NCBI RefSeq assembly: GCF_025244925.1
Contig: NZ_CP104275.1
Span: 3,286,001 to 3,350,000, forward strand
Length of the DNA: 64,000 bases
Reading direction: 5' to 3'
DNA from: Arthrobacter zhaoxinii
GTDB taxonomy: Bacteria; Actinomycetota; Actinomycetes; Actinomycetales; Micrococcaceae
Shown: in pieces, positions 1 to 64,000 of the stretch
Layout: each line of letters starts with the position of its first letter
Numbering within the stretch: position 1 is the first letter of the stretch
Program-made: the position numbers and the translations under genes
Notes under the pieces: model-generated
Databases searched by the model: none
What the model was told of the DNA's origin: nothing
Seen by the model: the letters and a program-made list of their open reading frames with translations, nothing else

Positions 1-1003
1 GGAAGCCGAGGGTGGGGCTGGGGGCGCCGGAGGTGACTTCGCCGATGACCGTTTCGCCGTCGCTGCCGAACACCGGGTAGGAGGAGCGGGCCGAACGGCG
101 GCCGGAGCCCTTCAGACCCACGAGGCGGCGGGCCGGGCCTGCTGCCTTGCGGGCTTCGAGCGCTGCCCGGCCCACAAAGTCGCCCTCCTTGGAGAGGGCG
201 ACGACAGGCCCCAACCCGGCGGCATACGGATCGGTGTCGAGGGTGAGCTCGTTGCCGTACAACGGCATCCCTGCTTCCAGGCGGAGTGAATCGCGGCAGG
301 CCAGGCCCGCCGGGATCAGGCCCCGGCCCTCCCCGGCGGTGAGCAGCGCGGACCAGAGGGCCGCGGCGTCGTCGTTGGGGACGTAGATCTCGAAGCCGTC
401 CTCGCCGGTGTACCCGGTGCGGGCCACAAGCAGGTTCAGGGTCCGCTCCCCCGTCCGGATGCCTACCGTGGCGGCAGCGTAGTACTTCATCCCCGTGACC
501 AGGTCCTGCCGGCCGTCCAGAACCAGGTCCAGCAGGATGGCTTCGGCAACAGGGCCCTGCACGGCCACCAGCGAGGTCTCCGCCGACACGTTGTTCACCA
601 TAACGTCGAAGCCCTCGGCACGGGACGCCAGTTCGGCGGCCACGGTATCGGCGTTGCCCGCGTTGGGCACCACAAGATAGGAATCGTCCGCGAGGCGGTA
701 GCTGATCAGGTCATCAATTATGCCGCCGTCGTTGTTGGTGATCAGCGAATACTTGGCGCGTCCCGTCTTCACCGCGGAGAGCTTGCCCACCAGGGCGTAG
801 TCCAGGAACGCCCCGGCGTCGGGCCCGGACACCTCCACTTCACCCATGTGGGAGAGGTCGAACAGCCCGGCTGCACCGCGTACGGCCTTATGCTCGGCCA
901 GTTCGGAGCTGTATTTCAACGGCATCTGCCAGCCGCCGAAATCGGTGAAGGAAGCACCCAGCTGTTTGTGCGCTTCGTAAAGCGCCGTGTATTTCTCAGT
1001 CAT
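1..1003 (-). CDS. gcvT: Aminomethyltransferase, T-protein of the glycine cleavage system (3' end cut by window edge)
   Basis: GcvT transfers the methylene group of the aminomethyl-lipoyl arm of H-protein to tetrahydrofolate and releases ammonia. The gene starts at ATG 1003 (MTEKYTALYEAH) and reads left out of the window. About 334 residues are visible and the family is usually 365-380 long, so roughly 30-45 C-terminal residues are missing. Family hallmarks are the N-terminal GGWQMPLKY and LFDLSHMGEVEV stretches and the central TGYTGEDGFEIYVP motif. It lies 12 nt downstream of gcvP on the same strand and should be cotranscribed with it under the glycine riboswitch. gcvH would be expected beyond the left edge. 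Confidence 0.95.
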   Translation of the reverse strand, partial: MTEKYTALYEAHKQLGASFTDFGGWQMPLKYSSELAEHKAVRGAAGLFDLSHMGEVEVSGPDAGAFLDYALVGKLSAVKTGRAKYSLITNNDGGIIDDLISYRLADDSYLVVPNAGNADTVAAELASRAEGFDVMVNNVSAETSLVAVQGPVAEAILLDLVLDGRQDLVTGMKYYAAATVGIRTGERTLNLLVARTGYTGEDGFEIYVPNDDAAALWSALLTAGEGRGLIPAGLACRDSLRLEAGMPLYGNELTLDTDPYAAGLGPVVALSKEGDFVGRAALEARKAAGPARRLVGLKGSGRRSARSSYPVFGSDGETVIGEVTSGAPSPTLGF

Positions 1004-1015
1004 GGAATGGTCCTT

Positions 1016-3865
1016 CTAGTTTTCGAAGTCTTCGATGGGCGGGCAGGAGCAGATCAGGTTCCGGTCTCCGGCGGCGCCGTCAATGCGGCCCACCGGCGGG
1101 AAGTATTTGTCCATGCGCAGGGTGCGCAGCGGGAAGGCTGCCTGTTCACGCGGGTAGGCGCGGTCCCACTCGTTGGCTGCCACGACGACGGCGGTGTGCG
1201 GGGCGTTGCGCAGCGGGCTGCCTTCGAGGGTGAAGTCCCCGGCGGCCACCTGGTCGATTTCGGCGCGGATGGCGATCATCGCGTCGATGAAGCGGTCCAT
1301 CTCGCCCAGATCCTCGGACTCGGTGGGTTCCACCATGAGGGTGCCCGCCACCGGGAAGGACAGCGTGGGGGCGTGGAATCCATAGTCCACAAGGCGCTTG
1401 GCCACGTCTTCGGCGGTGACGCCGGTCTTCGCGGTCAGCTCGCGCAGGTCCAGGATGCATTCGTGCGCCACCAGCCCGCCCTTGCCCGTGTACAGCACCG
1501 GGAAGTATTCGTTCAGGCGGGCAGCCACGTAGTTCGCCGCGAGCAGGGCGTGCTTGGTGGCGCTGGTGAGCCCCTCGCCGCCCATCAGGCTGACGTAGGC
1601 CCAGGAGATGGGGAGCACGCCGGCGGAGCCGAAGCGGGACGCGGAGACGGGAATGTCCTCGCCGCCGGTCCAGGTGGCGGCGTCACCGGGCATGAACGGG
1701 GCCAGGTGCGCCTTGGCCGCCACGGGTCCGACGCCGGGGCCGCCGCCGCCGTGCGGGATGCAGAAAGTCTTGTGCAGGTTCAGGTGGGAGACGTCGCCGC
1801 CGAACTCGCCGGGCTGCGCCAGCCCCACCAGGGCGTTGAGGTTGGCCCCGTCAATGTAGACCTGGCCGCCGGCCTCGTGGATGGCTTCGCAGACGTCGCG
1901 GACGTCGTCGTCGAACACGCCGTGGGTGGAGGGGTAGGTGATCATGATGGCGGCGAGGTTCTCGCGGTGCGCGTCGATCTTGGCGCGCAGGTCCGCGTGG
2001 TCGATGGCGCCGTCGTCGGCGGTGGCCACAACCACCACCTTCATGCCGGCCAGCACCGCGGAGGCAGCGTTGGTGCCGTGCGCCGAGGCGGGGATCAGGC
2101 AAACCGTGCGCTGTTCATCGCCGCGGGAGTGGTGATAGCCGCGGATGGCCAGCAGCCCGGCCAGTTCACCCTGCGAGCCGGCGTTGGGCTGGATGGACAC
2201 GGTGTCATACCCGGTGATGACCGCGAGCTTCTCTTCCAGGTCCGCAATCAGTTCGCGCCAGCCCTCGGTCTGGGAATCCGGAGCGAAGGGGTGGATGGAG
2301 GCGAACTCCGGCCACGTCATGGCCTGCATTTCCGCGGTGGCATTGAGCTTCATGGTGCACGAGCCCAGCGGAATCATGGTGCGGTCCAGGGCCAGGTCGC
2401 GGTCCGAGAGGCGGCGCAGGTAGCGCAGCATCTGGGTTTCGGAGCGGTAGGAGGAAAACACCGGGTGCGTCATGAACTCCGAGGTGCGCAGCAGCCCGCC
2501 CGGCAGGTCGAAGCCGTCCGCGGATTCCACGGGCGCGGCGCCGAAGGCTTCGGCGACGTCGGCGATCACGGCCGGCGTCGTCGTTTCATCGGCGGAGATG
2601 CCCACGGTGTCCGCGTCGATCCGGCGCAGGTTGATGCCCTTCGCTTCGGCGGCGGCAATCACCTCGGCGGCGCGGCCGGGAACGCGTGCGGTCACGGTGT
2701 CGAAGAAGGACTCGTGCAGCAGTTCGACACCGGCGTTCTTCAGTGCGGCGGCCAGGGCCCGGGCGGAGTCGTGGGCGCGGCGGGCAATCGCGGTCAGGCC
2801 TTCGGGGCCGTGGTAGACGGCGTACATGGAGGCCACGATGGCGAGCAGCGCCTGCGCCGTGCAGATGTTGGAGGTCGCCTTCTCCCGGCGGATGTGCTGC
2901 TCGCGGGTCTGCAGGGCCAGGCGGTAGGCGGGGGTGCCGGCGGAGTCCTTGGAGACCCCCACCAGGCGGCCGGGCAGGGACCGTTCCAGGCCCTTGCGGA
3001 CGGCCATGTAGGCGGCGTGCGGGCCGCCGTAGAACAGCGGAACGCCGAAGCGCTGCACGGAGCCGACGGCAATGTCCGCGCCCTGCTCACCGGGAGGGGT
3101 GATGAGGGTCAGGGCCAGCAGGTCCGCGGCCACCGTGACCAGCGCGCCGCGGTCCTTCGCGTCAGCGATCACCGGGCTCTGGTCGCGGACCACGCCGGAG
3201 GCGCCCGGCTGCTGGAGGACGACGCCGGCCAGCTCGCCTTCGGGCAGGCCGTTGGAGAGGTCGGCAACAATGACGTCGAAGCCGAGCGCCTTGGCCCGGC
3301 CCTTGACCACGGCGATGGTCTGCGGGAACAGTTCCGCGTCCAGAACAATGGCACCGTTACCCTTTGCCTTGTTGGACCGGCGCATCAGCAGCACCGCTTC
3401 AGCAACGGCAGTGGCTTCGTCCAGCAGGGAGGCATTGGCGATGGGCAGGGCGGTGAGGTCCTGGACCATGGTCTGGAAGTTCAGCAGCGCTTCGAGCCGG
3501 CCCTGGGAAATCTCCGGCTGGTAGGGGGTGTAGGCGGTGTACCAGGCCGGGTCCTCCACCACGTTGCGCAGGATCACCGGAGGGGTGTGGGTGCCGTAGT
3601 ACCCCTGGCCGATCATCTGGACGGCCGTTTTGTTCTTGCCGGCGATCCTCCGCAGCGCGACTAGGGTTTCCTCTTCGCTCTTTGCCGGATCCAGGATCAG
3701 CGGAAAGTTCTGCCGGATCGCGGCGGGGACGGCCATGTCCACCAGACCGTCAAGGGAGTCGTAGCCGACAGCCTTGAGCATGGTCTCGACGGCATCGGCG
3801 CGGGCGCCGATGTGCCGGTCCGCGAAGGCGGCGGGATGAGCGGCGGAGGACGGTTCTACAGACAT
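1016..3865 (-). CDS. gcvP: Glycine dehydrogenase (decarboxylating), P-protein
   Basis: GcvP is the PLP-dependent decarboxylase of the glycine cleavage system. It releases CO2 from glycine and loads the aminomethyl group on lipoylated H-protein. The protein is 949 aa, the normal length of the single-chain form that fuses the two halves. The PLP lysine lies near residue 699 in [15 protein letters not shown]. The start at 3865 ([20 protein letters not shown]) is chosen because a GGAG ribosome site precedes it and because an in-frame extension to 3961 would run into the riboswitch. FADRHIG is the usual N-terminal signature. Transcription begins upstream of a tandem glycine riboswitch, so glycine should switch on gcvP-gcvT. 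Confidence 0.97.
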
Positions 3866-3905
3866 AAGAGGCTCCAGGAAAGGCAGACGGGGGTGCGTCG
3901 ACGGC

Positions 3906-4110
3906 TCCTCCCCGCTCTGTATTGGACCTGAGAGATTCCGCGGGTGTACTTCCGCTTGCACCGTCGGTGAGGTCCCGGCACAACCGGGAACTGCTTTCCA
4001 GAGTTGCCTCGCTGTGGCGGTTCGGGGGCCTGAGAGATTCCCGGGGAGGGTTTGCTCCTACGGCGCCCGCCGATGCTGCTGCGCATCCGGCGGGACTCTC
4101 CCGCCACGGC
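3906..4110 (-). promoter_or_regulatory. Tandem glycine riboswitch upstream of gcvP
   Basis: On the minus strand two consecutive copies of the glycine aptamer core can be read. The first, nearer the promoter, spans about 4110-4020. It contains GGCGGGAGAGTCCCGCC and ends with the conserved GAATCTCTCAGGC. The second spans about 4012-3906. It contains AACTCTGGAAAG and ends with GAATCTCTCAGGT. This is the RF00504 two-aptamer arrangement known from Bacillus and Vibrio gcv operons. It ends only about 40 nt before the gcvP start codon, so control could act on either translation or termination. No strong terminator stem followed by a T-run is visible in that short gap. Confidence 0.93.
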
Positions 4111-4126
4111 TGATAAAGGCATGTTC

Positions 4127-4155
4127 AATTGTGACTGCTGATGTGACACAGCCAA
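4127..4155 (-). promoter_or_regulatory. Candidate sigma-A promoter of gcvP
   Basis: The minus strand reads TTGGCT (4155-4150), 17 nt, then ACAATT (4132-4127). Transcription would start about 4120, roughly 10 nt before the first glycine aptamer. Spacing and position fit a housekeeping promoter; the -10 match is moderate. Confidence 0.5.
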
Positions 4156-4253
4156 CTTTAGCCTGCCCCCGGCTGCGTCTCAACCGGTGAACACGCCCGG
4201 CCGCGGGGCGAAGGGACAGGTCCGAACCCCGGTGTGACCTGCGACGTCACACC
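4131..4253. promoter_or_regulatory. GTGAC half-site pairs in the gcvP-cycA divergent region
   Basis: Two GTGAC pairs share the same 7-nt spacer. At 4131-4147 the pair is direct (GTGAC, 7 nt, GTGAC) and lies between the proposed gcvP -35 and -10 boxes. At 4231-4253 it is an inverted repeat with perfect 8-bp arms (GGTGTGAC, 7 nt, GTCACACC), just upstream of the cycA promoter. The shared half-site and spacer suggest one regulator contacting both genes. The 9-nt gap between TGTGA and TCACA does not fit a CRP/GlxR site, which has 6. Confidence 0.35.
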
Positions 4254-4262
4254 CCTTGGAAT

Positions 4263-4292
4263 TTGACGGGGCCTGTTGGAGGCTTCCAAACT
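4263..4292 (+). promoter_or_regulatory. Candidate promoter of the glycine/D-alanine permease gene
   Basis: TTGACG at 4263-4268 is followed after 18 nt by CAAACT at 4287-4292. The -35 match is good and the -10 weak. It lies 100 nt before the permease start. Confidence 0.35.
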
Positions 4293-4394
4293 GAAATGTC
4301 GGCGGCAGCGCCAACAACTTAGGACTGCCTCATGGGGTGGCATAGGCGATAACGGCGGATCAGCTGCCGGCGGGTGCCTATTAGAAGGATTTCA

Positions 4395-5885
4395 ATGTCT
4401 GAGCGCATGACCCGCCCACCAAGCGGCAGCACTGTTTCCGCGCCGGAAAACAGCGCCGAAGAACCCCATCTGGCCCGCTCCCTGTCCAGCCGGCACATCC
4501 AGCTGCTCGCCATCGGCGGGGCCATCGGCACCGGTCTGTTCATGGGCTCCGGCAAGACCATCTCCGCCGCCGGCCCGTCAGTGATCTTCGTCTACGCGAT
4601 TATCGGCTTCATGCTGTTCTTCGTGATGCGGGCCATGGGCGAACTGCTGCTCTCCAACCTTCGTTACAAGTCCTTCACCGACTTCTCCGCGGACCTGCTG
4701 GGCCCCTGGGCCGGCTTCTTCACCGGCTGGACCTACTGGTTCTGCTGGGTGGTCACCGGCATTGCGGACGTGGTGGCAATTGCGCACTACGTCACCTTCT
4801 GGTGGGGCAACGCTCCCCTGTGGATACCCGCCCTGGCTTGCATCCTGCTCCTGCTGGCGCTGAACCTGCCCACCGTCAAGGCGTTCGGTGAGACCGAATT
4901 CTGGTTCGCGCTGATCAAGATCGTTGCCATCCTGACGCTCATTGTGGTGGGCCTGGTGATGATCCTGACCGGCTTCACGCACGGCGACGGCGTCACCGCC
5001 AGCTTCGGCAACCTCTGGGAACACGGCGGATGGTTCCCCACCGGCCCCATGGGCTTCATTGCCGGATTCCAGATTGCCGTGTTCGCGTTTGTCGGGATTG
5101 AACTCGTGGGCACCACCGCGGCGGAAGCCAAGGACCCGGAAAAAAACCTGCCCCGGGCAGTGAACTCCATTCCCATCCGCATCCTGCTCTTCTACGTAGG
5201 CGCCCTGGTAGTGCTGATGGCAGTCATTCCGTGGGACGAATTCAGCGCCGACGAGAGCCCGTTTGTAGGCATGTTCACCCTGGCCGGGCTGGGCACCGCC
5301 GCTGCCATTGTGAACTTCGTAGTGCTGACTTCCGCGGCATCTTCGGCGAATTCCGGGATATATTCCACTTCGCGTATGGTTTTCGGCTTGGCGCAGGACG
5401 GTGATGCCCCTCGCCCGTTCGGCCGCCTTTCCGCGCGGAAGGTTCCGCAGAACGCCCTGTTCTTCTCCTGTACGTTCCTGCTTGCCGGCGTCGTTCTGCT
5501 TTACGCCGGCCAGTCCGTGAGCGCCGCTTTCACCATGGTGAGCACCATTTCGGCCCTCTGCTTTATGTACGTCTGGTCCATCATCCTGATCAGCTACCTG
5601 GTGTACCGCAAGCGCCGGCCGCAGCTGCACGCGGCCTCGAAGTTTAAGATGCCGGGCGGCGTCGTGATGTCCTACGCAGTGTTGGCTTTCTTCGCCTTCA
5701 TCCTGTGGACGCTCACCACCAATGCGGACACCCTGCAGGCCCTGCTGGTCACCCCGGTCTGGTTTGCCCTGCTGGGCATTATCTACACCGTCCTGCGGCG
5801 GACCCCCGTGCACCAGGCGCGGGTGGCTGCGCACCGGAACGACGTCGCCCGCGAGCGTGCGGCGCTCACCGCCGGCAAGCCGTGA
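4395..5885 (+). CDS. cycA: APC-family permease, D-serine/D-alanine/glycine transporter type
   Basis: This is a 496-aa cytoplasmic membrane amino-acid:proton symporter with about 12 hydrophobic segments. The consensus AAT-family motif GGAIGTGLFMGSGK is at residues 41-54. It is followed by stretches typical of CycA (AGPSVIFVYAIIGFML, MRAMGELLLSN, SDLLGPWAG-like, GWTYWFCWVVTG). These agree more closely with E. coli CycA than with GABA or aromatic permeases. The start at 4395 is preceded by AGAAGGA with 5 nt spacing; an upstream ATG at 4374 has no such site. It is divergent from the glycine-riboswitch operon, which supports glycine or D-alanine as substrate. Exact specificity is inferred. Confidence 0.88.
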   Translation: MSERMTRPPSGSTVSAPENSAEEPHLARSLSSRHIQLLAIGGAIGTGLFMGSGKTISAAGPSVIFVYAIIGFMLFFVMRAMGELLLSNLRYKSFTDFSADLLGPWAGFFTGWTYWFCWVVTGIADVVAIAHYVTFWWGNAPLWIPALACILLLLALNLPTVKAFGETEFWFALIKIVAILTLIVVGLVMILTGFTHGDGVTASFGNLWEHGGWFPTGPMGFIAGFQIAVFAFVGIELVGTTAAEAKDPEKNLPRAVNSIPIRILLFYVGALVVLMAVIPWDEFSADESPFVGMFTLAGLGTAAAIVNFVVLTSAASSANSGIYSTSRMVFGLAQDGDAPRPFGRLSARKVPQNALFFSCTFLLAGVVLLYAGQSVSAAFTMVSTISALCFMYVWSIILISYLVYRKRRPQLHAASKFKMPGGVVMSYAVLAFFAFILWTLTTNADTLQALLVTPVWFALLGIIYTVLRRTPVHQARVAAHRNDVARERAALTAGKP

Positions 5886-5892
5886 GCAGCTC

Positions 5893-6516
5893 CTAGTAGA
5901 CGACCGTCCCCCGGGAGCTGACCGTAGCGCCGCCTCCGGGGGCTCCGGCTTTGCTGCTGGCGTCGATCTCCAGTCCGAACGTATTGAGCGGCACTTCCAA
6001 AGCGGACACCAGGTGCGGCACCACCTCCTGCTGGATCCGGGCAATCACTCCCTGCACGTCGGCGTCGGAATTCACCGTTACCTTCATGGCCAGGTCAGGT
6101 TCGTCCGCGGTGCCGCGCAGGCGGACGCTGGAGTTCACCACACCGGGCAGCTGCTCGGTCTCGTGGCCGACGGCGGCGGCCAGGACCTGCGGATCGCACA
6201 CGGTGACACCGTGCGCCGGGTCCTCCTGGAGCCGGAAGGTTCCTGCCGCCCGGGCGCGGGGAACCTGGGCCAGAAGCCACCACAGTCCCAGGATGCCCAG
6301 GATCAGCCCGGCCAGCAGCATTCCCCACGAGGTGTACTCCCCGGCCAGGAATTCCCGGCCGTTGGACAGCACCCGGTCCGAGCGTCCGGGGCTGCCGCCA
6401 ATGAGGCGTGCCAGCGTCCCGCTGGCAACCAGTACGGCCAGCACTCCGGCAGCGAGGAAAAGAATCCCCAGGATGATCAGCCACGTCCGGTTGGCTTTCC
6501 CCGAATGATGTCTCAT
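5893..6516 (-). CDS. Two-helix membrane protein of the Asp23 cluster (AmaP/DUF6286-like)
   Basis: This 207-aa protein has transmembrane helices at about residues 12-32 and 64-84, followed by a soluble domain of about 110 residues. The soluble domain (VTVNSDADVQGVIARIQQEVV) resembles the Asp23/AmaP fold. In Gram-positives AmaP anchors Asp23 to the membrane. It is the last gene of a five-gene minus-strand run that includes two Asp23 proteins and a DUF2273 protein. It probably acts at the cytoplasmic face of the membrane in envelope-stress resistance. The family assignment rests on topology and context; the catalytic role, if any, is unknown. Confidence 0.7.
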   Translation of the reverse strand: MRHHSGKANRTWLIILGILFLAAGVLAVLVASGTLARLIGGSPGRSDRVLSNGREFLAGEYTSWGMLLAGLILGILGLWWLLAQVPRARAAGTFRLQEDPAHGVTVCDPQVLAAAVGHETEQLPGVVNSSVRLRGTADEPDLAMKVTVNSDADVQGVIARIQQEVVPHLVSALEVPLNTFGLEIDASSKAGAPGGGATVSSRGTVVY

Positions 6517-6561
6517 TTTCCGCTGCCTTCCCTACTGGTCCGCGCCATCGGTTCCACGCCG

Positions 6562-7176
6562 TCAGTTCCGCATCCGGACCGATGCCGTGACCTCAGGCAC
6601 CGGATCCAGCCCGGTCGCGGCGAGACGCGAGCGCACCCCGTCCACCACCCAGTGCTGCACATCGGAGGTGCCGTGCAGCGCCGTCGTAACGTCCACATGG
6701 ACCTTGCGCGAAGAAGCAGTCGCTGATGCAGAAGCCACTCCGTCAATGTGGTCGCAGGTGGACGCTGCAAGCCGGGCAACTGCCCGGCGGCTCATCACCA
6801 CGTTTTCCCCGCCCCGGACCGACGGCACGCCCCCGGATTCCGCCGCACCGGGCAGCCCAGGCATGTTCACCGGCTTGGCCTGCAGCGGCAGCGCGGAGAA
6901 GTCGCCGGGGATCATCCCGCACAACAGCAGGATCACCCCGATCAGCAGAAGCACAACCGCCCCGGTCCAGCCCCGGCTACTGTCCCATCCGGTTTCGGAG
7001 AGCCAGCGCAGCGGTTCCGTCACGAACACCGGCCAGGAGCCCTGCGTCAGGCGGACGACGGCGGCCCAGACCAGCGCCACGCCGAGGGCCAGCAACAGGA
7101 CAGCGGCAATCGTTGCGGGAACGGACCGGCTGGGCCGGCGCCGCATGGAGACCGGCGGCGGAATCTTCGCGCTCAC
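6562..7176 (-). CDS. DUF6286-type membrane protein of the Asp23 cluster
   Basis: This 204-aa protein has a basic N-terminus (MRRRPSRSVP) and two transmembrane helices at about 20-42 and 70-90. Its C-terminal soluble domain (VHVDVTTALHGTSDVQHWVV) is similar in pattern to its downstream neighbour. It overlaps the start of the next-upstream Asp23 gene product by ATGA (7173-7176), so translation is probably coupled. Together the two proteins look like paired membrane anchors for the Asp23 proteins. It is not an enzyme as far as can be seen. Confidence 0.7.
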   Translation of the reverse strand: MSAKIPPPVSMRRRPSRSVPATIAAVLLLALGVALVWAAVVRLTQGSWPVFVTEPLRWLSETGWDSSRGWTGAVVLLLIGVILLLCGMIPGDFSALPLQAKPVNMPGLPGAAESGGVPSVRGGENVVMSRRAVARLAASTCDHIDGVASASATASSRKVHVDVTTALHGTSDVQHWVVDGVRSRLAATGLDPVPEVTASVRMRN

Positions 7177-7574
7177 TGCAGTTTCCTTCGCCGACGCAGC
7201 TCACGCTGCGGCGGCTTCAGCCAGGAAACCGTAATGTCCACCTGCCGCACCTGGACTCCGGTCAACTCGGTGACCCGCTCGGTGATCCGGCGGCGCAGCT
7301 GTTCGGTGGCCTGCCGCAGCGGCATCGGATACGGAAGCCCCACGGTGACCTTGAGGCTGGCCACGTTTCCGGCCAGTTCCACGCTGGCGTCCGGACGTGC
7401 AGAAAGGTCAGCCCGGCTGCCGATGCCCAGGAATCCGCCCGAGCTTCCGCCGGCGAAGGTTTCGTCCCGGGCCACCTGACTGGCAGTTTTCTCAAGTACC
7501 TTCCGCGCCAGGACGGTTTCCCCGCGGCCTTCGATATCCCAGGGCTGATGCATTGCTGCCGAAGGAGCGGTCAT
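7173..7574 (-). CDS. Asp23/Gls24 family envelope stress response protein (second copy)
   Basis: This 133-aa protein is a short Asp23/Gls24 member. Its family core includes VELAGNVASLKVTVGLPYPMPL and ITERVTELTGVQVRQVDITV, where the TGxxVxxVDI ending is typical. It ends with a basic tail (RELRRRRKLQ). Its start overlaps the stop of the 59-aa DUF2273-like gene by ATGA (7571-7574), and its stop overlaps the next gene by ATGA. It is likely a soluble partner recruited to the membrane by the cluster's anchor proteins. Confidence 0.8.
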   Translation of the reverse strand: MTAPSAAMHQPWDIEGRGETVLARKVLEKTASQVARDETFAGGSSGGFLGIGSRADLSARPDASVELAGNVASLKVTVGLPYPMPLRQATEQLRRRITERVTELTGVQVRQVDITVSWLKPPQRELRRRRKLQ

Positions 7575-7750
7575 CGGCTTGTCGCTTTACCGAGCATTCC
7601 GGGAACGTCCACCTTCCCGTCTGCCACCAGCCCCACCAAAAGCCCGATCAGACCAAACAAGACCGTTATCAGGAAGGCCAGCCAGCCGCCGAAGGCCAGC
7701 ACGATTCCCAGTACCAACCCGACTGCCAGGCACCACTGTGTTCCGGACAT
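7571..7750 (-). CDS. DUF2273-like small integral membrane protein (59 aa)
   Basis: The 59-residue protein starts at ATG 7750 (MSGTQWCLAVGL), preceded by GGAGGA with good spacing. It has two hydrophobic helices, about residues 6-22 and 24-43, and a short polar tail with DGKVDVPGMLG. Small proteins of this type (DUF2273) sit between Asp23 and AmaP genes in many Actinobacteria and Firmicutes. It is coupled to the downstream asp23 copy by an ATGA overlap. The length, composition, ribosome site and position all support a real gene. Confidence 0.82.
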   Translation of the reverse strand: MSGTQWCLAVGLVLGIVLAFGGWLAFLITVLFGLIGLLVGLVADGKVDVPGMLGKATSR

Positions 7751-7780
7751 GGAATCCTCCTCTTGGTTGTTGTGCTGCCG

Positions 7781-8341
7781 TTACTCAAGGCTCTTGGACT
7801 GGCTGGGCGCCGACTGTCCGTCCTGGTCCTCGTTCTCGTCCGGCAGGTGCACGTCGGTGACGTTGACGTTCACCTCCAGCACTTCCAGTCCGGTGGCGTT
7901 TTCCACCGACCGGATGACGTTGCGCCGGATACCCTGGCTCACTTCAACCACGGAATAGCCGTACTCCACTACGATGCTGACGTCGATCGCGGCCTGCCGT
8001 TCACCCTTTTCCACGGTGACCCCGTTGCTGACGTTGGTCTGCGACCCCGGAATCCGTTCGGTCATCGAGCTGAAAGCACGCCGGGCGGCATTACCCATGG
8101 CATAGACACCAGGAACCTCCTTGGTCGCCATCCCGGCCAGCTTCTGCACCACGGTTTCTTCAATGGTTGTGTCCCCCCGGGGTGTCTGCAGCGGCCCCGC
8201 CCGTCGGTCGGCCTCAACGGACGGCGATCCCTGCGACATACCCTGTCCGGGATCTGAGCCCTGCATGGTCTGCGTGCTCTGGGCACTCTGTGGACTGGTC
8301 GAAGCGGACGTTGCCCCCGCTGCCTTTGATGGATCTGCCAT
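7781..8341 (-). CDS. Asp23/Gls24 family envelope stress response protein (first copy)
   Basis: This 186-aa protein has a long low-complexity N-terminus rich in Ser, Gln and Gly (residues 1-60). An Asp23 domain follows at about 63-170 (TTIEETVVQKLAGMA, VPGVYAMGNAARRAF, VEYGYSVVEVSQGIR, NATGLEVLEVNVNVTDVHL). The start at 8341 is used because GGAG lies 9 nt upstream; an ORF extension to 8362 lacks such a site. It is the first gene of the five-gene envelope cluster and is divergent from an ECF sigma factor. Family members associate with the membrane through AmaP-like anchors and protect against cell-wall and alkaline stress. Confidence 0.85.
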   Translation of the reverse strand: MADPSKAAGATSASTSPQSAQSTQTMQGSDPGQGMSQGSPSVEADRRAGPLQTPRGDTTIEETVVQKLAGMATKEVPGVYAMGNAARRAFSSMTERIPGSQTNVSNGVTVEKGERQAAIDVSIVVEYGYSVVEVSQGIRRNVIRSVENATGLEVLEVNVNVTDVHLPDENEDQDGQSAPSQSKSLE

Positions 8342-8416
8342 AAGAATCATCTCCTGCGTCATTCAATGCGGATACTCCGCGCACGTCCCTTACAGAGTTA
8401 ATGACGGGCCGGATCC

Positions 8417-8445
8417 GGAATCGTCACAGCCTTTCGGTAAGTTCC
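8417..8445 (-). promoter_or_regulatory. Candidate ECF-sigma promoter for the Asp23 operon
   Basis: On the minus strand GGAACTT (8445-8439) is followed after 16 nt by GATTCC (8422-8417). GGAACTT is the classical -35 of the sigma-E-like ECF group. The divergent ECF sigma gene next door is the obvious candidate to use it. The -10 assignment is uncertain. Confidence 0.35.
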
Positions 8446-8544
8446 ACCGACTTTCCGCTATCCGGTCCGTTGATATTCCGCTTCAGCTCCGGTTCTGGGA
8501 AGATCACTGCACGTCCGGCCGCCGCCGGACGGGACAGGGACACC

Positions 8545-9183
8545 ATGGCAGGATCCGAGCTGCCGCAGGCGGCGTATAACGGCAAAAGTTTTCCCCGGCA
8601 CACGCAACCGGGGAGCGTCAACGAGGCGGGCCTGGTTGCGCTGGCACGTGACGGAGACCTGACCGCCTTCGAATACCTCGTGGCCATTTACCAGCGCCGG
8701 CTGTTCCGGCTCGCTTACCGGATGCTTCGGGACCGGGGGGACGCCGAAGACGTCGTCCAGGACACCCTGACGGCCGGCTGGCGGATTCTCCCCACCTTGA
8801 ACCGGGAAGAAGCATTCGGCGGCTGGGTCTACCGGACGGCCACCAACCGCTGCCTGGATGTGCTCCGGCACCGCACCTCCCACCCCCAGGACCTGCCGGG
8901 CGCCGATCCGCTGGCCGACGTGGCAGCCGCCGTCACCGCCCGGGAATCGGACCGGGAGTCGGATCCGCACCACACTGCAGAGATGGCCGCGGAGCTGCAG
9001 GCGCTGCGGAGGGCCCTCTCCGTGCTTCCGGCCGACCAGCGGGCCTGCTGGCTGCTCCGTGAGGTCCACGGCCAGAGCTATTCGGAGATCGGTGCCGCCC
9101 TGCGGATCAGTCCGCAGGCGGTGCGCGGCCGCCTGGCCCGGGCCCGCCAACGCCTGACAGCTGCCATGACGCAGTGGCGGTAG
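8545..9183 (+). CDS. ECF RNA polymerase sigma factor (sigma-70 family)
   Basis: This is a 212-aa ECF sigma factor with only regions 2 and 4. Region 2 spans about residues 35-105 (RRLFRLAYRMLRDRGDAEDVV, FGGWVYRTATNRCLDVLR). Region 4 spans about 150-208 (LSVLPADQRACWLLREVHG, YSEIGAALRISPQAVRGRLA), with the helix-turn-helix in the latter part. Start 8545 gives a normal length; the preceding GGACAGGGA is a modest ribosome site. No anti-sigma gene follows; malate synthase is next, with its own promoter. Divergence from the Asp23 operon suggests it controls envelope-stress genes. Confidence 0.88.
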   Translation: MAGSELPQAAYNGKSFPRHTQPGSVNEAGLVALARDGDLTAFEYLVAIYQRRLFRLAYRMLRDRGDAEDVVQDTLTAGWRILPTLNREEAFGGWVYRTATNRCLDVLRHRTSHPQDLPGADPLADVAAAVTARESDRESDPHHTAEMAAELQALRRALSVLPADQRACWLLREVHGQSYSEIGAALRISPQAVRGRLARARQRLTAAMTQWR

Positions 9184-9187
9184 TCCC

Positions 9188-9216
9188 TTGTTATTCCACT
9201 AGTTAGACAATAATAT
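9188..9216 (+). promoter_or_regulatory. Strong sigma-A-type promoter of aceB
   Basis: TTGTTA at 9188-9193, 17 nt spacing, then TAATAT at 9211-9216. This is close to the TTGACA/TATAAT consensus and lies about 60 nt before the malate synthase start, leaving room for a leader. Confidence 0.6.
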
Positions 9217-9279
9217 CCACGATACGGAAGAAGTTGCCGACGTCACGTTGTTCACGGCATTGCCACAGGGAGACCCATT

Positions 9280-10878
9280 ATGGCCATTGAAGTAACCGAC
9301 TCCTCACCCGCCGAAGGTGCGGAACACATCCTGACCCCCGAGGCGCTGGAATTCATTGAAGAACTCCACCGCCGCTTCCGAAGCATCCGGGATGAGCGCC
9401 TTGCCGCCCGTTCCGTCCGGCGGCAGGAAGCCGCCACCACCGGCAGATTGGATTTCCTGCCCGAGACTGCCGACATCCGCAGCGGGCAGTGGACGGTGGC
9501 CGAGGCGCCCGCCGCACTGCAGGACCGCCGCGTGGAAATGACCGGCCCGGCTTCCCCCGCCAAGATGGCCATCAACGCCCTGAACTCCGGCGCCAAGGTC
9601 TGGCTGGCGGACCTTGAAGACGCCTGCACCCCCACCTGGCACAACGTGGTGGATTCCCAGGTGAACCTCTACCGCGCTGCCCGCGGCAATCTGTCCTTCA
9701 CCTCACCCGAGGGCAAGGAGTACGCGCTGCGCACCGATGCGCCCCTCGCCGTCGTCGTGATGCGTCCGCGCGGCTGGCACCTGCCGGAAAAGCACGTGCT
9801 GATCGACGGCGAACCCGCCGTGGGTGCACTGGTGGACTTCGGTCTGCACTTCTTCGCCAACGCCCGGCAACTGCTGGACAACGGGCAGGGCCCGTACTAC
9901 TACCTGCCCAAGATGGAAAGCCATCTGGAGGCCCGCCTCTGGAACGATGTCTTCACCTTCTCCGAGGAGTATGTCGGCGTACCGCAGGGCACCGTCCGCG
10001 CCACCGTCCTGATCGAGACCATCCCGGCCGCCTTCGAAATGGAGGAGATCCTCTACGAACTGCGCGACCATGCCTCCGGCCTGAACGCCGGACGCTGGGA
10101 TTACCTGTTCAGCATGATCAAGGTCTTCCGTGACGCGGGGAAGGCCTATCTGCTGCCGGACCGGGCCGACGTCTCGATGACCGCGCCCTTTATGCGCGCC
10201 TACACCGAACTGCTGGTGAAGACCTGCCACCGCCGCGGGGCCTTTGCCATGGGCGGCATGGCGGCGTTCATCCCCAACCGCCGGGAACCGGAAATCACGG
10301 CGAGCGCGCTGGAGAAGGTAAAAGCGGACAAAACCCGCGAAGCCGGCGACGGTTTTGACGGTTCCTGGGTGGCCCACCCGGATCTGGTGCCGGTCTGCCG
10401 GGAGGTCTTCGACGGCGTGCTCGGCGACAAACCGAGCCAGGTGGACCGCCAGCGCGAGGACGTCGCCGTGACCGCCACGGACCTGCTGGATGTCAGCACG
10501 GCGGAAGGCTCGATTACCGAGGCCGGGCTACGGTCCAACCTCTATGTCGCCGTCAATTACGTTGCCGTCTGGCTCTCCGGCAACGGAGCAGTCGCCATCC
10601 GGAACCTGATGGAGGACGCCGCCACGGCGGAGATTTCCCGCTCGCAGGTCTGGCAGCAGGTGCGCAACAACGTGGTGCTGGAGGATACCGGCGAGACGGT
10701 CACCGAGGAACTGGTCAGCAGGATCCTGGCCGAAGAAACGGAACGGCTGCGCGGGGAAGTGTCGGAGGAAATGTTCACGGGCTACTTCGAGCCGGCCAGC
10801 CGCATCATCGGGGAAATCAGCCTGTCTCCGGACTACACGGACTTCCTGACTCTTCCGGCCTACGAGCTGATCGACTAG
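9280..10878 (+). CDS. aceB: Malate synthase A
   Basis: AceB condenses glyoxylate with acetyl-CoA to malate, the second step of the glyoxylate shunt, in the cytoplasm. At 532 aa it has the usual length of the A isoform. The family signature is RDHASGLNAGRWDYLFS near residue 265. FAMGGMAAFIPNR follows, then DGSWVAHPDLVPV near residue 370. The start is preceded by GGGAGACC. Isocitrate lyase is not in the window. Its stop codon shares bases with the stop of the convergent hydrolase gene (CTAG at 10875-10878), leaving no room for a terminator between them. Confidence 0.95.
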   Translation: MAIEVTDSSPAEGAEHILTPEALEFIEELHRRFRSIRDERLAARSVRRQEAATTGRLDFLPETADIRSGQWTVAEAPAALQDRRVEMTGPASPAKMAINALNSGAKVWLADLEDACTPTWHNVVDSQVNLYRAARGNLSFTSPEGKEYALRTDAPLAVVVMRPRGWHLPEKHVLIDGEPAVGALVDFGLHFFANARQLLDNGQGPYYYLPKMESHLEARLWNDVFTFSEEYVGVPQGTVRATVLIETIPAAFEMEEILYELRDHASGLNAGRWDYLFSMIKVFRDAGKAYLLPDRADVSMTAPFMRAYTELLVKTCHRRGAFAMGGMAAFIPNRREPEITASALEKVKADKTREAGDGFDGSWVAHPDLVPVCREVFDGVLGDKPSQVDRQREDVAVTATDLLDVSTAEGSITEAGLRSNLYVAVNYVAVWLSGNGAVAIRNLMEDAATAEISRSQVWQQVRNNVVLEDTGETVTEELVSRILAEETERLRGEVSEEMFTGYFEPASRIIGEISLSPDYTDFLTLPAYELID

Positions 10879-11891
10879 CCCTCCGGCAGGCGGGCCTTGC
10901 CGAAGTGCGGCAGGGCCCGCAGGTAACCGCTCCCCCAGCGGGTGATTGCGTTGTACGCCCGGGCCCGAACCGCCGGTGCGGACAGGAACACGTCGTGCAT
11001 GGCGTCCGGGATCCGGTCCACGCTCACGGTGGAGCCCAGCGAGAGCGAGCGGTGAGCCACCACGTTGACGTCCAGCACGACGTCGGAGCGCGCCGCATCT
11101 TCGGACCAGCGCGGATGCAGGTAGCTGTTGTCCGACAGCAGCACCAGGACGGGCAGCTGCAGGTGCAGGCCTGCCGCCACCGTTGCCTGGGCGGAGAACA
11201 CTGCATGCAGGAAAGCGACTGTGACCGGGAACCCCCGCACGGGACGCCATTCGGTGTCGTACTGCCATTCCCCGCCGAACGCCGCAGACACCGTCCGGGT
11301 GTAGATTCCAGGGTCAACCGGCGGCAACGGCCTGCGGGGATGGTGCTGTGCCTCCAGGCTGACCAGCGGGGAAATGACCCGGCGGGCCAGTTCCGTGGCC
11401 TGGAATTCCAGCCAGGGGCTGTTCAGGATCAGGGCTGCGGCCCGGCCGGGGTTGCGGTGCGCCCAGACCGCCAGCGTCAGTCCGCCGGTGGAGTGCCCGA
11501 GCAGGATCAGCGGCCGCGCGTCTGCGGCGTTTTGCCCCATGGCCTGCAGTGCGGCGTCCAGATCTGCGTCGTAGTCGCTGAGGTCCCGGACATATCCGGG
11601 TTCCTCCCCCGGGCGCAGGCTCCGCCCGTAGTTGTGCAGGTCGACGGCGAAGAACCGGGCTCCCTGCCCGGCCCAGTAGCGTGCCAGTTCGGTCTGGAAG
11701 AAATAGTCGGACCAGCCGTGCACATAAAGAACATCCGCCGTTGGGCCGGGCGTTGGCCCGGACGGCGGATCTGACGGCGTGTAGCGGACCAGGGTGGTAA
11801 CCCTGCCGCCGGGCAGGTCCAGGGTCAGCTGGTCGAATCCCTCGCCCAGGATGTCCGGTTCCCACCGGCGCCGGGGGCGCGGTCTGCTCAT
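10875..11891 (-). CDS. Alpha/beta hydrolase (lysophospholipase-like)
   Basis: This 338-aa cytoplasmic serine hydrolase carries the oxyanion motif VHGWSDYF near residue 56. The nucleophile elbow LGHSTGG is near residue 122. A late His lies in a DAMHDVFLS motif near residue 305, consistent with the Ser-Asp/Glu-His triad. The start at 11891 overlaps the stop of the upstream alcohol dehydrogenase by ATGA, so the two are translationally coupled. The overall pattern resembles monoacylglycerol lipase or lysophospholipase proteins, but the substrate cannot be read from sequence. Confidence 0.82.
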   Translation of the reverse strand: MSRPRPRRRWEPDILGEGFDQLTLDLPGGRVTTLVRYTPSDPPSGPTPGPTADVLYVHGWSDYFFQTELARYWAGQGARFFAVDLHNYGRSLRPGEEPGYVRDLSDYDADLDAALQAMGQNAADARPLILLGHSTGGLTLAVWAHRNPGRAAALILNSPWLEFQATELARRVISPLVSLEAQHHPRRPLPPVDPGIYTRTVSAAFGGEWQYDTEWRPVRGFPVTVAFLHAVFSAQATVAAGLHLQLPVLVLLSDNSYLHPRWSEDAARSDVVLDVNVVAHRSLSLGSTVSVDRIPDAMHDVFLSAPAVRARAYNAITRWGSGYLRALPHFGKARLPEG

Positions 11892-13033
11892 GCGGAACCA
11901 CCGTCCGTTTCGAAGCGGATGACCTGGCGGATGGCCTGGCCGTCCGCCAAAGTATCCATGGCCGCGTTGATGTCCTCCAGGGCAATGGTGGAGGAGACCA
12001 GTTCCTCCACCGGCAGCTTCCCTTCCCGCCACAGCTGCGCATAGACGGGGATGTCGCGGGACGGAACGGCGGATCCGAGGTAGCTGCCGATGATGGTCCG
12101 CGCCTCAGCGGTAAGAGTCAGCGGTGCAATTTCGGAGGTCTGGTCCGGGGCGGGCAGCCCGACGGTGACGGTGGTGCCGCCGGGAGCGGTGATCCGTACA
12201 GCCGTTTCGAAGGCGCGGGGATGCCCGGCGGCTTCGATGACCAGGGCGGGGCGGATGCCGGCGTCGAGCGCCTCCTGCGGAGTGTAGACCGCGTCCGCTC
12301 CGAGTTCCCGGGCGCGGGCCAGCTTCCCGGGCAGCGCGTCGATGCCGATCACGCTGTGCACGTCCAGGGACAGTGCCGTCAGCAGCGCCGCCATGCCGAC
12401 GCCGCCCAGCCCGACGACCGCGACGTCGTCGTCCTTCCCCGGACGGGCCGGGTTCAGCACCGCGCCTCCACCGGTCAGCACCGCGCAGCCCAGCAGGGCA
12501 GCCACCTCCGGCGGGATGTCGTCCTCCACCGGGACCACGGACTTCCGGTTGACCACGGCGCGGGTGGCAAAACCGGAGACGCCGAGGTGGTGCCGCACTT
12601 CTTCGCCGCCCTTACCGTGCAGCCGCATGCCGCCGCCGAGCAGCGTGCCGGCGTTGTTGGCCGCGGACCCGGGAATACACGGCATTTTGCCCTCGGTCCG
12701 GCAGCCTGCGCATTCGCCGCAGCGGGGCAGGAAGGCCATCACTACCCGCTGCCCGACGGCGAGGTCCTCCACCCCTTCACCCAGCTCCTCCACCTTGCCG
12801 GCGGCTTCGTGCCCGAGCAGCATGGGCAGCGGCCTTCTGCGGCTTCCGTTCACTACCGACAGGTCCGAATGGCACAGGCTTGCCGCCTCGATGCGCACCA
12901 GGATTTCCCCCGGTCCCGGCGGCTGAAGCTGAAGGTCCCGGACCACAAGCGGCCGGGACTGCGCGTAGGGACGCGGAGCACCGATGGTCTGCAGGACCGC
13001 GCCGCGGATGGACCTGGTGCTGTCGGTGCCCAT
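11888..13033 (-). CDS. Zinc-dependent alcohol dehydrogenase (MDR superfamily)
   Basis: This 381-aa medium-chain dehydrogenase has catalytic-zinc ligands in SLCHSDLSV and GHEAAGKVEELGEG. The structural-zinc lobe is CGECAGCRTEGKMPC (four Cys), and the Rossmann motif is VVGLGGVGMAALL near residue 200. Long insertions and the class-III-like pattern (FATRAVVNRKSVV) resemble NAD-dependent aryl- or S-(hydroxymethyl) dehydrogenases. It is cotranscribed with the overlapping alpha/beta hydrolase gene, so it may oxidise the alcohol released by that hydrolase; this is inferred from context only. Confidence 0.85.
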   Translation of the reverse strand: MGTDSTRSIRGAVLQTIGAPRPYAQSRPLVVRDLQLQPPGPGEILVRIEAASLCHSDLSVVNGSRRRPLPMLLGHEAAGKVEELGEGVEDLAVGQRVVMAFLPRCGECAGCRTEGKMPCIPGSAANNAGTLLGGGMRLHGKGGEEVRHHLGVSGFATRAVVNRKSVVPVEDDIPPEVAALLGCAVLTGGGAVLNPARPGKDDDVAVVGLGGVGMAALLTALSLDVHSVIGIDALPGKLARARELGADAVYTPQEALDAGIRPALVIEAAGHPRAFETAVRITAPGGTTVTVGLPAPDQTSEIAPLTLTAEARTIIGSYLGSAVPSRDIPVYAQLWREGKLPVEELVSSTIALEDINAAMDTLADGQAIRQVIRFETDGGSA

Positions 13034-13191
13034 GAACTCTCCTTTGAGTATTCGCCGAACCGGATTCCGGCGCCCCTTTTCAACACAACAGCCCTATTCC
13101 ACCACGCCTGTTCCGCACCGTCCCGGGTTCCGTCCGGACAACACGGTGCCGGTGGCTGCCCAGCCGCCATTCCTTTGGCAGGATTAGGACC

Positions 13192-13620
13192 ATGAGGAAC
13201 AGTTCCAGGACCGTACCGGCACTGCCGGACAAAGACACCCTTGCGCTGAAGCGCGCGCTGGCCGCCGGGGACGTCACCGTCTTCGTGGACGGCACCGCCC
13301 TGCGCCTGCCTGAGGCCGCCCGGGATGCGGTGCTGGACCTGCTGTCCCGCCTCGCGGAGGGCAACCCGGTGACCGTGTCCTCCGAGCCGTCCGTGCCGGC
13401 CGATCCGCCGTTCCCCGCCGGACCGGTACCGCTTCTGACCACCTCCCAGGCAGCCGCGGCCGCCGGCATCTCGCACACCTACCTGCGGAACCTGACGGAT
13501 GCCGGCATCATCCCGGTCCAGTACCGGGGTTCGCACCGCCGCATCCGGATGGAAGACATCCAGTCCTGGCTCGAATCCCAGCAGGCCGCGAAAGCAGCCA
13601 AAGCGGCAGAGGAAGCCTGA
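13192..13620 (+). CDS. Excisionase/MerR-like helix-turn-helix protein
   Basis: This 142-aa protein has an N-terminal region like a short antitoxin or Phd-type segment (ALRLPEAARDAVLDLLSRLAEG). Its C-terminal excisionase-type winged helix-turn-helix covers about residues 82-128 (LLTTSQAAAAAGISHTYLRN, then AGIIPVQYRGSHRRIRMEDI). An Ala/Lys-rich tail follows. AGGA precedes the ATG. Such proteins are often antitoxins paired with a PIN-domain toxin, but no toxin gene follows; the next gene is ald. It may be a lone DNA-binding protein. Confidence 0.72.
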   Translation: MRNSSRTVPALPDKDTLALKRALAAGDVTVFVDGTALRLPEAARDAVLDLLSRLAEGNPVTVSSEPSVPADPPFPAGPVPLLTTSQAAAAAGISHTYLRNLTDAGIIPVQYRGSHRRIRMEDIQSWLESQQAAKAAKAAEEA

Positions 13621-13701
13621 CCTTAAGTCCGGCGGGGGGATCTATGCTGGGGCTGTGTCGGCGGACACCTCGCCGGCTGAACCTACTGACGGAGCAATAC
13701 T

Positions 13702-14820
13702 GTGATCATCGGTATCCCCAAGGAAATCAAGAACAATGAATTCCGCGTAGCAATTACGGCTTCGGGCGTGCACGAACTGCGTGCCCATGGACACCAGGTG
13801 CTGGTACAGAGCGGTGCCGGCACCGGCTCGAACATCACCGACGCGGAATACGCCGCTGCCGGAGCGCAGATCCTGGACTCAGCCGACGACGTCTGGTCCC
13901 GGGCCGCTATGGTCCTCAAGGTCAAGGAGCCCATCGCGTCCGAATACCGGCATTTCCGCCCCGGCCTGATACTCTTTACGTACCTGCACCTGGCTGCGGA
14001 GCCGGAACTGACCGCCGCCCTGCTGGACAGCGGCGTCACCGCGATTGCCTATGAAACCGTGCAGCGCGGCCGCGCCCTCCCGCTGCTGGCACCCATGTCC
14101 GAAGTGGCCGGACGGCTTTCGGTCCAGGTGGGGGCGCAGTCCCTGATGGCTCCCGCCGGCGGCCCCGGACTGCTGCTGGGCGGCGTGCCGGGGGTCCGGT
14201 CCGCGAAGGTAGTGGTGCTCGGAGCCGGCGTGGCCGGAACCAATGCCGCCGCCGCCGCCGTCGGCGCCCATGCCGACGTCACGGTCCTGGACATCAATAT
14301 CGACCGGCTGCGTGAACTTGATGAGCTGTACGCGGGCCGGATCAAGACCGTGGCCTCCAATTCCTTCGAGATCGAACGGGCCATCGTGGACGCTGACCTG
14401 GTCATCGGCTCGGTGCTGATTCCCGGCGCCCGGGCGCCCAAGCTGGTGACCAATGACATGGTTTCGCGGATGAAGCCGGGAAGCGTGCTGGTGGACATTG
14501 CCGTGGACCAGGGCGGCTGCTTCGAAGACAGCCATCCCACGACGCACGAGGATCCCACCTTCCGTGTGCACGGGTCGCTGTTCTACTGCGTGGCCAACAT
14601 GCCGGGAGCGGTCCCCAACACGTCCACCTACGCCTTGACCAACGTGACGCTGCCGTACGCGGTGGCGCTGGCCAGCCTCGGCGTGGCGGGCGCCTTCGAG
14701 AAGTACCCGGACCTCGCCCACGGCCTCAACATCGCCGGCGGCCGTGTCACCCATTCCTCGGTCTCTGCTGCCCACGGTTTGGAACTGGCCTCGGACTGGC
14801 CGGATCTGGTGGCTTCCTAG
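13702..14820 (+). CDS. ald: Alanine dehydrogenase
   Basis: Ald reversibly deaminates L-alanine to pyruvate with NAD+. The 372-aa product starts with GTG at 13702, preceded by GGAG, and reads MIIGIPKEIKNNEFRVAIT, the typical N-terminus. The conserved GAGTGSNITDAEY and VKEPIASEY stretches follow. The Rossmann nucleotide motif VVVLGAGVAGTNAA is near residue 170, and GSVLIPGARAPKLV is near 238. It is monocistronic, with a strong terminator after it. It links amino-acid catabolism to pyruvate and is often induced by alanine or low oxygen in Actinobacteria. Confidence 0.95.
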   Translation: MIIGIPKEIKNNEFRVAITASGVHELRAHGHQVLVQSGAGTGSNITDAEYAAAGAQILDSADDVWSRAAMVLKVKEPIASEYRHFRPGLILFTYLHLAAEPELTAALLDSGVTAIAYETVQRGRALPLLAPMSEVAGRLSVQVGAQSLMAPAGGPGLLLGGVPGVRSAKVVVLGAGVAGTNAAAAAVGAHADVTVLDINIDRLRELDELYAGRIKTVASNSFEIERAIVDADLVIGSVLIPGARAPKLVTNDMVSRMKPGSVLVDIAVDQGGCFEDSHPTTHEDPTFRVHGSLFYCVANMPGAVPNTSTYALTNVTLPYAVALASLGVAGAFEKYPDLAHGLNIAGGRVTHSSVSAAHGLELASDWPDLVAS

Positions 14821-14832
14821 CGGTTCGGCAGC

Positions 14833-14873
14833 CGCCGCCCGGTCCGCCGCTTTCCGCGGCGGACCGGGCGGCG
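14833..14873. terminator. Bidirectional terminator between ald and the MFS gene
   Basis: An 18-bp perfect inverted repeat (14833-14850 and 14856-14873) with a TTTCC loop lies between two convergent stop codons. It is very GC-rich, with no long T-run, as is common in this group. Confidence 0.8.
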
Positions 14874-14874
14874 C

Positions 14875-16215
14875 CTAATGGGCCGGGGCCGGCGCCGGCT
14901 CCTTGGAGGCGGATCCGCGCAGGACCGGCTGGCCCAGCAGCGAGATAATGACCGCCCCCAGGGCCATCGGAATAACGAACAGGAAGTAGAGGTCGCCGGC
15001 CGTCCAGCCGCCGTCGATCAGCGCTCCGGCCAGGATCGGGGAGATGATGGCACCCACGCGCCCCATCCCGATCACCAGTCCCAGGGCGGTGCCGCGGACC
15101 TCGCTGGTGTAGTAGGTGGGGCTGATCGCCAGCATGCCGGCGATTGGTGCGTTCGAGCCGAAGCCCACCAGCGCCGCCGCGAACAGGGCCCAGCCGAGCG
15201 GGCCGGTGGTCGAGTTGGCAAACACCACGAAGGTGGCGGCGCCGATGACAAAGAACACGGCCAGGACCTTGCGCATGGGGAAGCGTGCACCGAACAGGCC
15301 CAGCAGGACGCCGCCGATAATTGCGCCGACGCTGAAGAGCACTCCGGCGTTGATGCCGTCCTGGGCGGTGAATCCGCTGGCGGTAATCAGTCTCGGAGTC
15401 CAGGAATTCGCGAAGTAGAAGCTCGCCATCAGCACAAAGTAGGCCAGCGCCAGCAGGATCGTGCGTCGGGCGTTGTAGCCGGTCAGGATGTCGGCGAAAC
15501 GGGACTTGCGCTGATCCGCGGCCACGGTGTCGGGCAGGACATCCACCGCGGGCTGCCTGATGGCTCGCAGGCTGTGGTTGACGCGGGCCAGGGCGTTGGC
15601 CGGACGCCGCACCAGCAGATAATCCACCGATTCCGGAAACACCTTCATCACCAGCGGGATCATCAGGAAGGTGACGACGGCGCCGAACAGGAATGCCGAA
15701 CGCCAGCCGTACTGGCTGATCAGAACGCCGCTGATCAGGCCGCCCAGGACTCCGCCGATCGGCTGTCCGATGCTGACGATGGACAGGGCAGTGGAGCGGC
15801 GCTTGGCGTTGGAGAACTCGGACGCGAAGACGCTGATGGTGGACTGCAGCGTTCCAATCGCGATACCCGTGAGGAAGCGCAGGATCACCAGGACGGCGTA
15901 GCTGGGGGCGAAAAAGGAGGCCAGCATGCCGGCGGCGACAATGCAGACGCCGATCAGCACTGTTTTCTGGCGCCCGATGATGTCGGAGACCGTCGAAACG
16001 AAAATGGATCCGACTGCCATTCCCACCAGCGCGGCGCTGAGCAGGTAGCCCAACTGCGCTCCCGTCAGGCCCCATTCCTCGACGACATGGCTGGCGCTGA
16101 AGGCCATCACCAGGACGTCGAAGCCGTCGATCATATAAAGGGCGGTGCAGATGGCGATGATCGCCACCTGCCGCGGGCTCATCCGTGAATCTTCTATCCG
16201 GTCCTTGATTTGCAC
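14875..16215 (-). CDS. MFS transporter, aromatic acid:H+ symporter (AAHS) family
   Basis: This permease of about 446 aa has 12 predicted helices. AAHS-type features are LYMIDGFDVLVMAF in helix 1 (with the DGFD motif), SDIIGRQKTVLIG in loop 2-3, and RFLTGIAIGTLQSTISV. The family imports benzoate, vanillate, protocatechuate or related acids. The start is uncertain: GTG 16215 and TTG 16218 give the family-like N-terminus VQIKDRIEDSRMSPRQ, whereas ATG 16182 would remove it. No aromatic-degradation genes are adjacent, so the substrate stays open. Confidence 0.85.
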   Translation of the reverse strand: MQIKDRIEDSRMSPRQVAIIAICTALYMIDGFDVLVMAFSASHVVEEWGLTGAQLGYLLSAALVGMAVGSIFVSTVSDIIGRQKTVLIGVCIVAAGMLASFFAPSYAVLVILRFLTGIAIGTLQSTISVFASEFSNAKRRSTALSIVSIGQPIGGVLGGLISGVLISQYGWRSAFLFGAVVTFLMIPLVMKVFPESVDYLLVRRPANALARVNHSLRAIRQPAVDVLPDTVAADQRKSRFADILTGYNARRTILLALAYFVLMASFYFANSWTPRLITASGFTAQDGINAGVLFSVGAIIGGVLLGLFGARFPMRKVLAVFFVIGAATFVVFANSTTGPLGWALFAAALVGFGSNAPIAGMLAISPTYYTSEVRGTALGLVIGMGRVGAIISPILAGALIDGGWTAGDLYFLFVIPMALGAVIISLLGQPVLRGSASKEPAPAPAH

Positions 16216-16281
16216 CAAACAAAGCTAGCTGAGAAATACGTCACAGAACATTCCGTGTCGCAGAATGGCGGCATCATGACG

Positions 16282-16356
16282 GACCGGCCGGTCGGTTTAA
16301 CCGCGTGGGGCGCCCTCCGATTCCGTTTGTTCCGCGGGGAAACGCCGCACTAGGAT
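16282..16356 (+). promoter_or_regulatory. Palindrome and promoter before the small CxxC ORF
   Basis: A perfect 12-bp palindrome GACCGGCCGGTC sits at 16282-16293. Downstream, TTGTTC (16327-16332), 18 nt, TAGGAT (16351-16356) forms a plausible promoter for the genes starting at 16418. The palindrome could be an operator for either divergent direction. Confidence 0.4.
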
Positions 16357-16417
16357 AACCATTGGTCAAGACGGGGCCGCTTACCCAGCCGCACCTTCTT
16401 AACATTTCGAGGAACCT

Positions 16418-16519
16418 GTGCCGTCTTGCCACGTCTGCGACAGCGACACCTTGTCTCATACCAGCGCCCAGGGGATCCCGGTCCTGCTCCGTGCCCGCGC
16501 TGCCGGAGCATCCGCGTGA
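16418..16519 (+). CDS. Small 33-aa CxxC peptide ORF, coupled to the next gene
   Basis: GTG 16418, with GAGGAA 5 nt upstream, opens a 33-codon ORF beginning VPSCHVCDSDTLSH. Its TGA (16517-16519) overlaps a GTG start of the following regulator (GTGA), a typical coupled arrangement. The Cys-His-x-Cys-Asp stretch could bind metal or sense redox, or the ORF may be a leader peptide with no product function. It resembles no family I know. Support is the ribosome site, the promoter and the overlap; coding is not proven. Confidence 0.4.
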   Translation: MPSCHVCDSDTLSHTSAQGIPVLLRARAAGASA

Positions 16520-16980
16520 TTCCGGAACAGGAAGAAACACCTCCGGTTCCACCCGCCGCCTCCGAACCCGCGTCCGCACCCGGATACCTTCCGCGCCTGC
16601 TTTCCGCGGCCGCCTATGTGTCGCTGCTTGCCTCCGACAGGGCACTGGAGCGGTTCGGCCTGAACCGGAACAGCTTCGGAGTGCTGGAGCGCCTTGCCTC
16701 GGAGGCAGCCACGGAAGGCGTGCTGGCCGAGGCGACCCGCCTGGCGCCGGCAGCCGTTCAGCGGAACCTGGCGGATCTGCGGTCCTCCGGATATGCACTG
16801 CGGGGCGAATCGGGGACGTGGTCGGTGACCGATGCCGGCCTCAGGGCCATTGAATGCGCCCATCTGGCCTCTGCGGAAGCGTCCCTGGATGCGGAAGACA
16901 GCCGGGAGCTGCGGCAGGCACTGCATTCCCTCATCGCCTCACTTCGACTCGAGCAGCCGGACGGTGAGTCCCGGCCCTGA
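16516..16980 (+). CDS. Winged-helix (MarR-like) transcriptional regulator
   Basis: The 154-aa protein has a Pro-rich N-terminus (residues 1-25) and a MarR-like winged helix at about 45-120. The recognition helix region is LAPAAVQRNLADLRSSGY and the wing is GTWSVTDAGLRAIE. The GTG start at 16516 overlaps the preceding small ORF's stop and is preferred over an upstream TTG at 16426 that has no ribosome site. Its target is unknown; it is divergent from the AAHS transporter and convergent with a TetR gene. A MarR-type repressor of the transporter is possible. Confidence 0.6.
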   Translation: MIPEQEETPPVPPAASEPASAPGYLPRLLSAAAYVSLLASDRALERFGLNRNSFGVLERLASEAATEGVLAEATRLAPAAVQRNLADLRSSGYALRGESGTWSVTDAGLRAIECAHLASAEASLDAEDSRELRQALHSLIASLRLEQPDGESRP

Positions 16981-16982
16981 GC

Positions 16983-17579
16983 TCAGGGACTCCCGTACCG
17001 GGTCACCGCATCCACAAGGTCTTCCCAGCCCTTCTCCAGTCGGTGCAGGCTCATTCCTTCTTCGCCGTGCAGGTGGAGAAGCAGGCCGGCGTCAAGGAAG
17101 GCCGTCAGCTGATAGGCGGCGAGTTCCGGATCCGGTACCGGTCCGGACAGCCGGAGCAGCCCTGCAAGGTGCCGGCGTGCGAGGCTCCGGGACGGGTGCT
17201 GATAGCGCGTCCCGGGGTCGACGTCGGCCGCCCGGGCCAGCTCGCCGGTGACCTTCAGCGCCACCAGCCGGGCCAGGCCGAAGGCATGAAGACGGTCCCT
17301 GGCCGGAGCCCCAGGTCCCAGCGGCGGCGGACCGAGCAGGAAAGCAGTCTGGAAACCTTGCTCGGCATGGTCCAGGAGCGCCTGCATGAGGCCCGCGCGG
17401 GAGCCGAAGCGGCGGAATACCGTCCCCTTGCCCACGCGGGCACGGCTGGCAAGATCATCCATCGTCAAGGCGTCGGCACCGTCGGCTGCAACGAGTTCCA
17501 ACGCGGCTTCGAGCAGGCGGTTGCGGTTCCGGGCGGCATCCACCCGGATACCCGCCTGTGATGGTCCTCTCCCGCCCAT
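16983..17579 (-). CDS. TetR/AcrR family transcriptional regulator
   Basis: This 198-aa regulator has an N-terminal TetR helix-turn-helix at about residues 25-65 (DALTMDDLASRARVGKGTVF, then RRFGSRAGLMQALLDH). The ligand-binding C-terminal domain is variable. The start at 17579 is favoured; a longer reading frame that runs through the neighbouring gene is an artefact. It is divergent from the NAD(P)H:FMN reductase gene, and the 114-nt gap holds a perfect inverted repeat. It therefore probably represses both itself and the reductase, released by an electrophile or quinone-like ligand. Confidence 0.88.
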   Translation of the reverse strand: MGGRGPSQAGIRVDAARNRNRLLEAALELVAADGADALTMDDLASRARVGKGTVFRRFGSRAGLMQALLDHAEQGFQTAFLLGPPPLGPGAPARDRLHAFGLARLVALKVTGELARAADVDPGTRYQHPSRSLARRHLAGLLRLSGPVPDPELAAYQLTAFLDAGLLLHLHGEEGMSLHRLEKGWEDLVDAVTRYGSP

Positions 17580-17611
17580 GCGGGCCAGTGTAGTGCCCTC
17601 GGGAATAAAAT

Positions 17612-17625
17612 CGGACTGTAGTCCG
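17612..17625. promoter_or_regulatory. TetR operator (inverted repeat)
   Basis: CGGACT-GT-AGTCCG is a perfect 6-bp inverted repeat with a 2-nt centre, in the TetR/FMN-reductase divergent promoter region. It matches the ACGGACTGTAGTCCG-type operator common to TetR repressors of this subgroup. Confidence 0.7.
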
Positions 17626-17693
17626 CTTAAGCCATGAAGAAGAATCCGTGCTCGTGTCCGTAACCCGGCACGGCCAAGACAGGAGTTCCAATT

Positions 17694-18251
17694 TTGAGCA
17701 CCACCATCCTGACCCTCGTCGGCAGCCTTCGCGCCGGTTCCATCAACCGCCAGCTCGCTGAAGCCGCTGCCGCCGGCGCTCCGGAGGGCGTCGAGGTGAA
17801 GCTCTTCGAGGGGCTGGGCGAGATTCCGTTCTATAACGAGGATATTGATGTGGAAGGGTTCGTCCCCGAAGCCGCCCAGGCCCTGCGGAACGCAGCTGCT
17901 GCGTCCGACGGTCTGCTGCTGATCAGCCCCGAATACAACGGCACCATGCCGGCTGTCCTGAAGAACGCCATCGACTGGCTGTCCCGTCCCTTCGGCGCCG
18001 GTGCCATCTCCGGCATGCCAACTGCCGTCATCGGCTCTGCCTTCGGCCAGTACGGCGGTGTCTGGGCCCAGGACGACGCACGTAAGTCGGTCGGTATTGC
18101 CGGGGCCCGCGTCGTCGAGGAAGTGCGCCTGGCCATCGGAGGCTCCGTGACGCGCTACGACGGAATCCATCCGCAGGATGACCCGGATACCGTGGCCCAG
18201 CTTGGTGAGGCAGTCCGCGTTCTCGCGGATGCATCCGTCTCCGCAGCCTAG
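17694..18251 (+). CDS. NAD(P)H-dependent FMN reductase (chromate/azo-reductase type)
   Basis: This 185-aa flavodoxin-like reductase (FMN_red family) carries the phosphate-binding loop GSLRAGSINRQLA near residues 11-23. The SPEYNGTMPAVLKNAIDWLS motif is near 79-98. The TTG start at 17694 is preceded by AGGAG at 8 nt. The enzyme reduces quinones, chromate or azo compounds using FMN. It is paired with a divergent TetR repressor and ends at a strong terminator. The exact substrate cannot be assigned. Confidence 0.9.
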   Translation: MSTTILTLVGSLRAGSINRQLAEAAAAGAPEGVEVKLFEGLGEIPFYNEDIDVEGFVPEAAQALRNAAAASDGLLLISPEYNGTMPAVLKNAIDWLSRPFGAGAISGMPTAVIGSAFGQYGGVWAQDDARKSVGIAGARVVEEVRLAIGGSVTRYDGIHPQDDPDTVAQLGEAVRVLADASVSAA

Positions 18252-18268
18252 GCACGCACAGACATAAA

Positions 18269-18302
18269 GAGAGGGACGGACCGTCAGCGGTCCGTCCCTC
18301 TC
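18269..18302 (+). terminator. Rho-independent terminator after the FMN reductase
   Basis: A 14-bp stem (18269-18282 with 18289-18302) encloses a 6-nt loop and is followed by CCTTT. It also faces the convergent 62-aa gene. Confidence 0.85.
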
Positions 18303-18318
18303 CTTTGCAGCGGGTCGC

Positions 18319-18507
18319 CTAGAACCAGACCTCGTCGGCCCACGCCGCATCCCGGAGATATTCCCGGGCCGGGCCGACGTTCCACGCTTCTCCGTTGGAC
18401 GCCAGGACCCCGCTGTTTTTCAGGTCGGCAAGGACGTCCTCCGAGCAGCCGAGGACCGACCCCAGCTCCTGGGAGTCCGCCACCACTACTTCTTCATGAT
18501 CGGCCAC
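18319..18507 (-). CDS. 62-aa small protein downstream of the thiopeptide-type gene (HTH-like)
   Basis: This 62-aa protein starts with GTG at 18507, preceded by GGAAGGGG, and lies 30 nt after the thiopeptide-type gene on the same strand. Its N-terminus is acidic (ADHEEVVVAD). Residues 10-50 look like a small MerR/excisionase-type helix-turn-helix: SQELGSVLGCSEDVLADLKN, followed by SGVLASNGEAWNVGPAREYL. The order of its conserved positions matches the HTH of the 13192-13620 product. It ends in AWADEVWF. It could be a regulator or a scaffold peptide for its neighbour; the first fits the sequence better. Confidence 0.6.
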   Translation of the reverse strand: MADHEEVVVADSQELGSVLGCSEDVLADLKNSGVLASNGEAWNVGPAREYLRDAAWADEVWF

Positions 18508-18537
18508 CGGATGGGCCCCCTTCCCGTTTATGCGCGG

Positions 18538-19497
18538 TCAGCGCTTATCAAGCAGAACCGACTCGCGTTCCGGACTCCATGTGCGTGCGTACAGTCCCAT
18601 GGCCGCTTCTTCGCGCAGGCTCAGGCCAAGGCGGTTCAGAAGCATGTGGGCCTGGTAGACCGTTAAGTGCTGGGCGCTTCGGCTCAGCCGGGCCTTGTCC
18701 GCCCGGTACAGGTACGTGTCGATTCCGCGGAACCAGCGGCGGCGCCAGTTCTCGACGGCGGATTCGGCTGCCGTCGCTGCCATGAGGCGGTGCGTCGGCA
18801 TGACCTTTGCGCCAATCTGGACCGTCATGGCCTGCCGGACGCCGGCTGCACGAGGACCGAACCCTGCGGTGCAGCTGCGCAGGTGGCTGTCCCAGTAATA
18901 GTCCCAGGAGAGCCGGCGGCGGTCCGGCCAGGCTGACGCCCGCGGACCCTTCATCATGCTCCGGGCTGCGTCAAACAGCAGAAGCGAACCGAGTGCCCAG
19001 CGGTTCTGGACTTTGGGGAAGCGTGCGGTGGCCCAGCTGGCCAGATCCGAGGAGAGTTCAAAAACCTCCTCCGCGAGGGAGAGACCCTCCACACCGCCGT
19101 ATTTGGCGAGGTCTGCTTCAACACGGGGGTCCTGCGGCTCGCTGCCCCCGGGGCTGAGCCTGTCCGTGGCCGGCTCGCTGAACTGTTGGCTTGTTTCCAG
19201 GTGGCCGATGACGCCGCTGGACTGTTCCTGCAGTGCAACCAGCAACGACTGCAGCCGGTCGAGGGTGTTCATATTGGCCAGTATGCGGAGCTTTACGTGT
19301 GCGTGGGCCGGTTCCGAGCAGCGGGTGAAATACCAGCGCTGCGCTCCAAGGACCTGGGCCTGAGCCGCCAGCGGGGTAACCAGTTCTCCGATGACGCCGT
19401 CCGCTACATCAAAGCCCCCGGTATGAATGGAGAGTGACCACCAATGAGTGCCGGGTTGCGTCCGTGAGGCTGGTCGAACTGCAGCTAGCTGGCTCAT
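18538..19497 (-). CDS. Orphan thiopeptide-type/lantibiotic dehydratase C-terminal domain protein (paralog 1)
   Basis: The 319-aa protein is a stand-alone member of the lantibiotic dehydratase C-terminal/thiopeptide-type family (PF14028/TIGR03891). Seen motifs are WWSLSIHTGG, RWYFTRCSEPAHAHVKLRI (family: RWfFIR..HlRLR), EADLAKYGG (family: E..RYGG) and LAEEVFELSSDL. Relatives perform glutamate elimination from Ser/Thr or [4+2] pyridine formation on RiPP precursors. No LanB glutamylation domain, cyclodehydratase or transporter is near, so the substrate is unknown. A second copy lies at 56754-57704. A heptapeptide ORF and hairpins precede it. Function is inferred from family only. Confidence 0.72.
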   Translation of the reverse strand: MSQLAAVRPASRTQPGTHWWSLSIHTGGFDVADGVIGELVTPLAAQAQVLGAQRWYFTRCSEPAHAHVKLRILANMNTLDRLQSLLVALQEQSSGVIGHLETSQQFSEPATDRLSPGGSEPQDPRVEADLAKYGGVEGLSLAEEVFELSSDLASWATARFPKVQNRWALGSLLLFDAARSMMKGPRASAWPDRRRLSWDYYWDSHLRSCTAGFGPRAAGVRQAMTVQIGAKVMPTHRLMAATAAESAVENWRRRWFRGIDTYLYRADKARLSRSAQHLTVYQAHMLLNRLGLSLREEAAMGLYARTWSPERESVLLDKR

Positions 19498-19507
19498 ATG
19501 TGTCTTT

Positions 19508-19555
19508 CCCCTCGGGGTCTGGTTACCGCCGGCTGGCGGCCTGGAATTGTTCCAG
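19508..19555 (-). promoter_or_regulatory. Leader hairpins before the thiopeptide-type gene
   Basis: Reading toward the gene, three inverted repeats lie between the heptapeptide ORF and the start codon. They are CTGGAACAATTCCAG (19555-19541), CCGCCAGCCGGCGG (19539-19526) and CCCCGAGGGG (19517-19508). The last one would pair the CCCC against the GAGGGG that serves as the ribosome site of the 19497 start. This could act as a translational or transcriptional attenuator, with the first repeat possibly an operator. Confidence 0.45.
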
Positions 19556-19587
19556 TTACGGGTGGTTTGCCCTGTACGGGCCTTCGG

Positions 19588-19611
19588 TTAGAACCAGTCC
19601 CAGCTCTTCAT
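19588..19611 (-). CDS. Heptapeptide ORF MKSWDWF in the leader of the thiopeptide-type gene
   Basis: ATG 19611 opens a 7-codon ORF, MKSWDWF, ending at TAA. It is preceded by AAGGGGGA with 8 nt spacing, a strong ribosome site. It sits 90 nt upstream of the thiopeptide-type gene on the same strand. Two of seven codons are Trp. It may be a leader peptide of a Trp-sensing attenuator, or a minimal RiPP precursor like the 7-aa MccA of microcin C or the pentapeptide precursors of biarylitides. Both readings are inference. Confidence 0.35.
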   Translation of the reverse strand: MKSWDWF

Positions 19612-19910
19612 GATCGCTATCCCCCTTGGGTCTTAGGCTGTTGCTCAGCCGGCGCCTTGATTGACTCCGAAAGCTTCCCCCGCCGTTGCACGGCCTGTAA
19701 ATACCCTCCGCTGCCCGGTTCCTGACATGTCCGGATGTGGACCCGCAAAGTGTCACGTCCGGGCCGCAGGAGGCGCAGGGCGCAGGCTTTCGGCGACAGG
19801 CGCATCGGATTGCCGCCGATGTCATTAACCGGCCATGTCCTGCATTTCAAAGTGTGTTGCAGTCATAAAACACTTTCGCCACACCCGGACCGCAATCCGC
19901 GCCCACTGGG
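19612..19910. other. Intergenic region between the thiopeptide-type and TrmB/LuxR-like genes
   Basis: About 300 nt of non-coding DNA between divergent genes. It has lower GC islands (such as 19835-19875) and should hold the promoters of both units. No convincing gene is seen in any frame. A TTGATTGACTCC stretch at 19656 and an AT-rich AGTCATAAAACACTTTC stretch at about 19860 are the best promoter or operator candidates, but no clear box pair could be fixed. Confidence 0.4.
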
Positions 19911-19916
19911 TAGGGT
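19911..19916 (+). promoter_or_regulatory. Candidate -10 box of the TrmB/LuxR-like regulator gene
   Basis: TAGGGT lies 44 nt before the preferred GTG start, and 4 nt before an in-frame GTG at 19921 that could be a leaderless start. No good -35 is seen. Confidence 0.3.
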
Positions 19917-19959
19917 AGCTGTGGGGGCTCCTGCTAACGCTGTCGAGAAAGGATTCGCC

Positions 19960-20928
19960 GTGCTGTCTCAGGTTTCGCTCGACGTCTACCGCTTTGCCGT
20001 AAGCCGCCCGGGATGGACGGCCGAGGAGGCTTCCGAAGCCCTGGGGTACACCAGCCGGGCGATCGACACTGCCATCACCGAGCTGACGGCACGCTGCCTC
20101 CTGCTGAAGCAGGCCGCCGACTGCCCCAGCTACACGGCCGTGTCCCCCGACGTGGCCCTCGCCGAACTGGTTGATCCGGACGAACGGACCCTGTTGGAAC
20201 TGCGCGGCAGGATCAATGCCCGCCGCAGGGAGATGGCCTCGCTGACGCCCGCCTACGTTGAGGCACGCAAGCGCCTTGCCGCCGATTCATCGGTCGAGGT
20301 GGTTGAGGATCAGGAGAAAGTCCAGCGGGTTCTGATTGAGTACGGCCGCAGCGCCACCGACCGAGTCCTGATTGCCCGTCCCGGGCAGGGCGCCAATGCC
20401 GACATTCATGAAGAAAGCGTGGAGAAGGACCTGGACCTGCTGCGCAGCGGAGTACAGCGGCAGACGCTCTACCACGCCAGCACCCGGGACCATGTGCCTA
20501 CCCGCAAGGCGGTGGAAATCATTACCGAAGCCGGTGGGCAGTTCCGCACCCTTCCCTACATGCCCCTGCGGACGCTCATTTTCGATGACAAAGTGGCAGT
20601 GGTGGCCCGCGACCTGCATCCCGGCGATGTTGCCGGGCTGGTGGTGCGGGATCCCAATCTGATCCGGATTTTCGGCCTGCTCTTCGAGTTCGCGTGGGGA
20701 CTGGCGGAACCGTTCCTGACGGACAATCCGGGCCGGGAGGACCTCACCAGCACGCAGCGGGCGGTATTCACGGCGCTGGCGTCCGGGTATTCGGATGAGG
20801 CCATTGCCCGCCGGGTGGGGATCAGCGTGCGCACCTGCCGCCGCCACATCGCCTGGATGCTGGAAGAGCTGGGTGCGGAGAGCCGCTTCCAGGCCGGGAT
20901 CAAGGCGCACAAGGCCGGCTGGATCTAG
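19960..20928 (+). CDS. TrmB/LuxR-type transcriptional regulator
   Basis: This 322-aa regulator has three parts. An N-terminal TrmB-like winged helix covers about residues 1-60 (VSRPGWTAEEASEALGYTSR). The middle region resembles the sensor domain of these regulators. The C-terminal LuxR helix-turn-helix covers about 262-315 (LTSTQRAVFTALASGYSDEA, then IARRVGISVRTCRRHIAWML). The start GTG 19960 has AAAGGA 7 nt upstream; GTG 19921 is in frame and possible. It is divergent from the thiopeptide-type gene. Regulators with this layout are frequent near lanthipeptide-like clusters in Actinobacteria, so local control is likely. Confidence 0.75.
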   Translation: MLSQVSLDVYRFAVSRPGWTAEEASEALGYTSRAIDTAITELTARCLLLKQAADCPSYTAVSPDVALAELVDPDERTLLELRGRINARRREMASLTPAYVEARKRLAADSSVEVVEDQEKVQRVLIEYGRSATDRVLIARPGQGANADIHEESVEKDLDLLRSGVQRQTLYHASTRDHVPTRKAVEIITEAGGQFRTLPYMPLRTLIFDDKVAVVARDLHPGDVAGLVVRDPNLIRIFGLLFEFAWGLAEPFLTDNPGREDLTSTQRAVFTALASGYSDEAIARRVGISVRTCRRHIAWMLEELGAESRFQAGIKAHKAGWI

Positions 20929-20998
20929 GCCCCACGGCAACCCTGTGTACTAAACAGCCGTTGCCTGACGGTCAACAGACCGGGTTAGCATGGGAGGC

Positions 20999-22294
20999 AT
21001 GACCCGCGAGGACTTCTCCGATGCCGTAGAACTGCCCGTCGACACCATGGCCGCCCTGGAGCGTGCCGCCGGCTCCCACCGCCACGAGGTGCTGTTCTCC
21101 AACCGCGCCTTCCACATCAAGCAGTCGGCCGTGCGCGATGTCTTCGACATTTCCATCCGCCCCGGCCTGATCTCCCTGGCCGGCGGCAGCCCCTACCTGC
21201 GCTCCCTCCCCCTGGAAGAGCTGGGCCGGACCGCCCAGCGGATCATTGCCGACCACGGGCTGGAGGCACTGCAGTACGGCGGCGGACAGGGCATGGAAGA
21301 ACTGCGTAGGCAGGCCTGCGAGGTGATGGCGGCAGAGGGGATTCTCGACGCCGATCCGGCGGACATCGTCATCACCACCGGCTCACAGTCCGCACAGGAC
21401 GTCGCGGCCAAGGTTTTCTGCGATCCCGGGGACGTTATCCTCTGCGAGGACCCCACCTACGTAGGGGCACTGAATGCCTTCGAAGCCTACGAGGTTGATG
21501 TACGCACCGTGCCGATGGACGACGCCGGCCTCGTTCCGGACGCGCTGGAGCAGCGGATCCGCGAGCTGCGGGCCGAGGGGAAGACCATCAAGCTGCTCTA
21601 CACCATTCCCAGTTTCAACAACCCCAGCGGTGTCACCCTGACCGCCGAGCGCCGGCAGGCCGTAGTGGAGATCTGTCGGCGGAACAACATCCTGATCCTC
21701 GAGGACAATCCGTACGGCCTCCTCCGGTTCGACGGCGAACCGCTGGCTCCGATGCGCGCCGGAAACCCCCAGGACGTCCTGTATCTGGGCTCCTTCTCCA
21801 AGATTTTCGCTCCCGGGGTCCGGCTCGGCTGGGCTCTGGTCCCCCGCCACCTCTACCGGCGTTTCTACCTCGCCTGCGAGGCCGTTGTCCTCTGCCCCTC
21901 CCCCTTGACCCAGATGCTGGTCTCGGCGTACCTGCGGGAATACGACTGGATGGGCCACGTGCGCAGTTCCCGCAGCCTCTACGCCGAGCGCTGCTCCTCG
22001 ATGCTGGCTGCGCTGGAGGAACAGATGCCCGAGGGTGTTTCGTGGACCCGTCCGGACGGCGGGTTCTTCATCTGGGTGACGCTGCCCGAGGGCGTGGACA
22101 CCTATCCCCTGCTGTATGAAGCCATCGACGCCGGGACGGTCTTCATTCCCGGCGCGGCCTTCACACCCGGCGAGGGGCCCTCGAACAAGCTGCGCCTGGC
22201 CTTCAGCGCAGTTTCCACCGAGGACATTACCGAAGGCGTACGCCGCCTGGCGCCGATCCTGAGGGCCGCCGTCGACGCAGCAAAGGTCCGCTGA
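20999..22294 (+). CDS. PLP-dependent aminotransferase (LysN/MocR-catalytic-domain type)
   Basis: This 431-aa fold-type I aminotransferase lacks the N-terminal GntR helix-turn-helix of MocR proteins. Visible motifs are GLISLAGGSP, YGGGQGMEELRR and TGSQSAQDVAAKVFCDPGD. The substrate-loop Asn follows in SFNNPSGVT, and the PLP lysine is in GSFSKIFAPGVRLGW near residue 270. It resembles 2-aminoadipate and aromatic/branched-chain aminotransferases. TAGCAT (20986-20991) lies 7 nt before ATG 20999, suggesting a leaderless message; ATG 20990 is the alternative. It is convergent with the 2-oxoacid dehydrogenase operon and could supply its substrates. Confidence 0.82.
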   Translation: MTREDFSDAVELPVDTMAALERAAGSHRHEVLFSNRAFHIKQSAVRDVFDISIRPGLISLAGGSPYLRSLPLEELGRTAQRIIADHGLEALQYGGGQGMEELRRQACEVMAAEGILDADPADIVITTGSQSAQDVAAKVFCDPGDVILCEDPTYVGALNAFEAYEVDVRTVPMDDAGLVPDALEQRIRELRAEGKTIKLLYTIPSFNNPSGVTLTAERRQAVVEICRRNNILILEDNPYGLLRFDGEPLAPMRAGNPQDVLYLGSFSKIFAPGVRLGWALVPRHLYRRFYLACEAVVLCPSPLTQMLVSAYLREYDWMGHVRSSRSLYAERCSSMLAALEEQMPEGVSWTRPDGGFFIWVTLPEGVDTYPLLYEAIDAGTVFIPGAAFTPGEGPSNKLRLAFSAVSTEDITEGVRRLAPILRAAVDAAKVR

Positions 22295-22300
22295 GGTTCC

Positions 22301-23791
22301 TTAGCCCAGCAGCAGTGCGGGTTCTTCCAGGATTGCGGCAACGTCGGCCATAAAGCGGGCCGAGAGGTCGCCGTCGACCACGCGGTGGTCGAAGGAGCCG
22401 CCCAGGGTGGTGATCCAGCGCGGCACCACCTCACCATCGACCACCCAGGGCTTCTGCTTGATGGTTCCGAACGCCACAATGGCCACTTCCCCCGGGTTGA
22501 TGATCGGGGTGCCCGTATCGATGCCGAGGGACCCGATGTTGGTGACGGTCAGGGTGCCGCCCCGCATGTCGGCCGGCGGTGTCCTGCCTTCCCGGGCCGT
22601 TGCCGCAAGGGTGTTGAGCGCAATCGCGAGTTCCTTCAATGAAAGCTCCTGCGCCTCCTTGATATTGGGCACCATCAGCCCGCGCGGCGTGGCTGCTGCA
22701 ATACCGAGGTTCATGAAGTGCTTGACCAGGATCTCGTCGCCCGCCCAGGTGGCGTTCACGGACGGGTTGCGTGCGGCAGCCCAGATGACGGCTTTCGCCA
22801 GGATCAGCAGCGGCGAGACCCGGATGCCCTCAAAGTCCTTCGACGCCTTCAACCGCCGAACGAACTCCATGGTCCGGGACGCATCCACGTCCACGAAGAT
22901 GCTGACATGGGGTGCGCTGAACGCGCTTTCCACCATTGCCTTTGCCGTGGCACGCCGTACTCCCTTGACAGGAATGCGTTCAATCCGTGAGTCATCCGCG
23001 CCGGGACCCGGTGACCAGAACTCGCCGGCCGACTCCCGCTCTGCCTCACGCTGGGCCTGATAACTGATCAGGTCCTGTTTGGTGACCTCACCGCTGGCGC
23101 CCGTGGCGGTGACGTCCGCCAGATTGATGCCCAGGTCCTTTGCGGCCTTGCGAACCGGCGGCTTGGCCAGCACGCGCTGGATCAGCCGGTTGACCCGGTC
23201 CTGGACTGCTGCGGTGCCGGACGGCGTGGCTGTTTCGGACGGGGCGGGGATATGGGCCTTGGGTGCTGCCGGAGCAGCGGGGGCGGGGGCTGGATCCGCT
23301 GCCGGAACCGGCATGGCCTCCGTCGGAGCATCGGGCGTAGGCGTACCGGAAGCCGAGGGTCGGCGGGGGCGCCGGCGCACCGCGTCGGGCTTCGGGCCGG
23401 TACCCGTCAGGGAGGCACGCGGAGCTTCTGCCGCAGGCGCGGCGGCCTCGGCTGCAGGGGCGGGTGCCTGCGGTGCCGCCGGAACGGCTTCCGGTGCGGC
23501 TGCTTCGGTAGTTGTTTCCGGCGTCGTCGGCGTCGTGGATCCGGCACCGCTGTCGACCGTCACGCTGATGATGGGCGTGCCGACGTCGACCGTTTCGCCT
23601 TCCGCAACCATGAGGGAAGAAACCGTGCCGGCGTACGGTGAGGGCAGCTCCACCAGGGACTTGGCGGTTTCGATCTCCACAATCACGTCGTTGACGGCAA
23701 CCGTGTCCCCCGGGGAGACCTTCCACTGCACGATATCGGCTTCGGTCAGGCCTTCACCCACGTCCGGCAGGCGGAATGTCTTTTCAGTCAT
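22301..23791 (-). CDS. bkdB: Dihydrolipoamide acyltransferase, E2 of branched-chain 2-oxoacid dehydrogenase
   Basis: This is a 496-aa E2. Its lipoyl domain covers about residues 1-80, with the lipoyl lysine K44 in ETAKSLVEL. An Ala/Pro-rich linker runs from about 85 to 255. The peripheral-subunit-binding domain is at about 262-305 ([17 protein letters not shown]). The catalytic domain is at about 320-496, with HxxxDG in [10 protein letters not shown]. It transfers the acyl group to CoA. It is the third gene of an E1a-E1b-E2 operon. The start is ATG 23791 ([17 protein letters not shown]); a longer frame into the E1b gene is spurious. E3 is not adjacent. Acyl specificity is inferred from E1. 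Confidence 0.9.
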
Positions 23792-23837
23792 GGCAACTCG
23801 TTCTCGATTATCGGCTGTGGGCGGGCGGACAGGCTCA

Positions 23838-24815
23838 TTAGTACGCGAAGGACCGGTCCAGCGCCTCAAGGAGGCGGTCGATGTCCGGCAGGTAGTGCTC
23901 TTCGACCTTCGCCACCGGATACGGCATGTGGAATCCGCCGACGCGCAGTACCGGGGCTTCAAGGGACAGGAAGGCGCGTTCGGCCACCCGGGCGGCAATT
24001 TCGCCGCCGATTCCACCGAAGGTCGGTGCCTCGTGGGTGACGATCAGCCGTCCGGTTTTGCGCACGGACTCGGTCACCGTGTCGAAGTCGATGGGGGAAA
24101 TGGACCGCAGATCCACCACCTCGACGGACCGTCCGTCTTCCTCCGCTGCGGCGGCGGCCGCCAGAGCGACGGGGACCAGCGGCCCGTACGCCACGATGGT
24201 GGCGTCGGTTCCTTCGCGGACAATGTGCGCCGAGAACGGGTCCGACGTGGGTGCGGCGGTGTCGACGTCGCCCTTGAGCCAGTAGCGGCGCTTGGGTTCA
24301 AAGACGATAACCGGGTCCTTGCAGGCCACGGCCTGCTGGATCATCCAGTACGCGTCCTGCGGGTTCGACGGCGTGATGATGCGCAGCCCTGCGGTATGGG
24401 CGAAGAGTGCTTCGGGTGATTCCGAGTGGTGCTCAATGGAGCCGATGCCGCCGCCGTAGGGGATGCGGATGACCACGGGTGCGCTGAGCGCACCTTCGCT
24501 GCGGGAGTGCATTTTCGCCAGCTGGGTGGTGATCTGGTTGAAGCCCGGGAAGACGAACCCGTCGAACTGGATTTCGCAGACGGGCAGGTAGCCGCGCAGG
24601 GCCAGGCCGATGGCCGTGCCGATAATTCCGGATTCGGCCAGCGGGGTGTCCATAACGCGGTCTGCACCGAAGTCCGCTTTCAGGCCTTCGGTGACGCGGT
24701 AGACGCCGCCGAGGGAACCGATGTCCTCGCCCATCAGCAGCGAGTTGGGGTGCGATTCGAGGGCTGCGCGCAGACCGGCGTTGATGGCCTTGGCCATGGT
24801 CATGGTGGTGCTCAT
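23838..24815 (-). CDS. bkdA2: 2-oxoacid dehydrogenase E1 beta subunit
   Basis: This 325-aa transketolase-type pyrimidine-binding and C-terminal domain protein pairs with E1 alpha to decarboxylate branched-chain 2-oxoacids, using TPP. Key stretches are [56 protein letters not shown] and [17 protein letters not shown]. It overlaps the E1 alpha gene by ATGA (24812-24815). A 46-nt gap separates it from the E2 gene. The closeness to branched-chain E1 beta rather than pyruvate E1 rests on general resemblance. Confidence 0.9.
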
Positions 24816-26038
24816 GCGTTGTGCTCCCGGGAGGCGGGGTCGGTGGTGGCGGGGTTGGCGTCGTCGTCGGCGCCGGCAAATCCGGCTTCGTACCGGCGGT
24901 GCTCATCCAGTTCCTCGCGGATCAGCGGGTGGGCCTCGGCGTACACATCGGCGAAGGCGTCCTCGAAGCCCGGGGCTTCCATCTGCTGGACGTTTTCCCG
25001 GAGCCGGACCGCCATGGTGCGGCCTTCCTCGCGGAGCTCTTCGAAGAACGCGTCGTCGGCCAGCCCCTGGCTGCGCAGGTACTTTTCCATCCGCAGCAGC
25101 GGGTCCCGGTCCAGCCAGGCTTCCTCATCAGCGCTGAGGCGGTACTTGGTGGGGTCGTCCGCCGTCGTATGCGCGCTCATCCGGTAGGTGAAGGCCTCGA
25201 TGAGGACAGGACCTCCGCCCGAGCGGGCGTGCTCCAGCGCCCAGCGGGTGACCGCATGGACGGCCAGGACGTCGTTGCCGTCCACCCGGACCCCGGGGAA
25301 GCCGTAGCCCTGCGCCCTGTTGGCCAGCGGGATCCGCGACTGGACTTCGGTCGGAACGGAAATGGCCCAGTGGTTGTTTTGGCAGAAGAAGACCACCGGT
25401 GCGTTGTAGGACGCGGCAAAGACCATGCCCTCGTGCACGTCGCCTTCGGAGCTCGCGCCGTCGCCGAAGTACGCGACCGTGGCGGCTTCGGGCAGCATGG
25501 GATCCACCAGCCGGTCGCGGGCCATTCCCATGGCGTAACCGACGGCGTGCGGCACCTGTGCAGCCAGTACAAGCGTGTAGAGGTGGAAGTTTGCCTCCCG
25601 GGGATCCCAGCCGCCGTGGGAGATGCCGCGGAAGCGCCGAAGCAGGTGGGCAAGTTCCAGGCCGCGGGTGTACGCGACGCCATGCTCCCGGTAGGTGGGG
25701 AAAACGTAGTCCTGAGGCATCAGGGCACGGCCGGAACCGATCTGCGCGCCTTCCTGGCCGGTGAGCGGAACCCACATCACGAGTTCGCCCTGCCGCTGAA
25801 GCGCAGTGGCCTCTTCGTCGAACCGGCGGACCAGGAACATGTCCCGGTAGAACCCGCGGAGTTCGTCGGGGGTCAGGTCCTGGACGTAGCTGCTGTAGGT
25901 GTCGTCCTGCAGGAGCTCCCCGTCGATGGTTAGCAGCTGAACCATATCCGGGACAGGGTTCTCCTCGGGAGCACCCATGAGGGATTGCTCGAGTCCGGCC
26001 GAGTCGAACTCACTGGCCGGCAAGTGTCCTACGTCCAT
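24812..26038 (-). CDS. bkdA1: 2-oxoacid dehydrogenase E1 alpha subunit
   Basis: This 408-aa E1 alpha carries the TPP-binding motif GDGASSEGDVHEGMVFA near residue 205, with the partner Asn in CQNNHWAIS. It also has the GQEGAQIGSGRAL and YRMSAHTTADDPTKYR (phosphorylation-loop-like) stretches. The start is ATG 26038, preceded by GAGGAG; an ORF extension to 26140 runs into the promoter region. First gene of the operon. With the HisC-like aminotransferase upstream it fits degradation of branched-chain amino acids to acyl-CoA, useful for iso/anteiso fatty acids; no Lrp-type regulator is next to it. Confidence 0.9.
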   Translation of the reverse strand: MDVGHLPASEFDSAGLEQSLMGAPEENPVPDMVQLLTIDGELLQDDTYSSYVQDLTPDELRGFYRDMFLVRRFDEEATALQRQGELVMWVPLTGQEGAQIGSGRALMPQDYVFPTYREHGVAYTRGLELAHLLRRFRGISHGGWDPREANFHLYTLVLAAQVPHAVGYAMGMARDRLVDPMLPEAATVAYFGDGASSEGDVHEGMVFAASYNAPVVFFCQNNHWAISVPTEVQSRIPLANRAQGYGFPGVRVDGNDVLAVHAVTRWALEHARSGGGPVLIEAFTYRMSAHTTADDPTKYRLSADEEAWLDRDPLLRMEKYLRSQGLADDAFFEELREEGRTMAVRLRENVQQMEAPGFEDAFADVYAEAHPLIREELDEHRRYEAGFAGADDDANPATTDPASREHNA

Positions 26039-26096
26039 GCCTACTCCTCGCCTGGACAGCCGAAAGCCGCACCGCGCTAGAAATATACCTCTCCGA

Positions 26097-26139
26097 GAAT
26101 ATATTCCCGGTGTTGCATATAAGTGGAAGTTACCTTCCA
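26097..26139 (-). promoter_or_regulatory. Promoter/operator region of the bkd operon
   Basis: An AT-rich patch between the HisC-like gene and E1 alpha holds two inverted repeats. GAATATATTC (26097-26106) is perfect. TGGAAG-TTAC-CTTCCA (26124-26139) has 6-bp arms. They probably include the promoter and a regulator site; GAATATATTC also looks like a -10 region. Confidence 0.4.
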
Positions 26140-26181
26140 AAGCCTAACGACGGCGCGGCTTCAGCCCCTACCTAAGACACG

Positions 26182-27321
26182 CTAGGAAACGCGCGGGCCT
26201 TTTGTATAGGTCGCACATAAGGCGAGGAACCGCGTGTTTGCGTCTTCTTCGCCAATGGTCACTCTCACACCCTCATTGCCGAAGGCCCGCACAGCCAGGG
26301 CCTGCTGCTCCGCCAGAGCTGCAAATTCGGGGGTATTCCCGCCCAGGTCCAGCCAGACAAAGTTGCCCTGTGCCGACGGAATGGACCAGCCCAGGGCCTT
26401 CAGCCCTTCCACCACGCGGGTCCGTTCAGCAACCAGTCCTTGTATTCTTTCCACAACTTGGTCGTGGTGCCGCAGGGAGGCTACGGCAGCCTGTTCGGCA
26501 ATCGTGGACACGGCGAACGGCACGGCTGCTACGCGGAGATGCTGGGTGATGGGAGCGTGCGACACGGAGTAGCCCACGCGCAGTCCGGCCAATCCTGCAC
26601 CCTTGGAAAACGTCCGCAGCACCACCACGTTGGGGTGGCTGCGGTACATATCGATGCCGTTGACCGCGTCGTCGTCCCGCACGAAGTCCTCGTACGCTTC
26701 GTCGATCACCACGATCACGTTGGACGGAACCCGGCGGAGGAAATCCTCCACCTGGGCCGTGGTCAGTACCGGGCCGGTCGGGTTGTTGGGGGTGCACAGC
26801 AGAATCACCTTGGTCCGCTCGGTGACGGCTTCGGCCATGGCGTCCAGGTTGTGGGTGCCGTCGGCGTTCAGCGGCACCTGGACGCTTTCAGCACCGGCCA
26901 GGCCCACGCTGATGGGGTACGCCTCAAAGGAGCGCCATGGGTAGATGACCTCGTCTGCCGTGCCGTCCGGGTTTTGTCCGGCAAAGGTGGCGAGCAGCTG
27001 GTTCAGCGCTCCCAGGCTGCCGCCGCCCGTCACGATGTCTTCTGCGGGAACGTCCAGGAACGCGGAGAGCTCGTTGCGCAGCGCCGTAGAGAGCGGGTCG
27101 GGATAGCGGTTCACGGTTGCGGCGGTGCTTATCGCTTCCAGCACGGCGGGGAGCGGCGGGTACGGGTTCTCGTTGGAGGACAGCTTGTAGCTCTGGAGTC
27201 CTTCAACAGCCACCGGCGGCTTGCCTGCCGTGTATTGCGGCAGCTTCCCGATAACGGGCCGTGGGGTGATGCCGGGTACGGGAATTTCAGCTGCGTCGGT
27301 GTCATTCTCGGTAGTGGTCAT
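26182..27321 (-). CDS. Histidinol-phosphate/aromatic aminotransferase (HisC family)
   Basis: This 379-aa aminotransferase of fold type I, HisC subfamily, has SYKLSSNENPYPPLPAV (substrate-binding N-terminus), RYPDPLSTALR, CTPNNPTGPVL and VIDEAYEDFV. Its PLP lysine is in RTFSKGAGLAGLRVGY near residue 236. It may be HisC2 or an aromatic aminotransferase (Pat); the two are hard to separate by sequence. No his genes are near, and it lies upstream of the 2-oxoacid dehydrogenase operon, which favours aromatic or branched-chain amino-acid transamination. The start at 27321 is chosen from MTTTENDTD; a longer frame overlaps the divergent gene. Confidence 0.85.
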   Translation of the reverse strand: MTTTENDTDAAEIPVPGITPRPVIGKLPQYTAGKPPVAVEGLQSYKLSSNENPYPPLPAVLEAISTAATVNRYPDPLSTALRNELSAFLDVPAEDIVTGGGSLGALNQLLATFAGQNPDGTADEVIYPWRSFEAYPISVGLAGAESVQVPLNADGTHNLDAMAEAVTERTKVILLCTPNNPTGPVLTTAQVEDFLRRVPSNVIVVIDEAYEDFVRDDDAVNGIDMYRSHPNVVVLRTFSKGAGLAGLRVGYSVSHAPITQHLRVAAVPFAVSTIAEQAAVASLRHHDQVVERIQGLVAERTRVVEGLKALGWSIPSAQGNFVWLDLGGNTPEFAALAEQQALAVRAFGNEGVRVTIGEEDANTRFLALCATYTKGPRVS

Positions 27322-27363
27322 GGCGTTAACAGTAATGGTCTCTTTTCTGCCAGCATGGGGGGC

Positions 27364-27783
27364 ATGCTCTCTCTGTTGCTGCGGATTGTCCTGAACGCCG
27401 TTGCCCTCTGGGTGGCCGGGTGGCTTTTGCCAGGCCTGACGGTGAGTGCGCCCGCGGGGAGCATAAGCGGGGATCCGGCGATCGACACGGTGCTTGCGTA
27501 TCTGTTTGTCGGCCTGATTTTCGGCGTGGTCAACGCTCTCGTCCGCCCTATAGCCCAGGGACTGACGCTGCCGTTGGCCATTCTGACGCTGGGGTTGTTC
27601 CGAGTGGTCATCAATGCCGCCATGCTTGAGCTCACCGCATGGCTCAGCAGCTACACCCCCATCCGGTTCGAGGTTGATTCCTTCTTCTGGACCGCCATTG
27701 CCGGTGCAGTTGTCATCAGCGTTGTGTCGCTGGTGTTGGATACGGTGACCGGGAGCCGCCGGCGGGAGCGGAACCGGAGCTAG
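27364..27783 (+). CDS. Phage-holin-family IV (YvlD-like) membrane protein
   Basis: This 139-aa protein has four hydrophobic helices (residues about 3-22, 37-60, 66-88, 107-127) and a basic tail (GSRRRERNRS). The family stretches WLLPGLTVSAP, GVVNALVRPI and LPLAILTLGLFRVVINAAML are typical of YvlD/phage holin 4 proteins. Despite the family name it is not a lysis protein; YvlD-type proteins are linked to membrane stress. It is divergent from the HisC-like gene. An upstream in-frame ATG at 27355 is possible. Confidence 0.75.
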   Translation: MLSLLLRIVLNAVALWVAGWLLPGLTVSAPAGSISGDPAIDTVLAYLFVGLIFGVVNALVRPIAQGLTLPLAILTLGLFRVVINAAMLELTAWLSSYTPIRFEVDSFFWTAIAGAVVISVVSLVLDTVTGSRRRERNRS

Positions 27784-27813
27784 CACCGTCGCGGCCCGGA
27801 TGCGGAAGGCGTC

Positions 27814-29184
27814 TTACCTTCCAGCCCCCACGGGCGGGCGGTAGTCATCCTCTTGTTCCCGCACCGGCCCCGGCTGTACAACCCGCACAGGACGCTGCTG
27901 CCGCTCCGGGCGCTCCGGCAGTTTCTCCCGGGAGAGGCGGTAGAGGTGCCTCGTGGCCACGCTTCCGGCCGCAATAGCTGCGCCCAATGATTCCAAGGAG
28001 GCCTTCAGGGAGGCGTCGTCGCTGGCATCTGCGCGTGCGGCACCCTCCCGGTAATTGTCCAGCCGGTGCGCGGGCCCCAGACCGGCGTCCTCGCCCTCGG
28101 GTGTGGCCACGGGGTTGGTCAGTGTCATGGTGACCCGGTCCGGCGTATCGGGGTTCTGTCTTCCGTCGATTGCGGATACCCAGTCCTGCACATGCTCCAG
28201 GTGCAGTGCCGGCACTCCGGGAGGGAGATCGGTAGCGCCGGTCGGGCTGCCGGCCGTCAGCAGGAACGCCACGTCGTAGTCACTTTCGGCCGCCAGATTC
28301 CCGGCTACATGAGTGGCGTGGTCCCCGCCCTGGCTGTAGCCGGACAGAATGACCGCATCCCCCGCTTCGGCCCCGGCCCGCCGCAGCGCCTCCGCCACTC
28401 CTGCTGTGACATATCGGCTGTCTTCGACGGTGGGTTCCAGAACACCCAGGAAATCGAACACGTTCTCGCTTCCCTCCGAAATGCCGACACCCTGGGTCCC
28501 CGGGAGCGTGACAACGAACGCCGGCTTTCCGTCTGTCCCCACAGCCTCGATCACTTCAATTACTCCCGGGTCGTTTTCCCGCTTCAACACTTCCGACCGT
28601 CCGAGGACCCAGGCGGCGGTTCCTTCCACCTGAAGCTTTTCCGGCTCTCCGGGAAGGGTCGTTACCTCTACCGGGCGCAGCTTGCCCAAACCCGCCGCGG
28701 TTATCAGGCCCAGTACGGAGCGCATTGCTATCTCGGAGGTCGGATAGGCAAGGCCCTCTTCGGCCTGGCGGCGAGTAGGAAATCCTTCTGCCCGGGGGTA
28801 CGGTCCGGGTGCAATCCAAGGATTCACGGGATAGGGGCCAACGGGAGGAAGCCGTGCCTCAACGCGCCCTTCGACTTCCGCGTAGGCTCGGGCGCTCCCG
28901 CGCACCCCGTCCGCAATTTCATCGACGGCGGCAGCCAACGTCCTGAGGATGTGCCCCGCTTCCATGATCCGCGACCTGATCCGGTCAGCCGACGCCGAAC
29001 CGCCGCCGAACGCACCAACGGCCAGCCAAAGCTCCGTCACCCTCTCCTCGAGTTGCCGCACACGGCCCGTTGTCGATTCCAGCCTGCCCGCGACCCGGAC
29101 CAGGTCCTCGTACTGGACCAGGAGCCCGGCGGCCCCTCCCCTCACCTCGTACATCCCCCGGTCTCCGGCCCCCTGCTCCGTCAT
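27814..29184 (-). CDS. Alpha/beta-hydrolase-like protein with WXG-like N-terminal region
   Basis: This 456-aa protein has an N-terminal region (about 20-120) rich in helix-forming residues, like the N-terminal helical domains of ESX-associated proteins. An alpha/beta hydrolase core lies at about 220-370. The nucleophile motif is ILSGYSQGGDHATHVAGNLA, with the GxSxG Ser near residue 291. Later residues HLEHVQDWVSAIDG may hold the catalytic acid region. The C-terminus is basic and disordered. It is 2 nt downstream of a WXG100-like gene, an arrangement seen for effector-like pairs. Whether it is secreted, and its substrate, are unknown; it could be a phospholipase or esterase. Confidence 0.6.
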   Translation of the reverse strand: MTEQGAGDRGMYEVRGGAAGLLVQYEDLVRVAGRLESTTGRVRQLEERVTELWLAVGAFGGGSASADRIRSRIMEAGHILRTLAAAVDEIADGVRGSARAYAEVEGRVEARLPPVGPYPVNPWIAPGPYPRAEGFPTRRQAEEGLAYPTSEIAMRSVLGLITAAGLGKLRPVEVTTLPGEPEKLQVEGTAAWVLGRSEVLKRENDPGVIEVIEAVGTDGKPAFVVTLPGTQGVGISEGSENVFDFLGVLEPTVEDSRYVTAGVAEALRRAGAEAGDAVILSGYSQGGDHATHVAGNLAAESDYDVAFLLTAGSPTGATDLPPGVPALHLEHVQDWVSAIDGRQNPDTPDRVTMTLTNPVATPEGEDAGLGPAHRLDNYREGAARADASDDASLKASLESLGAAIAAGSVATRHLYRLSREKLPERPERQQRPVRVVQPGPVREQEDDYRPPVGAGR

Positions 29185-29186
29185 GG

Positions 29187-29438
29187 TCAGCTCCCCGCCG
29201 CCAACATGAGCGGATCCTGCTGCAGCTCAACGGCAGCTGACCGCAGCTGCGACGAGACATCGAAAAACCGCTCCGCTGCAGTCAGGACTTTGCGCCGGAA
29301 AGCATTGGCGGCGCGTGACTCCCATTGGATCATTGCTGCCTCTGCGACCTCCCGTTCCAGCTCGTCGGTTTCTGCTGCAAACGCCAGAAGCAACCGTTCC
29401 GTCTCTTGCGCATACGCTGCCGCTGCCATTTGGTCCAC
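29187..29438 (-). CDS. WXG100/ESAT-6-like small protein
   Basis: This helical protein of about 83 aa includes AEAAMIQWESRAANAFRRKV, which is the WXG-type turn (W-E-S in place of W-x-G) between two amphipathic helices. GTG 29438 is taken as start because GGGAGG lies 5 nt upstream; ATG 29429 or an ATG extension at 29465 are possible. It precedes the hydrolase-like gene by 2 nt. WXG100 proteins are usually ESX (type VII) substrates and form dimers with a partner; no EccC-type ATPase is present here, so secretion is not shown. Confidence 0.65.
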   Translation of the reverse strand: MDQMAAAAYAQETERLLLAFAAETDELEREVAEAAMIQWESRAANAFRRKVLTAAERFFDVSSQLRSAAVELQQDPLMLAAGS

Positions 29439-29766
29439 CACTACCTCCCGTGGGTGACGAATCATCTACGCTGTGCTTCCCGGTCCTGTCCCCGCCCGGA
29501 GTAGGCCACGATCAGGAACCCCGGCGAACCGCCGGTGGGGACCGGATCAAGAACGATGCCGTGGCGTCAAGGTTCCCGGACGGCCGGCCGAAGGACGGGC
29601 ATCACCTCCCCGCCGGTGGACACAGCCCGCACCCGCACCGCCCGAAGCTTGCCTGTGGAGGAAAACCCTGCTCCCGGGAGAACGCGGCGGAACAGCAGGA
29701 CCTGCAAAACAGCCAGCCGGAAAGTCACACAGCGGCAGCACCCCGGCGGCATGAAAGAATTACTGC
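29439..29766. other. Intergenic region between the WXG100-like gene and purB
   Basis: About 330 nt without a convincing gene. It should contain the purB promoter and the promoter of the divergent WXG pair. No clear -35/-10 pair, PurR box or riboswitch core was seen. The purB start at 29767 has only a weak AAAGAA site before it. Confidence 0.35.
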
Positions 29767-31194
29767 ATGGCCGAATCCGAACCCCGTGTCTCCCTTGCCT
29801 CCGTGACTCCCGCTATCGCCCTGGGCCCGTTGGACGGCCGCTACCGCAGCGCCACCGCGCCGCTGGTGGACTACCTGTCCGAAGCCGCCCTGAACCGGGA
29901 CCGGACGCATGTGGAGGTGGAATGGCTGATTCACCTGACCTCCAACGCCGTCCTGCCCGGCACTGCTCCGCTTACGGAAGACCAGCAGCACCAGCTGCGG
30001 GCCATCGTCTCGGGCTTCGACGGCGACTCCGTGGCCGAGCTGGGCGAAATTGAAAAGCGCACCGTGCACGACGTCAAGGCCGTCGAGTACTACATTGCCG
30101 ATCGGCTTCCGGCCCTCGGTCTCGAGAACCTGAAGAGCCTCGTGCACTTCGGCTGCACGTCCGAAGACATCAACAACCTCTCCTACGCACTGGGCATCAA
30201 GGGCGCCGTCGAAAACGTCTGGCTGCCCGCCGCGCAGAAGCTGGTGGACCAGATCGCCGCCATGGCCGAGGACACCCGTGCTGTGCCCATGCTGTCCCGG
30301 ACGCACGGCCAGCCCGCCACCCCCACCACGCTCGGCAAGGAACTGGCCGTCACCGTCCACCGGCTCTCGCGCCAGCTGCGCCGCATCCGCAGCACGGAGT
30401 TCCTCGGCAAGATCAACGGCGCCACCGGCACCTACGCAGCCCACTACGCAGCCGCCCCGCAAGCAGACTGGCAGCAGGTGGCGCGCAGCTTTGTCGAAGG
30501 CCTCGGCCTGGCCTGGAACCCGCTGACCACGCAGATTGAATCGCACGACTGGCAGGCCGAGCTTTACGCCGACATCGCCCGCTTCAACCGCATCCTGCAC
30601 AACTTCTGCACGGATGTGTGGAGCTACATCTCCATTGGCTACTTCGCGCAGGTCCCGGTGGAGGGTGCCACCGGCTCCTCAACCATGCCGCACAAGGTCA
30701 ACCCGATCCGCTTCGAGAATGCCGAAGCGAACCTGGAGATCTCCAACGGCCTGCTGGACACGCTGGCTTCCACTTTGGTCACCTCCCGCTGGCAGCGCGA
30801 CCTCACCGACTCCTCCTCGCAGCGCAACATCGGCGTGGCCTTCGGACACTCGGTCCTCGCCATTTCCAACGTGGCCAAGGGACTCGAGCGCCTGCACGTG
30901 GCCGAGCAGGTCCTCGAGCAGGATCTGGATGCCAACTGGGAGGTGCTCGGTGAAGCCATCCAGATGGTGATGCGCGCCGAAGCCGTCGCCGGAACCGAAG
31001 GCATGGAAAACCCCTACGAACGGCTGAAGGACCTCACCCGCGGCCACCGCGTGGACGCCGAACGGATGAAGGAATTCATTGCCGGCCTCGGCCTTCCGGC
31101 AGACGCGGCAGCCCGTCTGCAGGCTCTCACCCCGGCGAAGTACACCGGCATCGCGGACACCCTGGTGGACCACCTCAAGTACGCTGCCGCTTAA
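29767..31194 (+). CDS. purB: Adenylosuccinate lyase
   Basis: PurB releases fumarate from SAICAR and adenylosuccinate in purine biosynthesis. At 475 aa it resembles the longer PurB lineage (E. coli type, about 456 aa) and starts MAESEPRVSLASVTPAIALGPLDGRYRSAT. The superfamily signature loop GSSTMPHKVNPIRFENAE is near residue 300, with TSEDINNLSYAL and SRTHGQPATPTTLGKEL as further active-site blocks. It is monocistronic and ends at a strong terminator. Confidence 0.95.
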   Translation: MAESEPRVSLASVTPAIALGPLDGRYRSATAPLVDYLSEAALNRDRTHVEVEWLIHLTSNAVLPGTAPLTEDQQHQLRAIVSGFDGDSVAELGEIEKRTVHDVKAVEYYIADRLPALGLENLKSLVHFGCTSEDINNLSYALGIKGAVENVWLPAAQKLVDQIAAMAEDTRAVPMLSRTHGQPATPTTLGKELAVTVHRLSRQLRRIRSTEFLGKINGATGTYAAHYAAAPQADWQQVARSFVEGLGLAWNPLTTQIESHDWQAELYADIARFNRILHNFCTDVWSYISIGYFAQVPVEGATGSSTMPHKVNPIRFENAEANLEISNGLLDTLASTLVTSRWQRDLTDSSSQRNIGVAFGHSVLAISNVAKGLERLHVAEQVLEQDLDANWEVLGEAIQMVMRAEAVAGTEGMENPYERLKDLTRGHRVDAERMKEFIAGLGLPADAAARLQALTPAKYTGIADTLVDHLKYAAA

Positions 31195-31200
31195 AACCAA

Positions 31201-31250
31201 ACGACGACGGCGGGAGCCGGGCATGCAGCCCGGCCTCCCGCCGTCGTCGT
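31201..31250 (+). terminator. Long-stem terminator after purB
   Basis: The 31201-31222 arm (ACGACGACGGCGGGAG, then CCGGGC) pairs with 31228-31250, with one bulged C. It gives about 22 bp of stem around an ATGCA loop, followed by CTTCGCCTT. It may also stop the convergent rlmN transcript. Confidence 0.85.
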
Positions 31251-31290
31251 CTTCGCCTTGGTGCTGCCCGCCGAAGCGGACGCGGGACCG

Positions 31291-32541
31291 CTAGTCCGCT
31301 GCGGCGAGCTGGCCGCAGGCGCCGTCGATCTCCTTGCCGCGGGTGTCGCGGATGGTGGTGGGGATGCCGGCGTCGATCAGGTGGTTGATGAACTCCTGCA
31401 TGACCTCCGGCTCCGGCGACGTCCAGATGGAACCGGGCGTGGGGTTCAGCGGAATGGGGTTCACGTGCACCCAGCCGCGGCCGCGGGCATTGAGCTTCTT
31501 GGCGAGCAGGTCCGCACGCCAGGCGTGGTCGTTCATGTCCTTGATCAGCGCGTACTCGATGGAGACGCGGCGGCCGGTGACGCGGTAGTAGTTGTACGCG
31601 GCGTCCAGCGCCTCGTCCACCTTCCACCGGCTGTTGACCGGGATCAGCTCGTCACGAAGTTCGTCGTCCGGGGCGTGCAGGCTCAGGGCGAAGGTGACCG
31701 GGATGTTTTCCTCGGCCAGCTTCTTGATGGCCGGCACCAGGCCCACGGTGGAAACGGTGATGTTGCGGGCGCTCATGCCCAGGCCTTCGGGAACCTCGGC
31801 GGCCATCCGGTGAACGGCATTCATCACGCGCTTGTAGTTGGCCAGCGGCTCGCCCATGCCCATAAAGACAATGTTGGTGACACGCTCGGCGTCGTGGCCG
31901 CCGTCGCGCCGCTTGCCGCCGAGGCCGCCCTCCTTGATCACCCGGTTGGCCTGGACAATCTGGTCCAGGATTTCCGCGGTGGACATGTTGCGGGTCAGGC
32001 CGGCCTGACCGGTGGCGCAGAACGGGCAGTTCATGCCGCAGCCGCACTGGCTGGACACGCACAGGGTGATCCGGCCGGGGTAGCGCATCAGCACGGACTC
32101 CACGAGGGAGCCGTCGAACAGCCGCCACAGGAACTTGATCGTGTCGCCATTGTCTGTGGTCAGGCGTTTGATCTCGGTGAGCAGCGTCGGGAACATCTCG
32201 CCCACAAGCTCGTCGCGGCGCTCCTTGGGGAGGTCGCTCATGGCTTCCGGATCGGTGGTGTAGTGCTGGAAGTAGTGCACCGACAGCTGCTTCGCGCGGA
32301 ACGCGGGCAGGCCCATGGACTTGAGCTTCTCCTGGCGTTCGGCCAGCGACATATCGGCCAGATGGGCCGGCGGCTGGGACACGCGCGGCGACTTGAACTG
32401 CAGCAGCGGGCGGCCGTCGGGCTCCTTGGCCTGTTCCCAACCCTCCGTGGCGGGGCGGACCTGCGGTCCGGTGGCGGTGGGAACCGAGCGGACACGGCGC
32501 TGCTCGGACTTTTTGGCGGGGGAAGAATCGACAGTTGACAT
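31291..32541 (-). CDS. rlmN: 23S rRNA (adenine(2503)-C2)-methyltransferase
   Basis: RlmN is a radical-SAM enzyme that methylates C2 of A2503 in 23S rRNA and A37 in some tRNAs. The 416-aa product has the 4Fe-4S motif CGMNCPFC (CxxxCxxC) near residue 165, in SSQCGCGMNCPFCATGQAGL. The methyl-carrying Cys region follows near the C-terminus. It has an N-terminal extension of about 55 residues, KKSEQRRVRSVP, common in Actinobacteria. The start at 32541 is chosen over an upstream in-frame ATG at 32598. Confidence 0.94.
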   Translation of the reverse strand: MSTVDSSPAKKSEQRRVRSVPTATGPQVRPATEGWEQAKEPDGRPLLQFKSPRVSQPPAHLADMSLAERQEKLKSMGLPAFRAKQLSVHYFQHYTTDPEAMSDLPKERRDELVGEMFPTLLTEIKRLTTDNGDTIKFLWRLFDGSLVESVLMRYPGRITLCVSSQCGCGMNCPFCATGQAGLTRNMSTAEILDQIVQANRVIKEGGLGGKRRDGGHDAERVTNIVFMGMGEPLANYKRVMNAVHRMAAEVPEGLGMSARNITVSTVGLVPAIKKLAEENIPVTFALSLHAPDDELRDELIPVNSRWKVDEALDAAYNYYRVTGRRVSIEYALIKDMNDHAWRADLLAKKLNARGRGWVHVNPIPLNPTPGSIWTSPEPEVMQEFINHLIDAGIPTTIRDTRGKEIDGACGQLAAAD

Positions 32542-32667
32542 CGCTACTATTCTCGCACGATTCGCATATCCGGAACATTCCTTTTGCCGGGACGGCACAC
32601 TGCCGAAACACGGGCGAAACCCCGCACTCCTAGCGTGGAAGCACCACCCCTGGCCGCTGGAGGCAGC

Positions 32668-33192
32668 ATGTCGGATTTGCGACCCTTTTCCGGATTCCGT
32701 CCCTACTCAACCCCGCACCTGCGCATCCGCGAAGTGCCCTGGAGCAACCCCGTAGGCGCCGACCTGCGCGAAGCCCAGCAGGCCGAACTGGATGCCCGGT
32801 ACGGCACCGCGGAACATGATCCCAACCCGCCGCGCGCCGCCGATGCGGCGGTCTTCCTCATCGCTTACGAGCGCAGCACCGGCCAGCCGCTGGGCTGCGG
32901 CGGGCTGCGGCGGCTGGATACGACGACGGCGGAGATCAAGCGCGTGTATGTCCTGCCCTATGCGCGCGGGTCAGGAGTGGCGACGGCGGTCCTCGGGGCG
33001 TTGGAGGCACGTGCGAAGCAGATGGGATTCGCTGCCCTGATGGCCGAAGCGGGCTCGGCCCAGCCGGACGGACACCGGTTCTACGAAAATGCCGGCTACC
33101 GGGTGGTGCCGAACTTCGGCCCCTACATCATGGCCGACGGGTCCACGTGCTACTCCAAAACCATCGGAGCTGCACTGGAGCACCGGCTTTAG
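32668..33192 (+). CDS. GNAT family N-acetyltransferase
   Basis: This 174-aa GNAT has the CoA-binding motif A in RVYVLPYARGSGVATAVLGALEARA (Q/RxxGxG/A pattern RGSGVA). FYENAGYRVV is the C-terminal FYxxxGY motif. ATG 32668 has GGAGG upstream. A longer ORF to 32584 has no support. The substrate is unknown; it is monocistronic. Confidence 0.88.
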   Translation: MSDLRPFSGFRPYSTPHLRIREVPWSNPVGADLREAQQAELDARYGTAEHDPNPPRAADAAVFLIAYERSTGQPLGCGGLRRLDTTTAEIKRVYVLPYARGSGVATAVLGALEARAKQMGFAALMAEAGSAQPDGHRFYENAGYRVVPNFGPYIMADGSTCYSKTIGAALEHRL

Positions 33193-33223
33193 CAGCCCGC
33201 CGGAAGCGGGCTGCTAAAGCCGG
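33183..33223. terminator. Bidirectional terminator overlapping the GNAT stop codon
   Basis: An 18-bp perfect inverted repeat (33183-33200 and 33206-33223) surrounds a CGGAA loop. The stop codon of the GNAT gene (TAG, 33190-33192) lies inside the left arm. Four T's inside the right arm's complement help both directions. It serves the convergent deaminase gene as well. Confidence 0.85.
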
Positions 33224-33234
33224 CGGACTGCCGC

Positions 33235-33717
33235 CTAGTAGTTAATCCGCGTGGCAGCCGCGGTCCAGGCATTGAACGGAGTCAGCGCGGGAGTGCCGTC
33301 AACGGTCTGCTGGGTGACCTGCATGGAGCGCTGCTCCAACGGTGTCTCGAAGTACTCGTAGAAGGCGGCGTCGTCGAACCCCGCGCTGGCGGCGTCGTGC
33401 CGGTCGGCAGCGAAGACCACCCGCTCCACACGCGCCCACAGCGAGGACGCCAGACACATGGGGCACGGTTCGCAGCTGGTGTAGAGGACGGCACCCGAGA
33501 GGTCGAAGGTGCCCAGGGCTGCGCAGGCGTTGCGGATGGCGGTGACTTCGGCGTGCGCGGTCGGATCGTTGTTCGCGGTCACGCGGTTCACGCCCTCAAA
33601 TACGGCACCTTCCGCCGTGACGACGACGGCGCCGAACGGGCCGCCGTCCATGGCCACGTTCTCGGTGGCCAGGCGGATGGCCTGGGCCAGGTAAACATCG
33701 TCCGAAGTACTGCTCAT
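33235..33717 (-). CDS. Nucleoside/guanine deaminase (CDA-fold, GuaD-like)
   Basis: This 160-aa cytidine-deaminase-fold enzyme has catalytic motif HAEVTAIRNAC (His-Ala-Glu) and the zinc Cys pair in SCEPCPMC. The C-terminal FYEYFETPLEQR, aromatic and acidic, is typical of the B. subtilis guanine deaminase branch rather than tRNA adenosine deaminase TadA. It would deaminate guanine to xanthine in purine salvage. No purine catabolic genes are next to it. The alternative is a general nucleoside deaminase. Confidence 0.82.
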   Translation of the reverse strand: MSSTSDDVYLAQAIRLATENVAMDGGPFGAVVVTAEGAVFEGVNRVTANNDPTAHAEVTAIRNACAALGTFDLSGAVLYTSCEPCPMCLASSLWARVERVVFAADRHDAASAGFDDAAFYEYFETPLEQRSMQVTQQTVDGTPALTPFNAWTAAATRINY

Positions 33718-33990
33718 TGGCTTCTCCCTTGGTGTGGTGCCAGGTAGATAACCGGAAGTGTCCGGCCCGCCTTCGCAGCTGTGAGATTAGCAGTTATTGC
33801 CGGGCGGACGCATAGAGGCAGGACACATTCCGCGGCGCTGCAGACACAGGCCGCAACCTTCCCGCTACCCGTTGTCAGCGGCGGCGGGCAGTGGGAACGT
33901 GAAGAAACAGTCCGATACCTACCCGTACGCATATTCCCCGCGGGCCCTCCGCCACGATGCGCGCCCGCGGACCTCCTGGAAGGACCCGTC

Positions 33991-34464
33991 ATGGAACGCA
34001 TGATTTTCCCCAACCTCCCCGTGGCCGACCTGCCCGCCGCGGAAAACTTCTACCTGGGTCTCGGTTTCACCAAGAACCCGCAGTTCAGCGACGATCGCAC
34101 CACCGCCATTGTCGTCTCGGACAGCATTGTGGTGATGCTGCTCCAGCAGGACTATTACCAGGAGTTCCTGCCCAAGGGAGACACTCCGCACCTTGCTTCC
34201 GCCGGCAAGGAAGTGCTGAACGGCATCAGCTGCGACAGCAGGGAGGAAGTGGACCGTTTCCTGGCTGCCTGCACCTCCGGCGGCGGTGCCCTCTACGCTC
34301 CGGCAGAGGAACGTATGCCCGGAATGTACAGCGGCTCGGCCACCGACCCGGACGGACACGTCTGGGAGTTCATGTGGATGGATCCCGCGAATGTTGAGCC
34401 GCCCGAGCGGACCTTCGAGGTGTCCTCCAACGCCACGGTCCAGGAGCAGAACTCAGCGCTGTGA
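33991..34464 (+). CDS. VOC (glyoxalase-fold) family protein
   Basis: This 157-aa protein has a beta-alpha-beta-beta-beta fold pattern: FPNLPVADLPAAENFYLGLGF at the start and ATDPDGHVWEFMWMD at the end. The metal-ligand positions of many VOC proteins are kept. The ribosome site GGAAGGA precedes ATG 33991. The family includes glyoxalase I, dioxygenases and antibiotic resistance proteins, and the role cannot be assigned from sequence. It is monocistronic and convergent with the polyol ABC operon. Confidence 0.8.
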   Translation: MERMIFPNLPVADLPAAENFYLGLGFTKNPQFSDDRTTAIVVSDSIVVMLLQQDYYQEFLPKGDTPHLASAGKEVLNGISCDSREEVDRFLAACTSGGGALYAPAEERMPGMYSGSATDPDGHVWEFMWMDPANVEPPERTFEVSSNATVQEQNSAL

Positions 34465-34506
34465 CCGGGCCCCGGCGCGGCCAGGCCCGGCCACAGCGTG
34501 GCCCGC

Positions 34507-35397
34507 TTACTTGACTGCGCCCATGGACAGGCCGCGGACCAGTTGCTTTTGCGCCACCCAGCCCGCGATGACGACCGGCAGCGACGCCAGCACCGACGCC
34601 GCGGAGAGCTGCGCCAGGAACAGGCCTTCGCTGGTCATCTGCGACACCAGGAAGACCGGAACCGTAGCCGATTGGCCGGCGGTGAGGATCAGGGCGAAGA
34701 AGAACTCGTTCCAGGCGAAGATCACGCAGATCAAGGCGGTCGCTGCCAGCCCGGGAGCCACCATGGGCATCAGGACCCGCCACAGGGTCTTCATCAACCC
34801 GGCACCGTCCATCTGCGCCGCTTCCAGCACCTCCCCGGGCACCTCGAGGAAGAACGAGCGCATCATCCACACAGCGATGGGCAGGTTCATGGAGGTATAG
34901 AGGACCACCAGCGTCCACACATTGTCCAGTACCTTCAGCTGCCCGGCAATGACGTAAATCGGCATAATCACAGCCACGACAGGCAGCATGCGGGTGGAGA
35001 TGAAGAAGAACAGCACGTCGGAGGTTTTCTTCACCGGGCGGATGCTCAGGGCATAGGAAGCCGGCACCGCAAGAAGAATCACCAGGATGGTGGAGACGCC
35101 GGTGGCTATCGCCGAATTGGCGAAGTAGCTTCCGGCACCGCTGCCCAGCACCGCACGGTATTGGTCCAGCGTGGGCGCGAAGAAGAACACCGGCGGATCG
35201 GATGCCGCGGCGGACTCCTGCTTAAAGGAGGTCAGCACCATCCAGAGCACCGGCGAGAAGAAGATCAGCGCCAATACCCAGGTGACCGTGGTGAGGATGG
35301 GCCCGGAGTTAAACCTTCGATCCGGTTTCCGGATGGTCTTTGGGGTCGAGGGAGTCTTCTTCCCGGCGGGAGTAGGTGCAGCAGTCTGGGTAGCCAC
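34507..35397 (-). CDS. Carbohydrate ABC transporter permease (MalG-like), polyol type
   Basis: This 296-aa inner-membrane permease has about six helices. The cytoplasmic EAA loop EAAQMDGAGLMKTLWRVLMP lies near residue 197, which contacts the shared ATPase. It has an N-terminal cytoplasmic tail with a PAGKKTPSTPKTIRK stretch. It is the third gene of the SBP-permease-permease operon, 4 nt after the previous gene. By the binding protein it likely imports a polyol such as sorbitol or mannitol. No ATPase gene is adjacent. Confidence 0.88.
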   Translation of the reverse strand: MATQTAAPTPAGKKTPSTPKTIRKPDRRFNSGPILTTVTWVLALIFFSPVLWMVLTSFKQESAAASDPPVFFFAPTLDQYRAVLGSGAGSYFANSAIATGVSTILVILLAVPASYALSIRPVKKTSDVLFFFISTRMLPVVAVIMPIYVIAGQLKVLDNVWTLVVLYTSMNLPIAVWMMRSFFLEVPGEVLEAAQMDGAGLMKTLWRVLMPMVAPGLAATALICVIFAWNEFFFALILTAGQSATVPVFLVSQMTSEGLFLAQLSAASVLASLPVVIAGWVAQKQLVRGLSMGAVK

Positions 35398-35401
35398 GTC
35401 G

Positions 35402-36346
35402 TCAGTCCTTTACGTCGAAGCTCTTGAAGATCAGTCGCAGGGCCAGGGTGGCCACAATGATGGTGGCGATGACCACCACCACGCCCATCGCGGCTGCCTG
35501 GCCGATATCGAAGCCGAGGAAGGCCCGCTGATAGATGTAGAACGGGAGGTTGGCACTGGCCGTCCCGGGCCCGCCGGCGGTCATCAGGTAGATCTGGTCG
35601 AAGGTATTTACGACGTAGATGGCTCCGAGCAGGATCCCGAGCTCTATGTAGCGGCGCAGCTGCGGCAGCGTCACCGAGATAAAGGTCCGCCACCACCCCG
35701 CTCCGTCCACCTGGGCCGCTTCCAGCACGTCCTTGGACTGCGCCTGCAGTCCGGACAGGACCAGCAGCATCATGAACGGGGTCCATTGCCACACCAGCGC
35801 CATGAGGATGGACACGATGGGGTGCTGCGAGGTCCAGTCCACCGGAGGGATCCCCACCAGTCCGATGACCCAGTTCAACAGGCCGTAACTGGGGTTGAGG
35901 ATGGAGATGGACCACAGCAGGGAGCTGGCCACGGGCATGATCAGGAACGGGGTGATCAGCAGGGTCCGCACCACTCCCCTGCCGGCGAAACTGCGGTCCA
36001 GCAGCAGGGCGAAAATGATGCCCAGCAGCATCGCGAAGAACACACAGGCCAGGGTGAACAGAACACTGTTCAGCGCCGCCCCGCGGAAGGTCGAGTCGGA
36101 AAAGATATCAACATAGTTTCCGAGCCCGACGAACTGGTTGCCCTCCGGCCGCAGCAGGTTCCAGTTCTGCAGCGAGTACCAGATGGTAAAGAGGAAAGGC
36201 ACCTGCGTCACGATCAGAGTGAAGATCAGGGCCGGCAGCAGCGGCAGCCGCCGTCGCCAGCCCTCGGCAGAGGACATCCCCCCGCCCTGCCTTTCCGTAG
36301 CGGCCTTCCTGGCGCGGACCTGCTGCCGTTCTACCAAGGTGGACAT
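35402..36346 (-). CDS. Carbohydrate ABC transporter permease (MalF-like), polyol type
   Basis: This 314-aa permease has six helices and the EAA motif in EAAQVDGAGWWRTFISVTLP near residue 212. It has a basic N-terminal tail (QQVRARKAATERQ). Its ATG at 36346 overlaps the TAA stop of the binding-protein gene by one base (TAATG). It pairs with the downstream MalG-like permease. The ATPase (MsmK-like) is expected elsewhere in the genome. Confidence 0.88.
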   Translation of the reverse strand: MSTLVERQQVRARKAATERQGGGMSSAEGWRRRLPLLPALIFTLIVTQVPFLFTIWYSLQNWNLLRPEGNQFVGLGNYVDIFSDSTFRGAALNSVLFTLACVFFAMLLGIIFALLLDRSFAGRGVVRTLLITPFLIMPVASSLLWSISILNPSYGLLNWVIGLVGIPPVDWTSQHPIVSILMALVWQWTPFMMLLVLSGLQAQSKDVLEAAQVDGAGWWRTFISVTLPQLRRYIELGILLGAIYVVNTFDQIYLMTAGGPGTASANLPFYIYQRAFLGFDIGQAAAMGVVVVIATIIVATLALRLIFKSFDVKD

Positions 36347-37728
36347 TAACCGCCTCCGTCCTGGTAGCTTTCCGCCACCGTTTCGGCGTACCCCTGCGAT
36401 TGCTCGAGGGCTTCCTGTACCGTCTGCTGCCCGGCGATGGCCGCCGAGATCTGCTGCGCCACACGGGTGCCCAGATCCTGGAACTCCGGGATGCCGACAA
36501 ATTGGAGCCCGGTGTAGGGCACACCGTTCACCATGCTGCTTTCCTGGGACGCGCCGGCCATGGCATCCAGGGTCGGCTCGGCATAGGCCTCGGCAACCTC
36601 GGCGTATTCCGGGATCTCGTAGGTGGAAAGCCGACTGCCCGGCGGCACCCGTTCCCAGCCGATCTCCTCGCCCACCAGCTGGATGTATTCCTTATTGGTC
36701 ATCCAGGAAACAAAGTCCCAGGCGGCGTCTTTAGACTCGCTGGTAGAGGGGATGGCCAGGGACCAGCTGTAGAGCCAGCCGGAGGACTCGGTTTCCTGGA
36801 TGGGTGCCGGCGCGTACCCGCTTTTCCCGACGACGAGCGACGACGCCGGGTCCTCAATGGCGGAGACCATGGCCGTGGCGTCGTACCACATGGCCGTGTT
36901 GCCCTGGCTGTAAAGGGTCAGGCAGTCCCCGTAGCCGCTGGTGGCGGCGCCGGCCTGCCCGTAGTTCTGTACCAGGTCCACATAGTCGGTGACCGCCGCT
37001 TCCACTTCGGGTGCATCCAAGGTGGCATTCCAGTCCTCGTCGAACCAGCGGCCGCCGTAGGTATTGATCATGGTGCCCAGCGGTGCCATGACCTCGCCCC
37101 AGCCGGCCAGTCCGCGCAGGCAGACACCGGACATGTTGTTCTCCGGGTCATTGAGTGCTTCGGCGAATCCGCGGATGTCCTCCCAGGTGGGGTTTTCCGG
37201 CATGGTCAGACCGGCCTCGTCGAAGAGGTCCTGCCGGTAAACCAGGAAGGAGGATTCCCCGTAGAACGGAACGGAGTAAAGGTCCCCCTCGTAGCTCAGC
37301 GCCTCGCGGATGGTGGGGACGAAATCCTCGGGGTCATATCCCTCGGTGGAATCTGCGTATTCCTGAAGGTTGGTGATCCAGCCGTTTTCCGCCCACATCG
37401 GCGTTTCGTAATTGGAGATCATCACGACGTCGAATTCCCCGCCCTGGGTGGCGACGGAGGCCGTGATCTTGGCGCGGGCCTCGTTTTCGGGCAGTGATAC
37501 AAAACTGACGTCCACGTCCGGATACTGGGCTTTGAATTCCTCCTGGAGAGTGATCGCGTCCTGCATCTGCGGATTGGAGACAATTGCTACGACAATTTCC
37601 TCTTTACCCTCCGCCTCCGTGCCTCCGCAGCCGGTCAGAACAAGGGCCGCGGCAGCCGCTGACGCCAAACCGGCATGTAGCCGCGATTGGCCAGGGCGGC
37701 GAGTCCGTCTGCTGTGTCGGAATCCCAT
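36346..37728 (-). CDS. smoE: Polyol-type ABC transporter substrate-binding lipoprotein
   Basis: This 460-aa lipoprotein has signal peptide and lipobox LVLTGC at about residues 28-33. The start is ATG 37728 with AAAGGTG upstream. The mature protein matches sorbitol/mannitol-binding proteins (SmoE/MtlE): VCLRGLAGWGEVMAPLGTMI, YGGRWFDEDWNATLDAPEVE and GAATSGYGDCLTLYSQG are characteristic of that subgroup. It would capture the polyol outside the membrane. The gene opens the three-gene transporter operon. The mannitol 2-dehydrogenase expected downstream is 21 kb away, so uptake and oxidation are not in one operon here. Confidence 0.88.
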   Translation of the reverse strand: MGFRHSRRTRRPGQSRLHAGLASAAAAALVLTGCGGTEAEGKEEIVVAIVSNPQMQDAITLQEEFKAQYPDVDVSFVSLPENEARAKITASVATQGGEFDVVMISNYETPMWAENGWITNLQEYADSTEGYDPEDFVPTIREALSYEGDLYSVPFYGESSFLVYRQDLFDEAGLTMPENPTWEDIRGFAEALNDPENNMSGVCLRGLAGWGEVMAPLGTMINTYGGRWFDEDWNATLDAPEVEAAVTDYVDLVQNYGQAGAATSGYGDCLTLYSQGNTAMWYDATAMVSAIEDPASSLVVGKSGYAPAPIQETESSGWLYSWSLAIPSTSESKDAAWDFVSWMTNKEYIQLVGEEIGWERVPPGSRLSTYEIPEYAEVAEAYAEPTLDAMAGASQESSMVNGVPYTGLQFVGIPEFQDLGTRVAQQISAAIAGQQTVQEALEQSQGYAETVAESYQDGGG

Positions 37729-37758
37729 CTGGTCACCTTTGCTCATTTGAGATACTGG

Positions 37759-37840
37759 TACCTCTCAGGTGAGCGTGAGACTACTTCTATCCACCGGTGC
37801 GGACAAGAAGTACCGCTGCGATACCTCTGGAAAACAGGTA
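37759..37840 (-). promoter_or_regulatory. Repeated elements upstream of the polyol ABC operon
   Basis: TACCTCT occurs twice (37759-37765 and 37822-37828). The second belongs to a TACCT-9 nt-AGGTA inverted repeat (37822-37840). The first overlaps GGTACC. They could be operators for a LacI- or DeoR-type sugar regulator, although none is adjacent. Statistical support is weak. Confidence 0.25.
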
Positions 37841-37929
37841 AGCGGTCTATCAAAGGGCATTGTTGCCTGATTTCCCGGGATTTACAGCTGGAAGATACGC
37901 CGCCGGGGCTTCCTCAAAATCGGTAGGGG

Positions 37930-38811
37930 TTATTGCCCATCGGAGAACGTGCAGCGGGTTTCCATGACCACTTCCGCAGCTCCCTCGCCGGGTTCGGCGC
38001 TTATCCGGACCCCAATCGCGGAAACAGCCGCCAGTGAGGTGAGATGGGTGCCGCCGCAGGGAATGCTGACCGTGCCGTCCGGCAGCTCGCAGACCCACCG
38101 GCGCATGCCGGTAAGGAGTCCGGATTCCCGCTCGATGCGCACCTCGGCCCCGGATGCCACCCACTTGGCCAGTGTTGCGTTCACCCCTGCTTCCACGGCT
38201 GCCGGGTCCGCGAGCAGAGCATCCGGAAGGAAGCCCTTGCGGCGCAGGGACTTGCCCAACCGGTAAACATCCCGGGAGCCTCCGGGAAGGATGGTTGTCG
38301 TTTCAATCGCCAGGGCATCGAAATTCGGGCTGCCCGCGGCGTCGGCCTGCACGTCCTTTTTCCAGGCATCGGCCAGCTGCCGGTTCAGGGCCAGCGAGGC
38401 CAGATGGCAAGCGGTGTGCCCGGCCGAAAGCGCGGCCCGGTACTCACCGTCCACGCGGACCTCCACCCGCTCCCCGTCCGCAATGCCGGCGTCCCCGGGC
38501 ACCACATGGACCACCAGGAACACCCAGCCCTCGGTGCCCTTGCGGACCGGAATTTCCGGGCCGAGGAACAGCGCGTCCCCGTCCGTGGCTCCTACTACGC
38601 AGTCGAGCACGGTCACCTTGCGGCCAGCCGCCGTCGTCAGTGTTGCCCGGTCCGGCCCCTGGTCCGGCCAACCGGCATCCACGGGATGCACGGGCGTGGC
38701 ATCCAGCAGTACCGCCAACCGCCCGTCCGGGAGGGTTTCGACGTGCTGTACGGTTCCCGTTCCGGTCAACGCCCCGGCCGGATAAGTGACTGTGGTATCA
38801 GTTTTCGGCAT
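37930..38811 (-). CDS. AlaX-like alanyl-tRNA editing protein
   Basis: This 293-aa protein has a TGTGTVQHVETLPDGRLAVLLDATPVHP N-terminal beta-barrel part (AlaX type). The threonyl/alanyl-tRNA synthetase second additional domain carries zinc ligands in SAGHTACHLA (HxxxH) and SIPCGGTHLTS (C...H). AlaX-type proteins hydrolyse Ser- or Gly-mischarged tRNA-Ala. The start at 38811 (MPKTDTTVTYPAG) is a guess among GTG 38817 and an upstream GTG at 38865; no clear ribosome site was seen. It is convergent with nothing and lies upstream of the polyol operon's promoter. Confidence 0.82.
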   Translation of the reverse strand: MPKTDTTVTYPAGALTGTGTVQHVETLPDGRLAVLLDATPVHPVDAGWPDQGPDRATLTTAAGRKVTVLDCVVGATDGDALFLGPEIPVRKGTEGWVFLVVHVVPGDAGIADGERVEVRVDGEYRAALSAGHTACHLASLALNRQLADAWKKDVQADAAGSPNFDALAIETTTILPGGSRDVYRLGKSLRRKGFLPDALLADPAAVEAGVNATLAKWVASGAEVRIERESGLLTGMRRWVCELPDGTVSIPCGGTHLTSLAAVSAIGVRISAEPGEGAAEVVMETRCTFSDGQ

Positions 38812-38869
38812 GCTCACGCGGTCCAGCGTAGCGAATTCCGCCGCACTGAATGTGAGCACCGCCACTGGA

Positions 38870-38899
38870 TTACACTGTGCGGCAGATCTGCGGTAAAGT
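38870..38899 (+). promoter_or_regulatory. Promoter of the initiator tRNA gene
   Basis: TTACAC at 38870-38875, 18 nt, TAAAGT at 38894-38899. The tRNA begins 11 nt later, a normal distance for stable RNA promoters. Confidence 0.5.
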
Positions 38900-38910
38900 C
38901 ATAACCACGC

Positions 38911-38987
38911 CGCGGGGTGGAGCAGTTCGGTAGCTCGCTGGGCTCATAACCCAGAGGTCGCAAGTTCAAATCTTGCCCCCGCAACCA
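38911..38987 (+). tRNA. tRNA-fMet (initiator, anticodon CAT)
   Basis: A 77-nt cloverleaf with encoded CCA (38985-38987). The acceptor stem is CGCGGGG/CCCCGCA, with the first pair C-A unpaired, a hallmark of initiator tRNA. The anticodon stem CTGGG/CCCAG gives the three consecutive G-C pairs of the initiator. The anticodon CAT is at 38945-38947 in the loop CTCATAA. The T-stem is GCAAG/CTTGC with loop TTCAAAT. A terminator follows at once. Confidence 0.97.
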
Positions 38988-38992
38988 ATAAG

Positions 38993-39028
38993 AAGATCCC
39001 GATCCGGAAACGGATCGGGATCTTTTTT
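38993..39028 (+). terminator. Terminator of tRNA-fMet
   Basis: A 14-bp perfect stem (38993-39006 with 39011-39024) with a GAAA tetraloop is followed by TTTT, a classic intrinsic terminator. Confidence 0.93.
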
Positions 39029-39178
39029 GTCTTCCCGCCCTTAGCGCAGCAGCGGAACCTCAATCGCCAGTGGTTCAGCGGCGAAGAGTCCCGGTTGACG
39101 GCATCAATGGTTGTCTCCGCCACATCTGCTCCGGTAGGTTGCGAGAACAAACCGCGAGGGAGAGGTGTCCCACATCTC

Positions 39179-39799
39179 ATGGAAGCCCGAATAACCCTGC
39201 AGGTGGACGGCGAGCCGCGCACCCTGACGGTGGATACCCGCACCACGGTCCTGGACGCGCTGCGCGACCGGTTGGACGTCACGAGTCCCAAGAAGGGCTG
39301 CGACCACGGCCAATGCGGTGCCTGCACAGTCCTCCTGGACGGGCGCCGCGCCAATTCCTGCCTCACCCTTGCCGTGGCCCACGACGGAGCCGAGGTCATC
39401 ACGTCCGAGGGACTGGCCGGCGGCACGCCAGACGGCGAACTGCACCCGGTCCAGCGCGCCTTCCTGGAGCAGGACGCGTTCCAATGCGGTTACTGCACTC
39501 CCGGACAGATCTGTTCCGCCGCCGGCATCATCGAGGAAGCCGCCGCCGGGCACCCTTCCACGGCCACGGAAGATCTGCAGGCCGAGGGCGGCATAGACCT
39601 CAGCGATGCTGAAATCCGCGAGCGCATGAGCGGAAACCTGTGCCGCTGCGGGGCTTACGTAAATATTGTTGCCGCCGTCCGGCAGGCCGCCGAAGCAGCC
39701 GCGGCACGGCGGGGCGGAACGCCCGACCCGGAGGTTCCGGTAGTGGCGGACTCCCCCACCGCGGAATCCATGCCCGAGCACCCGGAGGAACGCGCATGA
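39179..39799 (+). CDS. paoA: Aldehyde oxidoreductase 2Fe-2S subunit (PaoA/YagT-like)
   Basis: This 206-aa small subunit of a molybdenum hydroxylase contains two 2Fe-2S clusters. The plant-type cluster is in [20 protein letters not shown], with a fourth Cys soon after. The second is in [11 protein letters not shown] followed by [12 protein letters not shown]. It passes electrons from the molybdenum subunit to FAD. The start ATG 39179 is taken because the longer frame to 39095 includes the leader. It has no Tat twin-arginine signal visible, so a cytoplasmic location is likely. It is followed by the FAD and Mo subunits with ATGA overlaps. Confidence 0.92.
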
Positions 39800-40875
39800 T
39801 CCCGTTCGACTATCACCGCGCCGAGGACGTCGCGTCGGCTGTCGCCTTGGTGAGCAGCAACCCTGAGGCCGCTTTCCTGGCCGGGGGCACCAACCTGGTG
39901 GATCGGATGAAGCTCGGCGTCGCCCAACCCACCCTGCTGGTGGACATCTCCCGGCTGCCGCTGGACACGGTGGATGTGCAGGAGGACGGGCGGGTTCGGA
40001 TCGGTACGAATGTGCGCAACGCGGACCTGGCGGCCAACACGGTCATCCGCAGCCGCTACCCCGCCCTGTCCCAGGCGCTGCTGGCCGGAGCCTCGGGCCA
40101 GTTGCGGAACCTGGCCACCACCGGCGGAAACCTGCTCCAGCGCACCCGCTGCGTGTACTTCCAGAACCCCACCACGCCCTGCAACAAGCGGGAGCCCGGC
40201 ACCGGCTGCTCCGCCCTGGAGGGCTACACGCGGTACCACGCCATCCTCGGCGCCTCCGAGGACTGCGTCGCCACCCATCCGTCGGATATGGCGGTGGCGC
40301 TGGCCGCCCTGGATGCCGCCGTCGTCGTTAAGGGCCCCGCAGGCGAACGCGTACTCCCCGTGTCTGATTTGCACCGGCTGCCCGGTAACGAGCCGCAGAA
40401 GGACACGGTGCTTGACCACGGTGAGCTGATTACCGCCGTTGAACTCCCGCCGGCCCCGGCCCGGTCCGCGTACCGCAAGGTCCGCGACCGTGCGTCCTAC
40501 GCTTTCGCCCTGGTTTCCGTGGCGGCGGCACTGGAGCTGGACGATGACGACACCGCCGTCCCGGTGATCCGGGATGTACGGATAGCGCTGGGCGGAGTGG
40601 CCCATAAACCCTGGCGGGCCCTCCAGGCCGAAGCGGTGCTCCGCGGGGCCGTAGCCACCGAGGCCAACTTCCGGGCCGCCGCGGATGCCGAGCTATTGCA
40701 CGCCGAGACGCTCAACGGGAACGGTTTCAAGGTGCCCATGGTCCGGAACACCCTGGCCGCAGTGCTGCGGGACCTGACCGGCACCGCCGGGCCGGACGCC
40801 AGCGCGCCGGGGACAGACCATCCGGAAGGGCCCGCCGGCCCGGAGGACGCAGGCTGGGAGGACGTGAACTCATGA
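39796..40875 (+). CDS. paoB: Aldehyde oxidoreductase FAD-binding subunit (PaoB/YagS-like)
   Basis: This 359-aa subunit with the FAD PCMH fold has [15 protein letters not shown] near residue 28 and [14 protein letters not shown] near 108. It includes a Cys-rich insert, [16 protein letters not shown], with further Cys in [10 protein letters not shown] and [13 protein letters not shown]. These four Cys match the extra 4Fe-4S cluster known in E. coli PaoB and 4-hydroxybenzoyl-CoA reductase. The start overlaps the previous gene's stop by ATGA, and the stop overlaps the next by ATGA. It couples electrons to an acceptor such as NAD or ferredoxin. Confidence 0.92.
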
Positions 40876-42956
40876 GCAAGCTGATGCCCGCGTCCGCCAT
40901 CGGTACTCCGTTTGAACGGCTCGACGGCGAACTCAAGGTCCGGGGCACCGCCCCGTATGCCTACGAACAGCCGGTGGAGAACCCCGTCCACCTCTACCCC
41001 GTGCTTTCCACCGTTGCCCGCGGCCGGGTGGAGCGGGTGGAAACCGCGGAAGCGGAGGCCATCGACGGGGTGCTGACCATCCTTACGGCGGAGACCGCTC
41101 CCCGGCTGGCAGACAGCTCGGACCGGGAACTGGCGGTCCTGCAGGACGCCAGCGTGGGCTACCGGGGGCAGATAGTGGCCGCAGTACTGGCCGAAACGCC
41201 GGAAACCGCCCGGGAGGCAGCCGCTGCCGTGCAGGTGACTTACACGGAGGAGCCGTTCACCGCCCAGCTGCGCGCTGATGATCCTGCACTGTATGCCCCC
41301 GAGGAGCTGAACGCCGGCATCCCGACGGACAGCAGCCAGGGCGATTTTGACGGCGCCTTTGACACGGCCGCGCTGCGGATCAACGCGACGTATTCCACTC
41401 CGCCCGAACACAACAATCCGCTGGAGCCGCACGTCACGGTGGCGCAGTGGAACGGGACCGTCCTGACCCTCTGGGACTCGACGCAGGGGGTCCACGCGGT
41501 CAGGGACACGGTAGCGCAGGTGCTGGGCCTGGAAGAGGAGCAGGTCCGCGTCATCGCCCCGCACGTGGGCGGCGGCTTCGGGTCCAAAGGCATGCCGCAC
41601 GTGCAGGTGGTGATGGCGGCCCTGGCCGCGCAGGTCACGGACGGACGGCCGGTGAAGTTCCCGGTCAGCCGGCAGCAGATGTACACGCTGACCAGCCACC
41701 GAACCCCTACCATCCAGCATGTCCGGCTGGGTGCGGCCGACGACGGCCGGCTCAGTGCCATGTCGCTGGACATCCTGGAACACACTTCCCGGATCAAGGA
41801 GTTCGCCGAGCAGACTCCGGCACCGTTCCGGATGATGTACGCCTCCCCTAACCGGCGGACCACCACGAGGCTGGCACCGCTGGATATTCCGGTGCCGTCC
41901 TGGATGCGTGCTCCCGGGGAATGCCCGGGCATGTTCGGACCCGAGGTGGCCATGGACGAGCTGGCGGCGGCGGCCGGCCTGGATCCGATCGAGCTGCGCC
42001 GGCGCAACGAACCGGAGGTTGACCCGGAAACCGGCAATCCGTTCTCCAGCCGGCATTTGCTGGAATGCTTCGACCTCGGTGCGGAGCGGTTTGGCTGGCA
42101 GAACCGGGTGGCCCGCCCACGCTCCGTTCAGGAGGACGGCTGGCTGGTGGGGATGGGAACCGCCAGCGCCGTGTATCCCTTTATGCGCCAGCCCGCGAAC
42201 ACGGCGCGGATCCGGTACGAGCAGGACGGCGTCTACTCGGTGCAGATCGGTGCCGCCGACATCGGCACGGGCAGCTGGACCGCCCTGACGCAGATCGCCG
42301 CCGATGCCCTGCGGGTGCCGGTGAACCGGATCCGGCTGGGCATCGGTGACACCCGGTTCCCGAAAGCCAGTGTGGCCGGCGGTTCCTCGGGGACGGCCAG
42401 CTGGGGCGGCACCATCATTGCCGCCGCCCGCGCCTTCCGGGAGGATCACGGCGAGCACCCCTCCCCCGGCGCCCAGACGGAAGCGCAGCCACCGGAAGAC
42501 CCGGAGGCTGCGGACCTTGCCCTGTACTCCTTCGGTGCACACTTCGCCGAGGTCCGGATCCACGCGGACACCGGGGAGATCCGGGTCCCCCGGATGCTCG
42601 GGGTGTTTTCCGCGGGCCGGATCATCAACCCGCGCACGGCCCGGTCCCAGTTCCTCGGCGCCATGACCATGGGCCTGGGCATGGCACTGCACGAGCAGGG
42701 GGTGCTGGATCCGCGGTTCGGGATCTTCGTGAACTCCGACCTTGCGGAGTACCACATCCCCACCAACGCGGACGTGCTTGACATGGAGGCACTGTGGATC
42801 GAGGACCATGACGAGCATGCCGGACCGCTGGGCGCCCGCGGCATCGGAGAAATAGGGATTGTGGGCAGCGCCGCAGCCATTGCCAATGCCGCCTACAACG
42901 CCTCCGGCACCCGGATCCGGGACCTGCCGCTGACGGCGGACAAGTTCCTCACCTGA
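40872..42956 (+). CDS. paoC: Aldehyde oxidoreductase molybdenum-binding subunit (PaoC/YagR-like)
   Basis: This 694-aa Mo-cofactor subunit of the xanthine oxidase family is shorter than XdhB proteins and similar to PaoC. Motifs are [12 protein letters not shown] (near residue 233), [18 protein letters not shown] and the catalytic Glu in [12 protein letters not shown] near residue 660. It oxidises aldehydes to acids. A typical Mo-cofactor insertion chaperone (PaoD/XdhC) gene does not follow within the window. The broad substrate range of the family prevents naming the aldehyde. Confidence 0.92.
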
Positions 42957-43036
42957 CCCGGCGGCCCGCCTTAGCAAACTGACGCCTGCCGGGCCGGGAG
43001 CCGCAGGTAACGGCACAGGTATGTCAGACTGGCGCC

Positions 43037-43681
43037 ATGGTGTTGCGCCCTCTCCCGAGCGTCCTGAACGGAAGGTTTGTCCGGCTTGAGCCGTTGACCG
43101 CGGACCTGCTCCCCGACCTGCACCGGGCCATCGCCGTACCCGAGGTGTTTGCCGGCGGATACGGCGGCGGACCGGCAGGACTCCACACGGACCTGGACGG
43201 TTTCACTGCGTGGGCACAGAAGTACTACCCGTGGACGGAGCTGCCGTTCGCTGTGCGGCTGTTGGACGGGAACAAGCCGGGCGCCGTGGTGGGGACCAGC
43301 AGCCTCGCGGATCTGGACCTTTCCGGCGAAGCGGCCCAGCTCGGCTGGACTGCGTATAGCCCTGCGGTGTGGGGCACCGCGGTCAACGCGGAAACGAAGC
43401 TACTCCTGCTCGGCTCCGCCTTCGGAGCCGGGTTCGGGCGGATCAGCATCCAGGCCGGCGCGCGTAACGAACGTTCGCGTGCTGCAATTAGCGGAATCGG
43501 TGCAGTTTTCGAGGGCATCCGGCGCCGGGACAAACGCCGCGCGGACGGCAGTTGGCGGGACACTGCGGTCTACTCGATCCTGTCCGGGGAATGGCCTGCC
43601 GTCCGTACCGGACTGGAACAGCGGCTGGCCCGGTGTGGCGCGGGTCGGCCGCAGATACCCCGGAGGTCGCTTCCAGGTTGA
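43037..43681 (+). CDS. GNAT family N-acetyltransferase (RimJ-like)
   Basis: This 214-aa acetyltransferase starts LRPLPSVLNGRFVRLEPLTADLL, typical of RimJ/RimL-type GNATs. It has GTSSLADLDLSGEAAQLGWTAY and the later NERSRAAISGIGAVFEGIRR (motif RNExSR.A...GF.xEG). It may acetylate a small molecule or protein N-terminus. A CoA-binding GxGxxA is not well preserved. It ends just before a terminator. Confidence 0.85.
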   Translation: MVLRPLPSVLNGRFVRLEPLTADLLPDLHRAIAVPEVFAGGYGGGPAGLHTDLDGFTAWAQKYYPWTELPFAVRLLDGNKPGAVVGTSSLADLDLSGEAAQLGWTAYSPAVWGTAVNAETKLLLLGSAFGAGFGRISIQAGARNERSRAAISGIGAVFEGIRRRDKRRADGSWRDTAVYSILSGEWPAVRTGLEQRLARCGAGRPQIPRRSLPG

Positions 43682-43756
43682 CATGTGGCAGCACACCGTG
43701 TGCCTGCCCCCCATGCAGTGCCAGGACAAACTGCACCAGCAGGTCCTCGGCAAACA

Positions 43757-43792
43757 AAAGATCCTGATCCGGGACACCGGGTCGGGATCTTT
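43757..43792 (+). terminator. Terminator after the GNAT gene
   Basis: A 16-bp stem (43757-43772 with 43777-43792) with two G-T wobbles and a GACA loop. The A-rich left side and T-rich right side make it function in either direction. Its stem differs from the tRNA-fMet terminator at only a few positions. Confidence 0.75.
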
Positions 43793-43819
43793 CGTTATAT
43801 GGACACCTATGCTGTCGGC

Positions 43820-44491
43820 ATGGGACAGCAGAAAACCGGGCCCGGGTATTGGCGGGCTGCGCCGGGCAGGCTCGAGCTCTTTCTCCGGAATCCCGAGTTG
43901 CCCGCAGAGCCGTTCCGTCCCGGTGTCCTGTTGCCGGTGATCTGGGTATTCCTGCTGTTACTGGGCGGACTGGTCACCTACATTGCGCTTGCTGCGTGGA
44001 TAGTCGGGGAACCCGTCCGACTCCACCGTAATGGCGTCAGCCAGGAGGTACCTGCAGTTTTTTTGTATATCCCCGGGGTCCTGACCCTGCTTGTGCCGTT
44101 CTGGCACCTGCGACGGGAACGAAAGGACTGGCAGCACCAGAGGGCATACATCACCGCCACCCCTTTGCGGGTGGAGTTTTTCGGACAAGGAAAAAAACTC
44201 TCGCTTCCGTGGGACGCGGTCCGGGGGTTCCGGGTGGTCGCCTCTGAGGGAAAGGACGTACTGCAGGCGGACCTTCTCCCCTGGCACCTGGACCAGGAGC
44301 CCGAGCTAGCTTTCCTCACCGGCACCTTGGCAATCACCGATGTGCCGTGTGTCGAGCCGCACAGCTCCGCCTACGCCCTCAACCACCTGCTGGGCACTCC
44401 GTCGCTGAGGCAGCAGTTGGGATCGCCCCGCTCGGAAGCCGACATCAACTCACTCCTGGCCGCCGCCCCCGGGTCAAAGAAACCCGCCTAA
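43820..44491 (+). CDS. PH-domain-like membrane protein of unknown function
   Basis: This 223-aa protein has two hydrophobic helices at about residues 39-64 and 79-98. A cytoplasmic region follows that looks like a bacterial PH-type beta domain (YITATPLRVEFFGQGKKLSL, then PWDAVRGFRVV). A Ser/Pro-rich tail ends it. TATGCT (43808-43813) lies 6 nt before ATG 43820, so the message may be leaderless. An upstream in-frame ATG at 43799 is possible. The gene stands between a terminator and the lactate monooxygenase gene. The function is unknown. Confidence 0.6.
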   Translation: MGQQKTGPGYWRAAPGRLELFLRNPELPAEPFRPGVLLPVIWVFLLLLGGLVTYIALAAWIVGEPVRLHRNGVSQEVPAVFLYIPGVLTLLVPFWHLRRERKDWQHQRAYITATPLRVEFFGQGKKLSLPWDAVRGFRVVASEGKDVLQADLLPWHLDQEPELAFLTGTLAITDVPCVEPHSSAYALNHLLGTPSLRQQLGSPRSEADINSLLAAAPGSKKPA

Positions 44492-44695
44492 ATCGGATCC
44501 CGGACTCCCGCCCTACCCGTCCTTGTCATGACGCAACGGTGATCTACCAGGTGGACCGGTGGCCGCTGTGGCGCGTAACGGTACGACGGAAGGAACAACA
44601 GCGCGGGTCGGCCGGGTGATCCGCACCCGCAGGGGTAGCATTCCGGGCAAAGCGGAAATCCGGCACAGCGGCCGGCAGGAAAAGGTGGAACCTCC

Positions 44696-45853
44696 ATGGG
44701 CATGAACTACGGCGATTATCAGCTTGGCATCTACATGAACGGCGCCCGGGGTGTCCTGCCGGACCTGCCGATGGACTCCGCAGCCATGGAGGAACTGGCC
44801 AAAAGCCGGATGGACCCCCGAATCCTGGGGTACGTGGCAGGCGGTGCGGGCAACGAGTACACCCAGCGGGCCAACGTCGCCGCCTTTGAACGGCTGGGCA
44901 TCATGCCGCGCATGCTGGTGGGAGCCGCGCAGCGCAGCATGGGCATCAACCTGTTCGGACACGCGCTGCCTTCTCCCCTGTTCTTCGCACCGGTGGGGGT
45001 GCTCGGCGCAGTGACCGACGACGGCGACCTGGCCACCGCTGCCTCGTCCGCGGAGCTGGGCATGCCGATGGTGGCATCCACCCTCTCGCAGGCTCCGCTG
45101 GAACAAGTCCGGACGGCAGCCGGTGAAACGCCGGGCTTCTTCCAGCTCTACCCGCCGGCGGACCGGGAGCTCGCCGAGTCCCTGGTGCACCGCGCGGAAG
45201 CGGCCGGCTACTCCGGCATCGTCATCACCTTGGACACCTGGGTGAACGGCTGGCGGCCCCGGGACCTCAGCGCCGCCTACCTGCCGATGCTCACCGGACA
45301 GTGCCTCGCCAATTACCTGTCCGACGACCGCTTCCGCAAGCTCCTCGCCGAGCAGGGCTCAACCGACCCTGCGGCTGCGGTGATGCTCTGGGCCTCGCTG
45401 TTCGGCAACCCCACCATGACCTGGGAGGACCTGGAGTGGTTCCGTTCGCTGACCTCCCTGCCGATTGTGCTCAAGGGAATCTGCTCCCCGGAGGACACGC
45501 GGCGGGCGCTCGACGGCGGCATGGACGGAATCTACTGCTCCAACCACGGCGGGCGGCAGGCGAACGGCGGAATCCCTGCGATCGACTGCCTGCCCGGCGT
45601 GGTCGAAGCCGCCGGCGGCGCACCCGTGCTCTTCGACTCGGGCGTGCGGTCCGGGGTGGATGCGCTGCGGGCGCTGGCACTGGGCGCGACGGCCGTGGGC
45701 ATCGGCCGGCCCTATGTCTACGGTCTGGCGGCGGGCGGGCAGGCGGGAATCACCCATGTCATGCGCAGCCTGCTCGCGGAAGCGGACCTGACCATGGCGG
45801 TCAACGGCTACCCCGACCTGGATTCGCTGCGGGGCAGCCTGCACCGCCTCTAG
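44696..45853 (+). CDS. Lactate 2-monooxygenase (FMN-dependent alpha-hydroxyacid oxidase family)
   Basis: This 385-aa TIM-barrel flavoenzyme has the FMN-binding LPIVLKGICSPEDTRRALD region, with the catalytic His and Arg in YCSNHGGRQANGG near residue 282. The NGG after HGGRQA is the mark of the Mycobacterium smegmatis lactate monooxygenase branch. It converts L-lactate and O2 to acetate, CO2 and water. FFQLYPPADRELAESLV lies mid-protein. The start ATG 44696 follows AAAGGTGG. It is monocistronic in this window. Confidence 0.9.
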   Translation: MGMNYGDYQLGIYMNGARGVLPDLPMDSAAMEELAKSRMDPRILGYVAGGAGNEYTQRANVAAFERLGIMPRMLVGAAQRSMGINLFGHALPSPLFFAPVGVLGAVTDDGDLATAASSAELGMPMVASTLSQAPLEQVRTAAGETPGFFQLYPPADRELAESLVHRAEAAGYSGIVITLDTWVNGWRPRDLSAAYLPMLTGQCLANYLSDDRFRKLLAEQGSTDPAAAVMLWASLFGNPTMTWEDLEWFRSLTSLPIVLKGICSPEDTRRALDGGMDGIYCSNHGGRQANGGIPAIDCLPGVVEAAGGAPVLFDSGVRSGVDALRALALGATAVGIGRPYVYGLAAGGQAGITHVMRSLLAEADLTMAVNGYPDLDSLRGSLHRL

Positions 45854-45888
45854 GCGGCTGCCCGCTGGAGAGACTTAGCGGCGGGGCC

Positions 45889-46515
45889 CTACGCCTCGGG
45901 GAAGCCGTCCCTCGGCCACCAGCACGGGAGCAGGTAACGCAGCGAGGCCAGCCGGGCCTCGACGTCGTCGTCGTCGCTGGCCACCCACTGCTCGAACCAG
46001 GAGGCGTAGGCGCCGGCGAGGAAAGCGGCGGTCGCCTCCAGGTCCAGGGCCGGCGGCACCTTGTGCGCCTGCCAGACATGCAGTGCCAGGAGAATCCGCG
46101 CGTTTAGCTGGTCGGCAAGGATCGCGAGGAAGGTCTCGGTGTGGAACAGCGCCCGGTAGACCCGCTGTTCCGCCTTGATGTGCTGCAGGATCTGCCGGAT
46201 GGACTCGACGTACAGATCCCCGATCTCCGCGATCGTCCGGCCAGTGCCGCGCTGGTCCAGTTCGATCGTGCCCAACCGGTCCACGACACCCGCGTACACG
46301 GACCCGGCGAAATCGAAAATGTTCCGGTGGTGGCCGTAGAAGGTGGTGCGGTGCACTCCGGCCTGCCGGCAGAGCGCGGCAACACTGATATCCGCCAATT
46401 CGTGGTCCCGCAGCAGTTCCCACAGGCCCGCCTCCAATGCGTCCCGGGTACGGGTCATCCTCGGCTCGTCGGAGGATGGGCGCCGTGGCGGCTTGGGGTG
46501 GTGCAGACCGGGCAT
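45889..46515 (-). CDS. TetR family transcriptional regulator
   Basis: This 208-aa TetR-like regulator has its helix-turn-helix at about 40-65 (HELADISVAALCRQAGVHRTTFY, with the recognition end GHHRNIFDFAG). The C-terminal domain is unrelated to the 16983-17579 TetR. It has an Arg-rich N-terminus (MTRTRDALEAGL). TetR genes are often divergent from a short-chain dehydrogenase gene; here the adjacent remnant at 46600-46689 is such a gene, suggesting the regulated partner has been lost. Confidence 0.85.
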   Translation of the reverse strand: MPGLHHPKPPRRPSSDEPRMTRTRDALEAGLWELLRDHELADISVAALCRQAGVHRTTFYGHHRNIFDFAGSVYAGVVDRLGTIELDQRGTGRTIAEIGDLYVESIRQILQHIKAEQRVYRALFHTETFLAILADQLNARILLALHVWQAHKVPPALDLEATAAFLAGAYASWFEQWVASDDDDVEARLASLRYLLPCWWPRDGFPEA

Positions 46516-46536
46516 GGAACTTATCTTCTCAGATAC

Positions 46537-46570
46537 ACGGAAGGGCCCCGCCGAAGCGAAGCCCTTCCGT
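46537..46570 (-). terminator. Hairpin terminator facing the dehydrogenase remnant
   Basis: A 10-bp stem, 46537-46546 with 46561-46570, with a 14-nt loop containing CGCCGAAGCG. It lies just 3' of the degraded short-chain dehydrogenase reading frame and looks like that gene's former terminator. Confidence 0.65.
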
Positions 46571-46599
46571 GCCGCGACGCTGGGGGACGCCGCAAGCTT

Positions 46600-46689
46600 T
46601 TAGTTGTCGCAGGCCTGGTGGTTGGCCAGGCCGGCGGTCTCGCCGCCGTCGACGATGAATTCCGTACCGTTGGAGAAGCTGCAGCTCTC
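46600..46689 (-). pseudogene. C-terminal remnant of a short-chain dehydrogenase (SDR)
   Basis: On the minus strand a 30-codon frame ending at TAA (46600-46602) reads ESCSFSNGTEFIVDGGETAG, then LANHQACDN. S/T-G-x-E-F-x-V-D-G-G is the C-terminal signature of classical SDR oxidoreductases (SSFSTGTEFIVDGGLTAG-type). The frame meets a stop a few codons upstream and no Rossmann or YxxxK part is present. It is thus a 30-codon relic of a deleted gene, not a working CDS. Confidence 0.7.
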
Positions 46690-46799
46690 TCCAACAGGTT
46701 CGTTTCTATCCTGCCTTATTCAACACCTGTAGAAGAACTTTCCATTCCCAAAAGTTTCGAATGTGACCGAGCAGACAGTTACGCCCCCTCCCGTCCGTC

Positions 46800-47609
46800 C
46801 TAGTGCTTCCGACCCAGTCGAGGGGGAAGCGGAATGATCGGTGAGGTCCGACGCCGGTACCCGGCGTAATCGGGGTAGCGCGCCTGGGAAATGCTCTCGG
46901 TAAAGGCGGTGGAACCGGCGAAGAGCAGCGTCACCAGGACCGGCCCGGCGAGCGTCCAATGCAGCCAGGCACCCGAGGCGGTAACGGCGAACCCGTAGAA
47001 GAGCCACCACTGCGCCTGTTCAAAAAAGAAGTTCGGATGGCGCGAGTACCGGAACAACCCGGTCTGCAGGAAATCGACGGCGGGGGTCCGGCCGGCAGTC
47101 CGGAGGGCCTTTTTCCATTGCTGAAAATTCCACTGCTGCTGGTCCGCGAGCGTTTCCCCGGCCAACGCAGCCAGGAACAGGAGCGCCAGCAGCCAGTCCC
47201 AGCCGGTGAGCGGCCCGGGATGGTGATAGGCGGTCAGCACCGGAAGAGTCATCACCCAGATAATGAAGTTCTGGTAGACGCTGATGAACAGCAGGTTGAA
47301 GGCCTGGAACTGCCAGGACTTCAATCGGCGCCGGAGGATGCCCCAGCGGTAATCCTCGCCGCCGGGGGCGTACCCGCCCTTGCGGGCAAAGTTAAACGTC
47401 AGCCGGGCACCCCAGAGGGTGACCAGGACCGCCATCAGGGTTACCCGGGGGTCGCCGTCGGACGCCGCTGCGAAGACCCACAGGTAGGCCACGGGAGTTA
47501 CGGACCAAATGCGGTCCGTCCAGGAGTATTCACGGGTGGCCAGCGACAGCACCCAGGTGCCGGCGCAGGTGGCGGCAAATATCTCCAAGCAGACGCGGAC
47601 CGGGTCCAT
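46800..47609 (-). CDS. DUF1295 membrane protein (steroid 5-alpha-reductase-like)
   Basis: This 269-aa protein has about six hydrophobic helices. The C-terminal isoprenylcysteine-methyltransferase-like block includes LFRYSRHPNFFFEQAQWW near residue 190, the RHPNY/F motif that binds NADPH in DUF1295 proteins. It ends YRRRTSPIIPLPP. TATCCT (47621-47616) lies 6 nt before ATG 47609, so it may be leaderless. A longer ORF to 47771 is not needed. The substrate is unknown (lipid reduction is assumed for the family). Confidence 0.82.
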   Translation of the reverse strand: MDPVRVCLEIFAATCAGTWVLSLATREYSWTDRIWSVTPVAYLWVFAAASDGDPRVTLMAVLVTLWGARLTFNFARKGGYAPGGEDYRWGILRRRLKSWQFQAFNLLFISVYQNFIIWVMTLPVLTAYHHPGPLTGWDWLLALLFLAALAGETLADQQQWNFQQWKKALRTAGRTPAVDFLQTGLFRYSRHPNFFFEQAQWWLFYGFAVTASGAWLHWTLAGPVLVTLLFAGSTAFTESISQARYPDYAGYRRRTSPIIPLPPRLGRKH

Positions 47610-47792
47610 GCTTGGAGGATACGGTTGGTTTCCTGCCGGCGGGACCCCCGCAGAGCAGGAGGCGGTGTTGCGCCGCAGGTTGATCGGGGCCCTGCACCTG
47701 TCTATGGCTCGGGGCAATGCCCGGGCGCCGTTCCCCGCAGGCTTATGGTTGCAAAGGTACGCACACAGCATCCATGCACCCGAAAGGACGCC

Positions 47793-48632
47793 ATGAGCGA
47801 GGAACGCCGCAGCGAAATCGGAGAATCCTCAGCACCGGTGGAGGATGAACTGAAGGAATCCTTCGACAACACGGTGACGGAAGGCGCAGAACGGCTGCAC
47901 CGCACTTTCCGGACCATCCTGGTGACCGGGTTGTTCGGCGGCATGGAGGTTGGCCTGGGCGTGATGGCCTATCTGGCCGTGATGCATCAAACCGGGGACC
48001 ATCTGCTGGCCGGCCTGGCCTTCAGCGTCGGCCTGATTGCCCTGTTCCTGGCCCACAGCGAACTGTTCACGGAGAACTTCCTGATGCCGGTTGCCGCCGT
48101 CGCCGCCAAGGAGGGAAGCGTTAAGTCGCTGGCCAAGCTGTGGGGCGGAACCCTGCTGGCCAACCTGGCAGGCGGCTGGATCTTCATGTGGATTGTGATG
48201 CAGGCCTTTCCGCAGTGGGCGCCCACCGTCGCCACATCGGCGTCGCACTTCACCGAGGCGCCCTTTTCGCTCCAGACCGTTGCACTGGCCGTCCTGGGCG
48301 GCAGCACCATCACTCTGATGAGCCGCATGCAGCAGGGAACCTCCTCGGACCCGGCCAAGATCGTGGCGACCGTAATCGGCGGTTTCCTGCTCGCCGGGCT
48401 GCAGCTCTTCCACTCGATCCTGGATTCCCTGCTGATCTTTGGCGCCATTGTTTCCGGCGCGGAAATCACGTACCTGGAATGGCTGGGCTGGTTCGGCTAC
48501 ACCCTGCTCTTCAATATGCTCGGCGGGCTGGTGCTTGTCACGGCACTGCGGCTGGTGCGCACCAAGGAACTGGTGGCACAGCGGCGCCGGGAGGCACCCG
48601 AGGACCCCGACGCCGCCCGCAGGGACGCCTGA
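47793..48632 (+). CDS. Formate/nitrite transporter (FNT) family protein
   Basis: This 279-aa membrane protein of the FNT/FocA family has an acidic N-terminal cytoplasmic stretch (about 40 residues) and six helices. Selectivity-filter regions are LFLAHSELFTENFLMPVAAV near residue 90 and VLGGSTITLMSRMQQG near 170. It resembles the YfdC branch more than FocA. It may export or import a small monovalent anion. The start ATG 47793 follows AAAGGA. It lies upstream of carD. Confidence 0.8.
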   Translation: MSEERRSEIGESSAPVEDELKESFDNTVTEGAERLHRTFRTILVTGLFGGMEVGLGVMAYLAVMHQTGDHLLAGLAFSVGLIALFLAHSELFTENFLMPVAAVAAKEGSVKSLAKLWGGTLLANLAGGWIFMWIVMQAFPQWAPTVATSASHFTEAPFSLQTVALAVLGGSTITLMSRMQQGTSSDPAKIVATVIGGFLLAGLQLFHSILDSLLIFGAIVSGAEITYLEWLGWFGYTLLFNMLGGLVLVTALRLVRTKELVAQRRREAPEDPDAARRDA

Positions 48633-48925
48633 GACGGACCCGATGCCGGTGGGATTGACCACCGCTGAGCGGTGCTGAGAAGGGGTACTTGCGCAGGGAG
48701 GATAAACTGGCTGAACAGCGCGGGACCGGAGGCCGGACAGTCATTGACGAATCCGTCAACCTCCTGAGCACTATCCGCTCCCCTCGCCTGGAAATTGACT
48801 CCTTCTCTATTGCCCGCCCGCCCGGCCGTCACCCTTCGCTCGTGACCGGCATGGACAGGTCCAAGCGGTCTTGGGAGCCCGCTTCTAAAAGCATGCTCGG
48901 AACCATTGAACAGAGGGACGTCATT

Positions 48926-49438
48926 TTGATTTTCACCGTCGGACAGACCCTGGTGTATCCGCACCACGGCGCCGTTACCGTGACAGATATTTCACCCATG
49001 ACCGTCAAGGGGGTGGAGCGGGAAACCCTGACCTTCCGCGTCCATGCCACTGAGCTGACGATCAAGCTCCCGGCAGACAACGCCGAAGACGTGGGGGTAC
49101 GCGCCGTCATCAACGACGACGGCGTCCAGGCCGTGTTTGCCGTGCTGCGCGGGCCGGTGGGGATGGAACCCGACAACTGGTCCCGCCGTTTCAAAGCCAA
49201 CGAAGGCAAGATGTCCACCGGCGAGCTGCACCTGATTGCCGAAGTTGTCCGTGACCTGTGGTGCCGCGAGCGGACCCACCCGCTGTCCACCGGAGAGAAG
49301 CGGATGCTGCTGAAGGCCCGCCAGCTGCTCGTTTCCGAACTTGCACTGGCCCGTTCCTCTTCCCTGGAAGATGCAGGCGACCTGCTTGATTCCGTGCTGA
49401 TGGAAACGGCCGGCGAGCCGGAACTCGCCACAAGCTAA
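48926..49438 (+). CDS. carD: CarD family transcriptional regulator
   Basis: This 170-aa CarD stabilises RNA polymerase open complexes through its N-terminal RNAP-interaction domain (Tudor-like, IFTVGQTLVYPHHGAVTVTDI) and a C-terminal helical DNA-binding domain. The latter includes DNWSRRFKANEGKM and LLKARQLLVSELALA. TTG 48926 is chosen because CarD in mycobacteria starts MIFKVGDTVVYPHHG and AGGGA precedes it; ATG 48893 is a longer alternative. It controls rRNA and housekeeping promoters. It is followed by a hairpin. Confidence 0.9.
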   Translation: MIFTVGQTLVYPHHGAVTVTDISPMTVKGVERETLTFRVHATELTIKLPADNAEDVGVRAVINDDGVQAVFAVLRGPVGMEPDNWSRRFKANEGKMSTGELHLIAEVVRDLWCRERTHPLSTGEKRMLLKARQLLVSELALARSSSLEDAGDLLDSVLMETAGEPELATS

Positions 49439-49444
49439 TCCCGC

Positions 49445-49499
49445 TGCCTCCCCGCGCTTCGGAGCACGCGGCCACAGCCGCCGGAAGTGCGGGGAGGCA
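49445..49499 (+). terminator. Hairpin after carD
   Basis: TGCCTCCCCGC (49445-49455) pairs perfectly with GCGGGGAGGCA (49489-49499). The 33-nt internal region itself has partial pairing. There is no long T-run, but the position after the stop codon is right. Confidence 0.6.
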
Positions 49500-49977
49500 A
49501 GGAAATCCCCGTTTTGGATCAACGCGGGGTGGCGTTGTATCAAGGAAAGTAGGACAGTTTCCGCCTTTAGCGGAAGCTCCCGCTGCGGATCCAGAGAACT
49601 TCGAGGGCCTTGATGCCTGGGCCCGGAAAGGCGCCCGTGAACTTTCCCTGTACGTGTTTTTGCCAGCCTGTGCCGGGCACCGGCCGGCTGGGGATCGAAA
49701 TCTATGACCCGTTCTGCCTGGTGCGCCAGCACCGGGTCGCGGGGTCCACCAACCACGAGCCGACGTATAGATACGACCAGGGAAGCTGGTAGCCGGACCG
49801 GCCCGGAGACGCGCTTCCTGATAAGAACCTTGGAATCGCGCACAGGGGCTTCCTGTATTATTTCTTGGACTATGGATGACCCTCCCTCACATAAACCCAT
49901 GCCCCTCCCCGTCCTGACCGACGTGCAGACTGTGTTCACCCCGGCTGCACCGGCAATCACGAGAGAGGGGCAGCCCC
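49500..49977. other. Long intergenic region upstream of the CNNM/CorC pair
   Basis: About 480 nt without a supported gene. Several stems are visible: TTCCGC-CTTTA-GCGGAA at about 49560, and a nested stem at 49706-49738 (GACCCG ... CTGG-TGCG-CCAG ... CGGGTC). Such a long, structured leader before metal-transport genes could be regulatory RNA. The M-box and yybP-ykoY cores were looked for and not found. A 13-codon ORF from ATG 49873 is not convincing. Confidence 0.35.
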
Positions 49978-51339
49978 ATGTATGAATGGCTCATGGTCGG
50001 CGTAGGTTTGCTCCTCACCGTCGGCACCGGACTGTTTGTCGCCTCCGAGTTTTCCCTCGTCAATCTGGACCGTGCGGAGCTCGAGGCCCGGCGCGACAAG
50101 GGCGAGAAACGCCTGACTCCAACGATCAACGCGCTGAAGATCACCTCCACGCACCTTTCCAGCGCGCAGCTCGGCATCACCCTGACCACGCTGCTGACCG
50201 GGTACACCTTTGAGCCGGCGATTAGTTCGCTGCTGCGCTCCCCGCTCACCACGCTGGGCCTTCCCGAGGGGATGGTGCCGGGAATCGGTGCCGTCATCGG
50301 CATTTTCCTCGCCACGGTGTTCTCGATGATCATCGGTGAGCTGGTACCCAAGAACTTTGCCATGGCCCTCCCCCTGGGCACGGCGAAGCTCGTGGTGCCT
50401 TTCCAGACCCTCTTCACCACGGTGTTCAAGCCCGTGATCCTGCTGTTCAACAACACGGCCAACGCAATCATCCGGTCCTTCGGGATCGAACCCAAGGAAG
50501 AACTCTCGGGCGCCCGCAGTGCCGAAGAGCTCAGCTCCCTGGTTCGCCGATCCGCACTGGAAGGCGTGCTGGACCTGGACCACGCCGTGCTGCTGAACCG
50601 GACCCTGCGCTTTGCCGAGCACTCCGCGGCGGACGTCATGACGCCCCGCGTGCGTATGCGGACTGTCCACGAGTCCGATACCGCCGAGCAGGTGGTGGCC
50701 GTTGCCACAGCAACCGGCTATTCCCGCTTCCCCGTGATCGGACGCGATTCGGATGACGTCCTGGGCGTGCTGCACCTCAAGCAGGCCTTCGCCGTCCCGC
50801 TGGCTGCACGCGCCTCCGTCACCGCCGCAGACCTCATGGTGGAACCGCTGCACGTACCCGAGTCCATGGGCGTTGACACCCTGCTGGGACTGCTGCGGGC
50901 CCAGGGCCTGCAGGTAGCCATCGTCTCCGACGAACACGGCGGCACTGCCGGAATCGTGACGCTCGAAGACCTTGTGGAGGAAATTGTCGGCGAACTCGAG
51001 GACGAACACGACCGCGCACGCGTCGGCGTCGTCCGCACGGGGCGCGCCATCACGTTCGACGCCGCGCTGCGGCCGGACGAACTCCTCGACCGCACCGGCG
51101 TCGAGGTTCCCGACGGCGAGGAATATGACACCATCGCCGGCTTTGTCACGGACGAACTGGACCGGCTGCCGGAGCTGGGCGACGAAGTGGAAATCGAGGG
51201 CGGCACCCTCCGCGTGGAGCGCGTGGTCCGAAACCACATCGAACGCCTGTGCTTCACCCCGTCGGGATCATCGGAAACCCCGGTGAGCGCCCATGACCGC
51301 ATTGTCGACTCGCTGACCAAGGAACTGACCCATGAGTGA
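49978..51339 (+). CDS. CNNM/CorC-type hemolysin-family protein (DUF21-CBS-CorC_HlyC), copy 1
   Basis: This 453-aa membrane protein has an N-terminal DUF21 (CNNM) transmembrane domain at about residues 1-190 (FVASEFSLVNLDRAEL, SSAQLGITLTTLLTGY and IGELVPKNFAMALP). Two CBS repeats lie at about 210-335 (MTPRVRMRTVHESDT, EHGGTAGIVTLEDLVEEIVG). A CorC_HlyC domain covers about 350-450 (DTIAGFVTDELDRLPELGDEV). The family acts in Mg2+ or Co2+ efflux and resistance. The ribosome site GAGAGGGG precedes ATG 49978. Its stop overlaps the next start by 8 nt. Confidence 0.88.
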   Translation: MYEWLMVGVGLLLTVGTGLFVASEFSLVNLDRAELEARRDKGEKRLTPTINALKITSTHLSSAQLGITLTTLLTGYTFEPAISSLLRSPLTTLGLPEGMVPGIGAVIGIFLATVFSMIIGELVPKNFAMALPLGTAKLVVPFQTLFTTVFKPVILLFNNTANAIIRSFGIEPKEELSGARSAEELSSLVRRSALEGVLDLDHAVLLNRTLRFAEHSAADVMTPRVRMRTVHESDTAEQVVAVATATGYSRFPVIGRDSDDVLGVLHLKQAFAVPLAARASVTAADLMVEPLHVPESMGVDTLLGLLRAQGLQVAIVSDEHGGTAGIVTLEDLVEEIVGELEDEHDRARVGVVRTGRAITFDAALRPDELLDRTGVEVPDGEEYDTIAGFVTDELDRLPELGDEVEIEGGTLRVERVVRNHIERLCFTPSGSSETPVSAHDRIVDSLTKELTHE

Positions 51340-52372
51340 ATACCTGCCCGGAATCATCTGGCTCGTAGTGCTGCTGGTGGTCAACGCGTTCTTTGTCGGC
51401 GCTGAATTCGCCGTCATCTCGGCCCGCCGGTCCCAGATTGAGCCCAAGGCCGAAGCCGGTAGCAAGGCCGCGAAAACCACGCTGTGGGCCATGGAGCACG
51501 CCACGCTGATGCTGGCGACCAGCCAGCTTGGCATCACTGTCTGTTCCCTGGTCATCCTGAACGTCTCGGAACCGGCCATCCACCACCTGCTGGAGATCCC
51601 GCTGGGCCTGACTCCGCTGTCTGCAGACGCCATCGGGATCATCGCGTTCGTAGTGGCCTTGCTGCTGGTGACGTTCCTGCACGTGGTGGTGGGGGAAATG
51701 GTGCCGAAGAACATCTCGTTCTCCGTGCCCACCCGCGCCGCACTGCTGCTGGCTCCGCCCCTGGTCATGGTGTCCCGCATTGTCCGTCCGGTCATCTGGG
51801 CCCTGAACGGCATAGCCAACGGTGTCCTGCGCCTGTTCAAGGTAGAGCCCAAGGACGAAGCCACCAGCGCCTACACCTTGGACGAGGTGGCCAACATCGT
51901 GGAGCAGTCCACCCGTGACGGGGTCCTCTCGGACAGCAGCGGCACCCTGACGGCCGCGTTCGAGTTCACGGAGAAGACCGTGGCCGACGTCGAGGTTCCC
52001 ATCAGCCAGATGGTGCTGCTGCACGAAACCGCGGCCCCCGCGGACCTGCAGCAGGCCGTGGACGCCCACGGCTACTCGCGGTACATCCTTACCAACGACG
52101 ACGGCGACCCCGACGGCTACCTTCACCTGAAGGACGTCATGGACCTGACTACGCCGGACGAGTTCGCCGCGCCGGTCCCGCCCAAGCGGATCCGCCGCCT
52201 GGCCTCGGCCTACCGGGGCAGCGACCTTGAGGACGCCCTGGCCACCATGCGCCGCACCGGTGCCCACGTGGCACGGGTCTTCGACGCCAAGGGCAACACC
52301 ACGGGCGTGCTGTTCCTCGAGGACATCATCGAAGAGCTGGTGGGCGAAGTCCACGACGCCACCACCGTCTGA
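51332..52372 (+). CDS. CNNM/CorC-type hemolysin-family protein, copy 2 (lacks CorC_HlyC domain)
   Basis: This 346-aa partner has a DUF21 domain at about 1-195 (FFVGAEFAVISARRSQI, TSQLGITVCSLVI and VVVGEMVPKNISFSV) and two CBS repeats at about 205-335 (TGVLFLEDIIEELVG). It ends 100 residues earlier than copy 1, without CorC_HlyC. It overlaps copy 1 by 8 nt, so they are coupled and may form a heterodimer. Such DUF21-CBS pairs are typical for Actinobacteria. The role is likely divalent cation transport. Confidence 0.87.
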   Translation: MSEYLPGIIWLVVLLVVNAFFVGAEFAVISARRSQIEPKAEAGSKAAKTTLWAMEHATLMLATSQLGITVCSLVILNVSEPAIHHLLEIPLGLTPLSADAIGIIAFVVALLLVTFLHVVVGEMVPKNISFSVPTRAALLLAPPLVMVSRIVRPVIWALNGIANGVLRLFKVEPKDEATSAYTLDEVANIVEQSTRDGVLSDSSGTLTAAFEFTEKTVADVEVPISQMVLLHETAAPADLQQAVDAHGYSRYILTNDDGDPDGYLHLKDVMDLTTPDEFAAPVPPKRIRRLASAYRGSDLEDALATMRRTGAHVARVFDAKGNTTGVLFLEDIIEELVGEVHDATTV

Positions 52373-52375
52373 CGC

Positions 52376-52969
52376 CTAGCGAAAGCGTTTCCACCAAGGC
52401 CGCCGCTGCTCCGGTTCCGGAGCGGCGGCGGCTTCATTTTCAGCTGCCGCCGCCTTCCGTTCCCGCCAGCGCTGCACTTCCACTTCAACGTCTCGGGTGC
52501 GCGTGACGACGGGCGGACCGCCTTCCAGCTGGCGGCGTGCATCAATGACCCGCGCATTGAAATCCTCCACGATCTCCCGGACCTGCTTTTCGGTCCACCG
52601 CGTGTCCAGCCGCGCGTCGAGTTCGGCGTCCTCGGTGCGGAGCAGGATGGCTCGAGGACCCAGGCCGGTGACGTTCTCGCGCTGCATCAGCCCCTTGATC
52701 CACCAGTCCGGATCATGGCCGTCGCCCAGGTTCGGCAAAGGTTTGCCGGCGTATTTCAAATTGTCGAAGTCGCCCCGTGCCATCGCGTCGCGGATCAGGT
52801 AGTCGGCCTTGGCGGCGTCGTCGACCTTCCGCCGCTTGTGCTGCAGCTCGTCCTCCGCCGCGGCCCGTTCCAGGTCCTCCTCGTCCAGCCCGCCCCCGGA
52901 CGCGGCCGCCCTCAGCCGGGCTGCACGTTCCATCCTGCGCCGGTACTGCTCTACGCCTCTGCCGTCCAT
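52376..52969 (-). CDS. DnaJ homologue subfamily C member 28-like (DUF1992) protein
   Basis: This 197-aa soluble protein has the DUF1992 core YLIRDAMARGDFDNLKYAGKPLPNLGD, followed by DPDWWIKGLMQREN. A Lys/Arg/Ala-rich tail follows. The J domain itself is absent, as is usual for bacterial members. Function is unknown (DNAJC28 relatives). It is convergent with the CNNM operon, 3 nt apart, without a terminator between. Confidence 0.82.
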   Translation of the reverse strand: MDGRGVEQYRRRMERAARLRAAASGGGLDEEDLERAAAEDELQHKRRKVDDAAKADYLIRDAMARGDFDNLKYAGKPLPNLGDGHDPDWWIKGLMQRENVTGLGPRAILLRTEDAELDARLDTRWTEKQVREIVEDFNARVIDARRQLEGGPPVVTRTRDVEVEVQRWRERKAAAAENEAAAAPEPEQRRPWWKRFR

Positions 52970-53036
52970 GGTCTCCTACCGCCTAAGCCGTCCCGTTATG
53001 GATTCCAACAGGCCGGCACCCCGCCGGTATTCCGGA

Positions 53037-53612
53037 CTACTTCCGCAGCCGCCGCACCACCGCGCCGACGGCGGTGGCCGCCCCGGCACCGGCCAGCAGC
53101 CAGGGGCCGCCGACGATGATCGGATCGATCCACTGATGATTCACGTCCGCCCGCTTCCGGCCCACCCGGGAGGAGTACCCGTGGCGGGAAAACTCGCTCA
53201 GCACACCGGTCTCGGTGATGGGGTTGTCCGGGTGCAGGGTCGCAAAGGAGACCAGGTGGCTCTCCGCGGCGTCCACCCGGTCCGCGGCGAGCAGGATCAG
53301 CCAGTGCGCGGTGCGGGCTTCGCTGAACCGGCGGTAGGCGTAGCGGCGCATCACGCCGGACAGTCCCTTGGGCGGGCACGCGGTGCCGAACACGGGCGTG
53401 AGGAACTTGTGCTCAATGGACCGTTCGCGCGGATACTTTTCCTCCTGGCGCTCCGGGAATTCCCAGTGGGCACCGCTGCGGGTCGGGTCAAACTGCAGCT
53501 TGGGCACTGCGGGACGGTCCCGGGGATCAAGGTCGGCACCCCAGCCCGGAATCCGCGCACGCAGTTCCTCGCTCGTGGGGGTTCGGGACGGCTTTTGCGG
53601 GGTATAGGCCAT
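53037..53612 (-). CDS. Conserved hypothetical protein coupled to an alcohol dehydrogenase gene
   Basis: I do not recognise this 191-aa family. It has an N-terminal half rich in Pro and charged residues (GWGADLDPRDRPAVP, FDPTRSGAHWEFPERQ) and a His/Arg-rich middle (RRYAYRRFSEARTAHW). One hydrophobic helix lies near the C-terminus (IIVGGPWLLAGAGAATAVGAV), followed by RRLRK. The topology fits a C-tail-anchored protein facing the cytoplasm. It follows the dehydrogenase by 15 nt on the same strand, so it may tether or assist that enzyme. Confidence 0.6.
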   Translation of the reverse strand: MAYTPQKPSRTPTSEELRARIPGWGADLDPRDRPAVPKLQFDPTRSGAHWEFPERQEEKYPRERSIEHKFLTPVFGTACPPKGLSGVMRRYAYRRFSEARTAHWLILLAADRVDAAESHLVSFATLHPDNPITETGVLSEFSRHGYSSRVGRKRADVNHQWIDPIIVGGPWLLAGAGAATAVGAVVRRLRK

Positions 53613-53627
53613 TGCGGAATCCTTCCT

Positions 53628-54773
53628 TCAGGAACCGGGGATGATGACGGGCTTGATGCAGTTATCCAGCTTCGCGGAGAACATGTGATAGCCCTCGGCA
53701 ATGTGTTCCAGCGGAATCCGGTGCGTGATGATCTCGTGGGGCTTGAGGTAGCCGGCCTTGATGTGCTCGAACAGGCGCGGCCACTGCCGCTTCATCGGGG
53801 TCTGGTTCATGTTCAGCGTCAGGCCCTTGTTCAGGGCGTCGCCGAACTTCACGGCGCTGTAAACCGGCCCGTAGGCACCCATCACGGAGATGGTTCCGGC
53901 CTTGCGCACCGAGTCGATGGCCCAGTTCAGCGCCACCGGGGATCCGCCCTGCAGCTTGAGCTTCGTCCCCGTGACGTGCTGGAGGAAACTACCGTCCGCC
54001 TCGGCGCCCACCGCATCGATTGCGACGTCGGCACCCAGGAAATCGGTGGTCTTCTTCATCTGGACCACAATGTCGTCATACTCGGTGAAGTTGTAGGTCT
54101 CGGCGTGGGCGAAGGTCCGCGCCTTTTCCAGCCGGTAGTCCAGGTGGTCAATGACGATGACCCGGCCGGCCCCCATCAGCCAGGCCGATTTTGCGGCATA
54201 CAGCCCCACCGGTCCGGCGCCGAAGACAATCACGGTGTCGCCCTCCACGATGTCCCCCAGCTGGGCCCCGAAGTAGCCGGTGGCCAGCGCATCGGTGCAC
54301 ATGAGGGCGTCTTCCTCGTCCATCCAGTCGGGGATGATGGAGGGTCCGACGTCGGCGAACGGGACCCGCACGAATTCGGCCTGGCCGCCGTCGTACCCGC
54401 CGGTGGTATGTGAATACCCGTAGAGGCTGCCCACGGCCGTGGCGTTGGGGTTAACGTTGTGGCAGTTCGAGTAGAGCCCGCGTGCACAGAAGTAGCAGGA
54501 CCCGCAGTAGATGTTGGCCGGGACCATCACCCGGTCGCCGGCCTTGAGGTTCTGCACGGAGGACCCTACCTCCTCGACAACGCCGATGAACTCATGGCCG
54601 AAGGTCATTCCGACCCGGGTGTCGGGCAGCAGGCCGTGGTACAGGTGCAGGTCGGAGCCGCAGATGGCCGCCCGGGTGACCCGAACAATGGCATCGTTGG
54701 GATGCTCAATGGGCGGCATGTCCTTTTCTTCGACCCGGACTTTGTAGGGTCCTCGGTACACCATCGCTCGCAC
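53628..54773 (-). CDS. Zinc-dependent alcohol/formaldehyde dehydrogenase
   Basis: This 381-aa medium-chain dehydrogenase has GSDLHLYHGLLPDTRVGMTF (catalytic zinc region) and CGSCYFCARGLYSNC (structural zinc with four Cys). The NAD-binding motif is FGAGPVGLYAAKSAWLMGAG, and KPHEIITHRIPLEH is near the end. It resembles the glutathione-independent formaldehyde dehydrogenase and related zinc dehydrogenases. Upstream, MRAMVYRGPYKVRVEEKDMP is the typical N-terminus. It is followed by the 53037 hypothetical gene. The substrate is uncertain. Confidence 0.87.
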   Translation of the reverse strand: MRAMVYRGPYKVRVEEKDMPPIEHPNDAIVRVTRAAICGSDLHLYHGLLPDTRVGMTFGHEFIGVVEEVGSSVQNLKAGDRVMVPANIYCGSCYFCARGLYSNCHNVNPNATAVGSLYGYSHTTGGYDGGQAEFVRVPFADVGPSIIPDWMDEEDALMCTDALATGYFGAQLGDIVEGDTVIVFGAGPVGLYAAKSAWLMGAGRVIVIDHLDYRLEKARTFAHAETYNFTEYDDIVVQMKKTTDFLGADVAIDAVGAEADGSFLQHVTGTKLKLQGGSPVALNWAIDSVRKAGTISVMGAYGPVYSAVKFGDALNKGLTLNMNQTPMKRQWPRLFEHIKAGYLKPHEIITHRIPLEHIAEGYHMFSAKLDNCIKPVIIPGS

Positions 54774-54828
54774 TGGGCTGCCTCCTCGTCTGGAGTCGGA
54801 TCCGGCCCCTTAACGATAAGCAGACTTA

Positions 54829-56376
54829 CTAACTTTGCAAGCCCGTACCCGGTGCTGCCGCCGGAAGCGTCACACTGAAGACTGTTCCCTGCCCGGCCGT
54901 GCTGCTGAAGCTGATGCTTCCGCCGTGTTCTTCCACAATCCTGCGCGCGATCACCAGCCCCAGCCCTGCCCCCGGAATGGCGGCCGTGAGGGCCTGCCCT
55001 GACCGGAAGAACCGGGTGAAGACCTGCTCCTGCTCCTCAAGCGCCATGCCCATGCCGTTGTCTGCCACCTCGATCAGCACGGATTCATCCTGCCGCCAGG
55101 CCCGCACCCGCACCTTTCCGCCTTCGGGCGAGTACTTGACCGCGTTGGAGACCAGGTTTTCCAGCACCTCCCGGATCCGCCCGCCGTCCACCGTCGCCTT
55201 CAGATCCGCGGGCACCTCGACGTCGAACTCCACACCGTTCATCCGGGCACGGGGGCCGAAGGAATCCACGGCGGCGTTCACCACGGGGGCGAGGTCCGTC
55301 TCCCGCAGCTCCAACGCATCCTTGCCGGTGGCCACGGACAGCAGGTCGGTGACCAGCTGCAGCAGCCGTTCAGCGTTCCGGACGGCGGTCTGCAGGGCTG
55401 TCTCCACGGCGTCGGGCAGCTGCACCTCCTGCTCCAGTGCCATGTCGAGGTAGCCGAGGATGGAGGTGAGCGGGGTGCGCAGCTCGTGGGAGACATTCCC
55501 GACAAACTCACCCTGCGCCGCCAGCGCACGCACGAGCTGGGTAACGTCGCTAAAGGCCAGGACCGAACCCTTGAAGTTTTCCCCGTCCCGCATACTGCGC
55601 GCGCTGACGCTGACTGCCATTTGCCCCCGGCCGGTGCCGATCCAGACAATCTGTTCGGAAAAGGACTCGCCGGAGATCGCCCTGCGGATGGGACGCTGCT
55701 CGTCCGGAAGCGGAGTTTTCCGGTCCGGCCCGTAAACCGGCCACGTCCCGCCCCCGAAGGTGTGGGATTCCAGGGACTCACCGGAGGAGACGAGGGTCCG
55801 GCTGCTTTCCATCCGTGCGTTGGCAAGGATTTCCCGACCCGTGTCATCCACCACCAGCACGCCGACATCGACGGTGTCCAGGACCGTCTTGAACAGCGAC
55901 TCCCGCTGCTGGGCCCGCAGCTCGGCAGCGCCGCGGGCAGCTTCCGCCTGCTGCAGCGCATCAGCGAGGCGGCGTTCATCCCGGCAGTCACGGGGCGCGG
56001 GAAAGACGGTGATCAGGTCAACGGTACTGCCGCGGGAGTCCATCCGGACCGCGGAAATCCAGGCCGGCAGCCTGGCATTGTCCGGCCCCCTGAAGTCCAC
56101 CTCCAGATTCGCCGGCGATCCGGCAGGCAGGGCCGCGCCCCATCGCTCGTACTCGGGCAGATCCCCCGATGAAAGCAGGTCGGCAAAAGCAGTTCCGGCC
56201 AGCGAACTCCGGCTCCTGCCGGCCCACACTGCAAAAGTGGAGTTTGATTCCAGAATGACGCCGCGTCCGGAAACCAGGACATAGCCGGACGGGGAGCGGT
56301 GAAACAGGGTGGGCCAGTCCGGAATAGGCGTCCGTTCCCGGCCGATGCGCGGAAAACGGCGGGAAAACATTGGCAT
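54829..56376 (-). CDS. PAS-domain sensor histidine kinase (orphan)
   Basis: This 515-aa kinase has two PAS-like sensory segments at about residues 25-120 and 160-270, with a coiled linker between them (LADALQQAEAARGAAELRAQQ). The HisKA box NVSHELRTPLTSILGY holds the phospho-His near residue 305. The HATPase_c part has NLVSNAVKYSPEGG (N box), DNGMGM and PGAGLGLVIARR (G boxes). No transmembrane helix is visible, so it is likely cytoplasmic. No response regulator gene is adjacent. It is divergent from the second thiopeptide-type gene. Confidence 0.88.
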   Translation of the reverse strand: MPMFSRRFPRIGRERTPIPDWPTLFHRSPSGYVLVSGRGVILESNSTFAVWAGRSRSSLAGTAFADLLSSGDLPEYERWGAALPAGSPANLEVDFRGPDNARLPAWISAVRMDSRGSTVDLITVFPAPRDCRDERRLADALQQAEAARGAAELRAQQRESLFKTVLDTVDVGVLVVDDTGREILANARMESSRTLVSSGESLESHTFGGGTWPVYGPDRKTPLPDEQRPIRRAISGESFSEQIVWIGTGRGQMAVSVSARSMRDGENFKGSVLAFSDVTQLVRALAAQGEFVGNVSHELRTPLTSILGYLDMALEQEVQLPDAVETALQTAVRNAERLLQLVTDLLSVATGKDALELRETDLAPVVNAAVDSFGPRARMNGVEFDVEVPADLKATVDGGRIREVLENLVSNAVKYSPEGGKVRVRAWRQDESVLIEVADNGMGMALEEQEQVFTRFFRSGQALTAAIPGAGLGLVIARRIVEEHGGSISFSSTAGQGTVFSVTLPAAAPGTGLQS

Positions 56377-56753
56377 AACGGACCTTTGGGAAGAACAAAT
56401 AGTCAGGGACTTTTCCGGGGACCCGCATTTGTTAATACAGATTGCGCATTGTGCCCGGCAAAGAATTTATCAGCCTGCTTGCAATAAGCCGCAATATGAC
56501 GGGGCTCCCTGTGCTCCTCCGTGTGCACACCCGTCCGCACCGCCCGGCCCACACCCGCCGATGCATGCCGGTGCGCGACCTGGAGATACTACTACCAATC
56601 GGGCACTTCGGGCGGGGTTCCGAGCGTCTTGGCAGAGAGGAACTTCCGGTGGTGGACACGGCCGTCCAAGTGGGAAAGACTTCCATCCCGGGACGCGCTG
56701 CAAGAGGCGTTCCGGTGGGGTGGCCCAGCAGAAACAGCACCGAAAGGATGGCC
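56377..56753. other. Intergenic region between the histidine kinase and thiopeptide-type paralog 2
   Basis: About 380 nt between divergent genes. Frames are open in several directions because the GC is high, including 56521-56757 (78 aa, ends ATGA into the next start, with AERNFRWWTRPSKWERL) and an in-frame N-terminal extension of paralog 2. None has family support. The 56521 frame has an overlapping stop and Trp/Tyr-rich text, so it may deserve a look, but a strong ribosome site was not seen. Confidence 0.35.
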
Positions 56754-57704
56754 ATGACCCAGCCAGCCGTACTCCGCACCCCCGCCCGCCCGTCCCCCCG
56801 CCTCGCGTGGTGGAACCTGACCATTGATGCCGGTGGTTTTGAACTGGCCGACCGGATCATTGGTGAACTCGTGGCACCCCTTATTGCCCAGGCAAGGCTG
56901 TGTGGAACCCAGCGGTGGTTCTATACCCGCCGCATGCAGCCCTCGAATGCTCAGGTCCGGCTTCGCGTGCTCGCCCCGCCGGAGACCCTGGAGCGGCTCA
57001 AGTCCCTGCTGGGAGCCCTGCAGGAACAGTCCGGAGATCCGGTGCGCAGCCTCGCAGTGGAGCATGATTTCAGCGAGCCGGTGCTGGACCGGACCGTCGG
57101 CACGGACGCCCTGCTGCCGTCAGTCGAAGCCGATCTGGCCCGCTACGGCGGAGTTGACGGGCTTGCCCTCGCGGAAGAAGTCTTCGAGCTTTCATCCGAT
57201 CTCTGCCTCTGGGCAACGGCACGGTTTGCGAAGGCGCAGAACCGGTCCGCCCTGGCTTCGCTCCTGCTCTTCGATTCCGCCTACGCGATGATGAAGGGAC
57301 CCCGCGCGTCCACCTGGCCGGACCGTCGTCGGGTCTCCTGGGAGTACTACTGGGACAGCCATCTCCACAGCTGCACTGCAACAGACCCGCGGGCCGCCGG
57401 AGTGCAGAAGGCCACCGGGGCGCAGGCACAGGCCCAGTTGATGCCCGTCCACCGCCTGATGATGGCCACGGCGTCCGAATCCGCAGTCACGAACTGGCGC
57501 AGGCGCTGGCTGCGGACCATAGACACCTACCTGTACCGGGCGGACAAGGCCGGAGCCAGCCGCAGCGCCCAGCACCTCACCGTTTTCCAGGCGCACGGCC
57601 TGTTGAACCGGCTGGGATTCACCCTTCGCCAGGAGGCACTGATCGGGGTTTATGCGCGCACCTGGAGCCGGGAGAAGGAAGTGGAGCTGGCGGAGGCCAC
57701 CTGA
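56754..57704 (+). CDS. Orphan thiopeptide-type/lantibiotic dehydratase C-terminal domain protein (paralog 2)
   Basis: The 316-aa protein is a paralog of the 18538-19497 product. By eye, in an 85-residue block starting EADLARYGG and ending DSHLHSCTA, 16 positions differ (about 81% identity). The N-terminal third is less similar. It keeps WWNLTIDAGGFELADRIIGEL, RWFYTRRMQPSNAQVRLRV and EADLARYGG; the His before the RLR strand in paralog 1 is Gln here. The start at 56754 has AAAGGA at about 5 nt; longer in-frame starts are possible. It stands alone between a divergent histidine kinase and a GAF-ANTAR gene, with no precursor or partner enzyme. Confidence 0.72.
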   Translation: MTQPAVLRTPARPSPRLAWWNLTIDAGGFELADRIIGELVAPLIAQARLCGTQRWFYTRRMQPSNAQVRLRVLAPPETLERLKSLLGALQEQSGDPVRSLAVEHDFSEPVLDRTVGTDALLPSVEADLARYGGVDGLALAEEVFELSSDLCLWATARFAKAQNRSALASLLLFDSAYAMMKGPRASTWPDRRRVSWEYYWDSHLHSCTATDPRAAGVQKATGAQAQAQLMPVHRLMMATASESAVTNWRRRWLRTIDTYLYRADKAGASRSAQHLTVFQAHGLLNRLGFTLRQEALIGVYARTWSREKEVELAEAT

Positions 57705-57748
57705 GCGTGGGACCGGGGCAGCGGCGGCGGGCCGGGGACGGGCGAGGA

Positions 57749-57754
57749 TAGAAT
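57749..57754 (+). promoter_or_regulatory. Promoter -10 of the leaderless GAF-ANTAR gene
   Basis: TAGAAT lies 6 nt before ATG 57761, matching a leaderless arrangement in which transcription starts at the A of the start codon. The same spacing is seen before 43820 (TATGCT) and the minus-strand ATG 47609 (TATCCT). Confidence 0.45.
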
Positions 57755-57760
57755 CGGCGT

Positions 57761-58492
57761 ATGAGCCTAACCGCGGACCAACACTCCGTTGCAGCTGAAT
57801 TGCAGCAGCTAATTCTGCAGACCGAGTCGGTGGAGCTCTTCCTCGAGGGCTTCGCCACGCGTGCGGCTGAACTTTTCAGCAGCGACGCCGAAGTCCTGGC
57901 CGGGGTGACGCTGCTTCGGAACAAACAGGGCACCACCGTGGCCAGCAGCAGCGAGGCGGCGCGGGCGCTGGACGAAGTCCAGTACGGCTTCGGAGACGGA
58001 CCGTGCCTGCGGGCCTCACGGACGGGGCGGACCGTCATGGTGGAAGATGTGCGCACCGACCCGCGGTGGCCGGACTATACGGACGCCATCCGGGACCGCG
58101 GTTTCCATTCCATCCTCGGCGTCCCGCTTATCCTCGGTAACGACGGCGGTGCCGGACTGAACCTGTACGCCCGGGACGCGGGCCACTTCACGCCGCACAT
58201 CGTCCAGTCTGCCGAAACGTTCGCCGCCGAGGCCGCAGTCACCCTGCAACTGGCCGTCCAGATCGCCCGGCACAAGAGCACAGCCGATCATCTCCGCGCG
58301 GCCATGGAAGCCAGGACCACCATCGACGTTGCCGTGGGCATTGTCATGGCGCAGAACAAATGCAGCCAGGAAGCGGCCTTCGAGATCCTGAGCGGTGCCT
58401 CCAGCAACCGGAACGTGAAACTCCGGGACGTAGCCGAGCGCGTGGTGCAGTCCGTAACCGCGCAGACTGTGAAAACGCACTTCGTCGACTAG
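57761..58492 (+). CDS. GAF and ANTAR domain protein (RNA-binding antiterminator)
   Basis: This 243-aa protein has a GAF domain at about 15-155 (GFGDGPCLRASRTGRTVMVED, ILGVPLILGNDGGAGLNLYA) and an ANTAR domain at about 180-235 (IDVAVGIVMAQNKCSQEAAF, SGASSNRNVKLRDVAERVV). ANTAR binds two-hexaloop RNA to prevent termination. It probably senses a ligand through GAF. It is transcribed from a leaderless promoter just after the thiopeptide-type paralog. Target RNAs are not visible here. Confidence 0.85.
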   Translation: MSLTADQHSVAAELQQLILQTESVELFLEGFATRAAELFSSDAEVLAGVTLLRNKQGTTVASSSEAARALDEVQYGFGDGPCLRASRTGRTVMVEDVRTDPRWPDYTDAIRDRGFHSILGVPLILGNDGGAGLNLYARDAGHFTPHIVQSAETFAAEAAVTLQLAVQIARHKSTADHLRAAMEARTTIDVAVGIVMAQNKCSQEAAFEILSGASSNRNVKLRDVAERVVQSVTAQTVKTHFVD

Positions 58493-58514
58493 GCGCCCCC
58501 GGGACGATGTCCGG

Positions 58515-59993
58515 TCAGGCTTTGTCCACCAGCGCGGCGACGGCCGCCCGGGCACCGCTGCGGTGCAGGGTTCCGAGGGCGGACAGGTACTCCTGTGCAA
58601 ACCCCGGGTCGGAGGACAGGTTGGCAAAGAAGTGCTCCTGCGAAATAAAAGCCAGCGGATCCTCCCGGTTCCGGCCGGCCGCGGCCATCACCTCGTCACG
58701 CCGGTTATCGACCACCCGGATCTGTTCACCTGCTTCGTCCACGCCCTCGGCGTAGCGTGCCCACGAAGCGATGATGGCGGCTGACCTGGCGGTTTCGCCG
58801 CCGGCGGCCACATTCTCCCGGACCACCGGAACCAGCCATTTCGGAATCCGGTCGGAGCTTTCGGCGCACAGCCGGGCGAGGGTGTCCCGGACGTGTTCAT
58901 TGCCGAAGCGCTCCAGCAGCCTTCTCTTGTAGGCGTCCAGATCGACACCCGGAACGGGGAGGAGGGTGGGGGTTGCTTCCCGGTCCATGTAGTCCAGGAG
59001 GAACTGTGCCATCTGCGGGTCCCGCGCGGCCTCGTGTACGTATCGGTAGCCCGCAAGATAGCCCAGGTAGGCCAGGGCCTGATGGCCGCAGTTCAGCAGA
59101 CGCAGTTTCATGTATTCATACGGTTCGACGTCGGCCGCCATGTTCACGCCGGCGTCCTCCCAGGCCGGCCGGCCCTGGGGAAACGTGTCTTCCAGGGCCC
59201 ACTGCTCGAAGTCCTCTGCGATAACCGGCCAGGCGTCCTCCACCCCGAATTCCTCCGACAGCAGGGCACGGTCGGCGTCGGTTGTCGCCGGGGTGATCCG
59301 GTCCACCATGGAGGAAGGGAACGAGACGGATTCCTGTACCCAGTCCCCCAGTTCGGGATCCAGCAGCCGAGCGAATTCGCCAAAGGCCTTGCGGGCCACC
59401 TCGCCGTTGCCCGGGACGTTGTCGCAGGACATCACCGCGAACGGTGCCACCCCTCGGTCGCGTCGGCGGCGCAGGGCCTCGGTCACCAGGCCGAAAACAC
59501 TCACGGGAACCGCGCCGGGCTGCAGGTCCGCAGCGACGCCGGCGGACGCGGCGTCGAACTCGCCCGTGGTGTCGCTGATGTTGTAGCCGCCCTCGGTGAT
59601 CGTCAGGGAGACAATGCGGGTGGCCGGGTCCGCCATTTTCTCGATAACGGCGTCGGGATCCTCGGGTGCGAACAGATATTCAACGATGGAGCCGATCACG
59701 CGGGCTTCGCGGACACCGTCAGGGTGCTTCAGCATCAGGGTGTACAGGCAGTCCTGGCTGTCCATCACGGTTTTCATGGCGGCGTCCTGCGGCAGAACGC
59801 CCACGCCGCAGATGGCCCAGTCGAGGGCCTTGCCCTCGTTCATCAGCCGGTCCAGGTACATGGCCTGGTGTGCCCGGTGGAACCCGCCCACGCCGAAGTG
59901 GACAATCCCGGTGGTCAGCCGGGAGCGGTCATATAGGGGCCGGGACAGGGAGGCCGGGAGATGGGGAAGGGACTCTTCATTGAGCTTGGTCAT
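58515..59993 (-). CDS. mtlK: Mannitol 2-dehydrogenase family protein
   Basis: This 492-aa long-chain mannitol dehydrogenase has the NAD motif IVHFGVGGFHRAHQAMYLDR near residue 29. CDNVPGNGEVARKAF lies mid-protein, with the catalytic Lys and His in YMKLRLLNCGHQALAYLGYL near residue 300. It oxidises mannitol (or the related sorbitol, arabinitol) to fructose. It is the likely downstream enzyme for the polyol ABC importer 21 kb away. D-mannonate and fructuronate dehydrogenases are close relatives, so the sugar is not certain. Confidence 0.88.
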   Translation of the reverse strand: MTKLNEESLPHLPASLSRPLYDRSRLTTGIVHFGVGGFHRAHQAMYLDRLMNEGKALDWAICGVGVLPQDAAMKTVMDSQDCLYTLMLKHPDGVREARVIGSIVEYLFAPEDPDAVIEKMADPATRIVSLTITEGGYNISDTTGEFDAASAGVAADLQPGAVPVSVFGLVTEALRRRRDRGVAPFAVMSCDNVPGNGEVARKAFGEFARLLDPELGDWVQESVSFPSSMVDRITPATTDADRALLSEEFGVEDAWPVIAEDFEQWALEDTFPQGRPAWEDAGVNMAADVEPYEYMKLRLLNCGHQALAYLGYLAGYRYVHEAARDPQMAQFLLDYMDREATPTLLPVPGVDLDAYKRRLLERFGNEHVRDTLARLCAESSDRIPKWLVPVVRENVAAGGETARSAAIIASWARYAEGVDEAGEQIRVVDNRRDEVMAAAGRNREDPLAFISQEHFFANLSSDPGFAQEYLSALGTLHRSGARAAVAALVDKA

Positions 59994-60084
59994 AACGCCG
60001 CCTTAGGCCAAAGGATTCCGCTAAAGCTACCAGATTCAGCCCCGGCCGCCCGGGTAAAGCGGTCCTGCGGCGTACTTGGCGTCG

Positions 60085-60285
60085 TCACTCGACGGCCTGG
60101 GCATCCAGTTCAATAAAGACCCAGTCCGGTTCGGCCAGGATGGGATCCATGACGGGGCCGCCGGCCTCGGCAATCCGGTCCTGGACCTTGGGCGGCAGGC
60201 CGTCCTGGCGGAGATTGTGCCTCAACCAGTCCTTGGCCGAACCGTCCAGGTACGGCCACCAGCGTTCGATTCGGATAGGTTCCAC
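60085..60285 (-). CDS. Small hypothetical protein (66 aa)
   Basis: GTG 60285, with GGGGGC upstream, opens a 66-aa protein, MEPIRIERWWPYLDGSAKDW. It continues to a polar C-terminus with DWVFIELDAQAVE. It contains two Trp pairs and many charged residues and has no membrane segment. It resembles small uncharacterised proteins often conserved in Micrococcaceae. A longer ORF to 60384 is unlikely. Function is unknown; it lies between mannitol dehydrogenase and the PstS-like gene. Confidence 0.6.
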   Translation of the reverse strand: MEPIRIERWWPYLDGSAKDWLRHNLRQDGLPPKVQDRIAEAGGPVMDPILAEPDWVFIELDAQAVE

Positions 60286-60399
60286 AGCAGCCCCCTTCAG
60301 CGTTGCGTAAATCCACGGTGACACCGGCACTGAGGGGGCGCAAGAGGGCACCGAAAGAGCTGCGGTGCTACCGGAAAGTAGCACCGCAGCCGAAAAAAC

Positions 60400-61515
60400 T
60401 CAGTCCCGGACGCTGATCGATTCCAGCGCCTCACGGGCCTCTTCGGCCAGGGAAGCGGGGATGGGGGCACTCTTCGCTGCCTCTGCGGAGGTCTGCTGTC
60501 CCTCCTCGCTCACCACATACTGGCCGAAGGTCCGCACCCGCTCGACGAGGTCGGCGTCTTCGTAGGAGCTGCAGTAGATCTGGTAGGACACCAGCACCAG
60601 CGGGTAGGCCCCGGGCGCCGTGGTCCGTCGGTCCAGCTGCAGCGCAATGTCGTGTTCGCCGCGTCCGGGGACCCGCGTGGACTGTTCGACGGCGGTGCTT
60701 GCCGCTTCGGCGCTGATCGGCACGAATTCGGTCCCGACGAGCAGGTTGGCGGTGCCCATGGAATCGTCGATCACCGAGTCGTCGGCGTAGGTGACGGCCC
60801 CCTCGGTGCGTGTCACGGTGCTGACGACGCCGGAGCTCCCCTGTGCATTCTCGCCCTGCAGTCCTCCCGGCCAGGTTCCGGAGGGCTCGTCCGGCCAGGC
60901 CCCGGGCGCCACTTCGTGCAGATATTCGGTGAAGTTCTCGGTGGTGCCGGAGTCATCGGCACGGCTGACCGGGGTAATCCGGGTCTCGGGCAGCTGTGTT
61001 TCCGGGTTGAGCGCCGCGATGGCGGGATCGTTCCAGGTCTCGATCTCGCCGCGGAACATCCGCGCGATGGTGTCGGCGTCAAGGTTCAGCGATTCGATGC
61101 CGGGAAGGTTGAAGGCGACGGCTATGGGGGAAATGTAGGCGGGAATGTCCAGGGCGCCTTCCGGGCCGCAGACGGCCTTGGCGTCCTCCATTTCCTCTTC
61201 CTGCAGGTAGGCGTCGGAACCGGCGAAGTTCACCGCGCCGGCCAGCAGGGCGCTGCGCCCGGCGCCGGAGCCGTCCGGGGAATACTGCAGCTGGACCTTG
61301 GGATGCAGCGTTCCGAAGCCGGCAATCCAGGAATCCATTGCCGGTCCCTGGGCACTGGACCCGGCACCGGAAAGTACTCCGCTGAGGGTGGAGGTGCTGT
61401 TCTCGGCGGCCTCGCGCTGGGCGTCTCCGAGGGGATAGTCGGATCCGCAGGCGGTGAGGGCAAGTGTTGCCAGCACCACCGTGGCCAGGGAACGGGCGGG
61501 GCGGTTTGGGCGCAC
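60400..61515 (-). CDS. pstS: PstS-like phosphate-binding lipoprotein
   Basis: This 371-aa protein has signal peptide and lipobox LALTAC at about residues 18-23. The start is GTG 61515 with GGAAGGA before it. The phosphate-binding residues are in SGVLSGAGSSAQGP, PDGSGAGRSALL and VSRADDSGTTENF (the SGT.. and DGS.. loops). The domain PF12849 covers most of it. It captures inorganic phosphate outside the cell. PstC, PstA and PstB are not in the window, so it may be an extra copy or the start of an operon lost or placed elsewhere. Confidence 0.88.
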   Translation of the reverse strand: MRPNRPARSLATVVLATLALTACGSDYPLGDAQREAAENSTSTLSGVLSGAGSSAQGPAMDSWIAGFGTLHPKVQLQYSPDGSGAGRSALLAGAVNFAGSDAYLQEEEMEDAKAVCGPEGALDIPAYISPIAVAFNLPGIESLNLDADTIARMFRGEIETWNDPAIAALNPETQLPETRITPVSRADDSGTTENFTEYLHEVAPGAWPDEPSGTWPGGLQGENAQGSSGVVSTVTRTEGAVTYADDSVIDDSMGTANLLVGTEFVPISAEAASTAVEQSTRVPGRGEHDIALQLDRRTTAPGAYPLVLVSYQIYCSSYEDADLVERVRTFGQYVVSEEGQQTSAEAAKSAPIPASLAEEAREALESISVRD

Positions 61516-61743
61516 AGGGTGTCCTTCCAAGAAACGGCTACGGCGTCCATGCCGGGAGGTAGTCTGCAAAAAGGCAGCTCTTTCAAGGCTAGCTGGCAAT
61601 CGGCCCCGCCTGCCAACTGAAAGCCGCCTTCCCCCTTGAGCGGCGGCGGTGCCAACTGACAGCATTGACGGCACTGCGGAGGTTACCGTTACGGCTGCGC
61701 CGGCGCCGGGACGGCTCCGCGTGCGCAAAGCCGAGGAGCTCCC

Positions 61744-62124
61744 GTGCTGATTGCCGCAGCCATCTTTGCCGTCGTCGCCGCAGCCGTGGCGTTCTACTTC
61801 TTTATGCTCGAATCCCTGCGCTGGGCGGAACCCGACACCGCCGAAGTGTTCGCTCTGCGGGGATCCAACCCCGCAGCCACTGCCCAGCTGGCCTACAACC
61901 TGGGGTTCTACAACCTGTTCCTGGCGGTGGGAGCTGCGCTGGGCGTGGTCCTGCTCTTCGCCGGAAACGCCGTGGCCGGGCTGACGCTGATGACCTTCAC
62001 CACGGCCTGCATGCTGCTCGCCTCGGTGGTCCTGGTACTCAGCGACCGGAGAGTGGCCCGGCTGTCCCTGGTCCAGGGTGCTCCTGCCGCCCTTTCCCTC
62101 GTCCTTTCACTGCTCGGAACCTGA
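61744..62124 (+). CDS. DUF1304 family membrane protein
   Basis: This 126-aa protein has four hydrophobic helices and the family text FFMLESLRWAEPDTAEVFAL, followed by AYNLGFYNLFLAVGA. It starts with GTG 61744, with GAGGAG 6 nt before. The family is unannotated (YwnB-like). It is divergent from the PstS gene and convergent with the alkylation-repair operon. Nothing more can be assigned. Confidence 0.85.
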   Translation: MLIAAAIFAVVAAAVAFYFFMLESLRWAEPDTAEVFALRGSNPAATAQLAYNLGFYNLFLAVGAALGVVLLFAGNAVAGLTLMTFTTACMLLASVVLVLSDRRVARLSLVQGAPAALSLVLSLLGT

Positions 62125-62147
62125 AGGACGGCAGTGATGCCGGGCGA

Positions 62148-63047
62148 TCACCCGACGACGGCGGCCGGCACCGCGTACGCGGCCCGGGTCCAGAGGTGGA
62201 ACAAGGCATAGGAGCGCCACGGACGCCACGGCTGTGAGAGCCGGGCTGCTTCCCGCCCGGTTCCCACGCCCAGGGCCCGTTTCAGCACCAGGTCATCGGC
62301 CGGATAGGCGTCGCGGTCCCCCAGCACCCGCACGGCCAGATAATCCGCGGTCCACGGGCCGATCCCCGGCAGGGCCAGCAGGCCGGCGCGCACGGCGTCA
62401 GGATCCGCTCCGGAATGCAGCGGCAGCCCGTCCGCCACGGCCCGGGCCAGGGCGGACAGGGTCCGGGCGCGGGCATGCGTGATCCGGACGGTGGACTGGA
62501 TGTCGGCAGCCGGCACCGCGGCCAGGCGCTCCGCCGTCGGAAAGGCGGCTAATCCGCCGGGTCCGGGTTCCCCGAAGGCCGCAACCAGCCGGGAGCCGAA
62601 GGTCCGGGCGGCCGCCAGGGATACCTGCTGCCCGAGGACGGTCTGGACGCCGGTCTCAAAGCCGTCCGTGGACCCCGGCACCCGCAGGCCGGGGTGCCGC
62701 CGCACCAGGGGTTCCAGCAGCTCGAAGCCGGCGAGGAACGGATCCACCACGCCCGGGTCGGCGTCCAGGTCAAGCCAGGCCCGGACCGAGGCGACAAGCG
62801 ACGGTTCCTGAGCGTCAGGCAGGGCGGGCAGCTCGAGGACCGCTCCGGCGTCGTCCATGTGCACCGTCACGGGGACCGGACCCGCGGAACCCGCGACCAG
62901 CCGCTCCACGGTGGCGCCGTCGTCGGTCCGGGTGACCCGTTCCAGGCCCGGTACCGCGTGCGCCTGCAGCGCGCTGGCGAGCGGTTCCCAGGCGAAGGGC
63001 CCGCGGTGCGGCAGTGAAAGCCGCCGACCCGCCGCTACTTCGGTCAT
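62148..63047 (-). CDS. alkA: DNA-3-methyladenine glycosylase II (AlkA-like)
   Basis: This 299-aa base-excision glycosylase of the HhH-GPD superfamily has the helix-hairpin-helix LALPGIGPWTADYLAVRVL near residue 230, and the catalytic Asp in AYPADDLVLKRALG near 256. Its N-terminal AlkA half (LPHRGPFAWEPLASALQAHA) binds DNA. It removes alkylated purines such as 3-methyladenine. Its start overlaps the stop of alkB by ATGA (63044-63047). It is the last gene of the ogt-alkB-alkA operon. Confidence 0.92.
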   Translation of the reverse strand: MTEVAAGRRLSLPHRGPFAWEPLASALQAHAVPGLERVTRTDDGATVERLVAGSAGPVPVTVHMDDAGAVLELPALPDAQEPSLVASVRAWLDLDADPGVVDPFLAGFELLEPLVRRHPGLRVPGSTDGFETGVQTVLGQQVSLAAARTFGSRLVAAFGEPGPGGLAAFPTAERLAAVPAADIQSTVRITHARARTLSALARAVADGLPLHSGADPDAVRAGLLALPGIGPWTADYLAVRVLGDRDAYPADDLVLKRALGVGTGREAARLSQPWRPWRSYALFHLWTRAAYAVPAAVVG

Positions 63048-63727
63048 GACAGTCCGGTCATGCGCAGCGTGATGTTGATCCGGCCCGCGGGCAGGCCGGA
63101 CTCCGGATCGGCCGTACCCGCCAGGGTCCGCGGGACGCCGTGGTAGGCGAAGCGGGAGGGGCCGCCGAACACAAACAGGTCTCCGGATTCCAGTTCCAGG
63201 TCGGTGTAGGGGCGGGTTCTCGTCTCGGTGTTGCCGAACCGGAAAACGCAGGTATCCCCGATGCTGATGGACACCACCGGGGCGCTGGATTTCTCGTCCT
63301 TGTCCTGGTGCATGCCCATGTGGGCGCCCTCCGCGTAGTAGTTGATCAGCGCGGTGTCCGGGGTGTAGTTCTCCGGCCGGAAGTCCTCCCGGGCGTAACT
63401 GCCGTCGGGTTGCCGGTAGGCCTCGCGGAGGGCGTCGCGGCCCAGTTCGATCAGCCAGTCGGGCAGTTCGGCGACCCGGCCGCCGCCGACGTCGTCCGCC
63501 GTCCGCGTGTATTTATAGGGCTGCCAGTGCCACCCCAGGCACACGGTCTGCACGGACATGGTGTGCCCGCCGGGGAGGACGGCCGCGCGCATGGGCACCG
63601 GGCCGATGGCCCACTGCCGGCAGGCCTGCACGATCTGCCGCTGTTTCTCCGGCGGCAGCCAGCCCGGCACGTGGACGGCGCCGACGGCGGGTTCGGATCG
63701 TTCACGGGGGAAAAGGGAGTTGCTCAT
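63044..63727 (-). CDS. alkB: Alpha-ketoglutarate-dependent dioxygenase AlkB
   Basis: This 227-aa Fe(II)/2-oxoglutarate dioxygenase has the iron-binding His-x-Asp in GMHQDKDEKS near residue 137, with the distal His in FAYHGVPRTL near 195. The 2-oxoglutarate-binding Arg lies in RINITLRMTG (RxNxTxR). The N-terminal part includes QPYKYTRTADDVGG. It demethylates 1-methyladenine and 3-methylcytosine in DNA. It overlaps both neighbours (ATGA at 63044-63047 and 63724-63727). Confidence 0.94.
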   Translation of the reverse strand: MSNSLFPRERSEPAVGAVHVPGWLPPEKQRQIVQACRQWAIGPVPMRAAVLPGGHTMSVQTVCLGWHWQPYKYTRTADDVGGGRVAELPDWLIELGRDALREAYRQPDGSYAREDFRPENYTPDTALINYYAEGAHMGMHQDKDEKSSAPVVSISIGDTCVFRFGNTETRTRPYTDLELESGDLFVFGGPSRFAYHGVPRTLAGTADPESGLPAGRINITLRMTGLS

Positions 63728-64000
63728 GCGGCGGCTTCCAGGTCGAGGAGGATTTTCTTGGCGGCCGGACCGCCGCGGTAACCGCCGGTGGTTCCGTCGG
63801 AGCGCAGGACCCGGTGGCAGGGGATCACCAGGGGCAGCGGATTGCGGCCGCAGGCGGTGCCCACGGCCCGGACGGCGCCGGGGTTTCCGGTCAGTGCGGC
63901 TATGCCTGCGTACGTGGAGGTGCGTCCGTAGCCGATCTGCTGCAGCGTCTGGACCACGGTCCGCCGGTATCCGGCGGTGAGCCGCAGGTCCAGGTCCAGG
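63724..64000 (-). CDS. ogt: Methylated-DNA--protein-cysteine methyltransferase (5' part beyond window)
   Basis: The visible 91 residues are the C-terminal catalytic domain of Ogt/Ada. It contains GYGRTSTYAGIAALTGNPGA, the acceptor Cys in NPLPLVIPCHRVLRSDGT and the final YRGGPAAKKILLDLE. It repairs O6-methylguanine by suicide alkyl transfer. The start lies to the right; it could be a separate ogt or the C-terminal half of an ada-type fusion. Its stop overlaps the alkB start by ATGA, so the set ogt-alkB-alkA is an adaptive-response-like operon. Confidence 0.92.
   Translation of the reverse strand, partial: LDLDLRLTAGYRRTVVQTLQQIGYGRTSTYAGIAALTGNPGAVRAVGTACGRNPLPLVIPCHRVLRSDGTTGGYRGGPAAKKILLDLEAAA

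Follow-up and report, generated by a model that had tools for sequence, protein, structure and literature searches.

In the genome of Arthrobacter zhaoxinii, a stand-alone protein related to the elimination domains of LanB enzymes (copy 1) probably modifies, or at least handles, peptides as the enzyme of a minimal RiPP-like cassette that would descend from a split LanB system. The cassette, in which the enzyme gene lies between a peptide gene and a second gene for a small protein with a Trp-rich tail, recurs across Arthrobacter sensu lato. In the window, which is the whole stretch of 64,000 nucleotides analysed here, the likely substrate is a heptapeptide, MKSWDWF; the Trp-rich C-terminus of a 62-aa protein may be another.

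The enzyme and its predicted active site

Copy 1 (319 aa) is encoded at 18538..19497 on the minus strand, and a paralogue, copy 2, at 56754..57704 on the plus strand. As stated in the preliminary description, both are members of PF14028 (Lant_dehydr_C; 68.2 bits for copy 1 and 74.9 bits for copy 2, with a curated cut-off of 24.4). They share 64% identity over 315 aligned positions, and the identity of about 81% reported for an 85-residue core agrees with the best stretch (69/85). The assignment of both proteins to TIGR03891 holds for copy 1 (49.0 bits; cut-off 48.45) and fails for copy 2 (37.8 bits). The motifs said to be shared are likewise found in part: RWFxxR reads RWYFTR in copy 1 and RWFYTR in copy 2, [RK]YGG is present in both (KYGG in copy 1, RYGG in copy 2), and RLR is found in copy 2 and reads KLR in copy 1. 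The host genome is a single contig of 3.47 Mb, where a PF14028 search detects the two copies that had been described and a profile built from the family detects four. Copies 3 and 4, found with this profile, form a tandem pair on the minus strand (C1:3205276-3206199 and 3206718-3207632, corresponding to L075:7232-8239 and L075:8704-9744).

By sequence, the family profile matched no PDB chain. In the fold search against solved structures, the predicted model of copy 1 did match the LanB-elimination/pyridine-synthase fold, which had been expected beforehand, and TsrL was also matched. Copy 1 has R, K and H at the positions of NisB R786, R826 and H961, where the H961 position was assigned by motif spacing.

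Relatives were collected by a scan of genome contigs. This yielded 68 distinct loci, namely 51 of group A (52 with copy 1) and 17 paralogues (18 with copy 2), based on a split by sequence type and context that was made partly after the peptide was seen. Among sampled genomes of the family Micrococcaceae, the enzyme is present in 30/149. The enzyme genes of L050 and L062 are short fragments in their assemblies (compare the window region 18551-18538), and their cassettes may be decaying or may reflect assembly errors. Furthermore, an Arthrobacter-type cassette is found on a contig labelled Vibrio cholerae strain 35D (L052, WNZI01000025.1); here, the label or the assembly is probably wrong.

The main alternative to a modifying enzyme is a non-catalytic binding protein that leaves the W-x-W peptide unchanged and captures it, shields it or displays it, perhaps to the regulator. 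In favour of such a binder, the R786 position is degenerate among 50 group-A sequences (R in 20, S in 12, H in 8, K in 6 and N in 4), and the pocket His (H961) is gone in the paralogue groups C (9/9) and B2 (3/3). It is also missing from copies 3 and 4. However, the group-A sequences keep the pocket His in 48/50 and Arg at the R966 position in 49/50, and the helical part of the enzyme family contains many invariant residues, which argues against a mere binding function. The R826 position is K or R in 44/50. We thus consider a binder unlikely and prefer the reading of copy 1 as an enzyme.

The candidate heptapeptide gene and its surroundings

Upstream of copy 1, at 19588..19611 on the minus strand, lies a 7-codon ORF (ATG AAG AGC TGG GAC TGG TTC TAA) for the candidate precursor peptide MKSWDWF, which was recognised from the sequence, its pattern and homologous [WY]xW ORFs. 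It is preceded by a Shine-Dalgarno-like run, AAGGGGG (19621-19627, minus strand). The earlier statement that there is no core peptide near either copy thus fails for copy 1. Across the whole genome, a looser heptapeptide pattern has no exact match besides this ORF, and with one mismatch it finds one other site, the same number as in a backwards control.

To the 52 group-A loci we added the divergent L105 and L106, with an assumed enzyme start for both. Of these 54 upstream regions, many of which are closely related (the deeper cases are L020, L042/L048, L049 to L059, L105 and L106), 53 contain an ORF with [WY]-x-W among its last 14 residues. In dinucleotide shuffles of the same regions, such an ORF was found in a mean of 1.7 and a maximum of 5. 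The sole exception, L047, contains SWDWPK followed by a longer tail. The distance from the end of the peptide gene to the enzyme is 76-121 bp, with outliers of 56 bp (L105), 148 bp (L106) and 203 bp (L041, where the match starts inside the protein).

The peptides come in three forms. The first has a signal-peptide-like start, as judged by eye, and a single motif that lies at the C-terminus or close to it, for instance ...VAAWDW (L055), ...AIWDWKN (L042) or ...AIWGWPQKT (L048). The second has such a start followed by two to four cores (SWDWPK, NWEWPK, VWDWPQQ). The third is short and has no signal-peptide-like start; examples are MKKATAPVSIKSWEWF, MTKVWDWI and the MKSWDWF of the window, in whose clade the signal-peptide-like stretch has been lost. 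L022 also belongs to this third form, with three SWDWPK cores preceded by seven residues. Among the visible annotation names, the longer precursors are called 'hypothetical' or 'uncharacterized'.

In twelve agilis-type genes, the amino acids S-W-D-W-P-K are invariant in both cores, the codons for D, P and K vary synonymously and the spacer between the cores changes freely. This combination points to selection on a peptide, and the core is under purifying selection in these 12 longer relatives. Similarly, the cores within each of L020, L022, L032 and L034 differ by synonymous changes alone. Relatives in the clade of the window exchange GAC with GAT, GAA with GAG and the three stop codons with one another at identical sites. 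The core reads IYDWP in L106 and IWAWP in L105. An acidic side chain cannot be required in every peptide, as L048 has G and L105 has A at the middle position; in L106, the first aromatic position is occupied by Tyr.

Several elements surround the peptide ORF on the minus strand. Upstream of it, a DNA box conserved in the window's clade, GGGAAGCTTTCGGAGTCAA (19661..19679), is a possible operator; it occurs once in the window and is absent at copy 2. Directly after the ORF there is a small stem-loop (19569..19581) with one covarying pair among 15 relatives. Stem-loops of that kind in precursor operons can favour the precursor over the enzyme. A further conserved intergenic element before the enzyme, a small hairpin at 19521-19540, reads GCCGCCAGCCGGCGGTAACC in the window and CGCCCCAGCGGnGGTAACCA in many relatives.

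With two Trp codons close together in an ORF that is merely 7 codons long in the window, and with conserved intergenic stem-loops, the peptide ORF could also be an attenuator-like leader, where ribosome pausing at the Trp codons controls how the enzyme gene is transcribed or translated. In RNAalifold, the core codons pair with the element in front of the enzyme gene; however, core-to-intergenic pairing did not exceed that of shuffled sequences (mean z -0.16; z below -2 in 1/50). Of four terminator-like sites in 16900-20000 (2.0 expected), none is located between the peptide ORF and the enzyme, and no attenuator family of Rfam matched. Relatives with signal-peptide-like precursors and up to four cores, together with the strict conservation of the core amino acids, also speak against a leader. 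The small stem-loop after the ORF with its covarying pair remains in its favour, and overall we find attenuation quite improbable compared to a precursor peptide.

The remaining cassette genes, the paralogues and the origin

Downstream of the enzyme, a 62-aa protein with the conserved C-terminus YLRDAAWADEVWF is encoded at 18319..18507 on the minus strand. In relatives, a protein of ~63 aa with the near-invariant C-terminus YLRDAAWADxxWx is found here. The motif is present in 51/52 loci (L105 and L106 are outside this count) and absent in L047; in L106, there is no Trp-tailed gene within 420 bp behind the enzyme. The annotation names are 'hypothetical' or 'uncharacterized', with one 'DNA-binding protein'. 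The AlphaFold2 model of the 62-aa protein, of modest confidence (pLDDT 75), contains two helices, a hairpin and a long C-terminal helix with most of the motif, and the fold search found no good match among solved structures (best E 0.46). PADLOC had no match for this protein, copy 1 or copy 2. The 62-aa protein could act as another precursor or else as a small accessory protein. In L049, L055 and L058, the same Trp-rich C-terminus follows divergent N-terminal parts, and this variable N-terminal part next to a fixed C-terminal part favours the precursor role.

A divergently oriented 397-aa ORF (19735..20928, plus strand) encodes a regulator with a C-terminal LuxR-type HTH, as identified by Pfam and homologues, which probably controls the cassette. 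Its true start is probably later, as the alignments of most strong homologues begin at residue 47-83; PADLOC matches are weak and cover the HTH part only. The regulator gene is present in 49/52 group-A loci and 0/18 paralogue loci, and matches with E values up to 2e-42 occur in 29/30 enzyme genomes (not in G300) and in none of the other genomes of the 149. Behind the regulator, an aminotransferase (PF00155; 20990..22294, plus strand) is found in 47/52 loci. Of the three loci without the regulator, L016 was listed gene by gene; there, other metabolic genes are in its place and the three-gene core is intact. Copy 1, which had been called an orphan, is thus the middle gene of a conserved peptide-enzyme-peptide cassette that has a regulator beside it. 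The housekeeping role that had been suggested, where a general protein is tied to no peptide and the small ORFs are coincidental, would fit copies 2-4, which have no conserved peptide gene nearby, but we regard it as highly implausible in view of the few genomes that carry the enzyme, the peptide gene at nearly every group-A locus and the persistence of the cassette in L016.

Upstream of copy 2, no W-x-W ORF occurs within 900 bp (L003-L007), and neither the conserved DNA in front of this copy nor that in front of the tandem pair has a steady reading frame by eye. Before the tandem pair, a conserved ATGGACnTnCA...TTTTGG stretch would give MDLHVLGTQ / MDIHILATQ if read. A [WY]xW ORF was found in 3/20 paralogue upstream regions (L060, L070 and the genome's fourth copy); as the distances do not match, we treated these as chance, although the rate is higher than the shuffled mean of 1.7/54. 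Copy 2 is followed by a GAF-ANTAR protein (window 57761-58492, plus strand), a family found in 7/18 paralogue loci and, at varied distance, in 16/52 group-A loci.

In a midpoint-rooted tree, where L103, L104 and four farther sequences form long branches, L103 and L104 are placed outside a 70-sequence clade of groups A, B, B2, C and D (support 100/99). The four farther sequences were taken as ordinary split-LanB enzymes from the appearance of their neighbours. The paralogue groups, including copies 2-4, branch inside the range of group A, the cassette clade, and copies 2-4 look like derived paralogues. The genes of the nearest outgroup enzymes, L103 and L104, each directly follow a PF04738 gene (scores of 48.4 and 30.1 bits; cut-off 28). 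Their split-LanB clusters (L103:14-4815 and L104:282-4832) belong to two other genera of the family and are each led by an M50-peptidase-type gene, whose product in L103 has a weak PqqD-like region below the cut-off. L104 includes a regulator of the same type as the cassette regulator and a 47-aa ORF with NWAEAMWP, which by eye resembles the WADxxW tail. The simplest history suggested by these comparisons would be the loss of the glutamylase from a split-LanB cluster, followed by duplications in the window's genus.

Proposed reaction and comparison with known peptide systems

No LanB-N glutamylase (PF04738) was detected in the host genome, neither by profile nor with a LanB-N relative as query; G300 and G312 were positive in the same runs, and one earlier search was without a positive control. 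PF04738 was also not found in the other enzyme-bearing genomes apart from the hosts of L103 and L104 (28/30). Neither LanC cyclase (PF05147) nor YcaO cyclodehydratase (PF02624) was found in the host genome, with control searches positive in 1/14 and 5/14 named genomes, respectively. The lack of a LanB glutamylase and a cyclodehydratase, reported for the surroundings of the two copies, is supported for the whole genome by these searches. Among the conserved neighbours, no transporter or protease was recognised in a by-eye reading of partly annotated clusters. This counts against the proposed cassette, as do the signal-peptide-like stretch lost in the window's clade and the degenerate R786 position. 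A Pfam scan of the ten neighbours of copies 1 and 2 detected no cytochrome P450.

To our knowledge, stand-alone LanB elimination domains have two known reactions, glutamate elimination and a pyridine-forming cycloaddition, and both depend on the LanB glutamylase. As there is no glutamyl ester where LanB-N is missing, the reaction of copy 1 should not be a classical dehydration. We propose that the ancestral cluster lost its glutamyl-tRNA-dependent glutamylase and that the old glutamate-elimination pocket now does other work. Acting on the aromatic-x-Trp core, it would probably use acid/base chemistry that involves the retained His and needs no cofactor. We further infer that the 7-codon ORF is translated, that its peptide is the substrate and covalently changed, and that the cassette descends from a split LanB system. 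The product could be a signal or an antimicrobial.

Copy 1 is similar to the C-domain of NisB and MibB, the split class I lanthipeptide/thiopeptide elimination enzymes among which we also count TbtC, in its PF14028 membership, its fold and the position of the pocket His. In contrast to these, the position of NisB R786 is not conserved in the cassette enzymes, the LanB-N that adjoins the outgroup relatives is missing from the host genome, and the W-x-W peptide is without the Ser/Thr/Cys set of lanthipeptides. The cassette also differs from the pyridine synthases of thiopeptides and pyritides (TbtD, PbtD), as it has neither LanB-N nor YcaO, the usual cyclodehydratase for thiopeptides. Furthermore, their [4+2] reaction needs two dehydroalanines, which a core with at most one Ser cannot supply. 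The suggestion that this fold has a use beyond classical lanthipeptides and thiopeptides is supported.

PEARLs (peptide aminoacyl-tRNA ligases) are kin of the LanB glutamylation part. They share with the cassette the kinship to LanB, the short peptides and, in the ammosamides, a chemistry on Trp; however, the LanB part to which they are related is missing from the cassette. Biarylitides, which are P450-crosslinked RiPPs with a five-residue precursor, resemble the cassette in a tiny, unannotated and leaderless precursor gene before one modifying enzyme and in an aromatic-x-aromatic core. The cassette differs from them in its PF14028 enzyme, the lack of a P450 among the ten neighbours and the multi-core, signal-peptide-like precursors of its relatives. 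We found nothing on the cassette among the literature matches listed, which were mostly titles and abstract starts with partial journal and preprint coverage. Passages on Arthrobacter sp. APC 3897 describe a circular bacteriocin and do not mention the cassette (PMC10456417).

Taken further, the cassette might represent a LanB-free class of RiPPs, where an elimination domain alone matures W-x-W peptides by a Trp-directed reaction, a secreted precursor with several cores was reduced along one lineage to a heptapeptide without a leader, and a second precursor carries a Trp-rich tail; we put this forward tentatively, with slightly more doubt than confidence. There is a real chance that the cassette is a new class of system. 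With an elimination domain alone next to tiny Trp-rich peptides, a third activity of this fold becomes directly testable. Furthermore, the cassette illustrates that peptide systems can hide from annotation, as a 7-codon gene escapes gene finders.
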